NCBI RefSeq assembly: GCF_001719125.1
Contig: NZ_CP017006.1
Location: forward strand, 620,001 to 684,000
Source of the DNA: Sulfolobus sp. A20
GTDB lineage: Archaea > Thermoproteota > Thermoprotei_A > Sulfolobales > Sulfolobaceae
Direction of reading: 5' to 3'
Length of the DNA: 64,000 nt
How positions within the stretch are numbered: position 1 is the first letter of the stretch; each line of letters opens with the position of its first letter. This document shows positions 1 to 64,000 of the stretch, piece after piece. The translations under genes and the position numbers were made by a program. Below the pieces are notes generated by a model. It made no database searches and had not been told where the DNA came from. It saw only the letters and a list, made by a program, of their open reading frames with translations.

Positions 1-2
1 CC

Positions 3-263
3 GATCTAATATCTGAAATAATAGATGGAATCAGTGGGTTAGAGGATAGCAAGGATAAATTGACTATATTATATGACCTATACGAGAGAACTAAATTGGT
101 TCATTTCTTAAAAGAGGCAATCAAGTGTGCTGAGAATATTAATGATTATTTATTTCTAGCCAGAGGATATGCTGAATTAGCCAACTATGAAAACGAAGTA
201 ATTAATCTAAGACTTTCCATAAAATACTACGAGAAGTACATAGAGGCTAATGTCAAAAAGTAG
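3..263 (+). CDS. C-terminal end of an unknown helical protein (5' truncated by window)
   Basis: The frame is open from the first bases of the window to a TAG at 261-263, so the true start lies outside; the TTG at 60 is probably internal. About 86 residues are visible. They are predicted to be almost entirely helical, with alternating Leu/Ala/Tyr spacing (for example YLFLARGYAELANYENE) that looks like a TPR-type helical hairpin, but I do not recognise a family. It is followed 13 bp later by another small gene on the same strand, suggesting cotranscription. Function unknown. Confidence 0.6.
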   Translation, partial: DLISEIIDGISGLEDSKDKLTILYDLYERTKLVHFLKEAIKCAENINDYLFLARGYAELANYENEVINLRLSIKYYEKYIEANVKK

Positions 264-276
264 TCGGTAGTTATTA

Positions 277-624
277 GTGATAAAAATAAAATTTCGACTA
301 ACCGATAATTATGTCATGATAAAGCACGCGGAATATACTAGGCACGGAATAACCGAACCAATAATGCTAGTTATGGTTTATAAAAAGGTAGAGGATGGAA
401 AAATAATTTCTGCATTTAGATTTTCCATATATAAGAATATGATAATTACGGTATATGAAGACGATAAACTTCAAGGGGGAGAAGTTATAGATTTTGATAT
501 ATTCAACATGGTAAACTTGATAAATAAGGTAAGAAAGTATTATGATGACAATATAGATGATTTAGTAATATTCGGAGAAAAACAATATGTAGATGACTTC
601 CTAAATAAGTTTTTAGAAGAATAA
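277..624 (+). CDS. Conserved-looking hypothetical protein, 115 aa
   Basis: GTG start, 13 bp after the preceding stop, so probably in the same operon. The protein begins with several beta-strand-like segments (residues 1-65) and ends with a charged helical part (residues 75-115). No catalytic motif, membrane segment or cysteine cluster is visible. I do not recognise the family. Its TAA stop overlaps the C box of a C/D guide RNA that starts at 624, so gene and RNA are probably made from one transcript. Confidence 0.6.
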   Translation: MIKIKFRLTDNYVMIKHAEYTRHGITEPIMLVMVYKKVEDGKIISAFRFSIYKNMIITVYEDDKLQGGEVIDFDIFNMVNLINKVRKYYDDNIDDLVIFGEKQYVDDFLNKFLEE

Positions 625-674
625 TGATGAGAAAAATGGGACAGCAGATAAGTGAAGACCCATTCATGCTCTGA
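624..674 (+). ncRNA. C/D box guide sRNA (predicted 23S rRNA 2'-O-methylation guide)
   Basis: Visible boxes: C box ATGATGA at 624-630, D' CAGA at 645-648, 3-nt spacer, C' GTGAAGA at 652-658, D box CTGA at 671-674. The D guide is the 12 nt at 659-670 and the D' guide the 14 nt at 631-644. The C box shares its first base with the stop codon of the upstream gene. By the rule of five, the D guide would direct methylation of U in AGCAUGAAUGGG and the D' guide of C in CUGUCCCA. From memory both occur close together in 23S rRNA domain IV of archaea, which supports function. Mature ends probably extend a few nucleotides beyond the boxes. Confidence 0.85.
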
Positions 675-872
675 CTAGAATACGATTTTCCCTAGCTTAG
701 CCCTTATTAATACTCCTAACGCTAAAAACACAACCGCGAATCCAATAACAATAGGAATAGCAGGATACCATGGTGGAGCTTTAGCCAATAACTCGATCAC
801 CCAAACCGTAATTACTAAGAACACAGCAAGAGGACCCAATATGAGAATCCACGTGGAAGTTGAGTAGTTCAT
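675..872 (-). CDS. Small membrane protein with two transmembrane helices
   Basis: About 65 residues with two clear hydrophobic helices (roughly residues 7-28 and 35-56) separated by a short loop containing PPWYP, and a basic C-terminus (RAKLGK). Alternative in-frame starts are GTG 890 and ATG 881. I choose ATG 872 because a TATA-like element (TATAAAA on the minus strand, about 896-902) lies 26-27 bp upstream, which fits a leaderless transcript. Its stop codon abuts the D box of the convergent guide RNA. Family and function are unknown. Confidence 0.6.
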   Translation of the reverse strand: MNYSTSTWILILGPLAVFLVITVWVIELLAKAPPWYPAIPIVIGFAVVFLALGVLIRAKLGKIVF

Positions 873-990
873 AAATACCATTTTTCCCACCTACTTTTTA
901 TATTTTACTCTAAATATACTTCATACATTTATTTCTTGGTTTACTATAAAGTTATTTTATAGATAAATCTAATCGAATTAATTAAATAAA

Positions 991-1470
991 TTATGATTTT
1001 AAAATCTTAATTATCTCATTATACATTTCTTTATCTTTCTCGCTTATCTTTTCTAATGACCAAGGTAATAAACCCTTATTTTTAACACCGTTTACTACAG
1101 ATTTTAACCAAGAGTCATAAATCTTACCAGTTGGAACCTTGTAATAAAATTCTTTAAGTGCTTGTATTGCTTCCTCATCACCTAATCCTTTTATGTTCAC
1201 TAAATATCGTGAAGCTACGTAAAGAATAAACCTTTTCCTACCATCTTGAATACCTTTCTCTAACACTTTATCGATCCATGAGAAATCAGAAGAGGATTTA
1301 GGTTTAGGGGGAAATATTCCATTAACCTCGAACAAAAAGTTATCATTTTCATCATAGACTTTTGATGAATCTCCGTTGTATTCTATATAACCTGCTGGAG
1401 TATCATCTGGATAATGTAAGATTATCTTCCTCCTCTTTGATTCAATGTGTTCATCCTCCTTTTTCTTCAT
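991..1470 (-). CDS. priX: Probable DNA primase accessory subunit PriX
   Basis: A 159-residue protein with a charged N-terminus, a beta-rich part (residues 15-50), and a helical C-terminal half containing DGRKRFILYVAS (about residue 75) and an LGDEEAIQALKEF helix. That pattern matches my memory of the Sulfolobales PriX subunit, which resembles the C-terminal domain of PriL without its Fe-S cluster; no cysteines are present here, consistent with that. PriX joins PriS-PriL in the replicative primase and helps bind the initiating nucleotide. It stands alone, divergent from the MTHFR-like gene. The assignment is by recall of sequence pattern, not by search. Confidence 0.7.
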   Translation of the reverse strand: MKKKEDEHIESKRRKIILHYPDDTPAGYIEYNGDSSKVYDENDNFLFEVNGIFPPKPKSSSDFSWIDKVLEKGIQDGRKRFILYVASRYLVNIKGLGDEEAIQALKEFYYKVPTGKIYDSWLKSVVNGVKNKGLLPWSLEKISEKDKEMYNEIIKILKS

Positions 1471-1534
1471 GACATAATGTAGAGAAGAATATAAAGAAAA
1501 AAATTTAGCTCATAGATTAACTATGTAAGATTAA

Positions 1535-2221
1535 ATGGAAATATTAGTGGAGATTCATCCTAAGAAAAAAATTGAAAAGATTATAGATGAGATTAAAACG
1601 TTGTCGTCGTTTGATGGATTTAACATACCAGACTCTCCGTTAGGTTACCCCGCTCCATTACCATCTTCTATAGCATCCATAATAAGGTATTTGCTTAATT
1701 TAAACAATAAAGTAATAATAAATCAGAGACTATATGATGTTAACGAGCTATTCGTACATTCTCTATCTATAACCGCAAGAATGATGAATGTAAGCGTCGC
1801 TTTTACTAAAGGTGATAAGCCAAAATACGGTAAGGAAGTCGGATATCTATCCTCCGAAGAGGCTGTAAACATAGCTAAAGGGTATGGGATTCAAGCTGGT
1901 ATGATGATAAGTTTAAGAAGAAATGAAAACGAGATTAAAGCTAGATTAAATTCCAATGCAGATTTCTTCTTAGTTCTAAGAATGAGAAGAGTTGATGAAC
2001 TTGAATATTATGGTCACAACTTATTAAGTAGAGCTATTCCCTATTTAATTATTGTTACTGAAAAGAATAAGAAAATAGTTGAGCAACTAAATCAGCCAAC
2101 TTTTAATGAGGAAGAAATCCTATCAGTTATTAATGAGTTGAAAGATAAGAAGGTCAAAGGAGTCCTATTATCTACTCTTGGAGATCTGGAAGCCCTAAGG
2201 AAACTTAATGAGAAAATATAA
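1535..2221 (+). CDS. Methylenetetrahydrofolate reductase-like TIM-barrel protein
   Basis: 228 residues, short for the family (usually about 270-300). The N-terminal DGFNIPDSPLG followed by PSSIASIIRYLL resembles the MTHFR segment that begins the barrel, and FTKGDKPKYGKEVGY (about residues 89-103) resembles the LTGDP segment of MTHFR, which contacts flavin. It may reduce or bind a C1-carrying pterin; Sulfolobales use their own pterin cofactors. The match is distant and no flavin-binding signature is certain. Monocistronic, with a convergent gene downstream. Alternative: an uncharacterised TIM-barrel protein of another role. Confidence 0.5.
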   Translation: MEILVEIHPKKKIEKIIDEIKTLSSFDGFNIPDSPLGYPAPLPSSIASIIRYLLNLNNKVIINQRLYDVNELFVHSLSITARMMNVSVAFTKGDKPKYGKEVGYLSSEEAVNIAKGYGIQAGMMISLRRNENEIKARLNSNADFFLVLRMRRVDELEYYGHNLLSRAIPYLIIVTEKNKKIVEQLNQPTFNEEEILSVINELKDKKVKGVLLSTLGDLEALRKLNEKI

Positions 2222-2230
2222 ATCTTGTTT

Positions 2231-2920
2231 TTATCTCTCTGTACTACGAATGGTATCGATAAGTTCTAAAACTTCCGAAGCATAATCTGGAATCCTGTTA
2301 ATTAACTCACTCAACTCAACATACCAATAATTACTCTTTAAATTATCATAAAATTGTATAAAAATCTTTCTATTTGATAATATTATATTTTTGATGCATA
2401 GATCATTATCGTTACAATCACTTTTTACACTTTTCTTATACATTAGAGTAAATATTCTCTCTAGTTTATGTTTAGTATTATCATCCACGTTAATCCTTAC
2501 TCCTTGAACCAACACGTTCTTTATCCTTTTTTTATAGCTGAAACATAAAGATTGCAGTTGACATTCTAAACTTATTTTTGTTAAAATCTTGAACATTTCC
2601 TCTTCGATAGTTGTTAAAGCACTGGGGAATGAGTAAATATTCAATTTCTCTATTCTTTTCTTGTTATCATCTTCATTCCAATATATTATCTTATCTTCAT
2701 CTAAGCTCACTTTCAATTTTCTTTTCAATTTTCCGCAAGAAATCGTTAGATCAACCTTGGTATTCGACTTAACAAGGATAAGCGTTATATTTCCAGTTGA
2801 TGCGATTATCTTAGAAGGAGAGGTAGAACTAAAGGAAAAAGTATTACAAAATAATTCATTTGAAGCTCTTCTTATTACATTAAATGTTATATTTTCAACG
2901 TAATTAACTAATGCATGCAT
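2231..2920 (-). CDS. Hypothetical protein, 229 aa
   Basis: Unrecognised. The N-terminal 80 residues look beta-rich (alternating hydrophobics in TGNITLILVKSNTKVDLTIS), followed by helices and a second mixed domain. Seven cysteines are scattered rather than arranged in CxxC pairs, so a zinc site is not evident. Its start overlaps the stop of the 81-residue gene upstream by 13 bp (2908-2920), indicating translational coupling in a two-gene operon read from the promoter near 3175. No signal peptide or membrane helix. Confidence 0.65.
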   Translation of the reverse strand: MHALVNYVENITFNVIRRASNELFCNTFSFSSTSPSKIIASTGNITLILVKSNTKVDLTISCGKLKRKLKVSLDEDKIIYWNEDDNKKRIEKLNIYSFPSALTTIEEEMFKILTKISLECQLQSLCFSYKKRIKNVLVQGVRINVDDNTKHKLERIFTLMYKKSVKSDCNDNDLCIKNIILSNRKIFIQFYDNLKSNYWYVELSELINRIPDYASEVLELIDTIRSTER

Positions 2921-3150
2921 TGATAGACCCTACTTATCAATTCATTAAACTCATCATAACTCATTGAAGGAACGAAAATACCCCAACTTTCGTCATTTAG
3001 GGAAGGCATAGCCATAATTGCGTCAAAGAGCTTAATGCAAGATTCCTCCATTTTATCCCATTTATATTCATTCTCTTTAATATACTGTTTCAAGAATCTT
3101 AATGCAGTTAATATCTTGCCTTTTTTAGCTAAACTTAACGCCTCTTCCAC
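2908..3150 (-). CDS. Small helical hypothetical protein
   Basis: The open frame extends to 3183, but I choose the GTG at 3150. The extra codons upstream would encode only a hydrophobic stretch made from the promoter, and a TATA element (TTTTATAC on this strand) lies 26 bp before 3150, so the mRNA is probably leaderless. The resulting 81 residues are mainly helical with a basic first helix (LSLAKKGKILTALRFLKQY) resembling a TPR-like hairpin. Coupled to the downstream 229-aa gene by a 13-bp overlap. Function unknown. Confidence 0.6.
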   Translation of the reverse strand: MEEALSLAKKGKILTALRFLKQYIKENEYKWDKMEESCIKLFDAIMAMPSLNDESWGIFVPSMSYDEFNELISRVYQCMH

Positions 3151-3170
3151 ATTAAAAATTATGAGGAATA

Positions 3171-3180
3171 CGTATAAAAG
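3171..3180. promoter_or_regulatory. Shared TATA box serving two divergent genes
   Basis: The element CGTATAAAAG reads as TATAAAA on the plus strand and TTTTATA on the minus strand. Its centre (about 3176) is 28 bp before the plus ATG at 3204 and 26 bp before the minus GTG at 3150, the normal distance for leaderless Sulfolobus genes in both directions. No second TATA-like element fits either gene. Confidence 0.6.
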
Positions 3181-3203
3181 CACGACATAATAATAAAGAC
3201 AGA

Positions 3204-4469
3204 ATGAAAGAAGAAGCCTATGAACTTCTTAAATACTTAGCGGAACACACGATTAATGGCTCAACTACAGCTTTAATTATAAATAATAAAATTCCAATCC
3301 TGTTAGAAAAGGAAAGTAATTATGAGATATCTATAACGACATGTATAAACGGTGAAGCAATTAAGATAAGTAAAAAGTTTACTAAGAATACAATACATAA
3401 AGCGATTTATGAGCTAATAGATGACTTGAGTGAATTAACTTCTCAAGATGTAGAAGAATTAAAAATAATCCAAAAGGTTTCATTTGATGAATGCCTTCCA
3501 AGAAGAAGGCAGGAGAGTATAGTACAAAAGAAGAAGAAAGATATAATCTCTATGGAGGAATATAAAAAGCTTATTATAGGAAAGCAGATTCACGTATATC
3601 CACTATTGCAAATATCAAGCAAGCAGTATCTATCACTTATTCTAGACTTAGGAATTGTTGATTTATTAGAATTAGCTTCACCTAATCCAATGATTATACA
3701 AGAAAATCAGCAAAGTCCATATAAAATTAAGGATTTAAGAACTATTTACACGTATATCTCATTCTTTAAATTAGATCAAAACAATAAAACAAATCCATTA
3801 TCTACTGTTATTATTAATAATTCAAAATTAACTATCTTCACTATGATTTATTCCTTAGAAGACGTGTACAAAGAAGTAATTGAATTAAATTTTTTAGACA
3901 ATAAAAAAATAAAGCTAAACAAATATAAAGTAAAGACTATTTCTCTATCTAGTAAAGGATATGTAAACGTCACTGAAACCGATATTTTAGGCGCTCCAAT
4001 GAAGGGTATTAGGAAGAATGACGTAAGAATAGGCTTATTTATGGAATATAATGGTAATTTCATTCAAATAAATGACATAAAAATAGGAGATTTACATGAG
4101 AGGGGAGATTTTACATTTAACGAATACATTTATGCCTCATTATATGTAATTGGTATTGATTCCTATGAATTCTTTGATAACGTAATAATGAAATTTGTAA
4201 ATACATTCATCGCTAGAAATCCTTATCTATCTAAACTAACAAAAGATATAATTGAAAGAGAAGCTAATATAAACTATTCCATTCCTTTTGTATCTTCAAG
4301 TAGCGGTAACAAAGTTAGTTTATTGGATCCAATTGCTTACTGGTACTCCAGAGATATTTTAGGAAATGAAGATTACGCTAATACCCCAATTTCCCAACAC
4401 TCACAGAAACTGAATGAGTTGTTAATTGCGTATAGAAAAAACGGATACTTCAGAAATATCTTCATTTAA
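3204..4469 (+). CDS. Hypothetical protein, 421 aa, lysine-rich
   Basis: I do not recognise a family. The N-terminal 70 residues resemble a small alpha/beta domain, then a highly charged linker (PRRRQESIVQKKKKD, about residues 98-112) leads to a 300-residue soluble region of mixed alpha/beta character, rich in Asn, Ile and Lys. No Walker, zinc-binding or membrane motif is visible. The start ATG has a TATA box 28 bp upstream shared with the divergent operon, so both are probably expressed together. Its 3' end overlaps the convergent 543-aa gene by 8 bp. Codon use is like its neighbours. Confidence 0.65.
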   Translation: MKEEAYELLKYLAEHTINGSTTALIINNKIPILLEKESNYEISITTCINGEAIKISKKFTKNTIHKAIYELIDDLSELTSQDVEELKIIQKVSFDECLPRRRQESIVQKKKKDIISMEEYKKLIIGKQIHVYPLLQISSKQYLSLILDLGIVDLLELASPNPMIIQENQQSPYKIKDLRTIYTYISFFKLDQNNKTNPLSTVIINNSKLTIFTMIYSLEDVYKEVIELNFLDNKKIKLNKYKVKTISLSSKGYVNVTETDILGAPMKGIRKNDVRIGLFMEYNGNFIQINDIKIGDLHERGDFTFNEYIYASLYVIGIDSYEFFDNVIMKFVNTFIARNPYLSKLTKDIIEREANINYSIPFVSSSSGNKVSLLDPIAYWYSRDILGNEDYANTPISQHSQKLNELLIAYRKNGYFRNIFI

Positions 4470-6093
4470 TTCTTTTACCCCACCAAGGATAAGCTATAAC
4501 TAAAACTAATAGAATCACAAATAACGAAACTTCAATTAAGTTTAAACTAACGTCTATATTTTGTTGGATAAGTGTAAAAGGATAGGGTTTAACGTTAATA
4601 CTACTCATTTCGTATTGAATTAGAGGAATAATGATTGTAAAGTTGGTTGAGGTATTTACCCAGACTATCTTAACGTACTCATAATTATTAGAGTTCGAGT
4701 AAATTATAGGCAAAGCTAGGTTTGCAGCTCCAGAAGAATTAGTTAAACCAGAAGTATAAAAATTGAGATTAGAGAGAGTTGATCCAATGTAAACTAAATA
4801 TTTCTGATTAGGAACAGATGCGCCATTATTAGATAAAAATACGAATTGTAGATCTACTTGCGGTCCTATTACGTAATTCTGCGGCATAAAATATAACTTA
4901 CTAACTCCATTGTCAACTCTCCAGCCTACGTACAATATGCTAGACCACGGAATTGGTGTAGTAATGTTAAGTATATAGGTATTAGTATCATCAAGTATTA
5001 CCTCATAAAGTGACACATTTCCTTCTTGATTCAAAAATACTGCAGACACTACTCCTTGATCAGTTGCTGGTAGACTAGATTTGAATAGTTGCCATAACGT
5101 GGTGGGTTCTTTAACGTATAATTCGCCGTTATTTATTGCATATATCAACCCATAAACTTGTTGTAAGTCAGGATTACTAACAGCTAATCCTTTACCCAGA
5201 AGTTCTATACCTACTTCACTGCCATTATAGTATGTGAAATTCATAGTAACTATTAATGAATTAAGAGAAGTCACATTATATTCTTCAACCAAATAATCTC
5301 CTGGCTGAGTACCTTTCAATATTTCATAATTTTTAGTAGACGATATTATCTCAGCTGGTCCCAGATTAAGGTTGGGTGAACTAACTATGTTAGAAATTAA
5401 ATACGTTTCTCCAGCTATTACTGGATACGTTTCTCCTCCGATAACTGTACTAGAAAGGTAGTAAAGGTATGAATAACCATAATTTTGTAGCCATCCTACG
5501 TAGTCAACTTCTGCCCAAGGTATTGGTGTAATGTATGCTAACGTAACGTTATCGTTGTTAAGAGATAAGTAGGCTACAGTAAGGTTTCCATCAACATCAG
5601 TGAATGATATAGATAAGTTACCACTCACACTTATAGGGAGATTATTCATTACCACCTTTAAATTACTACTAGGAGTCTTAACTAACATTTCACCAGACGT
5701 TACACAATATATTAAAACATAAGGCTGTTTATTTGCAGATTCTTTTAAATCAACGTTTCCAGCTAATACTATAGCTCCTGCACCCAATCCAGAAAAGTAC
5801 ACATATTTTACTGAGTAAGTGAAGTTAGAAAGTCCTAAGGTTGAGTAGTTTTGCACAGCATATGCGTAACCTAATCCTTCTACCATCTCATAAGTTATAT
5901 TATGAATTACTATAGCAGTTCCGTTATCCCAATTAGGATTACTATATACCCTGTTTCCATTTAAAGCCTTTAAAGTTTTTACAAATGATGGTTTTATTAC
6001 TAATATACTGTATGAAATACTTACTACAGTTGATACAATACTCAAAAATAACAGAGTTGAAATTAACAGTAACAAAATTCCCCTAAACGACAT
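4462..6093 (-). CDS. Surface-exposed, membrane-anchored protein with internal duplication
   Basis: 543 residues. The N-terminus (RGILLLLISTLLFLSIVSTVV) is a signal peptide or membrane anchor and the last 30 residues hold one transmembrane helix followed by WWGKRIK. Everything between should lie outside the cell: it is Ser/Thr/Asn-rich with many N-glycosylation sequons (NFT, NLT, NVT, NCS-type). The ectodomain contains two similar units; compare ITPIPWAEVDYVGW with TTPIPWSSILYVGW, and EMLVKTPSS with ELYVKEPTT. It overlaps the upstream multi-spanning gene by 11 bp and is probably its partner. Exact role unknown; a surface or secretion-linked function is inference. Confidence 0.7.
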   Translation of the reverse strand: MSFRGILLLLISTLLFLSIVSTVVSISYSILVIKPSFVKTLKALNGNRVYSNPNWDNGTAIVIHNITYEMVEGLGYAYAVQNYSTLGLSNFTYSVKYVYFSGLGAGAIVLAGNVDLKESANKQPYVLIYCVTSGEMLVKTPSSNLKVVMNNLPISVSGNLSISFTDVDGNLTVAYLSLNNDNVTLAYITPIPWAEVDYVGWLQNYGYSYLYYLSSTVIGGETYPVIAGETYLISNIVSSPNLNLGPAEIISSTKNYEILKGTQPGDYLVEEYNVTSLNSLIVTMNFTYYNGSEVGIELLGKGLAVSNPDLQQVYGLIYAINNGELYVKEPTTLWQLFKSSLPATDQGVVSAVFLNQEGNVSLYEVILDDTNTYILNITTPIPWSSILYVGWRVDNGVSKLYFMPQNYVIGPQVDLQFVFLSNNGASVPNQKYLVYIGSTLSNLNFYTSGLTNSSGAANLALPIIYSNSNNYEYVKIVWVNTSTNFTIIIPLIQYEMSSINVKPYPFTLIQQNIDVSLNLIEVSLFVILLVLVIAYPWWGKRIK

Positions 6094-8227
6094 TTCTTAT
6101 CAGCCTCCTAACTAAAAGCAATATTACTGTAATTATTGATATAAAAATTGATATGTAACTCACATACATTATTGTAGGATTAGAAAACGTTATAATGTAT
6201 TTTCCAGGTTTAAGAACTACTGAGTGATTTACGAAATTGCCATTGATAATCACCGGTTCATAAACTGGCAAAAATATTGAGGTATTGGTTTCTATTTCTT
6301 CTTTTACCTCTCCTATACCTATACTTGTATGTACTTCTGGTTTATAGTAAGAAGAAAAAATTGGTCTCCCATTAACAGTTATGTTGCCTCCCAGAATTAT
6401 GACAGAGCTGTTATAGGTAGAGGAAAAAATCTCTATACTATTATTCTTAATAATTCCTTGAACACCTTGCAATGATTTGACAGAAAATGGAAAGGTTAAA
6501 GTTAATTCTGAGTCGTTAGATAAGGGATACCAGAGAATTCCTAATAACTGATTAAATGGCGAATATATAAAGAAAATCTCACCAGAATTTGTATAAGCAT
6601 ATGAGAAGCGTATTATAGAACTATAATTTGGAATGGGAGCAAATGGATAACCAAAATATAAAGGATTATAGATGATCTTCCCATCGTATAAGAAGTACTT
6701 AGTGGAATAGTTAACAGCGTTATACGCTATACCACTAGTGAGAAGTTTAGTTAAATTATCAGTTTGTGCTCCGAAGCCATATATCCCAGTTTTAGGCATT
6801 TGTAGATCAAGGGTATAATACGTTACATTTTGGTATCGTAAAGATAAACCATAACTGAAACTAATTAATGAGATAGCTATTAAAACTATTAGGCTAGCGT
6901 TTAGTAGTGTTTTTATACTTTTCAAACTTCCTATCAATAAAATTAAATATAGGAATAAGAGAGGAGTTACGTTAAAGCCTATTACTAGAAGTATTAGCGA
7001 AATTAAGGATACGTAAAGAATGTCTTTCCTTTTGTATTCGAGATAGTATAATAATAATCCTAATGAAAGAAAAAGTAAACCTACGAGCAGATATAATGGT
7101 GAAACGCTGGGTAATCCATGATAAAAAACTAGATATGGAATAAGCCAAAATGCGTTTAAGCCTAGCCCATATCCTATTAAGTTATATTTCTTATTTACTC
7201 CCGCAATTACTAAACTTGAAATAAACAGTGGTATAGATACAGCTGCAACTAAGGTTGAAATTGCATACATTATTTTTTTATTATAATATACTAGGAAAAG
7301 AGATAAAGGAAGGAAAGCATAAGGTAGGATAGATACTGAATAATTGACTACTGGATTAAAAATGTTGAATTGATAAAGCAAGGATAATAAGAGTGGATAT
7401 CTAAGGTTTAGTTTCGAGAAAACAAAGTAGGATATAACTCCGGATAAGAATGTAAAAATTCCTAAAAAAACTTGTGCAGATAATAAACTATTTTTTACAA
7501 TAATAAGCAAAATACGTATTACTAACCATCCTATAAGGATATGCTGCTCAGGATTGTATTCAAGTACCCAAGGAAGGTAAATGAAGGATGAATAAAAGGA
7601 GTTCTGAGAAAATAGGTAAATCAATGAAGAATCTTTAGGAAATCCTAGCATTATTCCTAGAAAAGAAGCAGGTATAAACGAGAAATAAATCATAAATTTT
7701 CTATAATTGATTTTACGACTTTCAGCAATAACTCCTATAACACCCATTAGGAGATAGTAATATGATAAATTAGATAAATTCATTACTAAAGAGGAATTTA
7801 TTGAATACATTATCCCAGCTACTATTAGATAGATAATGCCAGACAGTATTATTGCCCTTACCTCCCCTATCTTTGCCAACAATATGATAAGTAATGCTAG
7901 TATTATCAATATGAAGTAAGAGTCACCTAAAAGTAAGCCTGGCACTAGGGAAAGAAGAATGGAATATATCCACTTGTTTTTCCCAAATAACGATATAATA
8001 AGAAAAAAGGCTACTATAATCACTTTCTCGATAGAAGTAAGTGTAGTAAATACTGCCAAAATTATCGAAACTATCAAAGTAGATATAAGTGAAAGCTGAG
8101 CCTCATATAGAATTGCTAAAGATGAGGAAAACATAATAAATGCTAAAAATGGAAAATAAAGTGGAAGTTCTAGCAAACCTATTATGTTAGTGATAGCTAA
8201 AACAATGCTAATCAGACGTTTATCCAT
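6083..8227 (-). CDS. Polytopic membrane protein with a C-terminal extracellular domain
   Basis: 714 residues. Residues 1-460 form about 12-14 hydrophobic helices with short loops, a layout seen in membrane glycosyltransferases and transporters, though no DxD or other signature is convincing. Residues 470-690 form a soluble domain with several sequons (NVT, NLT, NYS, NNS), so it faces outward, closed by a final helix and basic tail (VRRLIRNVV). The 11-bp overlap with the next gene, which also has an outward domain, implies a membrane complex. I do not recognise the family. Confidence 0.7.
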   Translation of the reverse strand: MDKRLISIVLAITNIIGLLELPLYFPFLAFIMFSSSLAILYEAQLSLISTLIVSIILAVFTTLTSIEKVIIVAFFLIISLFGKNKWIYSILLSLVPGLLLGDSYFILIILALLIILLAKIGEVRAIILSGIIYLIVAGIMYSINSSLVMNLSNLSYYYLLMGVIGVIAESRKINYRKFMIYFSFIPASFLGIMLGFPKDSSLIYLFSQNSFYSSFIYLPWVLEYNPEQHILIGWLVIRILLIIVKNSLLSAQVFLGIFTFLSGVISYFVFSKLNLRYPLLLSLLYQFNIFNPVVNYSVSILPYAFLPLSLFLVYYNKKIMYAISTLVAAVSIPLFISSLVIAGVNKKYNLIGYGLGLNAFWLIPYLVFYHGLPSVSPLYLLVGLLFLSLGLLLYYLEYKRKDILYVSLISLILLVIGFNVTPLLFLYLILLIGSLKSIKTLLNASLIVLIAISLISFSYGLSLRYQNVTYYTLDLQMPKTGIYGFGAQTDNLTKLLTSGIAYNAVNYSTKYFLYDGKIIYNPLYFGYPFAPIPNYSSIIRFSYAYTNSGEIFFIYSPFNQLLGILWYPLSNDSELTLTFPFSVKSLQGVQGIIKNNSIEIFSSTYNSSVIILGGNITVNGRPIFSSYYKPEVHTSIGIGEVKEEIETNTSIFLPVYEPVIINGNFVNHSVVLKPGKYIITFSNPTIMYVSYISIFISIITVILLLVRRLIRNVV

Positions 8228-8275
8228 ATGGCTACACTTAACGTAAACATTAACACTATTAAATTTATGCCAAAC

Positions 8276-8324
8276 TCAGACGGGTAAGTTATCTTCACCT
8301 ATCTACGTGGTCCCTTATCATCAT
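8276..8324 (-). ncRNA. C/D box guide sRNA (predicted 23S rRNA guide)
   Basis: On the minus strand: C box ATGATGA (8324-8318), 12-nt D' guide TAAGGGACCACG, weak D' TAGA (8305-8302), 3-nt spacer, C' GTGAAGA (8298-8292), 12-nt D guide TAACTTACCCGT, D box CTGA (8279-8276). It fills the gap between the threonine synthase-like gene and the membrane-protein operon, same orientation. The D guide pairs with CGGGUAAGUU, which I recall from 23S rRNA domain IV, and by the rule of five would methylate the third G of CGGG. The D' box is degenerate, so its guide is less certain. Confidence 0.8.
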
Positions 8325-8346
8325 CATGTATATAGTTACCATGAAA

Positions 8347-9354
8347 TTAAATAGTTTTTAGTCCACTTCCAGTCAACACTAGCACAGAATTTTCTGCTTT
8401 AAATTTTTTATATGCCGCATAAACTGTAGCTGAACTATATTCTACTAATATCCCCATCTTTGCTAGGTCTTTCCATGCTTCTATGATCTCTTCATCACTA
8501 ACAACAATACACTCATTAATAGCTTTTATCATTTGATCCAATAAGAACGGTTTAGTAGAAACCAATGCATCAGCAATTGATGTAACTTTCTCAGGAGGAT
8601 TGTAATTAATTTTCTTAAATTTAGCACATAAGGGCATTACTTGAGTTGTTTGTACTGCAATAATTTTAGGCATTTCATCAATAAATCCAGAGTTAAGTAA
8701 GTGGCTAAATCCCTTATGTACACCCAATAACAAGGTACCAGCTGAAACTGGTAAAAACACGTAGTCTGGTGCTTTTCTACCAATATCTGAAAATATTTCA
8801 TAAGCTAAAGTTCTTATACCATCTCTGAATTGAGGTTGTAAAACGTGAGAGGCAAAATAATATCCAGAACTCTCCGCAGCTTTAGTTACGTCCTCTCTGC
8901 TTCCCTTAACTTTAATTAATTCAGCACCATAAGCCTCTATCTGCTTCACTTTATTTCCTTTTGCATTTTCCGGAACATAGATATGAGCCTTAATTCCAGC
9001 TGCTGCAGAATAAGCTGCAATAGAAGAACCAGCATTACCTGAAGAGTCTTCAGCTATTTCCTTAATCCCTTTTTCTGCTAGATAAGAAATCAAGGTGACT
9101 GAACCCCTATCTTTATAGGAACCAGTAGGGTTTAGAAAATCTAGTTTAAACCAATTTTTTCCTCTTCTTATCGTTGGAGTATTTCCTTCTCCGAGCGAAA
9201 TAAAATTTTTAATATATGGAAAATTAGCTAACTTGTCTTTATCGTTGTATTCAAAATCTAATATGATTTCAAACGGACCTCCACATTTTTTACACTTTAA
9301 CTCGTACAGACTTTCTCTCTCTTTTCCACAAATCGCACATATTTCTCTAAACAT
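8347..9354 (-). CDS. thrC: Threonine synthase-like PLP enzyme
   Basis: 335 residues of the fold-type II PLP family. An N-terminal rubredoxin-like zinc ribbon (CAIC at about residues 6-9 and CKKC at 20-23) is followed by LGEGNTP, the PLP-lysine motif [11 protein letters not shown] (Lys about residue 81), the phosphate loop region [10 protein letters not shown], and SAGTLLLG. This order is typical of threonine synthase, which converts O-phosphohomoserine to threonine. The protein is shorter than many threonine synthases (about 350-400), and related enzymes in the group act on other hydroxy amino acids, so substrate is inferred. It starts 9 bp after a ParA-like gene. Confidence 0.75.
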
Positions 9355-9363
9355 TTATGCTAT

Positions 9364-10083
9364 CTAATCTGGATGCACTATTATTTTTTCTCCATTTAAC
9401 AAAGCTTCTATAAACCTATCTAATGTTCTACTCTTAAACAAGCTCAACTTAGACAATTTATATAAATATAATTGCTCCTCAAAAGTTTCTACTACGACCA
9501 TGTCAAAGATATCACGATAATTCTTTGCAATTTCCTTCGTTTTTTCGATATCGTCCTTTATCGGCGGAATAAGATTTAGAAAAAGAACGTTTTTTCTCAT
9601 ATCATCCTTAAACGATGCAAAGAAATTTATTGTAGAAATAATGTTTGTGATATCAGTAACAAAAACATCATAATTTATCTCACCATCTACTGAGATTATT
9701 GGATCATCATTAGATGGAGCTGGCGGTGTATCAATTATTACATAATCCCATTTTTCACTTTTCAATAGCTTTCTAATTATACTTTGAATGATCTTTGCCT
9801 CTATTTTGCTTATCCTAGATTTCGTACTAATATCTGAGAATATCTTTAGTAAATATGCGTTATCACTTACTGTTTTTAACGATTCAGATAAGGGTCTTAA
9901 CCCGTTAATTATTTCCTCAGCTAGACCACTTCTAGTATGCCCTAACAACAAAGAACCATAGGCTAGATTATCATAATCTATTAATAGACATTTTCCTAGT
10001 TCAGAAAGATAATTTACTAGGTATAAAGAAATAGTAGTCTTACCAACTCCACCTTTAACCCCTAAAATTCTGATAACATACAT
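9364..10083 (-). CDS. ParA/MinD-family P-loop ATPase
   Basis: 239 residues. The deviant Walker A GVKGGVGKTTIS (about residues 8-19) with its signature lysine, the segment LLIDYDNLAYGS that corresponds to switch I, and VIIDTPPAPSNDDP (Walker B, about residue 115) define a SIMIBI ATPase of the ParA/MinD/Soj type. These dimerise on ATP and position DNA or protein cargo. No ParB-like or SegB-like partner is adjacent; the next gene in the operon is the threonine synthase-like enzyme. The role is therefore open. Starts at ATG with no gene directly upstream. Confidence 0.75.
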   Translation of the reverse strand: MYVIRILGVKGGVGKTTISLYLVNYLSELGKCLLIDYDNLAYGSLLLGHTRSGLAEEIINGLRPLSESLKTVSDNAYLLKIFSDISTKSRISKIEAKIIQSIIRKLLKSEKWDYVIIDTPPAPSNDDPIISVDGEINYDVFVTDITNIISTINFFASFKDDMRKNVLFLNLIPPIKDDIEKTKEIAKNYRDIFDMVVVETFEEQLYLYKLSKLSLFKSRTLDRFIEALLNGEKIIVHPD

Positions 10084-10941
10084 TTAGTTAATAATTCATA
10101 TTGACATTACTTAAATATTAACACTATTTTTATTCATAAATTTTCTAAATGTGGACATAGTGCCGTTATAAAGCTAAAAATTATTGACCCATTTTACATA
10201 AATACTTATGAGTAAAATGAGTAAGAAGGAGGTTTATAGGGATATACCTTATTTAGCGTTATCACGTTATTATGGGTAAGCAGGAGTATAAGAAGTTTTT
10301 TGAGAATGCAAAGCATAAGCAAGTTAAGCCTTGAATATCCTATTTCAAGGGGTTTTTAGATAAGGGAGTTGTCATCACTTATTTATAAGTATCCGCTGAG
10401 TTATCATAAGACTAAACTCTAAGGCAATATCAAAATCCGTAAGCTTAGACATACTCTAAATAAGGACTATACAAGTGGATACTCACAATAAATAAGTAGA
10501 AAAGGAAATTAGCTAGGTAAAGATGAAAAAACCTTCAAGTAAGCCAAAATACATAGATAAGCCATAATTACAACATGTATTTTACCTTAAGAGACCATAC
10601 AGCTAGAAACGAGAGCATAAACTCATCAATGAAATAAAAGAGAAACAAATCAGCAAAACACTCATGTTTAAAATAAGACCACAACAACCAGAATTTATAG
10701 CTTCATGACAGTAGTATGTCATACATGGTAGGTTGAGCAATAACCCCATCCCCGGAAATCGTTCTTATAGTATGATACTTTTGAGGAATATGGTCATCTG
10801 GACGTATACAATGGTTCCCACTATAAGGTCGATATATTTATTCCTATTGTATCATCCATATACTCATGGTTTACAAGACACAAATTAGGTAAGTTAATTA
10901 TTTAGATTAATTTTTTATGTTATCAACTAAAATTAAATGTT
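10084..10941. other. Eroded intergenic region, probably remains of a mobile element
   Basis: 858 bp without an intact gene. Short coding-like fragments in different plus-strand frames are separated by stops: one from an ATG at 10209 (KMSKKEVYRDIPYLALSRYY), one at 10272 (GKQEYKKFFENAKHKQVKP), and the cleanest at 10771-10905. This looks like an old transposase or accessory gene decaying by frameshift. I see no terminal inverted repeats or target duplication and cannot name the element. The last 40 bp hold the promoter of the esterase. Confidence 0.4.
10771..10905 (+). pseudogene. C-terminal remnant of an unidentified protein
   Basis: An open frame of 44 codons ending in TAG with good protein character (YDTFEEYGHLDVYN, then KVDIFIPIVSSIYSW) but no start codon in frame or upstream continuation. 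It is a fragment of a longer gene, perhaps of a nucleotidyltransferase-like or accessory protein; the family is not identifiable with confidence. It lies 36 bp before the esterase ATG. Confidence 0.35.
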
Positions 10942-11862
10942 ATGCCACTGGATCCTGAAGTAAGGAATTTCCTTCAAGTTTATTATAAGGCTAACCTAAT
11001 AGATTTTACCAAATATCAGTTCCAGGAAATAAGACATAAAGTAAATGAATTGTTGGCAACGGCGGTTCCAAAGGAACCTGTGGGAGAAACCAGAGATATG
11101 AAAGTAAAGTTAGAGGATTATGAGTTGCCAATTAGAATATACTCCCCTATAAAAAGAACCAACAATGGACTTGTAATGCACTTTCATGGAGGAGCATGGA
11201 TACTGGGGAGTATTGAGACTGAGGATGCTATTTCAAGAATCCTTTCAAACTCTTGTGAGTGTACAGTTATATCAGTTGACTATAGACTTGCACCTGAATA
11301 TAAATTTCCAACCGCAGTGTATGATTGTTTCAATGCTATAGTATGGGCAAGAGATAATGCGGGAGAACTTGGTATTGATAAGGATAAGATTGCCACATTT
11401 GGAATAAGTGCCGGAGGTAATTTAGTGGCTGCTACTTCGCTGTTGGCAAGGGACAACAAATTGAGACTAGCTGTACAGGTACCTGTTGTCCCTTTCGTAT
11501 ATCTTGATCTCGCGTCCAAATCTATGAATAAATATAGGAAAGGGTACTTTCTTGACATCAATTTACCGGTAGACTATGGTATTAAAATGTACATAAGGGA
11601 TGAGAAAGATTTATACGATCCATTATTTTCACCTTTAATTGCAGAGGACTTATCTAACTTACCTCGGGCTATAATTGTTACTGCAGAATACGATCCTTTA
11701 AGAGATCAAGGAGAAGCTTATGCATATAGACTAATGGAATCTGGTGTCCCAACATTAAGTTTTAGAGTAAATGGGAATATTCATGCATTTTTGGGTTCAC
11801 CAAGAACTTCACGTCAAGTTACAGTGATGATTGGAGCATTACTTAAAGACATTTTCAAGTAG
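10942..11862 (+). CDS. Alpha/beta-hydrolase, HSL-family carboxylesterase
   Basis: 306 residues, the usual length of archaeal hormone-sensitive-lipase-type esterases. The oxyanion-hole motif HFHGGAW (about residue 75), nucleophile motif GISAGGN (GxSxG, Ser about residue 155), acidic residue in AEYDPLRDQ (about 250) and catalytic His in NGNIHAF (about 280) are all present, so it should be active on short-chain esters. An AT-rich TATA-like element (TTTTTTATG at about 10911) lies 28 bp before the ATG. It sits alone between two eroded regions, which may mean it arrived with or survived a mobile segment. Confidence 0.85.
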   Translation: MPLDPEVRNFLQVYYKANLIDFTKYQFQEIRHKVNELLATAVPKEPVGETRDMKVKLEDYELPIRIYSPIKRTNNGLVMHFHGGAWILGSIETEDAISRILSNSCECTVISVDYRLAPEYKFPTAVYDCFNAIVWARDNAGELGIDKDKIATFGISAGGNLVAATSLLARDNKLRLAVQVPVVPFVYLDLASKSMNKYRKGYFLDINLPVDYGIKMYIRDEKDLYDPLFSPLIAEDLSNLPRAIIVTAEYDPLRDQGEAYAYRLMESGVPTLSFRVNGNIHAFLGSPRTSRQVTVMIGALLKDIFK

Positions 11863-12266
11863 GAGAAAGACTGCGGGACATTTTTCAGTATCTTTTTGAT
11901 TAATAAAAATTATTTATGAAGAGCCACAATGTAATTTATGTACTCGCTTAAAGATAAGAGAGCCTCCTGAACTTAGAATCAATCCAATAACTGGTGAAAA
12001 AATGGAATAACATATTGAAATGAAAACCTTTACTCTCTACACAGTTGGATTCGGGATTATTAACGAACGTATATATGACAGAATATAATAATCTGAGAGT
12101 ACTAGTGCATACATTGCCGACCTTTGACAGAAATTGCCAAATAAGGATACACCTTAAAACTCATGCAATGTTAGACTAGAAGGAATGCCCATATCTAAAA
12201 TATGAATTCGATAACATGATGTGTGGACAACGATTTGGTTGTTTTGATATAAATTAAATTTTCTTT
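11863..12266. other. Intergenic region with a small coding remnant
   Basis: 404 bp, no intact gene. At 11919-12010 one plus-strand frame reads PQCNLCTRLKIREPPELRINPITGEKME before a TAA, which looks like the tail of a lost protein with a CxxC pair. The rest has frequent stops in all frames. No repeat, tRNA or guide-RNA boxes were found. Confidence 0.35.
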
Positions 12267-12771
12267 ATGTGGAAAAGTATTTTTAGAGTTATTTATTGGG
12301 GCGAGAATAGGTTTGATTTCCTCGCCCTCACCCAAATTATCTCTACCCTTTTAAGCCTAGGTTTCATTCCTTTGACGAGATTAGCCTTAACCTCTTACTT
12401 GTCAGGTTGGAGGACTTCATTGCCTCACACTACCTTGCTCTTCACGAGTTGGCTAATGTTAATTATGAGCTTAAGCTTGATATTAAGGATGGGGATCATT
12501 TACTCGTTGATGAGGGTTAATGGTGAGATGGGTTGTTAGGCATTACGAGTCTGGGCTAATTCTTCATGTTCTTAGGAGTGGTTTTTACGTTTATGTAAAT
12601 GGTATTAAGCTTGAGAATTGGAGGGATAAAGTTATCTTCCTACACGATAAGGCTACAAGGCATTCTCTTAGTTCAACGAGGTTGAAACGTTTGGAACAAG
12701 AAGCTTATAGAACTATTATCCAAAGTCTAAAACTAGCAAGCGTGGACTCCACATGGAGCTCAACAAGATAG
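12267..12771 (+). pseudogene. Frameshifted remnant of one or two unidentified genes
   Basis: Coding character shifts between frames. The first frame from ATG 12267 (KSIFRVIYWGENRFDF) is plausible to about 12320, after which a different frame (ending TAA 12518-12520) carries the better protein (SHYLALHELANVNYELKLD). That stop overlaps the ATG at 12520 of a third open frame reaching 12771 (RHYESGLILHVLRSGFYV, then IFLHDKATRHS). The TAATG junction suggests two once-coupled genes, the first now frameshifted. G+T-rich codon use differs from the chromosomal background. I do not recognise the family; a decayed mobile or accessory gene is likely. Confidence 0.4.
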
Positions 12772-13085
12772 CTAAAAATCTTCTTCCACAACATACTCGA
12801 AATCTATTAGTGTAAACGAGAATAAAATTTTATGGAGTAAAGAAATTGTTGCCCATACTTAATTTTCTAAACATTACGTATACACTATGCTCTACATTCA
12901 ATTATAAAAAGGATCTCATAATTGGTAAAAACTGAATCTTTAACTAACTAAAAATTAATTAGTGAATTAAGTCCCTAATTCCGTATCTATCCTTTCACAA
13001 TAAATAAGTTTATACAAATGAGATATTACCTTTTTTCATGATTTATAATGAATACTTTTTATAGCATCTGAATAAATTAAATATT
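12772..13085. other. Intergenic AT-rich stretch with promoter of the radical SAM gene
   Basis: 314 bp with no open frame of note and no guide-RNA boxes. Its 3' end carries a TATA element (CTTTTTATAG, about 13051-13060) some 29 bp before the ATG at 13086, consistent with a leaderless mRNA. Confidence 0.45.
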
Positions 13086-14675
13086 ATGGCATGGGACATC
13101 ATATTAACAGCAGACAAAGGTTCCTTTACAGACTATGGAGGATCTAGCGTATTAGGGTATGTAGCTTGTATGCCCTCAAGATTAGTTCCCAGAGCTTTCA
13201 TGGATAAATTCTTCACACCTAATACTCCAGTTGATTCTGAGGGTAAAGCGTTGTATGCTCCTTATGCTTTGAGGAAGGTGGAGAGTGTGTTAGTTCATGC
13301 TGGTTTTAGTAGTGTTGCTGTGGTTCCTCCTGAGAGGTTGGGGAAGGTTGTGGATGGTAGGACTAGGGTTGTTGGTTTGACTGTTCATGATCCTTTTGGT
13401 TTGAACCCGGTTAGTTTTAAGTTGTCCATGATTTTTGGTGGTGGTTCTACTTGGACTGCAAAGTATTTTGAGGAATTGGGGGAGAGTATTTCTAAGCTTA
13501 AGGGTAAGTATGGGTTTAAGGTTGTTGCTGGTGGTCCGGGGGCTTGGGAGTTAGTTAAGGATAAGCCAAATTGGATTGATGTAATATACATTGGTGACGC
13601 TGAGGGTAAATTACCAGAGGTAATGAAGAAATTGATAGATGGAGAGGAAATTGAAAATAAGGTAATTTATAATAAATTACCAAAAAGCACTAAAATACCA
13701 CCAATAATAAACCCAGCTAGGCTTGGAGAAGTACAAATAACTAGGGGATGCCCAAGAGGATGCCAATTCTGCTCAATAACACCAGAAACATTCATAAGCA
13801 TACCAATAGAAACAATAAAAAAAGAAATACAAGTAAACATGAAAGCAGGTACAAAGAGAGTAGAATTTATAACTGATGATGTTTTGCTTTATGGTTCTCA
13901 GAAGTTGAGGGTTAATCATGAAGCTATTGTTAAATTGTTCTCAGAAACTATGAACATGGGAGTTGATGGAATATGGTTCCCCCATATTTCTGCTCCTGCA
14001 GTTAAATCTAGCCCGCAAACCGTTAAAGCTATGTCGGAGATAGCTAGATATGATAAGGATAGAGCTGCAGCTCCTGTTGTTGGTTTGGAGAGTGGTAGTG
14101 AGAGGATTATTAGTAAGTATATGAGGGGTAAGCCTTTTCCTTGGACTCCTAGGGAGTGGGGTGATGTTATTATTGATGCTACTGCTATTATGAATGATAA
14201 TTATATTTATCCTTGTTATACTATGACTATTGGTTATCTTGATGAGACTGATGAAGATGTAGATGAGAGTATTAAACTTGTTGAGAGTATTATTGATCAT
14301 GGTTTAAAAGCTTGGATATTCCCACTAGTAGTAATACCAATGGGAACCTCATATATCAAGGACAATCCTTTCCCTATAATGGAAAAGTTGCCTAGTAGAT
14401 ATTGGGATTTGCTATATATTTCATGGAAATATGATTTAAAAATAACTAGAGAGATGATACCTATATTAACTGGAGGAATAAAAAACAAGTTTGCTCAAGG
14501 AATTGTAAAGTATATGATAGATAGAGTGTTTGATAGTATAGAATGGGTATTCCTGCAATTAAAAGAGACAAAGGGAAGATATGCATACAACTTTAGCAAT
14601 ATTAACTTAAATAACACTCTAGGTGTAATAAAATCTATATATTGGTTATTCAGATTAGCATTTAAGCCTCTTTGA
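13086..14675 (+). CDS. B12-binding-type radical SAM protein, possible GDGT ring synthase (Grs-like)
   Basis: 529 residues. An N-terminal Rossmann-like region (about 1-190, with FGGGSTW and GGPGAWEL) resembles a cobalamin-binding domain, though no clear DxHxxG is seen. The 4Fe-4S motif CPRGCQFC follows (Cys about 221, 225, 228), then the SAM barrel with GLESGSERI (about 340). Size, domain order and taxon fit the GrsA/GrsB enzymes that form cyclopentane rings in tetraether lipids of Sulfolobales; other B12-radical SAM lipid enzymes (Tes, calditol synthase) are alternatives. Codon use is patchy: several blocks end mostly in T/G, others in A, unlike neighbours. The 3' end overlaps Bax1 tail to tail by 14 bp. 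Confidence 0.7.
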   Translation: MAWDIILTADKGSFTDYGGSSVLGYVACMPSRLVPRAFMDKFFTPNTPVDSEGKALYAPYALRKVESVLVHAGFSSVAVVPPERLGKVVDGRTRVVGLTVHDPFGLNPVSFKLSMIFGGGSTWTAKYFEELGESISKLKGKYGFKVVAGGPGAWELVKDKPNWIDVIYIGDAEGKLPEVMKKLIDGEEIENKVIYNKLPKSTKIPPIINPARLGEVQITRGCPRGCQFCSITPETFISIPIETIKKEIQVNMKAGTKRVEFITDDVLLYGSQKLRVNHEAIVKLFSETMNMGVDGIWFPHISAPAVKSSPQTVKAMSEIARYDKDRAAAPVVGLESGSERIISKYMRGKPFPWTPREWGDVIIDATAIMNDNYIYPCYTMTIGYLDETDEDVDESIKLVESIIDHGLKAWIFPLVVIPMGTSYIKDNPFPIMEKLPSRYWDLLYISWKYDLKITREMIPILTGGIKNKFAQGIVKYMIDRVFDSIEWVFLQLKETKGRYAYNFSNINLNNTLGVIKSIYWLFRLAFKPL

Positions 14676-16119
14676 TCTTCTTTACAATAGCATCAGAAAT
14701 ATTTTTCCATAAAATAATATATCCTAAATATTCTATTACATCCACGATATAATTACCATAAGCATTAATTAGCTCAGAGAGAGACTTATCGGTGAAATTA
14801 TTTTTAGAAATTTCCTCAAGATATGTCCTTTTTATCGCATAGTTTTTTAACACTATATAATCTTTATAACTGGTCAGTTTTTCCCTTATCACCTTCTCGT
14901 CAACATTATACTTATTAGCTAATTCCTTGATAGATATAACGTGATCGTTTATGTCACCTAAATTAATTTCCTTAACTTCCACAGCTGGAAGTAAAGTTCT
15001 GAGATAGTTATATATTTTACCTATGTCAATTTTTCTCTTAAATTTTATAATATTAAGACTTGATGGTATGTAATTCTCGTAACTAAGTTCTTCATTTAAT
15101 ATTATCAAGATGGGATTAGGGAAGTGCTTTAGTTTCTCTAACTTATTATTTATGTACTCCTTCGTCCAAAATCCCATTATTTCTACGTAAACCTTAACGT
15201 TATTCTTTTGAAGCAGAAAGTCCGGGAAATAAAGTCTATTATCTATTACGAATGGTTCAGGTTCTCTTATTATTAGCCAATCCTTAATAACTTTCCTGAA
15301 GTCATTGTAAAACTTTTCCTCTATACTACTATCAAATCTCTTCTCTATCTCTTCATCTCTAACGTACTTAAACAGCTCATGAGTATTAGATAACTCTAAT
15401 TTGTATGTCCTCTTCCTCTTACCTAACACTACGCTTGCAATTATCTTCCAATCCTTTCTAGAGACCACAAATGGTATTAGTGAAGCTAAATTTTTACCAT
15501 ATTTCTCGGTCATCCTCAATAATGAAAGCGGCCCAAAGATGTCAATATGGATCGGTTTATCATATGCTAAGTACATTAGCCCTAACATCTTAATTTTACG
15601 AGCTATCTCTTTCCAACCTTCACTCATAAATATAGTTATTCTATATGCATTAAACACAATTGTTTGCAGTAGGGAAAGATTGTATATTTTTATTAAATCT
15701 TCTGCAGTGATGTTATCTGGTAGCTTAACAATCTTTCTCTCCTCATCCAAATCCTCATACATTACCTTAATGGGATCAACACGAAAAATTTCCTTTACCT
15801 CTCCGATAACCTTCTCTCTTTCTTCTTCAGTATACACTGGACCTCTCTTAAATATTTCCCTTCTAAGTTCTCTATAGTCTATTTTACTTTCACTTTCTAT
15901 CTCACAATATTTAAGGAAAGTTCTCGCTAATCCTTTAACTAGCTTATAGTCATATATCTTCGACAAGTACTTTACGTCATCTAATATCTCTCCTACTTTC
16001 CTGCCTATTTCAAAAATTCTCATTACATCATCAGCTATTTCAATATCATCTGATTGTGCAAAAAGTGGATATATCTTATTTCCCATAATTTTATATCTTG
16101 CTAACTCAGATGGCAACAT
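14662..16119 (-). CDS. bax1: Bax1 nuclease (DUF790), partner of XPB
   Basis: 485 residues. The C-terminal half holds a PD-(D/E)xK-type nuclease core: LYFPDFLLQKN (Asp about residue 301) followed by VYVEIMGFW, the acidic residue and beta strand of the active site. The rest is helical. Bax1 is a structure-specific endonuclease that binds the XPB helicase and cuts near the ss/dsDNA junction, a proposed archaeal counterpart of XPB-XPG in excision repair. The gene overlaps xpb by 14 bp and follows it on the same strand, the conserved arrangement. Confidence 0.88.
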   Translation of the reverse strand: MLPSELARYKIMGNKIYPLFAQSDDIEIADDVMRIFEIGRKVGEILDDVKYLSKIYDYKLVKGLARTFLKYCEIESESKIDYRELRREIFKRGPVYTEEEREKVIGEVKEIFRVDPIKVMYEDLDEERKIVKLPDNITAEDLIKIYNLSLLQTIVFNAYRITIFMSEGWKEIARKIKMLGLMYLAYDKPIHIDIFGPLSLLRMTEKYGKNLASLIPFVVSRKDWKIIASVVLGKRKRTYKLELSNTHELFKYVRDEEIEKRFDSSIEEKFYNDFRKVIKDWLIIREPEPFVIDNRLYFPDFLLQKNNVKVYVEIMGFWTKEYINNKLEKLKHFPNPILIILNEELSYENYIPSSLNIIKFKRKIDIGKIYNYLRTLLPAVEVKEINLGDINDHVISIKELANKYNVDEKVIREKLTSYKDYIVLKNYAIKRTYLEEISKNNFTDKSLSELINAYGNYIVDVIEYLGYIILWKNISDAIVKKIKEA

Positions 16120-17440
16120 TTTGTCTTCGCCTCTTACTTAAATTATAATCACTGGTTCCCTTCGATACTATCTCTATTAATCTCGCAATTTTATTCTCTT
16201 TCTTTCTCAATATTCTCCCTAGTCTTTGAACAAATTGCCTCTGTGTTCCATATCCCCCTAGAACTATTCCAACTGACGCATCAGGAACATCAACGCCTTC
16301 ATCCAACACGCTAGAAGTTACAATTACTTTATATTCCCCCTCCTTAAATTTCTCTAAAATCTCTAATCTCTCATTTTTGGGAGTCTTGTAAGTAATAGCT
16401 GGTATTAAAAAGGTCCTAGAAATATCATAAGCCATGGAAGTGTTTCTAGTAAATATTATTACTTTATCGTCCTTTAATTTACTTAATAGTTCTCTTAGCT
16501 TCTCTACTTTAGCCCTTGAGTTAACAGCTATCTTTAGAGCCTCATGCCAAGCTAATAACGCCTCTCTAGCTTCTTTGTCTCTTGAAGCTAATTTTATTAA
16601 ATTACGAAAATCTTGTAATGACCTCAACTGTAATCCTTTCTTATCTAGAAATTTCTTTAATATTCCTCTATAATATTCGTATTTCTTCCTCTCTTCCTCT
16701 GTTAATTCGACATAAATTCTTTGAATCGTGAAGTTGGATAAAAATTTTCCAGCTAATTCAGAGAATGTAATAGTATAAACTATTGGTCCAACTAGAGAAG
16801 GATAAAGAGAATGTCTTCCGTCACTTCTCTCAGGAGTTGCTGTTAAACCTAATCTGTAAGGTGAAGCTAAACCTTGAGCTATAATAGAATAGCCCTCAGA
16901 CGCTAGATGGTGAACTTCATCGAATATAACTAAAGCGAATTTATTACCTATACTTTCAAGCCTAGTGTAAGTTGAATCATAAGTAGCAACAGTAATCCCT
17001 TTAATTTCGTCAAATCCTCCACCAATTCTTCCAGCTTCGACGTTAAGAAGCTTTTTAATACTTTCGTACCATTGTTGAAGCAAATCAAGAGTTGGTACCA
17101 CTATAAGAGTTGCTTGCTTGATCAGAGCAATGGCTTTTAAACCAATTACCGTCTTTCCAGCACCAGTAGGTAAGACTATTATACCTTGCCTAGTCCGAAA
17201 CCACTTGAGTAAGGCATCTTCTTGATATTTCCTTAACTGTATCTTATCATCTATTATCGGAAATGGTAACAAATCCAGTACCTTATCTTGAACCTCAACG
17301 TTAGATCTTTTGAAATAGAAAATTAAATCTCTATATTTACTTGCAGGACCGATATAAGCTTTTAACTCTTCACTCCACGATAATCCCGGGGCAGATACAT
17401 CACATATTAATAACCCCTTAAAATAGGATAAGTATACCAC
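16106..17440 (-). CDS. xpb2: XPB-family DNA helicase (XPB2)
   Basis: 444 residues, an SF2 helicase lacking the long eukaryotic extensions. An N-terminal damage-recognition-like domain (1-65) precedes Q/motif I LPTGAGKTVIG (about residue 85), DEVHH (motif II), GLTATPERSDGR (motif III area) and motif VI QFVQRLGRILR near residue 405. A ThM-like insertion follows motif III. XPB unwinds or translocates on duplex DNA; with Bax1 it forms a helicase-nuclease. GTG start at 17440, supported by an upstream TTTAAATA on the minus strand at about 25 bp. Sulfolobales have two XPBs; the Bax1-linked one is called XPB2 here. Confidence 0.9.
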   Translation of the reverse strand: MVYLSYFKGLLICDVSAPGLSWSEELKAYIGPASKYRDLIFYFKRSNVEVQDKVLDLLPFPIIDDKIQLRKYQEDALLKWFRTRQGIIVLPTGAGKTVIGLKAIALIKQATLIVVPTLDLLQQWYESIKKLLNVEAGRIGGGFDEIKGITVATYDSTYTRLESIGNKFALVIFDEVHHLASEGYSIIAQGLASPYRLGLTATPERSDGRHSLYPSLVGPIVYTITFSELAGKFLSNFTIQRIYVELTEEERKKYEYYRGILKKFLDKKGLQLRSLQDFRNLIKLASRDKEAREALLAWHEALKIAVNSRAKVEKLRELLSKLKDDKVIIFTRNTSMAYDISRTFLIPAITYKTPKNERLEILEKFKEGEYKVIVTSSVLDEGVDVPDASVGIVLGGYGTQRQFVQRLGRILRKKENKIARLIEIVSKGTSDYNLSKRRRQNVAI

Positions 17441-17532
17441 GCTATAATTTATGAATTTATTATATTTAAAATTGATACCATAAGTGAGATGTATAGAAAT
17501 GTTTAAATATGTTTATACAGTATGTAATAACA

Positions 17533-18624
17533 ATGAAGGCAGCAATTCTCCATAAATATAATGAACCACTAGTGATTGAGGATAGCGTAGAAATTGATCA
17601 ACCTAAGAGAGGAGAAGTGAGGATAAAAGTGACGGCAACCGGGCTATGCCACTCTGATGTTAATGTATTTGAGGGGAAGACTCCAGTACCAACACCAGTA
17701 ATAGCAGGGCATGAAATCTCAGGAGTAGTAGAAGAAATAGGTGAGGGGATCACAAACCTTAAACGAGGAGATAGAGTAGTTTCATCATTTGTACATCCTT
17801 GTGGTCAATGTAAAAATTGTATAACAGGTAATGAGAACTTGTGTGAGAACTTTGCTAAGACTAGACTAAATGGCACTATGCTAGATGGAACCACTAGAGT
17901 GCGTTACAGAGATGGAAGAGCCATAAGAACATTCCTAGGAGGTGGATTTGCTGAGTACGCCGTTTTACCACAAACGGCTTTGAATAAAGTTCCTGAAGAT
18001 ATGGATCTAAAGAAAATAGCAGTATTAGGTTGTGCAGGCTTAACGGCATATGGGGCTGTAAATATAGCTAAGGTTGAACCTGGAGAGAGCGTAGCAGTTA
18101 TTGGTGTAGGTGGTGTAGGTTTATCTATAATTCAGATGCTAAAGTCCATAGGAGCTGGAAGGATAATAGGAGTAGGAACTAAGAAATGGAAACTTGAGAA
18201 AGCTTTAGAAATTGGCGCTACGGATGTGATCAACTCAAAGGAGACCGATGCAGCCAAGACAATTAAGGAAATAACTAATGGTGGACCAGATATCGTGATA
18301 GAAGCAGCAGGAACTCAAGAAACTATAAGAATGGCTATAGAATCAGTGAGAGTTGGTGGAAGAGTAATCTTAGTTGGACTACCACCTACTACCTCTGAAA
18401 TCCCATTAAGGATAGCTATGATAGTAAGAAACGGGATAAGAATAATAGGTAGTTATGGAGCTAGACCTAGAATAGATATGCCTAGGTTATTACAGTTAGT
18501 TAAACTAGGCAAATATGACCCCACTTCCTTGGTTACTGGCACATTTAAGTTAGAAGAAATTAACGAGGCTGTTAAGCTATTGGAAGAGGGAGAGGCTATA
18601 AGGAGCTTAATTGTACCCGATTAA
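17533..18624 (+). CDS. adh: Zinc-dependent alcohol dehydrogenase (MDR family)
   Basis: 363 residues from the chosen start; an upstream in-frame ATG at 17509 is rejected because a TATA element (GTTTAAATAT, 17501-17510, with A-rich BRE) sits 27 bp before the ATG at 17533. Catalytic zinc ligands lie in GLCHSD and GHEISG; the structural zinc site is CGQCKNC plus NLC (four Cys). GVGGVGLS is the nucleotide-binding glycine motif. The substrate of this medium-chain dehydrogenase is not predictable; related Sulfolobus enzymes oxidise alcohols with NAD. Monocistronic. Confidence 0.88.
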
Positions 18625-18914
18625 TAAGGTGGTGGAAATCTAGCATTTTTCCTTGCAATTATGAACATAATTAGATATATTATAAGTAATATAATTGTGA
18701 AGATAACGCCTACTATCACTAGGTTACCTAAAACTGAGGAAGGAACATTTCCGAAAGCTATTGGTATAGGTCCAATTAAGATTAGTCCTGCAAATTGCGG
18801 ACTGCTAGTAGCTGAAGTGGATTGGGTTGTGGCATACGGTGGAGACAAAATACTAGCGAATACTAGGAGAAAACCAATAAACATTAGTATGATAGAAGCA
18901 ACAATTAATTTCAT
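18621..18914 (-). CDS. DUF131 family small membrane protein
   Basis: 97 residues. An N-terminal transmembrane helix (about 3-24), a Ser/Thr/Gln loop, the short conserved hydrophobic block [13 protein letters not shown] (about 43-55) and a second helix (63-88) ending in a basic tail with PPPY. The IGPIPI(V/A)FG block is what I remember as characteristic of archaeal DUF131/TIGR00304 proteins. Function is not known. It converges on the alcohol dehydrogenase with a 4-bp overlap. Confidence 0.7.
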
Positions 18915-18962
18915 ATTTTAAAACTTGAACATGAGGTTAAAAGTTTTGCACCAGTGATCAAG

Positions 18963-19868
18963 ATGTATGAAGGGGAGATTATATCGATAACATCCTCGAA
19001 TAAAGAAAAAATAACTGAAATAGCTAATAAATTGGGAAAACTCCATGAAAATGCAAAATTCAAAATATACTATAGAAAGAGGGGAGAGTATATAAGGTCA
19101 ATTCTTGTTTCCTTGGATTATCCGGACAAGTTCTTGGACAGTGCTGAGCTAATATCGCTCTCTTCCCTTTCGATCCTTTATCTGCCAGAAAATCTGTCAT
19201 GGCAAGACGGTGAATTGGCAATGTTAGTAGACTCACTTAATATTAAAAACAAGATTGTAATAAGTGATCTTGAAGAAAGAAAATTGAACTCTATTCTTTC
19301 TCCTCTAAGTTCGTTCAAAAACTTTAAGTTAACTAATGATATCTCGGATTTGGAGGAGTCTAAGGAAAAGGATTTGGGTATAGTTTACATTGATAGAGTA
19401 TTCACAGTTAAAGGAGTAGGAACTGTAGTCACTGGCTTTTCCTACACTAAGGTTGAGGCTCACGATAAATTATTAGCACTGCCATATAATAAAGAGGTGG
19501 AAATAAAGAGTATTCAAGTTCTTGACGAGGATGTTAACTCAGTGGGGAGTGGAGTTAGAGTGGGCTTCGCTTTAAGGAACGTAAAAGAGGATGAGATAAA
19601 AGATCTTATGTACTTAATAAAGCCTAATGTTAAGGTAGATAATAAGATTGAGGGAAAATTGACCAAATATCCTTGGTCGACCTTCAACGAAGGACAAAAC
19701 CATGTATTAATAAAGGGCTATGCAGTACCTGCTAATGTCAAGGTTAATAACGAAAAGGCTGAGATAAAAACCTCGGTGGTAATACCTTTAATCAGTGATC
19801 AAATACCAATTTTAAACGTTAACGTAAAGCAAGGTAAACCAAGAGTAATTGGATATGTTAATTTATAG
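18963..19868 (+). CDS. SelB/EF-Tu-like protein without a recognisable GTPase domain
   Basis: About 301 residues. The middle part (about 135-215) carries the EF-Tu domain 2 signature VFTVKGVGTVVTGF and LDEDVNSVGSGVRVGFALRNV, close to SelB and GTPBP1-type factors. The N-terminal 130 residues, where the G domain should be, show no P-loop (GxxxxGKS), DxxG or NKxD, so it cannot be a normal GTPase. A third beta-barrel-like region follows. ATG 18963 is preferred over GTG 18954 because TTAAAAG lies 27 bp before it. Role unknown; a translation- or RNP-related adapter is plausible. Confidence 0.7.
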   Translation: MYEGEIISITSSNKEKITEIANKLGKLHENAKFKIYYRKRGEYIRSILVSLDYPDKFLDSAELISLSSLSILYLPENLSWQDGELAMLVDSLNIKNKIVISDLEERKLNSILSPLSSFKNFKLTNDISDLEESKEKDLGIVYIDRVFTVKGVGTVVTGFSYTKVEAHDKLLALPYNKEVEIKSIQVLDEDVNSVGSGVRVGFALRNVKEDEIKDLMYLIKPNVKVDNKIEGKLTKYPWSTFNEGQNHVLIKGYAVPANVKVNNEKAEIKTSVVIPLISDQIPILNVNVKQGKPRVIGYVNL

Positions 19869-19892
19869 CTTAGTAAATCAAAGTAAATAATT

Positions 19893-20168
19893 ATGGAGAG
19901 TGTTGTTAAAAGTGCTTTTAAAAAGGCTAAAGAAGTAGTGAATGATTCCGAAATTCACGTTTTTAGGGACTCTTATGGTGCTTATTATATGATAATCGTA
20001 AGGCAAGCTAGTTGTAAGGATAAGTCTAAGATCATTGATAAAATTTATGATGAGGTATATAAGATGATTGATCAAATAGATTTAACTATTTATATTTTTA
20101 CTGAAGAGGCATATAAGATCTTTTTAGAAGAAAATAAGAAATATCTGGAAGAAGTAAAGATAAATTAA
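19893..20168 (+). CDS. Hypothetical protein, 91 aa
   Basis: Small soluble protein with a helix-strand-strand-helix-strand pattern (beta strands [19 protein letters not shown] and [10 protein letters not shown], then a C-terminal helix). No motif is recognised. It follows the SelB-like gene by 24 bp on the same strand and may be cotranscribed. Its 3' end overlaps the herA-like gene tail to tail by 4 bp. Confidence 0.6.
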
Positions 20169-21910
20169 ATTTTATTCAAGTTATCTTTAAGAATTTTTAG
20201 ATTGTTATCGGCTGAGAAGAACACTGGGACGTCATGAGGTAAGGCTGATTTAAAGCTAACTAATAACCATTGCCCAGCTTCTAGCTCTAAAGTTTTATCT
20301 AGAAGTATATCACTAATCCCGAAAGTTTCTGCCAATAATTGCCTATCATATGGTCTAGGTAATGTACTGATAAAATATGTGTGAAGTTGTTGCAAAGCAT
20401 TAGTATTTAAGTAAGCTAATCTTTGTGTGCTAATTAAAGCATGTAAGTGATATTTCCTACCATGTCTTAATAGTTTTTCAACGGCGTTACTGGATTCCTC
20501 ACTCTTATCTTTCTGTTTAGTATCGTAAGGGATAAACTCTTGAGCCTCGTCAATTATAAATAACACTTTAGGATTATCTGAATACATTCTCTTTCTACGG
20601 TTATACACATGGTTTATCACACTCGCTACTAATTGTCTGCCTTCTTCCAAGTTGGGTAATTCTAGGATAAAAAGCCTAGGTGAATTTTCAGACGAATCAA
20701 GAATCTCTATCGATAGTTTTTCTACGTCGTAATCTTCTCTTTCTTCAACCCCTAATGATATATATGATTTAAGACCAGAAATAAAGATAAATAATGTAGA
20801 GTTCTCCTTTAAATGAGACTCCCTACCTAGAGTCTCTATCTCATCCAATAATTGGTTTAGACTATCATCAACTATATCATCTGCATTTAGTTTCCTATCT
20901 CTCATGAAATTGTCCAACTTACTAAGGAAAGTGTATAGTAAGGGTTTTTGGGATATTGCAGTATATTTATCCTCTATCTGCTTCTTTATGAAATCTATAA
21001 TATCACCATAAGTTAAAAAGGAGAATCCTTGAGGTGGAATATACAATTGTCTAATTTTTTCTTTTTGATATAATATTTCTCCAGCTTTCCTAATTTTATC
21101 CCTAATATCAGTTATGTCATCTGGTATCACGTGGCTTCTTAAAAATCTCCTTCCCGCATCCGTTGCATTTAATGGAACTCTATCTAATGATATTAGCCTA
21201 GACTCCATCTCCATTAATTTATCCAAAAGTAAAATAGCGTATTCCATAGAGACATCAAATATTACAACCTTTGTATTAGGTGAAGTATCCAACACTCTTC
21301 TAACTATTAATGATGCCAAATTTGACTTACCAGATCCTGTGAATGCGAAAATTCCAATATGATATCGCATAGCCCTCTCTAGATCAATGTTAAGTCTGAT
21401 GTCCTCATTGATCACATTTCCTAAACTAACTTTACTATTTGCACAAACAAATTTGCTATATGCATTAACGTTAAGTATCCTAACTGAACTTCCTAGAAGG
21501 GGGGGAAAATACCCCTTCTTAAAGGAGAGTTCGTTTTGGTTAATCTCTAGTATGTAACCTAAAGGATATGCAATTACATCAATCCACTTATGTTTATCTT
21601 CTACTTTCCAACTCTCTTCTACTCTCTTCATAATCTCGTTTCTTATTTCTCTAGGGACTGTCGAGTCTAAATTTATCATACCATAATGCATAGGAATTAT
21701 CTCAGCAGTCTCAAGTATCAAATAAGTATCATCTTTTATCGTATTTACTGCCAATAATTTTCCTATTCCAAGTTTGTCCTTCATCGAGAAATCGAATTCA
21801 ACGATATAATTTCTAAACGAGATCGTACCTCTTCCGTCCGATGTCTGCCTAGTTATTACTCTAGCCTCCCTTAACTTTCCTTCTGCATTTTCAAATATAC
21901 TTTCCATCAT
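20165..21910 (-). CDS. herA: HerA-family hexameric DNA translocase
   Basis: 581 residues. An N-terminal beta-barrel HAS domain (1-150) precedes Walker [13 protein letters not shown] (about residue 190), a helical insertion (about 260-390), Walker [12 protein letters not shown] (about 455-465), and a sensor/arginine region STQRLAYL. This is the HerA/FtsK-like fold that works with NurA nuclease in DNA end resection. The nurA gene lies directly upstream with a 20-bp overlap. It is not beside mre11-rad50 here, so it is probably a second HerA paralogue rather than the one of the Mre11-Rad50-HerA-NurA cluster; that distinction is inference. Confidence 0.85.
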
Positions 21911-22598
21911 TTCTCAATTTCTCCATTAAGCTTCTAAATTCTCTGTACCTAATATTATCTTCTAATTCAAGAAGCTTAAAACTATTGGATATTTTATTTC
22001 TATAGTACTTAACTAACTTATCAGCTAGGAATAACGGATAATTGTAACCTAAAGCCTCTGGTACCGGTTCCTTTCCGAAGATATAGAGAATGGAAAGAAG
22101 TTTCTCCAAATCATCTAGAAAAATGCTTGACTCTAAATAAAAAACCCAAGAGACGTCAAATAGCTTAAAGTATCCTTTAATTAAGTCATTTAACTTCTCT
22201 TTTATTGCTAGCCAAGGTGTTTCTCTAATACTATTTAAAGAAACTCTAGTTGGTATATCAAAATCTTTAACTATTCCTATAGCGTTTTTAGGTATTTCAA
22301 TTCCAAGGGATCTATCATACGAGAGCTTCCTATCCAATAATATTATATTAGCTGGGTATTTAGTTGCGTTCAAGTACTCTAATTCCCTCATCTTAGATTC
22401 TCCTTCGCATTCACAGCTTTCATCATTAACTATTATGTCTTGAACAATAAAATCACCGTTTGTTAATATTTTGCCGGTGATAACTCCGATGATTACATGT
22501 GAAATTTTACCATCAACGGTGAAGGTTTCAGTATAGGTTCCATCTATTGCGCTAAAGGAGAGTTCATTATCTAGAAAGTAATTTTTCCCCGGGTTCAT
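21891..22598 (-). CDS. nurA: NurA-family 5'-3' nuclease
   Basis: About 236 residues from ATG 22598. The open frame reaches 22697, but those extra codons overlap the divergent regulator and do not resemble the family, so they are excluded. Key family features are the catalytic AIDGTYTE near the N-terminus (Asp of the DGS/DGG motif), an acidic MRELEYLNA helix, and [10 protein letters not shown]. NurA binds HerA and resects DNA ends. The N-terminus is shorter than usual (little before the catalytic Asp), so the true start may differ. Coupled to herA by overlap. Confidence 0.75.
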
Positions 22599-22608
22599 TC
22601 TTATTATT

Positions 22609-23523
22609 GTGATAAAATCACCATTAACGTTAATCGATGACATATTCATACCATCTATTAGAGCTTTAGAGGCTAAAAGGCTTAGGGAGCTACACATGAG
22701 TCAGACTAAAATAGCATACTTATTAGGAGTGAGCCAGCCTGCGGTAAAGCAGTATTTAGATGAAGATGAAAACGTCTATTATAAGAGGTTATTAAACTTA
22801 GGTTTAAGTAAAGAAGAGTTGGACGATTTCTTGGAAAAATTAACTCAATTACTATTAAACGGCGATTCAAAGCAAGTAATGGAGTACGTCTCATTAACTT
22901 TTCTTTCAAACTTAAGCAAGCTTAAGTTTTGTAAATTTCATAAGATGATCGATACAGAAATACCGAATGATTGCGAGATTTGTAGAAACTTTTACAAAGA
23001 GAACGAAGAAGAGCTGATACAGTTAGCCCTATCTATGCTTCAAAACGAGGCTGTAGGTCAATTAATACCACAGGTTTTAAGTAACTTGGCATTTGCTAAA
23101 AGTGATGCAAAAAATATAGATGACGTCATAGCTATACCAGGTAGAATAACTAAGATAAGAAATATTCCAACACCAGCCTCTAAACCGATGTGGGGAGGGA
23201 GTAAGCATTTAGCTAAGGTGCTATTGAACGTTATGAAGAATTTTCCAACAATTCGTTCAGTAATGAATATAAAATATGATGAAAAAGTAGAGAGAGTATT
23301 AAAAATTCTTAACTATAGCTATAAAAAAGTTGGACCCCAAGATCATGCTGATGACGATAAAATAGGTAATCTAATATCTTCAGCATATGACTCTTACGTA
23401 GATGTAATCATACACTTAGGTGGTAAAGGTTTAGAGCCTAATGCATATATATTTGGTAAGGACCCGTTAGATGTAGCGAAAAAAGTAATAAATATAGGAA
23501 TTAAGTATACAGAAATCTCTTAA
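22609..23523 (+). CDS. thiR: ThiR-like thiamine regulator: HTH plus ThiN domain
   Basis: 304 residues. Residues 1-60 form a helix-turn-helix of the archaeal type (PSIRALEAKRLRELHMSQTKIAYLLGVSQPAVKQYL). Residues 80-125 carry four Cys and a His (KFCKFH, CEIC) that may bind metal. Residues 140-300 are a ThiN-like domain (IPGRITKIRN, GPQDHADDDKIG, LGGKGLEPNAYIFGKDP). ThiN domains make thiamine phosphate or, in ThiR repressors, sense it. The HTH fusion without ThiD points to ThiR. GTG start, 10 bp from the divergent nurA start. A thiazole synthase gene (thi4) lies 22 kb away. Confidence 0.78.
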   Translation: MIKSPLTLIDDIFIPSIRALEAKRLRELHMSQTKIAYLLGVSQPAVKQYLDEDENVYYKRLLNLGLSKEELDDFLEKLTQLLLNGDSKQVMEYVSLTFLSNLSKLKFCKFHKMIDTEIPNDCEICRNFYKENEEELIQLALSMLQNEAVGQLIPQVLSNLAFAKSDAKNIDDVIAIPGRITKIRNIPTPASKPMWGGSKHLAKVLLNVMKNFPTIRSVMNIKYDEKVERVLKILNYSYKKVGPQDHADDDKIGNLISSAYDSYVDVIIHLGGKGLEPNAYIFGKDPLDVAKKVINIGIKYTEIS

Positions 23524-25966
23524 ATCTGAAGGGCCAGAAATTATACTTCTTCAATACAGAAAGAATTGAAGGAACAAGGAACGGTCTAACTATAAACGTA
23601 TCAAACAATATTGATACTCCTACACCAAATCCAATCTCGTTCAAGAATCTTATATCAGAGACTATTAAGGAAAAGAACGCCCCAGCTAAGATCAAACCAC
23701 AAGCAGTGATAACTAAACCCGTACTTTCAACTGCTTTTACTATAGCGTCATCAAAATCATGATCTTTCATTTCCTCTAAAAGCCTTATTACTATAAACAT
23801 GTCATAGTCTATGCCTAAACTGAAGAGAAGGGCAAATACTATCAATGGAGATAACCAATATGTAGAGGAGTATACTAAGGATAGTGTAAATACCCCAAAT
23901 AAGGAACTTAAACCTATGGTTAATGCAAGTCTTAATGGTAATATTATTGATCCTAAGATTAGGAAAAGGTATACTATTATTAGAATTATTGTCAACGGAA
24001 GTGTAAATGAGAAATACGTTTTTACAGTATTATTCACTATATCAATCCTTTGAGCGTTTGAGCCACCTACAAGAAAACCCTCCTTTATAAGCTTAGAGGT
24101 AATGTTTATAGCTTGCTTACTAAAAACTGGGTATTTTAGATATACTATTAATAATGTGTAATTATCCTTATAGAACTCGTTTATTAGGTGAGTGTCATTA
24201 GTTATCATCATCTTTCCTAAGGAGATTGGACCGTAAACTAGATTACCTTGAGATATTAAATTATTAGTTAAATTATATATTAAAGGATACTCTTTTGAAA
24301 AGTTACCATGTATTAGAACGTAATCAATACTATAATCATACATATTTTCAAGGATCTTAGTCCCTAATAATGAACTTGCACTTGAAGGAACAATCTCATT
24401 AACATTTACGTTAGTGTGAACATAAGACGTGTAATAGAATATTAGGGCAATCATGGATAAAATTATTATAAAAACTATAATTTTATTGTGCCTTATGGAT
24501 AATTTCGATAGAGAAGATAAGTATTTTTGTCTTATATCATTAGGGCTAGGAATCTCTTTTCGAGGAAAGCTCAAGAATCTTGGAGAAATAACCAGCAATA
24601 ACATGTAGGTGAAAAACACAGCTGGTATTAACGAAGATACAGCTGAGATGACTAGTGCAGCTCCTATATTTCTCAACAAGTCAGAGGGGGAAAACATGAA
24701 ACTGGAGAAGCCAAGCACGATACTAATACCGCTAATTAGTATGCCTTTAGTAGACATTCTGAAAGATTTGCTAAGAGGATCTAATGATTTGTTTGCAAGT
24801 TCCTCAAAATATCTATAAATAAACAATATTCCATAGTCTACACTTAGTCCAAAAACTATGGGTGGAGCAACTAGTCCAGATATATAGTATATTTTATAGC
24901 CAAACAAAGTAGCTAAATACATTGCAGCGTATGTTAAAACTAGTCCTACACCAGCTGTACTGACCAGTATTACAATGGGGACAAGAGACCTAATAAGTAA
25001 AATAAGTAATATGACAACTAGGATAACAGTAGTAATATCAATAATTTCAATATCGTTTTGAGTATAATAGGCTGATTGGGCATAATAGGCTAAATGTCCA
25101 ACAACGTACGAATTATTTAATGATTTTATGAATTGATTTATTGCAGTTAAACTTTCATTATTAGGAACTTCTATAATGAATAGCCAGTAATCTCCTTTGT
25201 GAAAATAGTTAGTGACATTTTGAGTTTCATTTAATAAGCTATTAACAATAGTAATATTGCTTGAATACGTTAAGTTTGATAGTGGAGAAGATAAGTTTAG
25301 GTAGTGGATTATAGTAGAGTAGTTGCTCAATTTAACTAAAAATTCAAACGCTAATGTATAATTTGTATAATTGTTAAATCCAAAGTAGAAAAGAAAGGGA
25401 TTTCTGAAAGTTAAGTAACCTGCATATCTAGCTCTCTCCAATAAAGATCCATTTACTTTATCGAAGTTTATCTTGTACTCTGGGCAAATATTATTACTGA
25501 AATTATGCAAGGGCAACCAAAACGTTACGTTAAGCTCATATTCAAAATATTGAAAATGTGTAATATAGAATAGCTTTAGTTTAGTTAAGTTCTGGTAAAG
25601 AGTCGTTAATAAATTATCATTCTTTAATATACTTTCATTTGCCCCAAGATAACTAATGTATTCATTCTCTAGTATTTTAGAGTAATTGAAAGGAGTTATA
25701 ATAATTGAGTCGTTAAGCAGATATATATATCGATAAATTTCGTCAATAGAGTAGTTGTATGTGCCATTTATTATAACGTATAGATAATCTTTGTCCCCTA
25801 TGTTAAAGTATTTCATTAGAATATTTTGAGCTTTAACGCTCTGTAGACTATTGGATAAGAAAGGTGAGTCGCTATAAATGAGAAGAGAAGGTGTTTTTAT
25901 AGCTAATGGTAAGGTTATAGAAAGGAGAATAAGCCACAATATCAGCAATAGTGCACCTTTCTTCAC
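23501..25966 (-). CDS. RND/MMPL-family membrane exporter
   Basis: 821 residues with the RND layout: TM1 (about 5-25), a large outer domain rich in sequons (about 30-280), five helices (290-460), TM7, a second outer domain (about 510-640), and five more helices to the end. GLSVDYGILF and SLGIDYDMFIVIRLLEEM are the paired motifs in TM4 and TM10 with the proton-relay Asp residues. Substrate could be lipids, hopanoid-like molecules or drugs; not predictable. GTG start. The 3' end overlaps the thiR-like gene tail to tail by 23 bp. Confidence 0.82.
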   Translation of the reverse strand: MKKGALLLILWLILLSITLPLAIKTPSLLIYSDSPFLSNSLQSVKAQNILMKYFNIGDKDYLYVIINGTYNYSIDEIYRYIYLLNDSIIITPFNYSKILENEYISYLGANESILKNDNLLTTLYQNLTKLKLFYITHFQYFEYELNVTFWLPLHNFSNNICPEYKINFDKVNGSLLERARYAGYLTFRNPFLFYFGFNNYTNYTLAFEFLVKLSNYSTIIHYLNLSSPLSNLTYSSNITIVNSLLNETQNVTNYFHKGDYWLFIIEVPNNESLTAINQFIKSLNNSYVVGHLAYYAQSAYYTQNDIEIIDITTVILVVILLILLIRSLVPIVILVSTAGVGLVLTYAAMYLATLFGYKIYYISGLVAPPIVFGLSVDYGILFIYRYFEELANKSLDPLSKSFRMSTKGILISGISIVLGFSSFMFSPSDLLRNIGAALVISAVSSLIPAVFFTYMLLLVISPRFLSFPRKEIPSPNDIRQKYLSSLSKLSIRHNKIIVFIIILSMIALIFYYTSYVHTNVNVNEIVPSSASSLLGTKILENMYDYSIDYVLIHGNFSKEYPLIYNLTNNLISQGNLVYGPISLGKMMITNDTHLINEFYKDNYTLLIVYLKYPVFSKQAINITSKLIKEGFLVGGSNAQRIDIVNNTVKTYFSFTLPLTIILIIVYLFLILGSIILPLRLALTIGLSSLFGVFTLSLVYSSTYWLSPLIVFALLFSLGIDYDMFIVIRLLEEMKDHDFDDAIVKAVESTGLVITACGLILAGAFFSLIVSDIRFLNEIGFGVGVSILFDTFIVRPFLVPSILSVLKKYNFWPFRFKRFLYT

Positions 25967-26059
25967 ATTTTCACGTATTCTGTATGAGTAATAAAGATTG
26001 TGGAAATACCAATTTTAAATAAGAAACCATTTTTTAGAGGATAGGATTGAATAAAAAGT

Positions 26060-26218
26060 ATGGGAAGTATAATAGAAGTTTTAAAATTAATGGAACAAAT
26101 TGAAAATATTATAAAGAACTATGATCCCAGGTCTGAAGATAAGGAGATCTTAGAGAAAGTACTAGCTAAAAATATGGAACTTAACGCAGAAATTTACACA
26201 AAGTATTTAAAAGTATAA
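26060..26218 (+). CDS. Small helical protein, 52 aa
   Basis: An ATG-TAA frame of 53 codons in the gap after the RND gene. The protein (MGSIIEVLKLMEQIENIIKN at its start) is strongly amphipathic-helical with heptad-like Ile/Leu spacing, suggesting a short coiled coil. Base composition and codons are like neighbouring genes. It ends 19 bp before the next gene, with which it is probably cotranscribed. Function unknown. Confidence 0.55.
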   Translation: MGSIIEVLKLMEQIENIIKNYDPRSEDKEILEKVLAKNMELNAEIYTKYLKV

Positions 26219-26237
26219 ATTACACTATTACATTTTT

Positions 26238-26864
26238 GTGAGGTTTGAAGTAGCAATTGATAGCGTTAGGGGGATTGGAAAGAGGTACTTAAGTAATGAA
26301 GGTCACATAGTTGAAATTGATAGCTCCTTAGAGGCGGAGCTAAACTCCATAGGAATTTCAGCTAAGCTATTTATTGAGGGAATATTAGAATTCATTTCAG
26401 AGAAGTCTTCAACATACTCTTTTTTCATTCCCTCTAAAGCATTAAGTGGAGAGTGTAGTAATGTTTTAGACATATTTGAACTTTGGGTAACATTTCCTAA
26501 CGAGTCCTATCAGAAATTTCTTGTAGTAATAATTAATATAGAAGGTAATGCTCAAATCTTTTTACTCAAACCTGAATTGTATAAGGACTTATCTGAGGAT
26601 ATTTTGTCAAATCTCGCTAACAAATATAAATGCCTAGATATAATAATGCCCTTTATCTACCGTTTCGTAGTCTTTGATACATTCAACGCCTTCAAAAGGG
26701 TATTTGATACAACATTTGAAGGAGTTATTGATATACATGGGGAAAAATACTTGACGACGATTAGCAATAGTAAAAAAGCGCTGATGTGGAAAATAGATAG
26801 TACTAATGTAAGATATGTGAGCAATAATTTAATACCTATAGAGTTACTAAGATTATTAGGATGA
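26238..26864 (+). CDS. Hypothetical protein, 208 aa
   Basis: GTG start 19 bp after the small helical gene; ends 4 bp before the site-2 protease. Soluble alpha/beta protein with a repeated strand-helix pattern, no cysteine cluster (two Cys) and no known motif. Placement between the coiled-coil gene and two intramembrane proteases suggests one operon, but nothing in the sequence shows a biochemical activity. Confidence 0.62.
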   Translation: MRFEVAIDSVRGIGKRYLSNEGHIVEIDSSLEAELNSIGISAKLFIEGILEFISEKSSTYSFFIPSKALSGECSNVLDIFELWVTFPNESYQKFLVVIINIEGNAQIFLLKPELYKDLSEDILSNLANKYKCLDIIMPFIYRFVVFDTFNAFKRVFDTTFEGVIDIHGEKYLTTISNSKKALMWKIDSTNVRYVSNNLIPIELLRLLG

Positions 26865-26868
26865 AATT

Positions 26869-27495
26869 ATGTCATGGAATTACAGGTACTTAGAATGGAG
26901 ATTTAATAATTTAAGCGAGGCCGTAGCATTTTTACTAGCTTCATTATCGTTAGCAGTGGCTTTCATACCTTTTTATAATCCTTATGCAATAGTATCCAAT
27001 CCGATTCAAAATATAATAATACCTTACGTTGTAGCATTGTTAGCCGTAATACCTCATGAAATAGGGCATAGGCAAATGGCTAGAAGATATAATTGCTATT
27101 CTAGGTTTGCGTTAAGCTTTGCAGGTTTCTGGACTACATTATTATTCAATCTTGTAGGGAGCTTCCTTCACTTTTTAGTATTCTTTTCTGGCTATACAGC
27201 AATATCTTGCGGATTTAGAAGTTCTACGGAAATCGAAGGGAAAACAGCTATGGCAGGTCCTTTAACTAATATCATCCTAGGATTTATAGGGCTTATAGGA
27301 AGTTTATTTTTGCCTCCATTTAGTTTAATAGGAATCTTCTTTGCTGAACTGGCTTCGTTTAATTTCTGGGTAGCGTTCTTTAACCTACTTCCCTTCTGGG
27401 TACTAGACGGGTTAAAAATATTTAGATGGAATGTCATCATTTGGGGCATTCTAATATTAATTGCATTCGTGATAACATTTTTTGTAGTCATATAA
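26869..27495 (+). CDS. Site-2-type intramembrane metalloprotease (M50)
   Basis: 208 residues, mostly transmembrane (about six helices). The zinc motif HEIGH lies at about residues 63-67 in a helix following PYVVALLAVIP, and the third ligand motif NLLPFWVLDGLKI at about 172-184 matches the NPxPxxxLDG of site-2 proteases. These cut substrates inside the membrane, often releasing regulators. A rhomboid protease gene follows 38 bp downstream on the same strand. Confidence 0.83.
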   Translation: MSWNYRYLEWRFNNLSEAVAFLLASLSLAVAFIPFYNPYAIVSNPIQNIIIPYVVALLAVIPHEIGHRQMARRYNCYSRFALSFAGFWTTLLFNLVGSFLHFLVFFSGYTAISCGFRSSTEIEGKTAMAGPLTNIILGFIGLIGSLFLPPFSLIGIFFAELASFNFWVAFFNLLPFWVLDGLKIFRWNVIIWGILILIAFVITFFVVI

Positions 27496-27533
27496 GTAAT
27501 GCAATACAAACTTGGAAAAAAGCGGTGACGGGA

Positions 27534-28106
27534 ATGAATGTTAAAGACATTTTTACGACTCCATCCTTTTTATTAATGCTATTAATATTTATTGGTTTCG
27601 CTATCGGTTTTACAATATCTCTAATAAATACAAATTATCTATATTATATAGAACAACTGAATTATTTGGTGATTCATGGTTATTATTATGAGTTAATCAC
27701 ATCAATTTTCGTAACAAGTAGTGTTGTTGACTTTGTATTTAATTTTTTATCAATGTATATAATATATTTGATCTTCGGATCAAGAGCTAAGAGAAATGAA
27801 TACGGAATTTTTCTCTTCTCAGGAATATTAGGCAATATATTTACTGTGTTTTTTTATGGTCCATTTACCTTGTCTTCAGGTGCTTCAGGGGGAATTTTTG
27901 GTATATTAGCTTATTACACGTTTTATGACTTTATAAGCGGGGGAAATTTGGGAGTTTATGGGTTAATATTTCTAATAGCGGTTTTCGGTATCAGTGACAT
28001 TTTCTTTCCTAATGTAAACGTTTACGCTCACGTTGGCGGTATTATAGGAGGTATTATATATGCTGCTGGTTATTATCTTTTAAAGCATTCTAGGAAAGTT
28101 AATTAA
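27534..28106 (+). CDS. Rhomboid-family intramembrane serine protease
   Basis: 190 residues from ATG 27534, which has a GGTGA Shine-Dalgarno about 6 nt upstream; the frame is open further upstream (27426) only by overlapping the preceding gene. Six hydrophobic helices are visible. The catalytic Ser motif SSGASGGIFG (about residue 118) and the partner His in NVYAHVGGIIGG (about 165) form the rhomboid dyad. Substrate unknown. Neighbour to a site-2 protease. Confidence 0.82.
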   Translation: MNVKDIFTTPSFLLMLLIFIGFAIGFTISLINTNYLYYIEQLNYLVIHGYYYELITSIFVTSSVVDFVFNFLSMYIIYLIFGSRAKRNEYGIFLFSGILGNIFTVFFYGPFTLSSGASGGIFGILAYYTFYDFISGGNLGVYGLIFLIAVFGISDIFFPNVNVYAHVGGIIGGIIYAAGYYLLKHSRKVN

Positions 28107-28107
28107 C

Positions 28108-28269
28108 ATGATATTAGTTGAGGAGATCTTATTAATAATAGGCTTCGTTATGTTGCCTTACGGTATATACGAAATCATAAAGAGCGAAGCGGATAAGACA
28201 GTTAAGATGATATTATTAGGTGTTTCAGTAGGCTTATTTATCTTAGAAACTATCATATCATTGACTTAA
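28108..28269 (+). CDS. Small membrane protein, 53 aa
   Basis: ATG two bases after the rhomboid stop and TAA directly abutting the next ATG (28270), so it is packed into the operon. Two hydrophobic helices (VEEILLIIGFVMLPYGIYEI and MILLGVSVGLFILETIISL) flank a charged turn KSEADKTVK. No family recognised; a small membrane partner of the upstream proteases is conceivable but unproven. Confidence 0.6.
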   Translation: MILVEEILLIIGFVMLPYGIYEIIKSEADKTVKMILLGVSVGLFILETIISLT

Positions 28270-28833
28270 ATGATAATGCTAATAACCGGAACCCCTGGTG
28301 TAGGAAAGAGCTTAGTCTCCTCAAAGCTTAGAGAAATTTTTAAATGTGAATATTTAAATGTATCGCGATTTGTAGTAGAGAGAAAATTATATACTGAATT
28401 TGATGAGATTAGTCAAAGTTATGTTATAGATGAGGAAAAAGTTAAGGAAGAACTCAGAAAGTTTTTGGAAAAGCAGACTAATGTAATAATTGAGACTATT
28501 TATCCATCGTTAATTCCTAAAGCTGATCTAGTAGTAGTCTTAAGGAGAAATCCCTTAAAGTTATACAGAGAGTTAAAGGATAGGGGTTGGAGTGAGCTAA
28601 AAATAGCGGAGAACGTGGAAGCTGAGATATTAGGAGTTACAGCAGAAGAGGCAAAACAGAATTTCGAAAACGTATGTGAAATAGATACGACAAATAATAA
28701 CGTAGAACAAATTGTAAATAAAATTATAAATAAAGTCTGTGATAGGGACGTAGATTGGCTAAATAATTCTGAAGTGCAAGATCTTTTAATAAATTTAGAT
28801 AATATTATTAGCTCCCACGAGAATAATATCTAG
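28270..28833 (+). CDS. AK6/Fap7-type adenylate kinase, ribosome biogenesis
   Basis: 187 residues. The P-loop [14 protein letters not shown] (about residues 6-19), a short AMP-site region, and [35 protein letters not shown] (read in pieces: LRRNP at about 96) are typical of the AK6/Fap7/hCINAP family. Archaeal members bind ribosomal protein uS11 and act in final 30S maturation, with weak adenylate kinase and ATPase activity. The gene directly abuts both neighbours, implying one operon with the Mrp ATPase. Confidence 0.83.
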
Positions 28834-29724
28834 ATGAGTGATAACCCATTTAGAATTCAAAGCCCTCAACCGCAGAGACAGCCAAGAGATTTGAGGAAAG
28901 CGGCCCCTCAAGTTCAAGCAGCTGATTTAAAAGTACAAATGAAATTAAAAAGCATAAAATACAAGATTGGCGTAGTTAGTGGTAAAGGTGGTGTGGGAAA
29001 ATCTTTTGTTTCCTCTAATTTAGCCATGGCATTGGCAGCAAGTGGTAGAAAAGTTGGAATAGTTGATGTAGATTTTCACGGTCCCTCAGTTCCTAAAATG
29101 TTAGGTGTTAGGGGACAGATGTTAACGGCTGATGATAAAGGTATTAACCCAGTAATAGGACCATTTGGAATAAAAGTCGTATCGATAGATTTTCTCTTAC
29201 CTAGAGATGACACTCCAGTAGTGTGGAGGGGCGCAATAAAACATACCGCAATAAAGCAATTTTTAGGTGATGTTAATTGGGGAGAATTAGATTATTTAAT
29301 AATCGATATGCCTCCCGGAACTGGAGATGAGGCACTCTCTGTAGCACAACTGGTCACTGGCTTGACTGGTTTTATAATTGTTACAATACCATCTGAGGTC
29401 TCAACACTTGCAGTGAGAAAATCAATAAATTTTGCTAGAACTGTCAATAGTAAAATTTTAGGAGTAATTGAAAATATGAGCCATTTCGTTTGTCCTTCTG
29501 ATGGTAAACGTTATTATATATTTGGAGAAGGGAAGGGTAAGAAGATGGCTGAGGAAATGGGTGTAGATCTATTAGGGCAAATACCATTAGATCCAGTTAT
29601 TGCCGAGGCAAACGATCTAGGTGAGCCTTTCTTCTTAAAGTACCCCGATTCTCCAGCCTCTAAAGAGTTCTTAAGCGTTGCTGATAAACTAATTAAGATA
29701 CTCGAACATAATAATAATTCTTAA
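28834..29724 (+). CDS. mrp: Mrp/Nbp35-type Fe-S cluster carrier ATPase
   Basis: 296 residues. Deviant Walker A SGKGGVGKSFVSS (about residues 49-61), VDVDFHGPSVPKM (switch I), LIIDMPPGTGDEALS (Walker B area), and GVIENMSHFVCPSDG. Mrp proteins bind a bridging 4Fe-4S cluster at a CxxC between protomers; here only the single Cys in FVCPSD is visible and the canonical second Cys is Asp or absent, so cluster binding is not assured. The first 35 residues are a Pro/Gln-rich tail. Starts directly after the AK6 stop. Confidence 0.83.
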   Translation: MSDNPFRIQSPQPQRQPRDLRKAAPQVQAADLKVQMKLKSIKYKIGVVSGKGGVGKSFVSSNLAMALAASGRKVGIVDVDFHGPSVPKMLGVRGQMLTADDKGINPVIGPFGIKVVSIDFLLPRDDTPVVWRGAIKHTAIKQFLGDVNWGELDYLIIDMPPGTGDEALSVAQLVTGLTGFIIVTIPSEVSTLAVRKSINFARTVNSKILGVIENMSHFVCPSDGKRYYIFGEGKGKKMAEEMGVDLLGQIPLDPVIAEANDLGEPFFLKYPDSPASKEFLSVADKLIKILEHNNNS

Positions 29725-29930
29725 GCGTTTTTAAGCCTAAAATAGAATTTTTTCTCCTCATAAACTGGATACTTCTCCACTACCCCTTCTCTGACAAGTT
29801 CAGCCAAAGCACTTCTAAATTCGATTAAATTTATTCCTTCATTTATTAGCTCGTCTCTTAACTGCGTAGATGTCATATCACCCTTTGACAATAATTCCAA
29901 AATCTTCTTCTTTAACACTTCTCTAGACAT
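29721..29930 (-). CDS. Small winged-helix DNA-binding protein
   Basis: 69 residues: helices KKKILELLSKGDM, STQLRDELINEG and IEFRSALAELVREG, then a wing VVEKYPVYEEKKFYFRL. This is a minimal winged helix-turn-helix without an effector domain, probably a small regulator or nucleoid-type protein. Its 3' end overlaps mrp by 4 bp, tail to tail. Targets unknown. Confidence 0.7.
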   Translation of the reverse strand: MSREVLKKKILELLSKGDMTSTQLRDELINEGINLIEFRSALAELVREGVVEKYPVYEEKKFYFRLKNA

Positions 29931-30025
29931 AATACTATGATTGTATATTCAAATAAAAATTTAAGGGACCTTGAAGGAAAAATTTAAAAATAAAAATATA
30001 TTAAATAAAGATTGGTGAAAGTTTA

Positions 30026-30373
30026 ATGAGTATTGAAATTAGCGAAAAAAGTTTTTTATTGAGAAGATTCTTGATGGTAGCTTATGCTCTGTCAGAAGCT
30101 GATATAGAAGTTTTCATGAAGATAATAAGAAGCACCGACGGAAAGAATGTCGACGATATAGCAGGAGAATTAGGAATAAGTAAAAGCAGGGCAAGTTTAA
30201 TATTGAAAAAACTCTCTGATGTTGGATTAATAGAAAAAGAGAAAAGTAATGTTAGCAGAGGCGGAAGACCTAAGTATATGTATCGTGTAAACAAAGACGA
30301 AATAAGGAATAAGCTGAGTAAAAAAGCTGAAGAGGTTTGCAAAGATTTACAGTCCATTATATCTTCTTTGTAA
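30026..30373 (+). CDS. Winged-helix transcription regulator
   Basis: 115 residues. The HTH ([31 protein letters not shown], about residues 48-78 in pieces) is followed by a wing with [11 protein letters not shown] and a C-terminal helix that may dimerise. It resembles TrmB/MarR/Lrs14-type archaeal regulators in size. A GGTGA ribosome site lies about 8 nt before the ATG, so the mRNA has a leader; AT-rich TATA candidates are at 29990-30005. The 3' end overlaps the MTHFS-like gene by 27 bp. Confidence 0.72.
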
Positions 30374-31063
30374 ATATTCTTTTAAATAAGGAGTAGATTG
30401 AATTTTTTCTTTTGTTAAGAATTCTATATACAGACCTCTTGGTTTTTCTCTCCTTCTATTGACTCTTATAATTGTTGTAGGAGTTGCAATTATATCTACT
30501 GGTACGTCAAAAGGCTCTATCGGTATTTCCTTCACTATTTGAATATCGTGTACAGTAGTAGCAATTGGTGTGTTTTCACCTACTTTTCCAAGCTCTCTTA
30601 GAATAGCAAACTCAAGCTCACTATATCCCTCTCCTTTCCCTACCCTATCTCCGCTTAGTGTAACTGCTACAGAACCCACTACTACTAAATCTATTTTATC
30701 TAGTTCTTCTATGTTAACCTTTATTCCATATTTACTAAATCCACTAATCCTAGAAGCCTCCGAGTAATTAGATATGCGCTTAGGGTCGAGTAAATAAAAA
30801 TCTCCTCTTAGTCTAGGCGTAGGAACTAGTACCTTTTTACCCATCCTTAACGCAAATTCCCTCACTTTATACTGTGGAGAGTCAGGGTTTACCTTAATGA
30901 TCTCAGCTTTTTTAAATTCTTCAGTCTCAGCCAATTTTTTTGCAGCAATTTCAGCACCTTTAAAATTAGGTATCCTCCCGAAAACTGGTCTCGGAAATGA
31001 AGCTATATTAGTCTCCTCCAATTTTTTCCAAACTAAATTCCTTATATCTTGCTTAGATAACAT
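30347..31063 (-). CDS. 5-formyltetrahydrofolate cyclo-ligase (MTHFS) family protein
   Basis: About 238 residues from ATG 31063; two upstream in-frame starts would overlap the LysE gene more deeply, and GAGG sits about 8 nt before 31063. The family signatures are the basic N-terminal helix ([15 protein letters not shown]), [31 protein letters not shown] (the conserved GxGxGYxD-like block, here GKGEGYSE), and VHDIQIV. MTHFS makes methenyl-THF from 5-formyl-THF; in archaea with modified pterins the real substrate may differ. Coupled to the upstream exporter by 11 bp overlap. Confidence 0.75.
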
Positions 31064-31616
31064 GAATAATTCCCTCATATATAAGATATATCCCAAATAC
31101 TAATAATATTGAAGATGATATAATTTTTACATATTTTATGTACTTTAATCCTACTAAGTTTATCAGTCGAGGAAAACTAAATATCCAAATTACTATTCCC
31201 AAAAAGAATCCAGGTATTATTGAGATGGATAAAGATCTTATCATGGAAATCCCAACTGTGACCCACCAACTTATCTGATAAGGATTTGATAATCCCATTA
31301 ACAATCCAATGAAATAGTTTCCCCTTACTGAACTGGAAGGCATTTTAGATCTTAGAGTAGCGTACGAAAGATATAGCATAAACGCTCCACCTATTAAATA
31401 CAGTGGCATTAACACATAATTCGGGATAAAACCTTGAATAAAGAATACTATCCAAAAGAAGATGAAGTCGGCAGTCATAGCACCCGCTCCAACACTACTC
31501 CCATGAAGCCATGATTTAGTAGCTTCGTTAGCTATCATAGCGTTAACTGGACCAGGCGGAGCAGCCATGGATAAGCCCAATACTATGCCAAGCCCTAAGT
31601 ATACAAGCAAGTCCAT
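31053..31616 (-). CDS. LysE/RhtB-family amino acid exporter
   Basis: 187 residues with six hydrophobic helices. The N-terminal motif [19 protein letters not shown] (about residues 14-32) is the LysE family signature (PGP followed by a small-residue helix). Members export amino acids or small metabolites. It is the first gene of a two-gene unit with the MTHFS-like protein. Confidence 0.8.
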
Positions 31617-31916
31617 TAAAAATCATTAATTCAAGACAACTATAAATCTTGTTAGCTTGTATTATAAGTAATAATTGATAAGTATTTACGTATATACTCT
31701 CTGCTATAATAAATAAATCTCACTAAAATTTTACAGTTGAACTCGTCTGATTGCTTTATAAGTCTTTAACAAATGATACTATAACAAACTTATTTAATGT
31801 TATCTATTTTTCCTAAGAGTTTTCTATTAAATATGATATTCATGTAGAATTAAGTAGTAATATTAAAGGCGGATTTTGGAAAAGATTAATATATTTCATC
31901 TAATACCTTATTACCC
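31617..31916. other. Divergent intergenic region, 300 bp
   Basis: AT-rich spacer between the lysE-like and triple-HTH genes. A TATA element (GATTAATATATT, about 31884-31895) lies 27 bp before the ATG at 31917. I see no small gene, tRNA, C/D boxes or clear repeats in the remainder. Confidence 0.4.
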
Positions 31917-32372
31917 ATGGTTGAAGATGAGGAGTTGTTATATAAGGCTAAGAAGATGTATGAGGAGGGCTTAAGTATTAGGCAAATAGCCTCACAATTA
32001 GGCTTAAGTTACTCTAAGGTGAGAAGATTATTAATTAAAGCGCAAGTAAATTTTAGAGGGAAGATCCCTAATGATTTAGTGAAGAAGATTATCCAGTTAG
32101 CTTCGCAAGGATATAGTGCTAACCGGATTAGTAGGGAACTTAATCTCAACTTTAACACTGTTCTAAGAATACTTCGAAAAAACAATTTAGTGAAGAGGAA
32201 AAGAAAGCTAAATAAAGATGAAATAACTAAGATAAAAGAAAAATATGAAAAAGGAGAATCAATTTATAGAATAGCAAAAGACCTAAATATCTCTACAAAT
32301 TTAGTAGTTTATCATTTAAAAAAATTAGGCGTATATAAGCCTATTCATGAATCTTCTGCCACATCTCAGTAG
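31917..32372 (+). CDS. Protein made of three tandem helix-turn-helix units
   Basis: 151 residues with essentially nothing but three resolvase-like HTH repeats: EEGLSIRQIASQLGLSYSKV (about 17-36), SQGYSANRISRELNLNFNTV (about 63-82) and EKGESIYRIAKDLNISTNLV (about 111-130). Spacing is close to 47 residues. Leaderless start with TATA at -27. It may be a DNA-bridging or repressor protein; such arrays also occur at the N-terminus of recombinases, but no catalytic domain is present and there is no sign of truncation. The 3' end overlaps trpS by 32 bp, tail to tail. Confidence 0.75.
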   Translation: MVEDEELLYKAKKMYEEGLSIRQIASQLGLSYSKVRRLLIKAQVNFRGKIPNDLVKKIIQLASQGYSANRISRELNLNFNTVLRILRKNNLVKRKRKLNKDEITKIKEKYEKGESIYRIAKDLNISTNLVVYHLKKLGVYKPIHESSATSQ

Positions 32373-33483
32373 CTAACTTACCATCATATTTAAACACATT
32401 TACTAAATCCTTAGCTTTTTCCCTATTCTGCCTATGCCTTTCTAAAAACTCATTTAACTTCTCAACGAGAATTTGCTTCAATTCACCTGTTAACATTTTA
32501 CCAGACTTGTATTCTTCTCTTATTTCCTCGATTCTTCTATCATCCTCTTCAAAAAAGTAATACAACCATTGAAATGAAACATCAATATCTGGATTTCCTC
32601 CGTATTTCCTATGAAGTTCAATAGTAGGCTGACCGCCAGAAAATGCGTACTTCATGATTTTTCTCTCAACGGTTTTAGGATCATCAGTTAAATAAATAGC
32701 AGATTCTGGTATTGAGGAGCTCATTTTACCTTCTGGACCGGTTAATGGTGGAAGAAACTTACTGTGTATTTGAGCAGCCTTAAAATATCCTAAAGATTCC
32801 GCTATATCCCTCTGAAGCCTCCAATAGGGATCTTGGTCTATACCGGCTGGTATCAAGCATCTTCTCTTCTCAAACATGGTAGGAGCTATTTGTAATGCTG
32901 GATAGAATATTATACCAATGTTGGAAGAGATATCTAGCCCAAAGGTGGCTTTTACCTCAGAGAAGTTCAATTTTTTAGCAATTTTAATCGCTATAGGATA
33001 CATGTTCCTAATATATTCAGTATCTTGAAAAATGAAAGTCCTATCTGGATCAAAGCCTACAGCTATTATGTCTAAAATATTATCATAAGCCCAACTCCTA
33101 GTTTGCTCTAGAGTATAGTCAGCATTCCTCATAAACTTTTCGTCATCAGTAATCTCGATGTAAACGTTCACCTTAAACTTCTCTTGAAGCCATTTAGTGA
33201 ATATAAATGGTATTAAGTGACCAACGTGCATCCCTAAGGATGGAGCTCTTCCAGTATATAGGAAAAATCCCTTCCCATTTTCATAATCATTAAGAATTAA
33301 ATCTAAATCTCTATGGGAGAAAAATATATCTCTCCTCAACATGACGTGTAAACTTCCAACCAAACTCTTTATCCTCTCCTTTAGAGATTCGGTGATCTTT
33401 TGAGTTCCAAATTGAACTATTAGCTTATCATAATCAACCTTACCTTTGACTTCCCATGGAGTAACAACGAATTCGTCTGGCAT
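32341..33483 (-). CDS. trpS: Tryptophanyl-tRNA synthetase
   Basis: 380 residues, typical of archaeal/eukaryotic TrpRS. The HIGH-like signature is GMHVGHL (about residue 83) after GRAPSLG, and the KMSKS loop is GPEGKMSSSIPES (about residue 258). Class I synthetase, charges tRNA-Trp. A TATA element (CTTTTATATT on the minus strand) lies about 28 bp before the ATG at 33483, so it is transcribed alone and leaderless. Confidence 0.93.
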   Translation of the reverse strand: MPDEFVVTPWEVKGKVDYDKLIVQFGTQKITESLKERIKSLVGSLHVMLRRDIFFSHRDLDLILNDYENGKGFFLYTGRAPSLGMHVGHLIPFIFTKWLQEKFKVNVYIEITDDEKFMRNADYTLEQTRSWAYDNILDIIAVGFDPDRTFIFQDTEYIRNMYPIAIKIAKKLNFSEVKATFGLDISSNIGIIFYPALQIAPTMFEKRRCLIPAGIDQDPYWRLQRDIAESLGYFKAAQIHSKFLPPLTGPEGKMSSSIPESAIYLTDDPKTVERKIMKYAFSGGQPTIELHRKYGGNPDIDVSFQWLYYFFEEDDRRIEEIREEYKSGKMLTGELKQILVEKLNEFLERHRQNREKAKDLVNVFKYDGKLATEMWQKIHE

Positions 33484-33543
33484 TATGATAAAAGAAGGAG
33501 TAAAAATATAAAAGGTTAAAATAATAAGAGGAACGAAACCCCT

Positions 33544-34170
33544 TTATGTATTGGATTTGTTGAGTAAAGCAGATCCAGCTGGTAGTTCTGGGAACTTCTC
33601 CTTCATCCTTTGCTCTGCCACTATGGATGCCTCCTCTAATATCTTTCTAGCTTCTGGTGAAGAGGCTGCTGAATATGTTGATAAGCCAGTGAACTCTCCA
33701 GACTCTGTTACTATTTCTTGTAATCCTTCTCCTAAGTCAGCTAATTCGATCGAGACTTCTGGCATTATCCCTCTCAACGTACTCTTAAGCTCATTAACTA
33801 CTCCTAAAACCGGTATTAAATTGACAAATATGTCACCTAGTTCTGAAACTGTCTCTAACCTTAATTCCACTTGCTCTAAGGCAATTTGAGTAGTCAATAG
33901 CTGCTTGGATATCTTCCTTATTTCTGCTACCTCATTAGCATACATAGCAGCTCTTTGTGTATCTTTAGCCATCTGTGCTTCCACTACCCTCTCAAATAGA
34001 ACTTTATCTCTTTCCTGCATCCTACTGATATATGCATCTAATCTACTAATCATTGAACTAATTTTATAGTGAGCTTGAACTAATCTGTATTTAAGTGGCT
34101 CCTTTGAGCCCTTAAACTTATACTTTTCTTCTTTTTCTCCCCATATCTTTTGGAAATCTTTACCAAGCAT
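33544..34170 (-). CDS. cdvB1: ESCRT-III-like cell division protein (CdvB paralogue, CdvB1-like)
   Basis: 208 residues with the Snf7-type core: a basic first helix hairpin ([29 protein letters not shown] in pieces) and acidic later helices, then a C-terminal tail [13 protein letters not shown]. It lacks the winged-helix CdvA-binding extension of true CdvB, so it is one of the short paralogues; from memory of gene neighbourhood and length I favour CdvB1. ESCRT-III filaments constrict the division neck and release vesicles in Sulfolobus. A minus-strand TATA (CTTAAAAAAG) lies about 29 bp upstream. Confidence 0.85.
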
Positions 34171-34258
34171 GGCTAATATATATCTTACTCACTCTACTTT
34201 TTTAAGGTGAAGGGTAAGGTACTAAGAGTTTAAATCAATCGAATCCAAGATAAGTAAT

Positions 34259-34531
34259 ATGCCTAACGTGTTTATTAGAGAAGATGAAGATCCAGACTAC
34301 GATGTATATATCAGTCAAGATAAGGTAGTAATATACCTAGATCTTAGAGGTAAAGAGGTAACTTATAACAGGATTTTAATTAAATCTGATGGAGAAAAAA
34401 TATATATATTAAATTCCGTAAATAATAGCATTGTTAAAATAATAGCATTACCTACTAGAATTGACTCATCAACGGTCACCTTTAACTACAAAAACGGTAT
34501 ATTTATAATTCAAGGGAATAAAGTAAACTAA
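34259..34531 (+). CDS. Small Hsp20/CS-like beta-sandwich protein
   Basis: 90 residues, nearly all beta strands: YDVYISQDKVVIYLDLRGK, then IKSDGEKIYIL, IIALPTRIDSSTVTFNYKNGIFIIQG. The final LP-x-n-NG(I)F pattern resembles the alpha-crystallin/CS domain (LPxxVD...YxNGVLxI). It lacks the I-x-I tail and long N-terminus of chaperone-active sHSPs. Leaderless: GTTTAAATC lies 27 bp before the ATG. Its stop abuts the alaX start, so they form an operon. Confidence 0.6.
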   Translation: MPNVFIREDEDPDYDVYISQDKVVIYLDLRGKEVTYNRILIKSDGEKIYILNSVNNSIVKIIALPTRIDSSTVTFNYKNGIFIIQGNKVN

Positions 34532-35236
34532 ATGACCGAAGAACTATATCTTAATGATTCATACGTTAAAGAATTCGAAAGTAAGGTCATAAAAATACTT
34601 GATAACTATGTAATTTTAGATAAGACAGCATTCTATCCGGGAGGAGGAGGGTTAGAAAACGACCTAGGTTTTTTAGAAAATAATAAAGGCGAAAAGGTAA
34701 AAGTACTAGAGGTAAAAAAAGAGAATGGAGAAATATTGCATAAGGTTGAATCTAACAAGTTTAATGAAGGCGAATTAGTAAAGGGAGTTATTGATTGGGA
34801 AAGAAGATATAGGATGATGAGACTTCATACTGCCTCTCACATAATTTCTGCTTTAGCCTACGAGAAATTTGGTTCTCTTATAACTGGAGGTCACATAAGC
34901 CCAGAATACGCTAAAGATGATTTTAACGTAGAGGATAAGGCAATACTAATAGAGCTAATAAATGAAGCGAACGAGATTGTTAAAAAGTCAATAGATGTTA
35001 AGGTGTACTTTTTACCTAGAGATGAAGCATTAATGATTCCAGCAATAGTAAAACTAGCTGGGAGGAACCCTCCAGAAATTCCTATATGGAGAATAGTTGA
35101 AATACCAGGCATTGATATACAAGCTGATGGAGGACCCCACGTTAAAAATACTAGAGAAATAGGAGAAATTGTTTTATTAAAAGTAGAAAATAAAGGAAAA
35201 GGTAGAAAGAGGGTCTATTACACTGTAAAGCCCTAA
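34532..35236 (+). CDS. alaX: AlaX-type alanyl-tRNA editing protein
   Basis: 234 residues: a small beta domain (YPGGGGLENDLG, about 35) and the editing domain with HTASH (about residues 95-99) and DIQADGGPHVKNT (about 195-207). AlaX removes Ser or Gly from misacylated tRNA-Ala. The canonical zinc-site motif is C-GGTHV; here the Cys position is Asp and Thr is Pro (DGGPHV). The Asp is, I believe, seen in other archaeal AlaX-M proteins; the Pro is less usual. Directly follows the Hsp20-like gene. Confidence 0.85.
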   Translation: MTEELYLNDSYVKEFESKVIKILDNYVILDKTAFYPGGGGLENDLGFLENNKGEKVKVLEVKKENGEILHKVESNKFNEGELVKGVIDWERRYRMMRLHTASHIISALAYEKFGSLITGGHISPEYAKDDFNVEDKAILIELINEANEIVKKSIDVKVYFLPRDEALMIPAIVKLAGRNPPEIPIWRIVEIPGIDIQADGGPHVKNTREIGEIVLLKVENKGKGRKRVYYTVKP

Positions 35237-35673
35237 GCCCAAACGTATTTATATGAAGTGATGAATCTTACTAGAAAGCCTGCTAATATTCCTAAAAAAT
35301 TAGTTAAAATTAATGTATTTGCTGAAATTTGTTTTACAAAGAATATAATAGTTAAAACTTGAGAAAGGGAGGTATAGTGTAGCATATATATCAATAACAC
35401 TAACGCAACTACGTACTGAATTACGTTGCCTAAATAAGAAGAACCATGAAACTTCACCATTCTCTTGATAAACGTTCCAACTCTTTTATCACGAAATGTC
35501 CAAATATCATTCAAGAAGAAATTAAAAATTAAAGATAGTTCTATGCCTAATGCTAAGGCTATTGAGATAGGGATAACCTTAGAAGCGTAAACGTAAATAC
35601 CCTCATTCACTACAGTTCCCAAAGCGCCAACTACAGCGAATTTCAACAGCTTATTAAATACTACCTTCTCCAC
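35233..35673 (-). CDS. GtrA-family membrane protein
   Basis: 146 residues, four hydrophobic helices. KLLKFAVVGALGTVVNEGIY near the N-terminus and FNFFLNDIWTFRD after helix 2 (the conserved N-x-x-WTF) are typical of GtrA/DPMS-linked proteins, thought to help move polyprenyl-linked sugars across membranes. No glycosyltransferase is adjacent. The 3' end overlaps alaX by 4 bp, tail to tail. Confidence 0.8.
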   Translation of the reverse strand: MEKVVFNKLLKFAVVGALGTVVNEGIYVYASKVIPISIALALGIELSLIFNFFLNDIWTFRDKRVGTFIKRMVKFHGSSYLGNVIQYVVALVLLIYMLHYTSLSQVLTIIFFVKQISANTLILTNFLGILAGFLVRFITSYKYVWA

Positions 35674-36012
35674 GCTTTAACTGTGTCTTTTACAAAAAAT
35701 AAATATTTGCATCACCAGCTAAGACCTTATTGAAATTCTCATATAGTTAATTTATGTCCTTATCATACTCTAAAAAGCTATGAACATAGAGAATTATCTG
35801 TGACAAAGGAAAGATAAGCCTCACCTTTTAGGGCAGGGAGGAGGTCAGATGCAATATCTAATGTAAAAAATCTATATACCTAAAACTAAAAAGATCCGGC
35901 TATTTCATTAAATTAACTAAATAGTCTTCAATCAAGAGGAAAAAGTTAAAGATTTCTTGAAAATTGTCATTCTCACTTTCTCCTCAATTACAAAGGAATG
36001 AAGCCTCACGAT
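35674..36012. other. Intergenic region with a possible IS200/IS605-type end remnant
   Basis: 339 bp without genes. At about 35812-35848 the sequence AGCCTCACC-TTTTA-GGGCAGGGAGGAGG is G/C-rich against an AT background and partly self-complementary, reminiscent of the subterminal hairpin at ends of IS200/IS605 elements in Sulfolobales. No TnpA/TnpB coding remains are seen. It may instead be a fossil or an unrelated structured transcript end. Confidence 0.3.
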
Positions 36013-36990
36013 TTATTGCTGGGAGGTAGTAAGTATCTTATTTATCAAGGATAACAATTTACCTATATCTCTCCTCAGAGATATCCTACCATGCGTAAAT
36101 CTTAAACCTATGAAATTGCTTGCGTCTCTAATAAAATATCCATACTTTACAATCTTCTCATTTAGTGTTGAAACTTTTATAGGAAACTCCGCTAAGAAAT
36201 ATGGAGCTACCGTTTTATATACTTTAAATTCCTTTTTAGCATTACTTACATATTCAATTAATTCCTTAGTCTTCATTTTGCTCTCGTAAAAAAACGTCCT
36301 TACTTCCTTAGGGTCTAAATGTGATATTAAGTAATAAGCTAATGAGTTTACTCTCCAGCTAGGGGCACGTTTTTCTATTTCCTTACTCCTTTGTCCGATG
36401 GTGAATCCAATTCTTAACCCAGGAATAGAAAAACTCTTTGTGAAGGAATTAATTATCAACAAATTTTTATATTCTTCTACAAGCTTTACTGAACTCTCTG
36501 TTAGGCTAATATCTATAAAGGACTCATCAACTACCAACTCATTCCCACTTCTAAGAAAGTCTTCTATTTCTGGAACACTTACATATGCTCCAGTAGGATT
36601 GTTTGGATTACTTAATATAATCTTTCTATACTTTTTATGTAACATAAATCTAAATTTGTCTTCCATTTCTTCAGCGTTATAATAAGATACGTATTTATAG
36701 TCAGAATAATTGGGCTGAGGAACTATGAAATCATTATCTAGTAAGTTTATTGCCTCTGATGCCCCATTAAACACTCCTATAAAATCTTTATCTACTCCAT
36801 ATATTTCTCCGATTATTGACTTTATGTACGAGTAGTCCTCGGGTGGATAATACTTATGTATTCCTAACCTTATAGCCTCATTTATTATCTCATCAACAAA
36901 CCTTGGAGTTCCTAATGGGTTCAGATTTACGCTAAAATCATTTATATTAGAAGGATAGCCCTTATTCCAAGGAAATCCTCCATGCCTCAT
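36013..36990 (-). CDS. cobD: Threonine-phosphate decarboxylase-like aminotransferase (CobD/HisC family)
   Basis: 325 residues of the class I/II PLP fold. The N-terminal HGGFPW...DFSVNLNPLG block is what distinguishes CobD/CobC (L-threonine-O-3-phosphate decarboxylase of cobalamin side-chain synthesis) from HisC. PLP sites: SNPNNPTGAY, DESF, and SFTKSFSIPGLRIGF with the Schiff-base Lys (about residue 188). It overlaps the upstream HTH regulator by 4 bp, so the regulator may control it. Confidence 0.75.
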   Translation of the reverse strand: MRHGGFPWNKGYPSNINDFSVNLNPLGTPRFVDEIINEAIRLGIHKYYPPEDYSYIKSIIGEIYGVDKDFIGVFNGASEAINLLDNDFIVPQPNYSDYKYVSYYNAEEMEDKFRFMLHKKYRKIILSNPNNPTGAYVSVPEIEDFLRSGNELVVDESFIDISLTESSVKLVEEYKNLLIINSFTKSFSIPGLRIGFTIGQRSKEIEKRAPSWRVNSLAYYLISHLDPKEVRTFFYESKMKTKELIEYVSNAKKEFKVYKTVAPYFLAEFPIKVSTLNEKIVKYGYFIRDASNFIGLRFTHGRISLRRDIGKLLSLINKILTTSQQ

Positions 36991-37571
36991 AGCTCTCTAT
37001 TCTTGAAGTATTCGACTATAATATTTTTTTCAGCTCTCCTGATAATTTCACTTAAACTCGACGGGCTCATATTTAGTTTCTTAGCCAACTCCTTTAGGCC
37101 TATTCTTCTTGGATAATCAAAGAATCCAGCTTCTAATGCTACCTTTAATATTTGCTCTTGCCTCGCGGTTATAGGATCTTTTCTCTCTGCCTTAACTATC
37201 TTTAACACCTTGACGTCTCTTGTAGTTGATAATAATGAGTTCAGCAGGCTTCTAAGCTCAACGTAATTATTAAGTATTAATGTCCAAATTATCCCCTCAC
37301 TTGAAAATGCACCGTTCATAATTATGTATTGAGAAATAACGTTAAGTAACGGTGATTTTGCATAGATCGTACATATAAACTTATACCTAGATATTTTCAC
37401 TGGTTCCTCACAAATTGTATTGGCTACCTCTTCATCTCCTCTAATTTCAAGTAAAGTTTTAATGCCGTTTTTATCTACCCTAATGTCTAAGATGTTAACA
37501 GAAGCGTTAGTCAAATGTAGTCCTTGAAAATCATCAGCATAAGGCGTCTTAATGACGGCGTATAATAGCAT
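36987..37571 (-). CDS. Bat-type (HTH_10) transcription regulator
   Basis: 194 residues. The C-terminal 55 residues match the bacterio-opsin-activator HTH_10 domain: LTARQ-like ITARQEQILKVALEAGFFDYPRRIGLKELAKKLNMSPSSLSE (read in pieces, about 134-178) and a final helix. The N-terminal 125 residues look like a small alpha/beta sensory domain that could bind a ligand. It leads an operon with the CobD-like gene (ATGA-type overlap), so cobamide metabolism is a possible target. No metal motif is evident. Confidence 0.78.
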   Translation of the reverse strand: MLLYAVIKTPYADDFQGLHLTNASVNILDIRVDKNGIKTLLEIRGDEEVANTICEEPVKISRYKFICTIYAKSPLLNVISQYIIMNGAFSSEGIIWTLILNNYVELRSLLNSLLSTTRDVKVLKIVKAERKDPITARQEQILKVALEAGFFDYPRRIGLKELAKKLNMSPSSLSEIIRRAEKNIIVEYFKNREL

Positions 37572-37695
37572 GACAAAAGATATTTATTTAAAATACTACT
37601 TAAACTTATCTTCTAATAACTATATTCCCTAGTAAGAGAATTAAAAGTTTGCTAAAAATAGCATCAGTCCAATATAAATCATAAATATTTCTTAA

Positions 37696-37776
<81 letters not shown>

Positions 37777-37788
37777 GAGTAAAAAAGG

Positions 37789-37861
<73 letters not shown>

Positions 37862-37883
37862 ATTAATATACTCTTCTTATCTT

Positions 37884-37892
37884 GATATAAAC
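37884..37892 (-). promoter_or_regulatory. TATA box of the tRNA-Gln/tRNA-Gly transcript
   Basis: GTTTATATC on the minus strand centred 27 bp before the 5' end of tRNA-Gln; no equally placed element lies in the 12-bp gap before tRNA-Gly. Confidence 0.6.
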
Positions 37893-37998
37893 TTAACTCT
37901 TCACTTTCATTTAACTCTCCTACTTAAGAGAGAAAGATTTAAAAGGAAATAAAGAGAAAAGTTTAAAAGGTTTACTATTCGTGTCCCTTGTAAAATAT

Positions 37999-38005
37999 GG
38001 AGGTG
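37999..38005 (+). promoter_or_regulatory. Strong Shine-Dalgarno deciding the tfb start
   Basis: GGAGGTG is a near-perfect complement to the archaeal 16S 3' end and lies 6 nt before the TTG at 38012. It overlaps the other in-frame candidates (ATG 37997, GTG 38003), which could not use it. The TATA (GTTTAAAAGG, 37961-37970) puts the mRNA start near 37992, leaving room for this site. Confidence 0.6.
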
Positions 38006-38011
38006 TTATAT

Positions 38012-38915
38012 TTGTCTGAAGAGAGTAAATCCGCGCCTTGTCCTCCAGATAAGATTATTTTTGACGCTGAGAGAGGAGAATATATTTGCACTGAAACTGG
38101 TGAAGTTTTAGAAGATAAAATTATCGATCAAGGACCAGAGTGGAGGGCTTTCACACCAGAAGAGAAGGAGAAAAGAAGTAGAGTTGGAGGACCTCTTAAT
38201 GATACTATTCATGATAGAGGATTATCTACTCTAATCGACTGGAAAGATAAAGATGCAATGGGAAGGACCTTAGATCCTAAGAGAAGGTTAGAAGCACTAA
38301 GGTGGAGAAAGTGGCAAATAAGGGCTAGGATACAAAGCTCGGTTGATAGAAACTTAGCGCAAGCAATGAATGAATTAGAGAGAATAGGTAACTTATTAAG
38401 TTTGCCTAAGTCCGTTAAAGATGAAGCTGCGTTGATATATAGAAAGGCAGTTGAGAAGGGTCTGGTAAGAGGGAGAAGTATTGAGAGCGTCGTAGCTGCT
38501 GCAATTTACGCAGCATGTAGGAGAATGAAGCTAGCTAGGACTTTGGACGAGATTGCCCAGTATACTAAGGCTAATAGAAAGGAAGTTGCCAGGTGTTATA
38601 GGCTATTGTTAAGGGAATTAAGCGTAGACGTCCCGGTTAGTGATCCTAAGGACTATGTTACTAGAATTGCCAACTTATTAGGTTTAAGTGGTGCAGTTAT
38701 GAAGACAGCTGCAGAAATAATTGATAAGGCTAAGGATGTAGGTCTAACGGCTGGAAAAGATCCCGCTGGTTTAGCTGCTGCAGCAATATATATAGCTAGC
38801 TTACTTCATGACGAGAGAAGAACACAGAAGGAGATTGCACAAGTGGCTGGTGTAACTGAAGTAACTGTAAGAAATAGGTATAAGGAATTAACTCAAGAAC
38901 TAAAAATATCAATTC

Positions 38916-38926
<11 letters not shown>
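38012..38926 (+). CDS. tfb1: Transcription initiation factor B (TFB1)
   Basis: About 304 residues. N-terminal zinc-ribbon-like region with only two of the four usual cysteines (CPPDK and YICTETGE), the B-reader/linker [17 protein letters not shown], then two cyclin-like repeats (about 110-200 and 205-300) that bind TATA-TBP and the BRE through the C-terminal HTH ([20 protein letters not shown], in part). It is essential for all RNA polymerase initiation. I prefer the TTG at 38012 with its strong ribosome site; database models may use 37997 or 38003. Identity to S. solfataricus TFB1 is from memory. Confidence 0.95.
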
Positions 38927-39218
<292 letters not shown>

Positions 39219-39313
39219 TCTTAGGTTATTATTATTGATAAAACCCCCTTTTAATCTTTCTATGGGTTTTTGTGAGATAATCTTATATAGTGGAAAGGAT
39301 TGAAAAGGATAGT

Positions 39314-39460
39314 ATGGCAGTATACAGATGTGGCAAATGTTGGAAAACGTTCACTGATGAGCAATTGAAAGTGTTGCCAGGTGTTAGATGCCCTTACTGT
39401 GGATATAAAATAATATATATGATTAGAAAACCTACTATAAAAACCGTTAAAGCCATTTAG
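39314..39460 (+). CDS. rpoP: RNA polymerase subunit P (Rpo12/Rpb12)
   Basis: 48 residues: a zinc ribbon with CGKC (residues 6-9) and CPYCG (about 26-30), then a basic tail [12 protein letters not shown]. Length and motif spacing match archaeal Rpo12, which joins the Rpo3-Rpo10-Rpo11 platform of RNA polymerase. TATA-like CTTATATAG (about 39281-39289) is 29 bp upstream. Its stop overlaps the 3' end of the convergent agmatinase-like gene by 14 bp. Confidence 0.93.
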
Positions 39461-40340
39461 CTTTATATATAGAAGCTGCTGTTTCCATAATCAACTTAGC
39501 TCCTAGTACAGTCGTTATCCCAGACGTGTCATATGGAGGAGAAATTTCTACTATGTCAAATCCTATTACTCTTTTATCTACAACTAGATTTATTATATCT
39601 AGGACTGTTGAAGGATCTAATCCCTCTGGTTCTGGAGTAGCAACGCCTGGTGCATAAGCTGGATCTATTCCGTCCATGTCTATGGAGATGTACAATGATT
39701 TACATTCTTGAGTGCTGTTTATTATTTTTCTGGAAACCTCTCTAGCTCCTAATGTCTTAACTTGTTGAGGAGTAAAGAATATTATACCTTTGTATTTAGC
39801 ATATTCTAGCTCTTCTTTGCTAACAGCTCTAGTTCCCACTTCTATTATCTTAACTCCATATTCTGATATCCTCCTCATAACGCATGCGTGATCATACTTA
39901 TATCCCATGTATTCCTCTCTTAGATCTAAATGAGCATCGAAACTAATCACACATAATCCTTCCCTTTTCATACCTCTTATAACTCCAGCAGTTATCGTAT
40001 GCTCTCCGCCAATTGATATTGGAATATTTTGATTTTCTACAAAATAGTTAATAATACTTGAAATCCTCGATAAGTTTTCTTCAACAGCTGAGGGGTGAAG
40101 TATTACGTCACCAACGTCATTGAAGCCTATTTCTCCCATATCAACACCAGTTCTGACTGAATAAAATTCTATATATTGGGCAGTATCTCTAATTACGCTT
40201 GGAGTGAATCTACTGCCTGGTCTAAAACTGCTTGTAATATCCATTGGTATTCCTAATATAATAAATGGAGAGGTTTCTTTATTAAATCCAGCAAATTTTT
40301 TATTATTCTCATTTAAATAGAATAGTCTACTATCCTTCAT
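39447..40340 (-). CDS. speB: Agmatinase/arginase-family ureohydrolase
   Basis: 297 residues with the binuclear manganese motifs: GGEHTIT (about residue 112), SFDAHLDLR (about 134-141), DHACVMRR, and [14 protein letters not shown] (about 222-235). Agmatinase releases urea from agmatine to give putrescine for spermidine-type polyamines, which are abundant in thermophiles. Arginase or a related guanidino hydrolase is possible. Leaderless; its TATA is shared with the divergent glyS gene. Confidence 0.85.
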
Positions 40341-40359
40341 TTGTTGATGTTTAGCATAG

Positions 40360-40372
40360 AGCTTTATAAGCT
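40360..40372. promoter_or_regulatory. Shared TATA box between speB-like and glyS genes
   Basis: AGCTTTATAAGCT reads as a TATA element on both strands (TTTATAA plus, TTATAAA minus). Its centre (about 40366) is 26 bp from the speB ATG (40340) and 27 bp from the glyS GTG (40393). No alternative element fits within the 52-bp gap. Confidence 0.65.
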
Positions 40373-40392
40373 TGTTGTAATGTTAGTCAAAT

Positions 40393-42099
40393 GTGAGTGA
40401 GACACTAAATAAAGTAATGGACCTAGCTAAGAGAAGAGGAATATTTTGGCCATCATATGAAATATATGGTGGAGTAGCTGGCTTATATGACATAGGTCCA
40501 ATAGGTGTTAAAATTAAAAATAAGATATTAAAATTATGGAGAAAGTACTTTATAGAGGATAACGATGACTTCGTAGTTGAAGTAGAAACTCCCATAATTG
40601 GTCCTTCTAAAGTATTCGAGGCTAGTGGACATGTGGAGAGTTTTACTGATCCCGTAGTGGAGTGCACTAAATGTAGGAGAGTCTACAGAGCTGACCATTT
40701 AATTGAAGATGCTTTGAAGAGAAGCGTAGAAGGGCTTAAGCCAGAGGAATTAACGAAGATGATTAAGGAAAACAATTTAAAATGCCCCTCTTGTGGTGGG
40801 GATTTAGGCGAGGTTAGACTATTCAATCTATTATTTGCTACTACTATTGGTCCCTTTACAGGAAATATAGGTTATTTAAGACCAGAGACTGCTCAAGGAA
40901 TGTTCACTTCTTTTAAAAGAGTTTATGAAAGTGTTAGACAAAAACTGCCATTAGGAATAGCACAAATCGGAAGGGTAGCAAGGAACGAGATCTCTCCAAG
41001 ACAAGGGTTAATAAGAATGAGAGAATTTAGTATAATGGAGATAGAATTTTTCATTGATCCAGAGGATACCGAAAATGTCCCACTATCACGATTCTATGAC
41101 TTAAAAGTTAAGGTATTAACTAAGGACGAGAAAGTAAAGGATGGTAGGCCTAAGGAATATGGTATTGATGAAATGGTTAGGGAGAAAATTGTTGAGACCC
41201 CCTGGATGGCTTATTGGATGGCTGTAGCATCTAAATTCGTTAGAGCGTTAGGTATTAATGAGTTTTACTTTGAAGAGAAATTGCCCCACGAAAGAGCTCA
41301 TTATGCCAGACAAGTTTTCGATCAGATAGCAGTAATCAATGATATGAAGGTGGAAATTTCTGGTCACGCTTATAGAGGAAATTATGATCTATCTAGACAC
41401 ATGAAGTTTAGCGGACAAGACTTGAGTGTCTTTAAAAAATTTGAAATACCTCAAGCGGTGAAGAAAAAAACGGTGGTGATTGATAATAATAAACTAAAAG
41501 ATAAAGAAAAAAGGAAAAAGCTAATGGATCTAATACAAAATAAGCAGCCCGAAGAAATTGAGGAAATGCTTACGAAAAGGGTTTCAATTGACGGTATATT
41601 GTTAAGTGATGTTATAAGCGTTATAGAGAGAGAAGAGAAAGTAACTGGTAAACATTTCATCCCTGAGGTCGTAGAACCTTCCTTTGGTGTAGAAAGAACT
41701 TTATTCTTGACAATACTGAACGCCTACAAGGAGAAAGAAGGGAGAACTGTATTGTCATTACCTAGAGAATTGGGACCTTATGATGTGGCAGTTTTTCCTC
41801 TTCTAGAACGTGAAAATTTAATTAATAAAGCTAGGGAAATTAGGGACCTTCTTTCTAAAAAGTATGATATACTTTACGATGATTCTGGAAGTATAGGAAG
41901 GAGATATGCAAGGGCTGATGAGATAGGAGTGCCTTATGCTATTACAATTGATCCTCAGACGTTAGTAGATAATACTGTTACGATTAGGGATAGGGATACG
42001 TGGAACCAAGTTAGAGTTAAGGTTAATGAGATCGAAAATTCATTGCAAAAGTTATTTAGCGGAGAGGACATTAGTAAAATTGGAATTGAGGTGAAGTAA
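40393..42099 (+). CDS. glyS: Glycyl-tRNA synthetase (alpha2 type)
   Basis: 568 residues, class II synthetase. Motif 1 region near [10 protein letters not shown], an inserted zinc-ribbon pair ([14 protein letters not shown] and [11 protein letters not shown]), motif 2 [24 protein letters not shown] (in pieces, about 198-221), motif 3 [10 protein letters not shown] (about 424), and an anticodon-binding C-terminal domain ([24 protein letters not shown]). GTG start chosen because it is leaderless with TATA at -27; the ATG two bases earlier is out of frame. First gene of a run that includes tRNA endonuclease. tRNA-Gly itself is 2.6 kb upstream. Confidence 0.93.
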
Positions 42100-42103
42100 A
42101 AGA

Positions 42104-42454
42104 ATGAGTGAAGAGGAAAGTAAGGAAGAGAAAAAGGTTGATATAAAAACTCTCGTTAATATCATTCCTCCTGCGTCAGCTTTAAAGGGGAATAAAAGTC
42201 CTCCAAAGGAGAAGAGAATTAAGATTAGAAAAAGGACTGATGTTGACCAAGGGTTTGGAATTGTCTCTTCTAAACTAGCTAAAGAACTCGGTATAACTGA
42301 TAACCTTGAGATTTCCGTAAAGGGTAAGAGACTTAAGTTGAAAGCGATAATTCAAGAAGGAGTACCGGAATTAGAGGTTTGGGCAAATCCCCAAGACTTA
42401 GTTACGTTAGGAATAGAGGATAATAGTACGATAACCGTGAGGGCTTCTAAATGA
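42104..42454 (+). CDS. Conserved hypothetical protein with a beta-barrel-like C-terminus
   Basis: 116 residues, 4 bp after glyS. A charged N-terminal tail (first 50 residues, Lys/Glu-rich) leads to a compact domain with FGIVSSKLAKELGITDNLEISVKGKRLKLKAI in pieces, a pattern like the double-psi or swapped-hairpin barrels (AbrB, Cdc48 N-domain). DNA, RNA or protein binding is possible but unproven. Its stop overlaps the next ATG (ATGA). Confidence 0.62.
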   Translation: MSEEESKEEKKVDIKTLVNIIPPASALKGNKSPPKEKRIKIRKRTDVDQGFGIVSSKLAKELGITDNLEISVKGKRLKLKAIIQEGVPELEVWANPQDLVTLGIEDNSTITVRASK

Positions 42455-42855
42455 ATGAGAGTGATACAGAGGTTAGCAGAGTTTTATTTGAATTTGAAAC
42501 TGTAATAGAAGACCATACAGCTTATCTAGATGAGCTAGAAAACTTAATTGTCTTGTCAGAAATTGATTTAAACAAAGCTACAAGGTTAGTCAAGAGAATG
42601 AGAAGGGTTAGAAAGGAACTTCTACAAGGTCTAGAGATAATCAATGAAAACATAGATAAAGTAAGTGATTTGAAAATAAAGGAAGAAGCTTTAGGCTTAA
42701 TAAACTATTTAATAGTGTTAGGTTTGAAAGATGAAAAGGAAATGTTGAACACGTTAAACCAGAATCTTAAGAATAAAGGCATAGATCTAGATATCGAGAA
42801 GGATATAGAACAGATAGATAAGATAATGAATAGTATAGCTCATCTTAATTTTTAA
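42451..42855 (+). CDS. Coiled-coil hypothetical protein, 134 aa
   Basis: All-helical and highly charged, with long Leu/Ile-spaced helices (EDHTAYLDELENLIVLSEID, then KRMRRVRKELLQGLEIINEN) that would form a helical hairpin or coiled coil. Its ATG overlaps the previous stop (ATGA), and the PhoU-like gene follows 21 bp later. No family recognised. Confidence 0.62.
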   Translation: MNESDTEVSRVLFEFETVIEDHTAYLDELENLIVLSEIDLNKATRLVKRMRRVRKELLQGLEIINENIDKVSDLKIKEEALGLINYLIVLGLKDEKEMLNTLNQNLKNKGIDLDIEKDIEQIDKIMNSIAHLNF

Positions 42856-42876
42856 ATTTAAAAACATGGTTAAACC

Positions 42877-43527
42877 ATGATGAGTGGAGGAATTGCGGAA
42901 ATAGCTATAGAGGAGCAGTTACAACAAATTTCACTAAAGATACTAGACGAGGTTAGGACACTGTATGAATTACTATCTAACATGGCAAATAGTAATTTAA
43001 ATTATATGCAGGTTTATGCTAAAATAAATGGAATTAAGAATGAAGTTGAAAGTAATAAATATAGATTAGGTGAATATATATTCAAAATAAGGGAAGGTTT
43101 ACTGGATAAGGACTTATATGTAGAAATATTAAATAATTTAGAAAAAATAGGGCAAAACATTGATTCAGCTAGTTATAGACTAAGCGTACTATTAAGTAAG
43201 AATAGTAATTTAGACTCTATAATTTATAAATTATTGGTTGTTATGTGTGAAAAAATAATAACTTCTTTCACTCACTTCATAGAAGCCTTAAGACTCTTAT
43301 CAGTAAATCCTAAGAATTCTTTAGAGAATGCTAAAAACGTAGTAAAGATCGAACAAGAGGTAGATGATTTATATAGAAGTTTAGAGTTAGTACTATTTGA
43401 AAAAAACATAGATAATTTCTTGCACATAATGTTGTTGAAAGACGTTGCTGATAGACTTGAGGATAGTGAAGATTTGTTAAAAGTTTCGGCTGATGATATT
43501 ACTTACATAGCATATGAGAGGATATAA
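42877..43527 (+). CDS. PhoU-like/DUF47 helical protein
   Basis: 216 residues, all helices. The pattern of paired three-helix bundles with acidic segments ([16 protein letters not shown], then [23 protein letters not shown]) matches DUF47/PhoU proteins, which bind metals through ExxxD motifs and regulate phosphate uptake. A phosphate transporter, the usual neighbour, is not seen here. Stop directly abuts the endA start. Confidence 0.7.
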
Positions 43528-44076
43528 ATGATAAAAGGCGTGTTAGTGGGTTCAAGGATAATAATACCCGATATCCAAGAAGCTAAGTATATTTACTCTA
43601 AAGGCTTTTATGGAAAGCCAATTGGGATATCTAAACCAAAGAGCCCAAACGAAATTAATAGACCGTTGGAACTATCTTTAATAGAAGGGGTTTATTTGGT
43701 CAAGAAGAGTTTGATGCAAGTTTTTGACAACAATAATGAAGTTCTTGGCTATACAAGATTATATGAATTAGGATCAAAAACTATAGATAAATTCGAAATA
43801 ATTTATAGAGTTTATGAAGATTTAAGAGAAAGGGGATTTATAGTTAGATCGGGAATGAAATACGGAGCTGACTTTACAGTGTATACGTTAGGACCAGGAA
43901 TTGAACATGCTCCTTTCGTAGTTATATCAGTTGATGCTAACCAAGACTTAAGTCCTCATGAACTGCTAAGCTTTGGAAGAGTATCTCATAGTACTAGGAA
44001 GAGATTAGTATTAGGTCTGGTTGATAGAAAGAGTAATAGTATAAGATACATAATGTTTAAATGGGTCAAAATATAA
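43528..44076 (+). CDS. endA: tRNA-splicing endonuclease EndA
   Basis: 182 residues. The C-terminal catalytic domain has YEDLRERGFIVRSGMKYGADFTVY with the Tyr, GIEHAPFVV with His, and HSTRKRLVLG with Lys, the RNase A-like triad. It cuts bulge-helix-bulge introns in tRNA and rRNA. In Crenarchaeota the enzyme is a heterotetramer needing a second structural subunit encoded elsewhere. ATG adjoins the preceding stop. Confidence 0.92.
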   Translation: MIKGVLVGSRIIIPDIQEAKYIYSKGFYGKPIGISKPKSPNEINRPLELSLIEGVYLVKKSLMQVFDNNNEVLGYTRLYELGSKTIDKFEIIYRVYEDLRERGFIVRSGMKYGADFTVYTLGPGIEHAPFVVISVDANQDLSPHELLSFGRVSHSTRKRLVLGLVDRKSNSIRYIMFKWVKI

Positions 44077-44113
44077 TTTAAATTAGTAATCAGAGTTTGG
44101 GGGTTTAAGTAGA

Positions 44114-44506
44114 TTGAGAAATGGTAATAGAGGCTTTGAAAGACAACCTCCTTCATTTACAGATGAACCAAAACCACTACCATTAGGCGATAAGTGTAAC
44201 TATTTGTGCCCATATTTTAGATGCAACAAAAGAGCATTGTTAATACAAGTAAAATATTCAAAGGGAAATCCGTATAAAGTTGGATACTGTAGATGGGTAG
44301 GAGATGTATGCATAACTGGTGAATGCCAATATGCGTATTGTGAGAAGAGGGCACTGTTACCTGGGAACAAGTGTGCGTTTGCGATCAATAAGAAATCAGG
44401 GCAGAAGGAGGAAGAAATTGAAAAAGAACTTGAAAAAGATGATTATGATGAAAAGATGAAAGAAATATTAACTAAGAAATTTGGCAAGAATGTAGATTTA
44501 TTTTAA
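44114..44506 (+). CDS. Cysteine-rich hypothetical protein
   Basis: 130 residues from a TTG start. Residues 25-90 contain nine cysteines in clusters (DKCNYLCPYFRCNK, GYCRW, VCITGECQYAYCEK, NKCAF), which could hold zinc or an Fe-S cluster; the C-terminal 40 residues are a charged helix. I do not recognise the family, but this looks conserved in Sulfolobales. A GGGGGTTTAAG stretch precedes the start. Its stop touches that of the convergent ubiX. Confidence 0.65.
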   Translation: MRNGNRGFERQPPSFTDEPKPLPLGDKCNYLCPYFRCNKRALLIQVKYSKGNPYKVGYCRWVGDVCITGECQYAYCEKRALLPGNKCAFAINKKSGQKEEEIEKELEKDDYDEKMKEILTKKFGKNVDLF

Positions 44507-45115
44507 TTAACCATTCCATCTCTTGTATATATCATGTTTTATGCCTAAAGCGTCAAGAGCTTTACCTACTACAAAGTTTACAAAGTCATCAATAGTTTTT
44601 GGAAGAATGTAAAAGCCAGGTGAAGCTGGCATTATTATTACCCCAAGTTTTGCCAGTCTTAATGCATTCTCTAGCTCTATAACCCCTAGTGGTGTTTCTC
44701 TGAGAACTAAAACTAACCTCTTATTAGTTCTGATAAAGTTTAACGCGGTCCTCACTAACAAATTAGAACCGATACCGTGGGATATCTGAGCCAACGTCTT
44801 TATACTACAAGGAATAATTACCATTCCCTTAGCAGTTACAGAAAAACTTGAGCTCGATGGTGGAGCTTCTATCTGTGATAATCCGTAGATATAATTCGTA
44901 TATTTTCTTAATTCTTCAATTAAATTTACTCCCATTTCTTTTTCAGCAACTTTGGTAGAGCTTTTAGAAACTATTACATGAACTTCAAAGTCTAATTTAT
45001 TTAAAACTTCAACAGCTCTTAACGCATAAATTGTTCCGCTAGCTCCACTGATACCTACAATAATCCTCCTCTTTGCTTTCCTTTCCCTGTCCTTTGTTCC
45101 TGTTTCTTTAACCAT
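44507..45115 (-). CDS. ubiX: UbiX-type flavin prenyltransferase
   Basis: About 202 residues. The FMN-binding GISGASGTIYALRAVE (about residues 21-36), SKSSTKVAEKE, the conserved SFSVTAKGMVIIPCSIKTLAQISHG block and LVLVLRETPLGVIELEN define UbiX/Pad1, which prenylates FMN for UbiD decarboxylases. No ubiD is adjacent. Starts at 45139 or 45115 both overlap the upstream Cys-rich gene by 60-85 bp; no in-frame start lies closer to the domain, so the overlap seems real. Confidence 0.88.
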   Translation of the reverse strand: MVKETGTKDRERKAKRRIIVGISGASGTIYALRAVEVLNKLDFEVHVIVSKSSTKVAEKEMGVNLIEELRKYTNYIYGLSQIEAPPSSSSFSVTAKGMVIIPCSIKTLAQISHGIGSNLLVRTALNFIRTNKRLVLVLRETPLGVIELENALRLAKLGVIIMPASPGFYILPKTIDDFVNFVVGKALDALGIKHDIYKRWNG

Positions 45116-45270
45116 TCTGCTAACCATTTCTGATAACACCCATTACTACAAAATACCCATGGCTTATTATTGCAACACGTTTTGACTACTATAGGATTAG
45201 TCTTTATTATCGTCCCACACCAGTTGCATTTTAAAGATACGTTATTCATGGTATTTAACTGAAAGGGCAT
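45055..45270 (-). CDS. Small Cys-rich (TRASH-like) zinc protein
   Basis: 71 residues. A treble-clef-like core: CNWCG (about 15-19), CCNN (about 32), FCSNGCYQKWLAEWLKK (about 41-57). The F-C-S-x-x-C-hydrophobic pattern is like TRASH/MYM-type zinc fingers. The basic tail (GKGKQRGG) lies in the region overlapping ubiX. The start could be the ATG at 45249 (NNVSLK). Role unknown, perhaps metal handling or translation-linked. Confidence 0.65.
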   Translation of the reverse strand: MPFQLNTMNNVSLKCNWCGTIIKTNPIVVKTCCNNKPWVFCSNGCYQKWLAEWLKKQEQRTGKGKQRGGLL

Positions 45271-45331
45271 ATCTATTTGATTATTATTGATATTAAAAAA
45301 TATTGTTCACGTTCATCATTATAAAAGTTAA

Positions 45332-45339
45332 TTTATAAG
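45332..45339 (+). promoter_or_regulatory. TATA box of thi4
   Basis: TTTATAAG centred about 26 bp before the thi4 ATG (45361), giving a leaderless mRNA. No TPP riboswitch fold is apparent in this short region, so control by a protein repressor (ThiR-like) is more likely. Confidence 0.5.
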
Positions 45340-45360
45340 TTAGTTATATCATTTAGAACT

Positions 45361-46164
<804 letters not shown>

Positions 46165-46171
46165 AAGACTT

Positions 46172-46188
46172 AAGTTTTTTCATTTTTA
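46172..46188 (+). terminator. T-rich transcription end after thi4
   Basis: GTTTTTTCATTTTT downstream of the thi4 stop. Archaeal RNA polymerase terminates at such T runs without a hairpin. Assigned by composition only. Confidence 0.35.
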
Positions 46189-46302
46189 AACCTTAATTGA
46201 AAACTAACGAAACCTAGAACACTCATATTTTTCTTGAGGGGATTTTCTGAACATATGCGTAAATCTTAAATGCTAATTAGAATTCTAGAATAATGAACAA
46301 TA

Positions 46303-46665
46303 ATGTCATCATCAGAATCGACTAAAATTAAGATTTCAGATAAAGCTGAAGGAATAATAGAGAGACAATTCCAAAATACGTTAATAGGAAGAAGAGAAAT
46401 CTCGATAAAAGTTTATCACATGGGTAGCGGAACTCCGTCGAGGAAAGACATGATAAAGTCTGTGGCTCAAGCACTAGGAGTACAAGAGAATTTAATAGTA
46501 GTTAGAAAAATTTTTACTAGCTATGGTGCTGGAATAAGTAACGTAAAGTTACACGTTTATAATTCAAGGGAAGTCCTCGAAAAAATTGAACCAAAATACT
46601 TATTAGATAGAGACGCGGGAACAAAGCAGAAGAAAGGAGGAGGCGGTAAGAGTGGCAAAGAATGA
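46303..46665 (+). CDS. rps24e: Ribosomal protein eS24
   Basis: 120 residues: [31 protein letters not shown] (in pieces), [40 protein letters not shown] are typical S24e blocks, with a Lys/Gly-rich tail. First gene of the S24e-S27ae-Kae1-Bud32-RdgB operon, conserved in archaea. It overlaps rps27ae by 14 bp. Confidence 0.95.
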
Positions 46666-46843
46666 AAAAGTTAAGGCAATAGTTAGGACGTATTATGTAA
46701 TTGAAAACGGCAAGATAAAACTAAAGAATAAGAAATGTCCTAGATGCGGTAGTGTTATGGCTCATCACATGAAGCCTAATGAAAGATGGGCTTGTGGCAA
46801 ATGTGGATACACTGAGTTTATAGGTACTGGGAGGAAAAAGTAA
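46652..46843 (+). CDS. rps27ae: Ribosomal protein eS31 (S27ae)
   Basis: 63 residues with the zinc ribbon CPRCGSVM (about 29-36) and CGKCGYTEF (about 49-57). GTG start inside the end of rps24e; a GGAGG ribosome site lies upstream within that gene (near 46637-46641). Small-subunit protein of the head region. Followed 5 bp later by kae1. Confidence 0.95.
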
Positions 46844-46848
46844 TCGAA

Positions 46849-47844
46849 ATGATAGTACTAGGAATCGAGTCTACAGCTCACACTTTTGGAGTTGGCATTG
46901 CTTCAGATAAAGAACCATATGTCCTCGCCAATGTAAGAGATACTTTTGTTCCTAAAGAAGGTGGAATGAAACCTGGAGATTTGCTAAGACACCATGCTGA
47001 AGTATCAGCAACTGTGTTAAAGAAGGCTCTTGAAGTATCAAGATTGACAATCAGAGACATAGATTACATAGCGGTAGCCTTAGGTCCAGGTATGGGACCA
47101 GCCTTAAGAGTAGGTGCTACATTAGCCAGAGCGTTATCTCTAGCTTATAATAAAAAACTAGTGCCAGTAAATCATGGGATTGGTCACATAGAGATAGGTT
47201 ATTTAACTACTAATGCAAGGGATCCCCTTATTCTTTATTTATCAGGAGGAAATACAATAATAACTACTTTCTATAAGGGTAAATTCAGAGTATTTGGGGA
47301 AACTTTAGATATTGCATTAGGTAATATGATGGATGTTTTCGTAAGAGAAGTGAAACTAGCTCCGCCGTATATAGTAAATGGTAAACACGTAATTGATATT
47401 TGTGCAGAAAAGGGAAGTAAGCTATTGAAATTACCGTATGTAGTTAAAGGACAAGATATGTCATTCTCCGGTTTATTAACTGCTTCGTTAAAATTAGTTG
47501 GCAAGGAAAGGCTAGAAGATATATGCTATAGTGTAAGAGAGATCGCATTTGATATGCTTTTAGAAGCTACTGAAAGGGCTCTAGCATTAACGCAAAAGAA
47601 AGAACTTATGATAGTTGGTGGGGTTGCAGCAAGTGTAAGTTTGAGGGAGAAATTAAAGGAGCTTGGTAGAGAATGGAATATTTCAATAAAGATTGTTCCT
47701 CAAGAATTCGCAGGCGATAACGGGGCAATGATAGCTTATACTGGAGTATTAGCGGCATCTAAAAATGTTTTTATTAATATAAATGAATCGTATATCAGAC
47801 CAAGGTGGAGAATCGACGAGGTAGAAATACCTTGGAGAGGTTAA
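46849..47844 (+). CDS. kae1: Kae1, catalytic subunit of KEOPS (tRNA t6A synthesis)
   Basis: 331 residues of the ASKHA fold. Metal ligands in RHHAEV (about 44) and the [11 protein letters not shown] block (about 106), glycine loops [10 protein letters not shown] and LSGGNTIIT, plus [13 protein letters not shown]. Kae1 transfers threonylcarbamoyl to A37 of ANN-reading tRNAs. Bud32 follows with overlap, as in the natural Kae1-Bud32 fusions of some archaea. Confidence 0.95.
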
Positions 47845-48497
47845 TTAAAAGAGGAGCAGAATCGGAGATATATGAAGGATATTTCTTAGGGTTACACGCA
47901 ATTTATAAGCGAAGAGTTAAGAAAGCTTATAGAAATCCTGAAATTGATCATAAAATAAATTATGAGAGAACAATCCTGGAAGCTAAGATAATTTACTCGG
48001 CATTAAAGAATGATATAAATGTACCTGCTGTTCTATTCATCGATCCAAATAAGTACTTGTTGGTATTAGAGTATATTGAAGGAATTACAATACGTGATTT
48101 ATTAAGCGATAATATAAAAATTGATATAAATGAGCTAAGTAGGATTGGCAGGGAAATAGGAAAAATAGCTGGAAGACTCCACAAGGCAGAAATAGCTCAC
48201 GGAGACTTCACAACAAATAATTTGATAAAAAAAGATGAAAAAATATTTCTAATTGATTTTGGATTAGCTAGGAGATCAAATGACGAAGAAGACTTTGCTA
48301 CTGATGTCCACGTATTTCTGAGGTCTTTAGAGAGTGTTCATTCTGATTATAAGGACGTAATTTATCAGTCTTTTGTTAAAGGATATAGCGAGATAATGGG
48401 CGAAAGGGTAAATGAGATAATTAAATTAGTTAAAGAGATAAGAATGAGAGGAAGATATGTTGAAGAAAGACGTAAAAGTAGGGCTAGTAACGAGTAA
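47832..48497 (+). CDS. bud32: Bud32 atypical protein kinase (KEOPS)
   Basis: About 221 residues. A minimal kinase: [10 protein letters not shown] (Gly loop), [15 protein letters not shown], the catalytic HGDFTTNN loop (about 161) and LIDFGLAR (about 176). I choose the TTG at 47832 over the GTG at 47805 because GAGGT lies about 8 nt upstream and homologues begin near (L/I)KRGAE. Its ATPase activity supports Kae1. Overlaps the kae1 stop by 13 bp. Confidence 0.9.
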
Positions 48498-49026
48498 TAA
48501 AGAAAAGTATTTAGAAATGAGAGAGATAGCCGAGAAGTTTAGCCTAAATCTAGAATGGATAGTAGGAGAAAAGGTAGAAATACAGAGTAATAATCTGGAG
48601 GAAATATCTAGACACTCTGCAATTTTCGCCTACTTGAATTATAGGCGACCACTTATAGTAGATGATAGTGGATTATTCATTAGAGCTTTAAATAATTTCC
48701 CCGGCCCGTATACAAGTTTCGTGAAAAAAACCATAGGAAACGAAGGAATCTTAAAGCTAATGAACGGAGTTAATGATAGATACGCATATTTTATGACAGT
48801 AATTACGTTTACCGATGGTAGAATAATTAGGAGTTTTACTGGGATCGTAGAAGGATCTATAGCGTACGAGATGAGAGGAGAAAGAGGCTTCGGTTTTGAT
48901 CCTATTTTTATACCTCAAGGTGAAAAAAGAACTTTTGGAGAAATGAGCTTGGAAGAGAAAAACATGTATTCGCACAGAGCAAAGGCGTTTATGAAATTCG
49001 TAGAATTCATTTGTAATTACGTTTAA
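48457..49026 (+). CDS. rdgB: RdgB/HAM1 non-canonical purine NTP pyrophosphatase
   Basis: 189 residues: [14 protein letters not shown] (substrate loop, about 9), [22 protein letters not shown] (in part, about 68-88), [15 protein letters not shown] (about 140). The enzyme hydrolyses ITP/XTP and dITP to keep deaminated bases out of nucleic acids. Last gene of the KEOPS operon, overlapping bud32 by 41 bp. Confidence 0.92.
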
Positions 49027-49032
49027 TCTACA

Positions 49033-50010
49033 TTACTTATACCTGAGGGTCTCCTTTATGCTCTCTTCATTAAGTTCAATGTAATGCTTTTTATAATATG
49101 ATTCTATATAGTTTAAGTCATCTTCAGTTAAGTCTGGTAAATTATCCATGTTAGTATACTTATTGAGATCTGACAAGGAGGAGATATTAGGTATAACCGA
49201 AGAGACCTTATCGTTTTTAAGGATAAACTTTAGCGCTAATTGATATAATTTCATACCTTTCTTCTCTGCAAAGTTTTTCAACTCTACGCTGTTTTTCACC
49301 CCTTTTAATAACCAATTAATATCCTTTAGAGACCTATGTAACTTAGGATCTTCAAGTATAGGCCATTTATCCTCATCTAAAATGTCAGAGGCATGAGGAA
49401 CCCTTATAAAATGACCTATATTAAATTTTAAGAATTCATTACCTGGATTCTGTTCTATGATATTGTAAATATATTCTAGGCTTTCGTAGCCATTTCTTAT
49501 AGCTTCAAGTCCCTCTTCTCTCCAACCTAATGTTGGTCCTAGTGCCACACCTATCATTCTAACTATGCCGTCCTTCTTCAATGATCTAAGAAAGGATAGT
49601 ATTTCTTGATTTTTTATTATAGTCATTTTAGGATTATGAATCATTAAAATATCAATGTAATCCGTATTCAGCCTCTCCAATGACTTCTTTAATGCGAATT
49701 CTAAGTATGGGATATCGAATTTCTGCTTCATCTTACCTCCCTCTTTATGATAGAAATCATAACCTATTTTAGTTAAAATTACAATTCTATCCCTCTTGGT
49801 ACTCAAAACATTCCCAATTATCTCTTCTCCTTTCCCTTCGCCATAAACGTCTGCAGTATCAAAAAAGTTTATTCCCATTTCATAACTTCTTCTCAATATT
49901 TCTTCTGCCTTGTTAACATCAGCCCCCCACCAATCAGTAATTATACTCCAGATTCCTAATCCTATTTCAGAAACTTGAATGTCGGTATAACCTACGCGTC
50001 TGTAGTTCAT
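49033..50010 (-). CDS. Aldo/keto reductase
   Basis: 325 residues, TIM barrel. GLGIWSI and [19 protein letters not shown] (Asp and Tyr of the tetrad, about 50-60), [11 protein letters not shown] (Lys), and [10 protein letters not shown] (His) are present, so it is likely active with NADPH. The C-terminal cofactor site region [16 protein letters not shown] differs from the classic IPG but is recognisable. Physiological substrate unknown. Starts with ATG, divergent from a hypothetical gene. Confidence 0.85.
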
Positions 50011-50067
50011 GTAATATCACTCATTACAATCATTGAATTTTAAATAATAAAAGATAAACCTATATTG

Positions 50068-50400
50068 ATGCTAATACGAGTTAATGAAAAGCAATTTGAT
50101 GAAGTTCTACATAAATTAAAATCAATGGTCTACGATTATAACTCTAAGATTAAGGAGTTTGGAGTGTACTTGAAACCTTATCACATAGTTTATAAAAATG
50201 GTAAAAAATATATCTATGTGGGGAAATATTGGTATAGATTGGAGAAGATAAGGGGAAAGTTAAGATGGATATATCTGGGCAAAGATAAGCCGATAGAAAG
50301 CATGCCTAACCCACCTAAAATTCCAAATTCAACGATAATTAAGGAAAACACTGATTATATAATAGATGAGGAGTTATTAAATAAGCTCGAAGGAGATTGA
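50068..50400 (+). CDS. Hypothetical protein, 110 aa
   Basis: Unrecognised. N-terminal helix, then a beta-rich aromatic segment (YHIVYKNGKKYIYVGKYWYRLE and LRWIYLGKDKP, in parts) that resembles a small DNA- or RNA-binding sheet, rich in Lys, Tyr and Trp. ATG at 50068; a TTG directly before it is also possible. The 3' end overlaps the convergent ATPase-subunit-like gene by 24 bp. Confidence 0.6.
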   Translation: MLIRVNEKQFDEVLHKLKSMVYDYNSKIKEFGVYLKPYHIVYKNGKKYIYVGKYWYRLEKIRGKLRWIYLGKDKPIESMPNPPKIPNSTIIKENTDYIIDEELLNKLEGD

Positions 50401-51351
50401 TTTCTTAATTTCTTCATCCTTCATGTTTAGACTCTTTGCATTTACGATAGTTATTATATCTTCAGTGTCTAATCTAATTAATTCAGAGAGCGCTAAAGCT
50501 AGGCTCGGGTTAAATGGAGAGCTGGAGAAAGTTAAATTAGCGTTTTTTCTAGCATTAATTTTAGCTATTGTATACAAACTCGCTAAGGCATCATATATTG
50601 TGGTAAGGTTTATAGTTTTAGAATAGATAGTCCTTCTTAAAATATCTAAGGCATCTGAGTTGCTAGATGAAGATGAAATATCTTTGATTATTTCTTCGTT
50701 CACTTTACAGACTACTCCAGTGGATACTTTGTGTTTTATTGCTAATGAAATAGAATAATAGTCCTTATAATAGCATATTATGTTCTCAGCATAAGTCTTC
50801 CAATCCCCTCTAAAGCTTTCAACAATCTCAGACAACTTCTTTATGAAGTAGAAGTCGAGTAGGGATAAGAGTAGTGAAAGATTTTTAGCTTGCCCTTCCT
50901 TTAAAGCATAAGACAAGGCTTCCCCATATATTGTACCCTTTAGTATGTTTGATAGCTCATCTATTGTAGATGGTAATTGGTCTAAATACTTTTTAAAGAA
51001 TCTTATACTGTTATTATTACTTCTTTGGTTTATAACGCTTGTTATTATATTTTTGAATTCATCTAAAGACATAACGTATAAATATAGATCAGTAATATTA
51101 TATGTTATTCTAAATACAGAGAAATAATTTCTAACCTTTTCAAGTAGATCATAAGCTCTCTTCTTCATTAGATACTCAAAATCTTCCAGCGATGATGGTT
51201 GTTCTTCGATTATACCCCTCTCCTTAAGTACGTTTACCGTACTATTCCAGCTTTCGCTCGAAATTAGTTCATTTACTAAACCTTTAGTTAGAAGTACAAG
51301 TTTTTGGGCACGGGATATAGAGTGTATATATGAAAAGATTGCTATACTCAC
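50377..51351 (-). CDS. A-type ATP synthase subunit C-like protein
   Basis: 324 residues, almost entirely helical, with the repeated helix bundles of V/A-type ATPase subunit C (d): SYIHSISRAQKLVLLTKGLV at the start, YDLLEKVRNYFSVFRITYNI, then LLDFYFIKKLSEI, and YCKDYYSISLAIKHK-like repeats. Subunit C links the central stalk to the membrane ring. It follows an H-like coiled-coil gene with a 4-bp overlap. The main A-ATPase operon is not in this window. The match is by fold pattern, so moderately sure. Confidence 0.6.
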   Translation of the reverse strand: MSIAIFSYIHSISRAQKLVLLTKGLVNELISSESWNSTVNVLKERGIIEEQPSSLEDFEYLMKKRAYDLLEKVRNYFSVFRITYNITDLYLYVMSLDEFKNIITSVINQRSNNNSIRFFKKYLDQLPSTIDELSNILKGTIYGEALSYALKEGQAKNLSLLLSLLDFYFIKKLSEIVESFRGDWKTYAENIICYYKDYYSISLAIKHKVSTGVVCKVNEEIIKDISSSSSNSDALDILRRTIYSKTINLTTIYDALASLYTIAKINARKNANLTFSSSPFNPSLALALSELIRLDTEDIITIVNAKSLNMKDEEIKKSISFELI

Positions 51352-51683
51352 TTTAACGCACCTAATATCTCTCTAATTACCTCATTAACAGCCTTATCCA
51401 CGTTCTTTTCAGCTAATTTCCTTATCTCTACTATTTGCCTTTCTCTTTCTGCAACATATTCTTTCCTTATATTGTCTATTTGGCTTTTCTTCTCATTATC
51501 TATGGACTTCTGAATCTCCTCTAAGGTTTTCTCGGCTGTTAATCTTAACTCAGAAATGTAAGAGTCAGAAAGCGTAATTAACCTTTTAGAGTCATCTGCT
51601 AACGTTCTTTTAAGCCTCTTAATTTCCTCTTCAAACTCCAATATTGCCTTTGCGTATGCGTTAAATTTGGCTTCGCTCATCAA
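51348..51683 (-). CDS. Coiled-coil protein, A-type ATPase peripheral stalk subunit H-like
   Basis: 111 residues forming one long charged coiled coil (AILEFEEEIKRLKRTLADDS, then RKEYVAERERQIVEIRKLAE), ending NEVIREILGALK. Length and position match the AhaH/G peripheral-stalk subunit that pairs with E and is often encoded beside stalk genes. Its stop overlaps the subunit C-like start. Another coiled-coil protein is possible. Confidence 0.58.
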   Translation of the reverse strand: MMSEAKFNAYAKAILEFEEEIKRLKRTLADDSKRLITLSDSYISELRLTAEKTLEEIQKSIDNEKKSQIDNIRKEYVAERERQIVEIRKLAEKNVDKAVNEVIREILGALK

Positions 51684-51703
51684 TTATAATGTTAAAAAGT
51701 TAC

Positions 51704-52474
51704 TTATAATGGTTTTCTTCCCCTTACGATATAACCAGTGTGTGTAACCCCAATATTTTTTGGTCTTACTGCATTCTCCTTCACCTGGTATTCTCTCAGT
51801 AATAATTCCTCAACATGTATGTCAACAAATCCTAACTCTTTCATGGTAAAGTATGTCTTCTCTATTTGATTTACCGTTGGGACGAAAACTACTACGGGAG
51901 AGGAAGGAGATAGTGATGAGGAAACTTTGGGTATCGCGTTCCAAGGGTCTGGCATATCTAAAAATATTGCATCAACGTCTTTCTCGTCAATACCTTCTCT
52001 AATATCCTTTATTTTAAATATTATCCTATCTTCAACTCCTACTACTCTTGCGTTAAATTTAGCTATTTCTTGCATATCTTCCCTGACATCATAAGTATAT
52101 ATTTTCGCACTACTCGGCAAAGAGAGAGCCAACGATATGGTTAAAAACCCTGATCCAGTACCGGCTTCAATTACCTTATTCACTTCGCCTATTCTAGCTG
52201 AAATTAATACATATCCGATATCTTTAGGATAAAGTACTTGTGATGGTCTTTTTAATCCCTTAACATACAGATCATGAATTGTAGGCTTTAGTATATAAGC
52301 CTTAAGACCGCTAGATAGAGTGGCAACACTACCATACTCCAAGCCTATAATATGATCGTGTAGTAAATATCCTTTGTCTGTGTCCAATCTCTTACCCTTC
52401 TGTAATTTCACTATGAATGCCCTCTTGTTATCTATCCAAACAACTACGGGATCTCCTTCTTTTAATGGCATCAT
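51704..52474 (-). CDS. trmI: TrmI tRNA m1A57/58 methyltransferase
   Basis: 256 residues. An N-terminal beta domain, then SLVYPKD-like [14 protein letters not shown] motif [15 protein letters not shown] (about 100-114), YTYDVREDM (motif II), and [11 protein letters not shown] (about 167-177; the catalytic D-P-W). This is the archaeal TrmI tetramer that methylates adenines of the T loop. Transcribed after a small RHH gene and a C/D guide RNA on the same strand. Confidence 0.9.
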
Positions 52475-52546
52475 ATACCTACAAGATAATTAGCTATTAT
52501 AATCATCTCTTTTCGAATAGAAAAAAGATCTTACAGGAAGCAAAAA

Positions 52547-52595
52547 TCAGCTTTGGTGTCTTATTTCACCACTCAAAAATACCAGCCTTCATCAT
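52547..52595 (-). ncRNA. C/D box guide sRNA (predicted 23S rRNA guide)
   Basis: Minus strand: C box ATGATGA (52595-52589), D' guide AGGCTGGTATTT (12 nt), D' TTGA (52576-52573), spacer GTG, C' GTGAAAT (52569-52563), D guide AAGACACCAAAG (12 nt), D CTGA (52550-52547). The stop codon of the upstream RHH gene lies inside the C box. The D' guide would target AAAUACCAGCCU, which resembles the 23S GAAAUACCACCCU region near E. coli 2190 (from memory). C' is the weakest box. Confidence 0.78.
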
Positions 52596-52744
52596 TCTTC
52601 TGTAGTTACCCATAATTCCTTCCGTATAAAATCACCTATGGCTGCTCTTATTACTTCACTTCTTGAACTATATCTTCCTGTATTAACTAATTCGTCTATT
52701 GCTTCTAAAAATTGTTCTGGCAATTTAACTGTTATTATTTTCAT
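52592..52744 (-). CDS. Small ribbon-helix-helix (CopG-type) regulator, 50 aa
   Basis: Starts [20 protein letters not shown], then a turn and [20 protein letters not shown]: a classic beta strand plus two helices of the RHH fold, which binds DNA as a dimer. ATG at 52744; the TGA stop is embedded in a C/D guide RNA C box. It lies before trmI on the same strand and may regulate itself. The nearby minus-strand TTTATAAG (about 52777-52784) is a promoter candidate. Confidence 0.8.
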
Positions 52745-52797
52745 AGTGTTTCAGATGTCATAGTTAACCTTATAACCCTTATAAATGTTAAGCCATA

Positions 52798-53520
52798 CTA
52801 AAATGACCACAAGTGATTAAAATATACTGTAGCAATATCTACGAAATATTTGTGATTAGAGAATAAACCAGTTAGCATATTATTATTTTTGACGATTAGC
52901 AATACTGCATCAGAAGTAATTATACCACTACCGAATAAAGAATGACTTCTCTTAACTTGTAATGATGGTAGGTTGGGGAAATTTACGTTATCATCAATTA
53001 GCACTCTAGTCTCAGCCTTAAACGCATTAGCTTTTATTAGATCTAAAATATCATCTCTCACCAATTCTTGATAAGATAGTGCAATAAGATATACCTTACT
53101 AAAATCCTTCAATAACCTAATTACATTGTCAATAACTGAATCCTTTGGAATCACCATTATGCTGTAAAGGGTAGTTGAGGCAAACAAATTAGAGATTGGA
53201 TCTATGAAGTTCTTCTCAAATTCATTAATTTTTTCTTGAAATGTACTTTTTATTTTACTCCACACCTCTTTTAATGGGATAGCTTCATATATTGCTGGTC
53301 TCTTATCTATCTTTAGAACCCATCCTCTCCCTTCTAACTTAGACAATATACTGTAAACTTTAGTGTAAGGCATGTTGAGCTTGTCAGAGATTTCCCTAGC
53401 CGTAGCCCTACCATATATTAAGAGATATGAATAGATCTTGAGCTCAGACTTAGATATGCCAAAGACTGAGGCAAACTTAGATATTCTACTAATCGTCTCT
53501 TCCAACAACTCAAATGACAT
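52798..53520 (-). CDS. TrmB-family transcription regulator
   Basis: 240 residues. The N-terminal winged helix (FGISKSELKIYSYLLIYGRATAREISDKLNMPYTKVYSILSKLEGRGWV, in pieces, about 20-67) is typical of TrmB proteins, followed by a coiled-coil linker (about 85-105) and a C-terminal phospholipase-D-like effector domain that in relatives binds sugars. No sugar-transport genes adjoin, so the ligand is unknown. Divergent from rps25e. Confidence 0.82.
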   Translation of the reverse strand: MSFELLEETISRISKFASVFGISKSELKIYSYLLIYGRATAREISDKLNMPYTKVYSILSKLEGRGWVLKIDKRPAIYEAIPLKEVWSKIKSTFQEKINEFEKNFIDPISNLFASTTLYSIMVIPKDSVIDNVIRLLKDFSKVYLIALSYQELVRDDILDLIKANAFKAETRVLIDDNVNFPNLPSLQVKRSHSLFGSGIITSDAVLLIVKNNNMLTGLFSNHKYFVDIATVYFNHLWSF

Positions 53521-53567
53521 TTATAATTTATTAGGTAGAAACAGAGTTTTAAAAATAGTGATAAGAA

Positions 53568-53897
53568 ATGGGTGGAGCTTCAAAGAAACCTATTTCCAAT
53601 TTAGAAAAGAAGCTGAAGAAGGAAGCTGAAAAACAACAGAAGGCAGAGGAAAAGAAGAAAGGTCCTTCAAAGACTGGAAAAGAAGTGATAAGTAGAGCCG
53701 TAACAATAGATGATGAAACTAAGAGAAAAGTAATTGATGAGATAAAGAAAGAAAGTATGGTTACACCTTACACACTAGCCTCTAAATTAGGTGTGAGTAT
53801 AAGTGTTGCAAGAAAAACGTTAAAAGAGCTCGAAACTCAAAACGTAGTGAAACTATATTCTAAAAATAGACGCCTAAGCTTATACATAGCAGCGTGA
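53568..53897 (+). CDS. rps25e: Ribosomal protein eS25
   Basis: 109 residues. Lys-rich N-terminal tail, then a winged-helix-like core: VTIDDETKRKVIDEIKKESM, TPYTLASKLGVSISVARKTLKELE, NVVKLYSKNRRLSLYIA. This is the archaeal/eukaryotic S25e of the small subunit. Converges on the nitrilase-like gene with a 2-bp gap. Confidence 0.92.
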   Translation: MGGASKKPISNLEKKLKKEAEKQQKAEEKKKGPSKTGKEVISRAVTIDDETKRKVIDEIKKESMVTPYTLASKLGVSISVARKTLKELETQNVVKLYSKNRRLSLYIAA

Positions 53898-53899
53898 AG

Positions 53900-54787
53900 C
53901 TATTCCTCTTCTTCTGTAGCAGAAGTAGATCTTCTTTTTACATCTCCTCTGATCTTTTTCACACCCTTACATAGATTGTTGATGACTGGCTCTAAGTAAG
54001 TTATTGAAAGTTGCTTTGATGTGGGAATTAGCACTGAGCTTTCTACTAAAACCACTGTATCATCTTCTTCTGCCTCCTTTACTATAAGATTATTTGGAGA
54101 AGTAACAAATGTAGGAGAATACCCTATTATTTCACCCTCTTCATTTTCAATACTTTCTCCAACTATTAAGTAGGGTATATCATTTTCTATTGCTCTCGCA
54201 ATTGCTAAATGTTTCACTATTTGTTGCTTCTTAGTATCAAGAGCCTTCATAGTACCTATCACTATTTCTGCTCCACCTAGTGCTAGAAGTCTGCTGATTT
54301 CTGGAGATAAAACGTCGTCTTCAGCAATTATTCCATATTTCTTATCTAAGACCACATTTACTGGTTCTTTTCCAGAAGATATACCTAGCCTTATATCTTT
54401 CTCAGATAAAACGGACTTCCTATATTTGCCTATAATTTCACCTTGCGGGGAGATTATAAGGGAAGTGAGAAATATTTTAGGACCAGCTTGCTCCAGTATT
54501 GGTCCAACAATTAGATGAACTTCTCCGTCCATTGCTAAATTTATTAGCATATCTGTATTATTGCCAGGTATTTTCTCAGCTAGGTTTTTTATATAACTCC
54601 TTAATTTTTTATCATTATCATAGATTTCAAAGATATTACCTGAAGGAAATAGAGATGGTAATATAACTAACTTTGCTCCTTTTTCCTTAGCCTGCTTTAT
54701 TAGTTTTTTTGCCTTCTCCAAATTATGTTTTCTTGATAATTCTTTAAGCCTTAGATGAATTAATGCAATAAGCAAAACATTCACCAA
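53900..54787 (-). CDS. Nitrilase-fold protein without the catalytic triad
   Basis: 295 residues with the carbon-nitrogen hydrolase fold ([42 protein letters not shown]). The catalytic Glu of LPE is Ser here, and the nucleophile Cys of ICYD is replaced (IAEDD); only the Lys remains. It should not hydrolyse amides and is probably a pseudoenzyme. It begins 1 bp after the reverse gyrase stop (TTG, with GTG 54784 as alternative), so it is cotranscribed with it. The tail is Lys/Glu-rich. Confidence 0.82.
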
Positions 54788-57700
54788 TTACTTAATTGTT
54801 TGTATTTCATCATATAATTCTTTTAAGACTTCTATATAATCAACTTTGCCATCCTCTATTTTACTCATTTTCTCTAACAAATTACTAGTCCTGTCCTCAG
54901 AGACAATAAGTGAATACTTAGAGTTAAGATAATTATAGACCTCTTTACCTATATCTGTTGGAACTAATTTCTTTAACGTCTTTGATTCTACCACGTATCT
55001 TCTCTTCTTTAAAGTAGATATTATAGTTGCATAAGTGCTAGGTCTTCCTATTTGCTTTCTTTTCATCTCACTTACTAATTCACCTTCAGTATATAATTGT
55101 ATCGTGCTTCTAGTGATTACGTTAATAACTTCCGCAGAATATTCATTTCCTTCAGCACTCTTATCGATAGGTGAATATAGCTTAAATGGAATGTACAAGG
55201 CGGATTCTAGGACATGCGTGAATTCTTCGCCCTCCTTTATTTTATAACCTATAACTAATTCAATTTTATCGTTCTCTAGCTTCAAGTCTATCTTCTCTTC
55301 ATTAAGTGAATATGCCCTTATATTAATTATCTGTTTATTAAGAACTAAGGAGGGTAATTGGCTAGAAACGAATCTCCTAAATATTAAGTCATAGACCCTG
55401 AAGTGATTTAGGGTAAGTCTCTTAGGTATATCTATATCTCCCTCTTCAATAGATGCCCTTAATAATTTCTCGTCAAGCGGACGAGTAGGTCTAATTGCCT
55501 CATGAGCACCACCTTCCCCCCAAGTTCTCGGCTTAAACACTTTATTAATGTCTACTTGTTTAGATTTCAAATAGCTTTCGGCAACACTTATCCCGATATT
55601 AGAGATTCTTGTACTATCAGTCCTGTGATAAGTTATCAAACCTAGCTCAAATAGATCTTGAGCTATTTTCATAGTTTCAGAGGCAGATATTCTTAGGATA
55701 GAGGAAGAATCTGATAAAAGTGTATCAGTAGTATATGGAGGAAGAGGACCAAACTCCTCACTATTCTCACTGACTTTCTCAATCCTCACTGTTACTCTAT
55801 CACCTTTCTTCAAGTTAGCTTGTTTGGGAATTGTTAGATAATATTGAGTTAAAGAACCCGTAGTTTCAGACAAAATACTAAGTTTAGCTATTAAGAACTT
55901 CTTCTTATTTTTTGGATTTATATAATCCTCATATCTTTGAACTACCCAGCCTAATACCGGAGTCTGAACTCTCCCTGCACTCAAGTTCTGATTCCTATTA
56001 CAATTTAACGTTTCAATTCTCTCTATCCTTTTCTGTAATTTTTCTTTAGACTTCTCATTTTTACTTGAACTAACCTTCTCCTCCAATTTAGGCAATTGTT
56101 TCTTAATATTTTCACAATAATTACTCCAAAATTCAGTTTGAACCTTCTCTGAGAGCTTAAATCCCAACCATCGATCCTCTATCCTTCTTACTATCTGAGC
56201 TTTAATGAGTTTTAAATCGAATTCTCTAGGATTATTTATCGCATTTGTAATAGCCCTTCTGGTTACCTCATGAAATTCAGCCCTCCTTATATTATTATTA
56301 TAAGGTCTTATAGCCAAGTAAATATCCCATGCAATTTTCTCTCCTTCAGTATCTGGATCAGTACCTATCAGAACTTCATCAGCTTCTAAAGCTAATTCCC
56401 TTAAAATTCTCACAGTATCTGTTTTATCAGAAACTATTGGTGAACTACATATAGGACATTTATCCGTTTGAATGTCTTGCACTATCTGATGTCCATTAGT
56501 GCATCGCTTTATCGTAGAATACAATGGAATGAACTTATGGTCCTTTACTGTTACACCATATATTTTCGATTCTCCCTCTTTTGAAATGTTATACTCACTA
56601 TCAGTTACTAAGTCATAAACGTGCCCACCACTAGCAGTTACAATTAATAGTCTGTCCCCTAACACGGTTTCATATACTTTAATCCTTCCGTAAGTCCTAG
56701 AGGAAGGCTTAGAGAAGAAATTTGCTATAGTTCTAGCCTTGTTTGGTGACTCGACAATAAGTAATGTAGTCTTTACTTTCAATGATGAAGGAGAAATCGT
56801 ACCTTCAGTCTTGATCTTTCTCAGATTTTCCCTCTCTTCGCTTATTTTAGTTATAATATCGTCTAAGGAAATATTACCAATCTTATTCTCATCTAATTCA
56901 AATGGGAGCCAATTAATCTCATCTAAAATTAAACTTAACTTTTTATTAAGTATGTCAAACAATTTTTCATTGTCAATTAATAATACTGAGAGCCCGGTAG
57001 TAAGAGCTGATCCATATAATCTAGAAGTTCTCCCACTGGCTTGTATATAAGTCAGATAGTCAGGCATTAATATGTAGTCTCCGCTTAAAACTATATCGCC
57101 TATTTCAGTGATTCTATCTAATATTTGTTTATCCTTTAAAGACTGATTTAATATTTCATAGCCCTTTTTAATCAATGGATCATCAATTTTATCTTCTTTT
57201 ATATCTTTAGCTAACATAGCTAAAGCAGCAGGTGATATATTCCTTAATCTTCTACGAATATGACCTAAAATCTTTCTTAATTCCTCATCGTTCTTAATCA
57301 ATGAAATTATACTTAATAATCTAGTTAAAACTAACGGATGTACCGTTTCCCCGATCTTGAACTTAAACTTAGGTATTCCAACGAACACTGCATACTTGAT
57401 TCTCCAAGGCAAATCTATGCCCCTAACTAATACCCCGTAATGGGTAGCAACTCCTACTAAAACGTCTATAGATTCTCTTTCAAAGTCTTCCAACTTGCTA
57501 ATAGATGATGATAGTATAGAAACTGCATTTATTCCGTGGCTGCTTAGAATAGAAGCTAACTTATCCGCGTATGAAGCACCTTTTTCTATTGGAACATAAA
57601 CTAAGGTACCATCTCTCAATCTTTTTATTAGTTTTATTAATATTTCAATTATACATTCTTCATTTAATTGGTTATCACAAGTCTTGTTTAAGTTGATATA

Positions 57701-58615
57701 ACTATCAACGATATTCCTTAAGTAAATAATTGAGCCTCCCGGTCTAAAACCCATTAAAGCTGATAAGGTAGGGTTGCCTCTACTTATAGTAGCAGATGAG
57801 AAAATTACTGTCCTATTACCTAATTTTGAGGCTCTAATTTCTTGTATTTTACCGAATTTCTGTTCATCTTCTATATTTTCCCTAAGTAAACTTTTTACTC
57901 TCTGTATATCATCCTCACTGAAACCTATAAGCCTTAAGATTGAATTAGCGCTCTTACTAGATTTCAGTGCAGCATCCACATCATCAACAAATATGAAGTT
58001 AAAATCAACGTTAAGTAAATCCTCTAAATTCTTAATTAGATATCTACTTGTAGTTAAGAATATATCAAAATTACCCTTAACTAATTCTTTTAATATGTTT
58101 TCATTTTTATTGTCGGAAGATTGCTTATTATACAATATTTGCAAAGGCTGTGAGACAGCATCTGAAAATTTAGATAGTTTATCCTTAGCTTGAAGAACCA
58201 ATGTTCTAGTTGGAAAGATCATTATTGACTTTTTGCCGTTCATAGCATTATATATCGACATTAATAGACCAAACGTAGTTTTACCTAATCCAGGAGGAGC
58301 TACTATTGCAAAGCTTTCCCCTCTAAGAAACCTTATCACCCATGACCTTTGTGGACCTAAAGGCTTGGAGTTTAATGCAATTTGAAATATTTTCTCTATA
58401 TTATTGTATTCGTTAAATATGTTGCGTAATACTTTTAATTTTATCAGTCTATTATTTTTGTACAATACTTCTATAAGATTACGTATATCTTCAAATTTCA
58501 AATCATCCTCTAAACACGATTCGCATACTGAACCCTTATATAATCTATCTGCCGTTATATCGTTTCCACAGTTTGGGCAAGATTTAGTGTAAACTGAGTA
58601 AGGAATCTCCTCCAA
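54788..58615 (-). CDS. topR1: Reverse gyrase (TopR1-type)
   Basis: 1275 residues. N-terminal zinc finger (CPNC at 13-16, CESC at 31-34), helicase-like domain with Walker A APPGLGKTTFG (about 106), DDVDA (motif II) and the latch-containing second RecA domain (to about 600), then a topoisomerase IA domain: TOPRIM LLIVESPNKARTI (about 620), second zinc site CTNGH...CPICSS, DPDTEGEKIAWD, and the active Tyr in GLITYHRTDSTR (about 995). It introduces positive supercoils with ATP and marks hyperthermophiles. TTG start. TopR1 rather than TopR2 is inferred from its Cdc48 neighbour as I remember it in S. solfataricus. Confidence 0.93.
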   Translation of the reverse strand: MEEIPYSVYTKSCPNCGNDITADRLYKGSVCESCLEDDLKFEDIRNLIEVLYKNNRLIKLKVLRNIFNEYNNIEKIFQIALNSKPLGPQRSWVIRFLRGESFAIVAPPGLGKTTFGLLMSIYNAMNGKKSIMIFPTRTLVLQAKDKLSKFSDAVSQPLQILYNKQSSDNKNENILKELVKGNFDIFLTTSRYLIKNLEDLLNVDFNFIFVDDVDAALKSSKSANSILRLIGFSEDDIQRVKSLLRENIEDEQKFGKIQEIRASKLGNRTVIFSSATISRGNPTLSALMGFRPGGSIIYLRNIVDSYINLNKTCDNQLNEECIIEILIKLIKRLRDGTLVYVPIEKGASYADKLASILSSHGINAVSILSSSISKLEDFERESIDVLVGVATHYGVLVRGIDLPWRIKYAVFVGIPKFKFKIGETVHPLVLTRLLSIISLIKNDEELRKILGHIRRRLRNISPAALAMLAKDIKEDKIDDPLIKKGYEILNQSLKDKQILDRITEIGDIVLSGDYILMPDYLTYIQASGRTSRLYGSALTTGLSVLLIDNEKLFDILNKKLSLILDEINWLPFELDENKIGNISLDDIITKISEERENLRKIKTEGTISPSSLKVKTTLLIVESPNKARTIANFFSKPSSRTYGRIKVYETVLGDRLLIVTASGGHVYDLVTDSEYNISKEGESKIYGVTVKDHKFIPLYSTIKRCTNGHQIVQDIQTDKCPICSSPIVSDKTDTVRILRELALEADEVLIGTDPDTEGEKIAWDIYLAIRPYNNNIRRAEFHEVTRRAITNAINNPREFDLKLIKAQIVRRIEDRWLGFKLSEKVQTEFWSNYCENIKKQLPKLEEKVSSSKNEKSKEKLQKRIERIETLNCNRNQNLSAGRVQTPVLGWVVQRYEDYINPKNKKKFLIAKLSILSETTGSLTQYYLTIPKQANLKKGDRVTVRIEKVSENSEEFGPLPPYTTDTLLSDSSSILRISASETMKIAQDLFELGLITYHRTDSTRISNIGISVAESYLKSKQVDINKVFKPRTWGEGGAHEAIRPTRPLDEKLLRASIEEGDIDIPKRLTLNHFRVYDLIFRRFVSSQLPSLVLNKQIINIRAYSLNEEKIDLKLENDKIELVIGYKIKEGEEFTHVLESALYIPFKLYSPIDKSAEGNEYSAEVINVITRSTIQLYTEGELVSEMKRKQIGRPSTYATIISTLKKRRYVVESKTLKKLVPTDIGKEVYNYLNSKYSLIVSEDRTSNLLEKMSKIEDGKVDYIEVLKELYDEIQTIK

Positions 58616-58642
58616 CTTCTCAATCTCGTATTGTTTTAATGA

Positions 58643-62166
<3,524 letters not shown>

Positions 62167-62215
62167 ATGATGAGGCTCGAAAGGGCAGATAGATGAAGAG
62201 CCTGCGCAGGTCTGA
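62167..62215 (+). ncRNA. C/D box guide sRNA directly after apgM
   Basis: C box ATGATGA (62167-62173), D' guide GGCTCGAAAGGG (12 nt), D' CAGA (62186-62189), spacer TAG, C' ATGAAGA (62193-62199), D guide GCCTGCGCAGGT (12 nt), D CTGA (62212-62215). The first base follows the apgM stop. By the rule of five it would methylate U in CCCUUUCGAGCC and G in ACCUGCGCAGGC. I cannot place either target from memory. The D guide contains the perfect palindrome CCTGCGCAGG, which could self-pair. Confidence 0.85.
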
Positions 62216-62220
62216 CAAAT

Positions 62221-62748
62221 CTAACATTTTTTCACGTAAGCTTTATTCAATAGATCTAAAGTTCTCCATCTAATCACTTCATTGTTTATGATAACCACTG
62301 CACCTACACCAGGCTGTCCATATATTATAAAACTTCCTAATTCAGAGTACATGATAACTGGCATTACGAGTAAGTCCTCTTCTCCTTCTACTAAAATAAT
62401 TCCACCATTTGACAAAGCTTCTCGAATAGTATCAAATGTAGATAGTCTTATGACACCAGCTTCATTCTTTATCTTGTATTTTATCTTCCATTTACTTTCT
62501 ACTCCAATCTTTCTCCTAGTCTTTCCATCAACAATTTCTAGGTAGGGGAGAATACTATTAGTTTCTAAAAAAGCACTTACATAATCACCTACAGTTATTA
62601 TCTTTCTATTGCGGAATTCTTTCAAAAAATTTAGAAATAAATTATTATTTACAAATAAAATACCATATGGTCTAGAAAGTTCTCTCCTTAGATTCACATC
62701 ATCAAATGTAAAGCATAATTCTATTTCACTATTATCGCGTATCTCCAA
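62221..62748 (-). CDS. GTP-dependent dephospho-CoA kinase (DUF359)
   Basis: 175 residues. LSRPYGILF, IITVGDYVSAFLE, VDGKTRR, NEAGVIRLSTFDTI and LVEGEEDLLVMPVI are the conserved blocks of archaeal DUF359, which phosphorylates dephospho-CoA using GTP (the last CoA step). TTG start (62748), overlapping the spt4 stop by 28 bp. Last gene of the operon beginning with aIF2-gamma. Confidence 0.88.
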   Translation of the reverse strand: MEIRDNSEIELCFTFDDVNLRRELSRPYGILFVNNNLFLNFLKEFRNRKIITVGDYVSAFLETNSILPYLEIVDGKTRRKIGVESKWKIKYKIKNEAGVIRLSTFDTIREALSNGGIILVEGEEDLLVMPVIMYSELGSFIIYGQPGVGAVVIINNEVIRWRTLDLLNKAYVKKC

Positions 62749-62921
62749 GGTTTCTTTACCTCTGCTATATTAGAGATTTCCGAATTTTCGTCAATAACTA
62801 TTATAATACCATCCCAATCATCACTAAAGTTAGTAGATCCACAAATTGGACATACAGAATCATCTGGATTAACCAAAGCCTTACAATTTTTACAAGCCTT
62901 GAATAAAGATTTCCTGGCCAT
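62721..62921 (-). CDS. spt4: Transcription elongation factor Spt4
   Basis: 66 residues with a zinc site CKNC (about 10-13) and CPICGS (about 24-29), then SDDWDGIIIVIDENSEIS, the Spt5-binding face. Formerly called RpoE'' (E2). Spt4-Spt5 keeps RNA polymerase processive. Seven bases after rpo7, and overlaps the DUF359 gene. Confidence 0.92.
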   Translation of the reverse strand: MARKSLFKACKNCKALVNPDDSVCPICGSTNFSDDWDGIIIVIDENSEISNIAEVKKPWRYAIIVK

Positions 62922-62928
62922 TTAAACA

Positions 62929-63465
62929 TCACTGCTTTTTAATCCACTCTAATTTTCCTAAGTAAGGTTGTCTCATCGTTAAAGCTATTCTAGGTAATCT
63001 TGAAGAAGTAGCTGAGGCAATGCTAATTACTCTTGCCCTTACTTTATCTCCCTTCTGTATGACCTTTTTGGATTTTTCTGCAAAAATGACCCCCCTTGTA
63101 TTATCAAATTTAAGATTATCGTCAGTTATCTGAGATATGTGCACTAATCCGTCAACTGGACCTAAATTAACGAAAACACCATAGTTGTCAACTTGAACAA
63201 CTTCTCCTTCCACTACTTCTTGAGGAACTGGAACATATGTGAGCATATTAAATTCAACTTCATGATATGTAGCCCCATCTCCAAATACTAAAACTCCTTC
63301 CTCATTTACCTTAATGTCCAAAATAGCTAGTACTAATCCTAAATCTTTAATTAATTTCTCTTGGTATTGTTGTCTTAGCTCATTTATCGAGACCTCTTCC
63401 AAAGGCTTACCGAATTCACTTGGCGGAATCCTAACCACACTACGTGCTTTAATAAGTTTATACAT
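62929..63465 (-). CDS. rpo7: RNA polymerase subunit Rpo7 (RpoE1/Rpb7)
   Basis: 178 residues: an N-terminal RNP-like domain ([19 protein letters not shown] at the start, about 1-80) and a C-terminal S1 domain ([27 protein letters not shown] in pieces). It forms the stalk with Rpo4 and binds emerging RNA. Three bases separate it from the PIN gene. Confidence 0.94.
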
Positions 63466-63468
63466 ACG

Positions 63469-63888
63469 TTAGATAAAATATAAGGATTTTATAATTTTAC
63501 TCCTACCTTGTAGATATAATACTCCTACACCTTTTTTAATAGAAATGTTTTTTAATTTTTTGTCATTAGTAAAAATAAACATATCATGTTTAAGGGCAGT
63601 CCTAATAAGAGCGTCATCTGTAGGCAATTCTTCATAATCCCTAATTAAATTCCACATGTTTTTATATGTATCCAAATATTTTCTGGCTATTCTAACTCTT
63701 GTTGGAATAATAAATCCTTTTTTATTTCTTTCTTCCAATATATCCAATTCTTTTAAGACATTTGAATGAATATAAAAAGTAGGTTTATATTCTAACAATT
63801 CTATAATTTTAGTAAAAGGATCCAAACCATCGTATATATATAACAAAATATTTGTATCTATCAAAACCTTAATTATATAATTCCCCAT
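63469..63888 (-). CDS. Fcf1/VapC-like PIN domain RNase
   Basis: About 139 residues from ATG 63888; GTG 63903 is also open. [13 protein letters not shown] (first Asp, about 10), [11 protein letters not shown] (Glu/Asp), [12 protein letters not shown] and FTNDKKLKN hold the four acidic PIN residues. It sits in the aIF2-gamma-Rpo7 operon, where archaea commonly carry this Fcf1-type protein implicated in rRNA processing. No antitoxin gene is adjacent, so toxin function is unlikely. Overlaps the aIF2-gamma stop by 16 bp. Confidence 0.8.
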
Positions 63889-64000
63889 CCTATCATTCTC
63901 CACCTTCCACCAATCTGTCTACTAATTACAACTCTAACTCCTTTAGACCAAACGGCAACAGGTCTCCTTAAGCTAACTTCAATCTCATCAGATTTTACAT
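63873..64000 (-). CDS. eif2g: Translation initiation factor aIF2 subunit gamma (C-terminal end, partial)
   Basis: Forty-one sense codons and a TAA (63875-63873) are visible on the minus strand, reading [19 protein letters not shown] then [16 protein letters not shown]. The [13 protein letters not shown] ending is the conserved C-terminus (domain III) of aIF2-gamma, which carries Met-tRNAi to the ribosome. The rest lies beyond the window. It leads the operon with PIN, rpo7, spt4 and DUF359. Confidence 0.9.

Follow-up and report, generated by a model that had tools for sequence, protein, structure and literature searches.

The window, a stretch of 64,000 nucleotides of the Sulfolobus sp. A20 genome, carries on its negative strand a nitrilase-like open reading frame, here called NIT, directly after the gene of the reverse gyrase TopR1. 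In the Sulfolobaceae topR1 is the gene partner of NIT and is transcribed in the same direction. The features of the locus, by window position, are:

53568-53897, positive strand: ribosomal protein S25e, convergent neighbour of NIT
53900-54787, negative strand: NIT, the pseudo-nitrilase open reading frame; counted from the first TTG it has 295 codons plus stop, and from the likelier start 291
54320-54322, negative strand: Glu156 codon; the residue stands in for the catalytic Cys
54416-54418, negative strand: codon of Lys124, the sole triad residue kept
54653-54655, negative strand: Ser45 codon; the residue stands in for the catalytic Glu
54773-54775, negative strand: TTG, residue 5, the likely true start codon of NIT, aligned with the conserved Sulfolobaceae MLI start
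54781-54785, negative strand: GGTGA, a Shine-Dalgarno-like motif after the stop of topR1 and ahead of the start of NIT; it recurs across Sulfolobaceae
54788-58615, negative strand: topR1, a TopR1-clade reverse gyrase of 1275 aa
58682-60922, positive strand: CDC48-type AAA ATPase, next to topR1 and divergent from it

The reading frame lies where the preliminary description placed it. That description had NIT starting 1 bp after the topR1 stop; the direct succession holds, but the gap is 0 nt, the called TTG abutting the TAA of topR1. Judged from sequence, the true start is more likely the TTG at 54775-54773, 12 nt past the topR1 stop, because GGTGA precedes it and the same GGTGA-MLI layout recurs across the Sulfolobaceae. 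In comparison within the Sulfolobaceae, NIT homology begins at MLI, with GGTGA a few bases ahead. Of 92 adjacent pairs, 75 have a NIT frame that opens no later than the stop codon of the gyrase, an arrangement that looks like the pattern expected of translational coupling. A scan with bacterial-type promoter and terminator models, which are uninformative for archaea, gave no excess over shuffled sequences, and an Rfam search gave no match. The transcription unit of the Sulfolobus shibatae reverse gyrase was reportedly mapped by Jaxel in 1996.

The nitrilase fold is kept in NIT, as the preliminary description proposed. Residues 7-247 match the PF00795 CN_hydrolase profile (E 3.9e-27, 95.6 bits against a cut-off of 23.2), and sequence comparison also finds archaeal nitrilases of known structure. 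The AlphaFold model (pLDDT 90.8, pTM 0.87) has nitrilases for all of its top Foldseek matches, with E of 1e-18 to 1e-22 and TM of about 0.7. NIT is thus a member of the nitrilase superfamily by fold, and of the residues that define a nitrilase enzyme it has the catalytic Lys but neither the catalytic Glu nor the nucleophilic Cys. In alignment with Pyrococcus PH0642, LPELF reads LPSLF in NIT, with Ser45 for the catalytic Glu; GKYRK is retained, with Lys124; and the GVMICFDW..PE motif is altered, with Glu156 for the catalytic Cys. The archaeal nitrilase/amidase PH0642 (1J31, 6YPA) and the P. abyssi nitrilase (3IVZ) share the fold of NIT over a full-length alignment at about 27% identity, along with the Lys, the second Glu and the R.EN motifs, whereas the NIT group has Ser, Ala or Pro for the catalytic Glu and Glu or Asp for the catalytic Cys. 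Against NCBIfam nitrile_Arch (NF040852) NIT scores 85.8 bits, compared with a curated cut-off of 500, and is therefore not an equivalog member. The solved folds closest to the NIT model are those of mouse Nit2 (2W1V), yeast Nit3 (1F89) and a plant N-carbamoylputrescine amidase (5H8K); unlike NIT, these have a wild-type Glu-Lys-Cys triad and no link to a topoisomerase.

The loss of the triad Glu and Cys, also claimed in the preliminary description, extends to the relatives of NIT. Neither residue is present in any of 107 loci that are linked to a reverse gyrase or orthologous (0/107), and a shift in position of the active-site residues, which would have undone the claim, is ruled out in the same set. 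The Lys is present in 97 of the 107. The two other nitrilase-family paralogues of the same genome carry Glu and Cys in canonical motifs, and Glu-Lys-Cys is found in 20/20 unlinked nitrilases of the phylum, with Glu kept in a further set. In a phylogenetic tree 41 dead and 29 canonical proteins are split by a single branch (SH-aLRT 100). Since the dead copies form one clade and the canonical nitrilases of the phylum keep the triad, the triad was lost once, anciently. By these alignments and this tree, NIT belongs to an old line of pseudoenzymes in the nitrilase superfamily that arose a single time.

Substitution patterns indicate that NIT is under strong purifying selection. NIT identity exceeds TopR1 identity, the latter taken from the C-terminal part of TopR1, in 29/29 Sulfolobaceae pairs (mean 68% versus 53%, or +15 points). 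Rough dN/dS values for Sulfolobaceae pairs are 0.035-0.055 for NIT and 0.08-0.16 for TopR1, both approximate as synonymous sites are near saturation, and dN/dS of NIT is at most 0.23 in every pair tested. A pseudogene or a gene in decay is rejected by these ratios together with the conservation of the protein.

The preliminary description, which saw in NIT a possible structural partner or regulator of the topoisomerase, had called for a check of the pair and of the lost residues for conservation across Sulfolobales. The conservation is borne out, and the tie is specific to TopR1 and far deeper than a narrow Sulfolobales; it is not obligate, since each gene also occurs without the other. Within the order a NIT match is found in 181 of 197 genomes. 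Of 70 loci taken by E-value order (L001-L070), one is cut by a contig end, and 58 of the 69 evaluable loci have a reverse gyrase immediately upstream of NIT with the same orientation. The topR1-NIT pair is present in 31/31 Sulfolobaceae and reaches 10 of the 11 families of the order, including Pyrodictiaceae, Acidilobaceae, Fervidicoccaceae and Desulfurococcaceae-like families. Later loci of families f2, f3, f6 and f10 were partly picked for co-mapping of both genes and so give reach, not frequency. Outside the order the pair occurs in families f13 and f14, and a third family, f12, has NIT at a locus cut by a contig end. The pair is absent in a gene-by-gene comparison of 13 genomes from nine other families of the phylum and at 20 further non-linked loci; elsewhere in the phylum, the closest relatives of NIT are ordinary nitrilases that do not adjoin a reverse gyrase.

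Specificity for one paralogue is evident from a tree of 95 reverse gyrases, in which all NIT-adjacent enzymes (62/62) fall within the TopR1 clade. Adjacency of NIT to TopR2-clade enzymes is 0/21, so that linkage to TopR2 is rejected, and adjacency to reverse gyrases of a third clade is 0/5. This third clade, neither TopR1 nor TopR2, is well supported and is represented by L237, L239, L241, L248 and L249, from genera of families f2, f5 and f10. Among 74 loci, 61 have a same-strand reverse gyrase at position -1 of NIT, and the next commonest immediate neighbour is found in 18. Genome-wide synteny as the sole cause of the pair is rejected, as flanking genes vary while topR1 and NIT stay together.

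Several further observations concern the neighbourhood of the pair. In 18 of 74 loci (L155, L156, L158-L164 and others) the gene directly after NIT, in the same orientation, encodes a protein of about 120 aa, which lies nearby in 16 more; it has no Pfam or PDB match, and none is found in the genome of the window. A KaiC-family ATPase gene often stands between CDC48 and TopR1 (L033, L034, L045, L155, L158, L162), and this arrangement suggests an older cluster, CDC48 / KaiC-TopR1-NIT. Reverse gyrase frames of 1500-1890 aa adjoin NIT at L107, L115 and L082 and probably contain inteins or large inserts.

Separation of the two genes has occurred naturally several times. Two genomes of genus g65 (G158, G150) have an intact NIT directly preceded by the remains of TopR1, broken up and at different stages of decay; the pseudogene fragments are at L165:7340-8410 and L292:5640-6090. 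In Caldisphaera and relatives (genera g33 and g37) the sole reverse gyrase belongs to the TopR2 clade and NIT is kept, and in genus g15 TopR1 is gone and NIT is kept. Where it could be estimated, dN/dS for the NITs of these TopR1-less lineages is 0.07-0.23, a sign of continued purifying selection. Conversely, TopR1 is kept and NIT is gone in family f7, and in Pyrodictium both genes persist, separated. The two genes thus do not co-occur obligately, there being three losses of TopR1 with NIT kept and one converse case; the tie is strong but not obligate either way, and NIT is not an obligate TopR1 subunit. A match to reverse gyrase turned up in each of the 197 genomes searched in the order, in 194 of them above the curated cut-off, which leaves no genome free of reverse gyrase as a contrast for a general link of NIT to this enzyme.

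Taken together, the sequence data are best explained by NIT being a non-enzymatic protein, co-expressed with TopR1, whose role in DNA topology or genome upkeep outlasts TopR1 itself, and we give this reading an even chance of being correct. NIT would be translated from the topR1 mRNA by way of its own GGTGA at the junction, whereby the supply of NIT would follow that of TopR1. Its task in the heat, in the topology of the DNA or the upkeep of the genome, would be that of a scaffold or binding protein akin to nitrilase dimers. Where TopR1 is present NIT probably acts with it, and where TopR1 has been lost NIT probably works with another partner, either a different reverse gyrase or a shared partner in DNA maintenance. 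Where the Lys is lost without replacement by Arg the acid at the Cys site is lost too (acid present in 0/9), these losses representing about two clades. This pattern suggests that the Lys and the new Glu or Asp form a buried charge pair. Such a charge-swapped pair would preserve the folding of the former pocket, which may serve as a site for a ligand or a peptide. The occurrence of NIT without TopR1 in three lineages and of TopR1 without NIT in one means that the tie may be one of shared expression and not of function. A broader form, in which NIT assists DNA supercoiling generally across the order as an accessory factor, made together with TopR1 and serving other reverse gyrases after loss of TopR1, is possible if doubtful.

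A serious rival to the DNA-topology role, though the less probable of the two, is that NIT is a housekeeping protein with an unrelated job, for example in translation or metabolism, that is held behind topR1 by the promoter and by translational coupling. Such a protein could be expected to outlive the loss and decay of TopR1 and to evolve more slowly, as NIT does; the dissociation of the pair in Pyrodictium and the presence of S25e and a tRNA methyltransferase near NIT in some lineages also fit. Set against this are the persistence of the pair while flanking genes reshuffle, the restriction of the linkage to the TopR1 paralogue, and the fact that most lineages never relocated NIT.

That NIT is instead a dedicated subunit or regulator, binding TopR1 and tuning temperature-dependent positive supercoiling, perhaps in place of a degraded second zinc finger, is unlikely. 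Linkage to TopR1 only would be expected of such a protein, and PMC8185306 describes TopR1 as a homeostatic, temperature-responsive enzyme. The TopR1 of the window has a second zinc finger without its second Cys (CTNG..CPIC), and this Cys is lost in about 17 of 62 NIT-linked TopR1s as against 0/33 other reverse gyrases, in keeping with a trend described in PMC6878951. However, the correlation falls short of significance inside the TopR1 clade (p 0.18), and the finger is intact in 45 of the 62 linked TopR1s, so that compensation by NIT for loss of the finger was rejected. Intact NIT genes also occur in genomes whose TopR1 is missing or reduced to a pseudogene, and family f7 has TopR1 without NIT. 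It is more likely that NIT overlaps with TopR1 in function and reaches beyond it than that NIT is a dedicated TopR1 subunit.

Re-purposing as a new enzyme or ligand sensor, with the kept Lys and the new Glu or Asp as a catalytic or ligand site, is quite unlikely. Lys124 and Glu99 are nearly invariant among NIT copies, and 88 of the 97 copies with the Lys have Glu or Asp at the Cys site, as a new site would have it. Against it, no nucleophile is conserved, and families f2 and f3, in which both the Lys and the acid are lost, still retain the linked gene and the fold; an f2 copy that lacks all three triad residues is predicted to adopt the nitrilase fold (pLDDT 89.9). That NIT is a nitrilase in decay, to which the missing triad and the fast divergence of families f2, f3 and f10 might point, has next to no chance of being the explanation, being already contradicted by a single ancient loss followed by the low dN/dS values of all pairs tested and of the Sulfolobaceae in particular.

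Additional information on the partner gene can be garnered from previous studies. According to PMC6878951, reverse gyrase alone among proteins is present in every hyperthermophile and missing from every mesophile, and PMC8185306 presents TopR1 as the temperature-responsive reverse gyrase paralogue. The passages searched in four accounts of TopR1 (PMC4183072, PMC8185306, PMC6878951, PMC5535833) make no mention of a downstream NIT gene. A literature search gave no account of the NIT gene or of the topR1-NIT pair, nor any data on expression, binding or genetics of NIT, and its novelty is provisional as many subscription papers fall outside the scope of that search. Provisionally, NIT represents a new clade of pseudoenzymes within a known superfamily, and its genomic tie is both unusual and deep.

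The association of a dead enzyme with one reverse gyrase paralogue for the age of the order, with better conservation than TopR1 itself, offers a handle on why this lineage has two reverse gyrases. Loss of TopR1 with retention of NIT, in conjunction with the non-essential nature of topR1 in Sulfolobus islandicus (PMC6249222), makes the role of NIT practical to test. Within the nitrilase superfamily, NIT would be a clear conserved pseudoenzyme clade.
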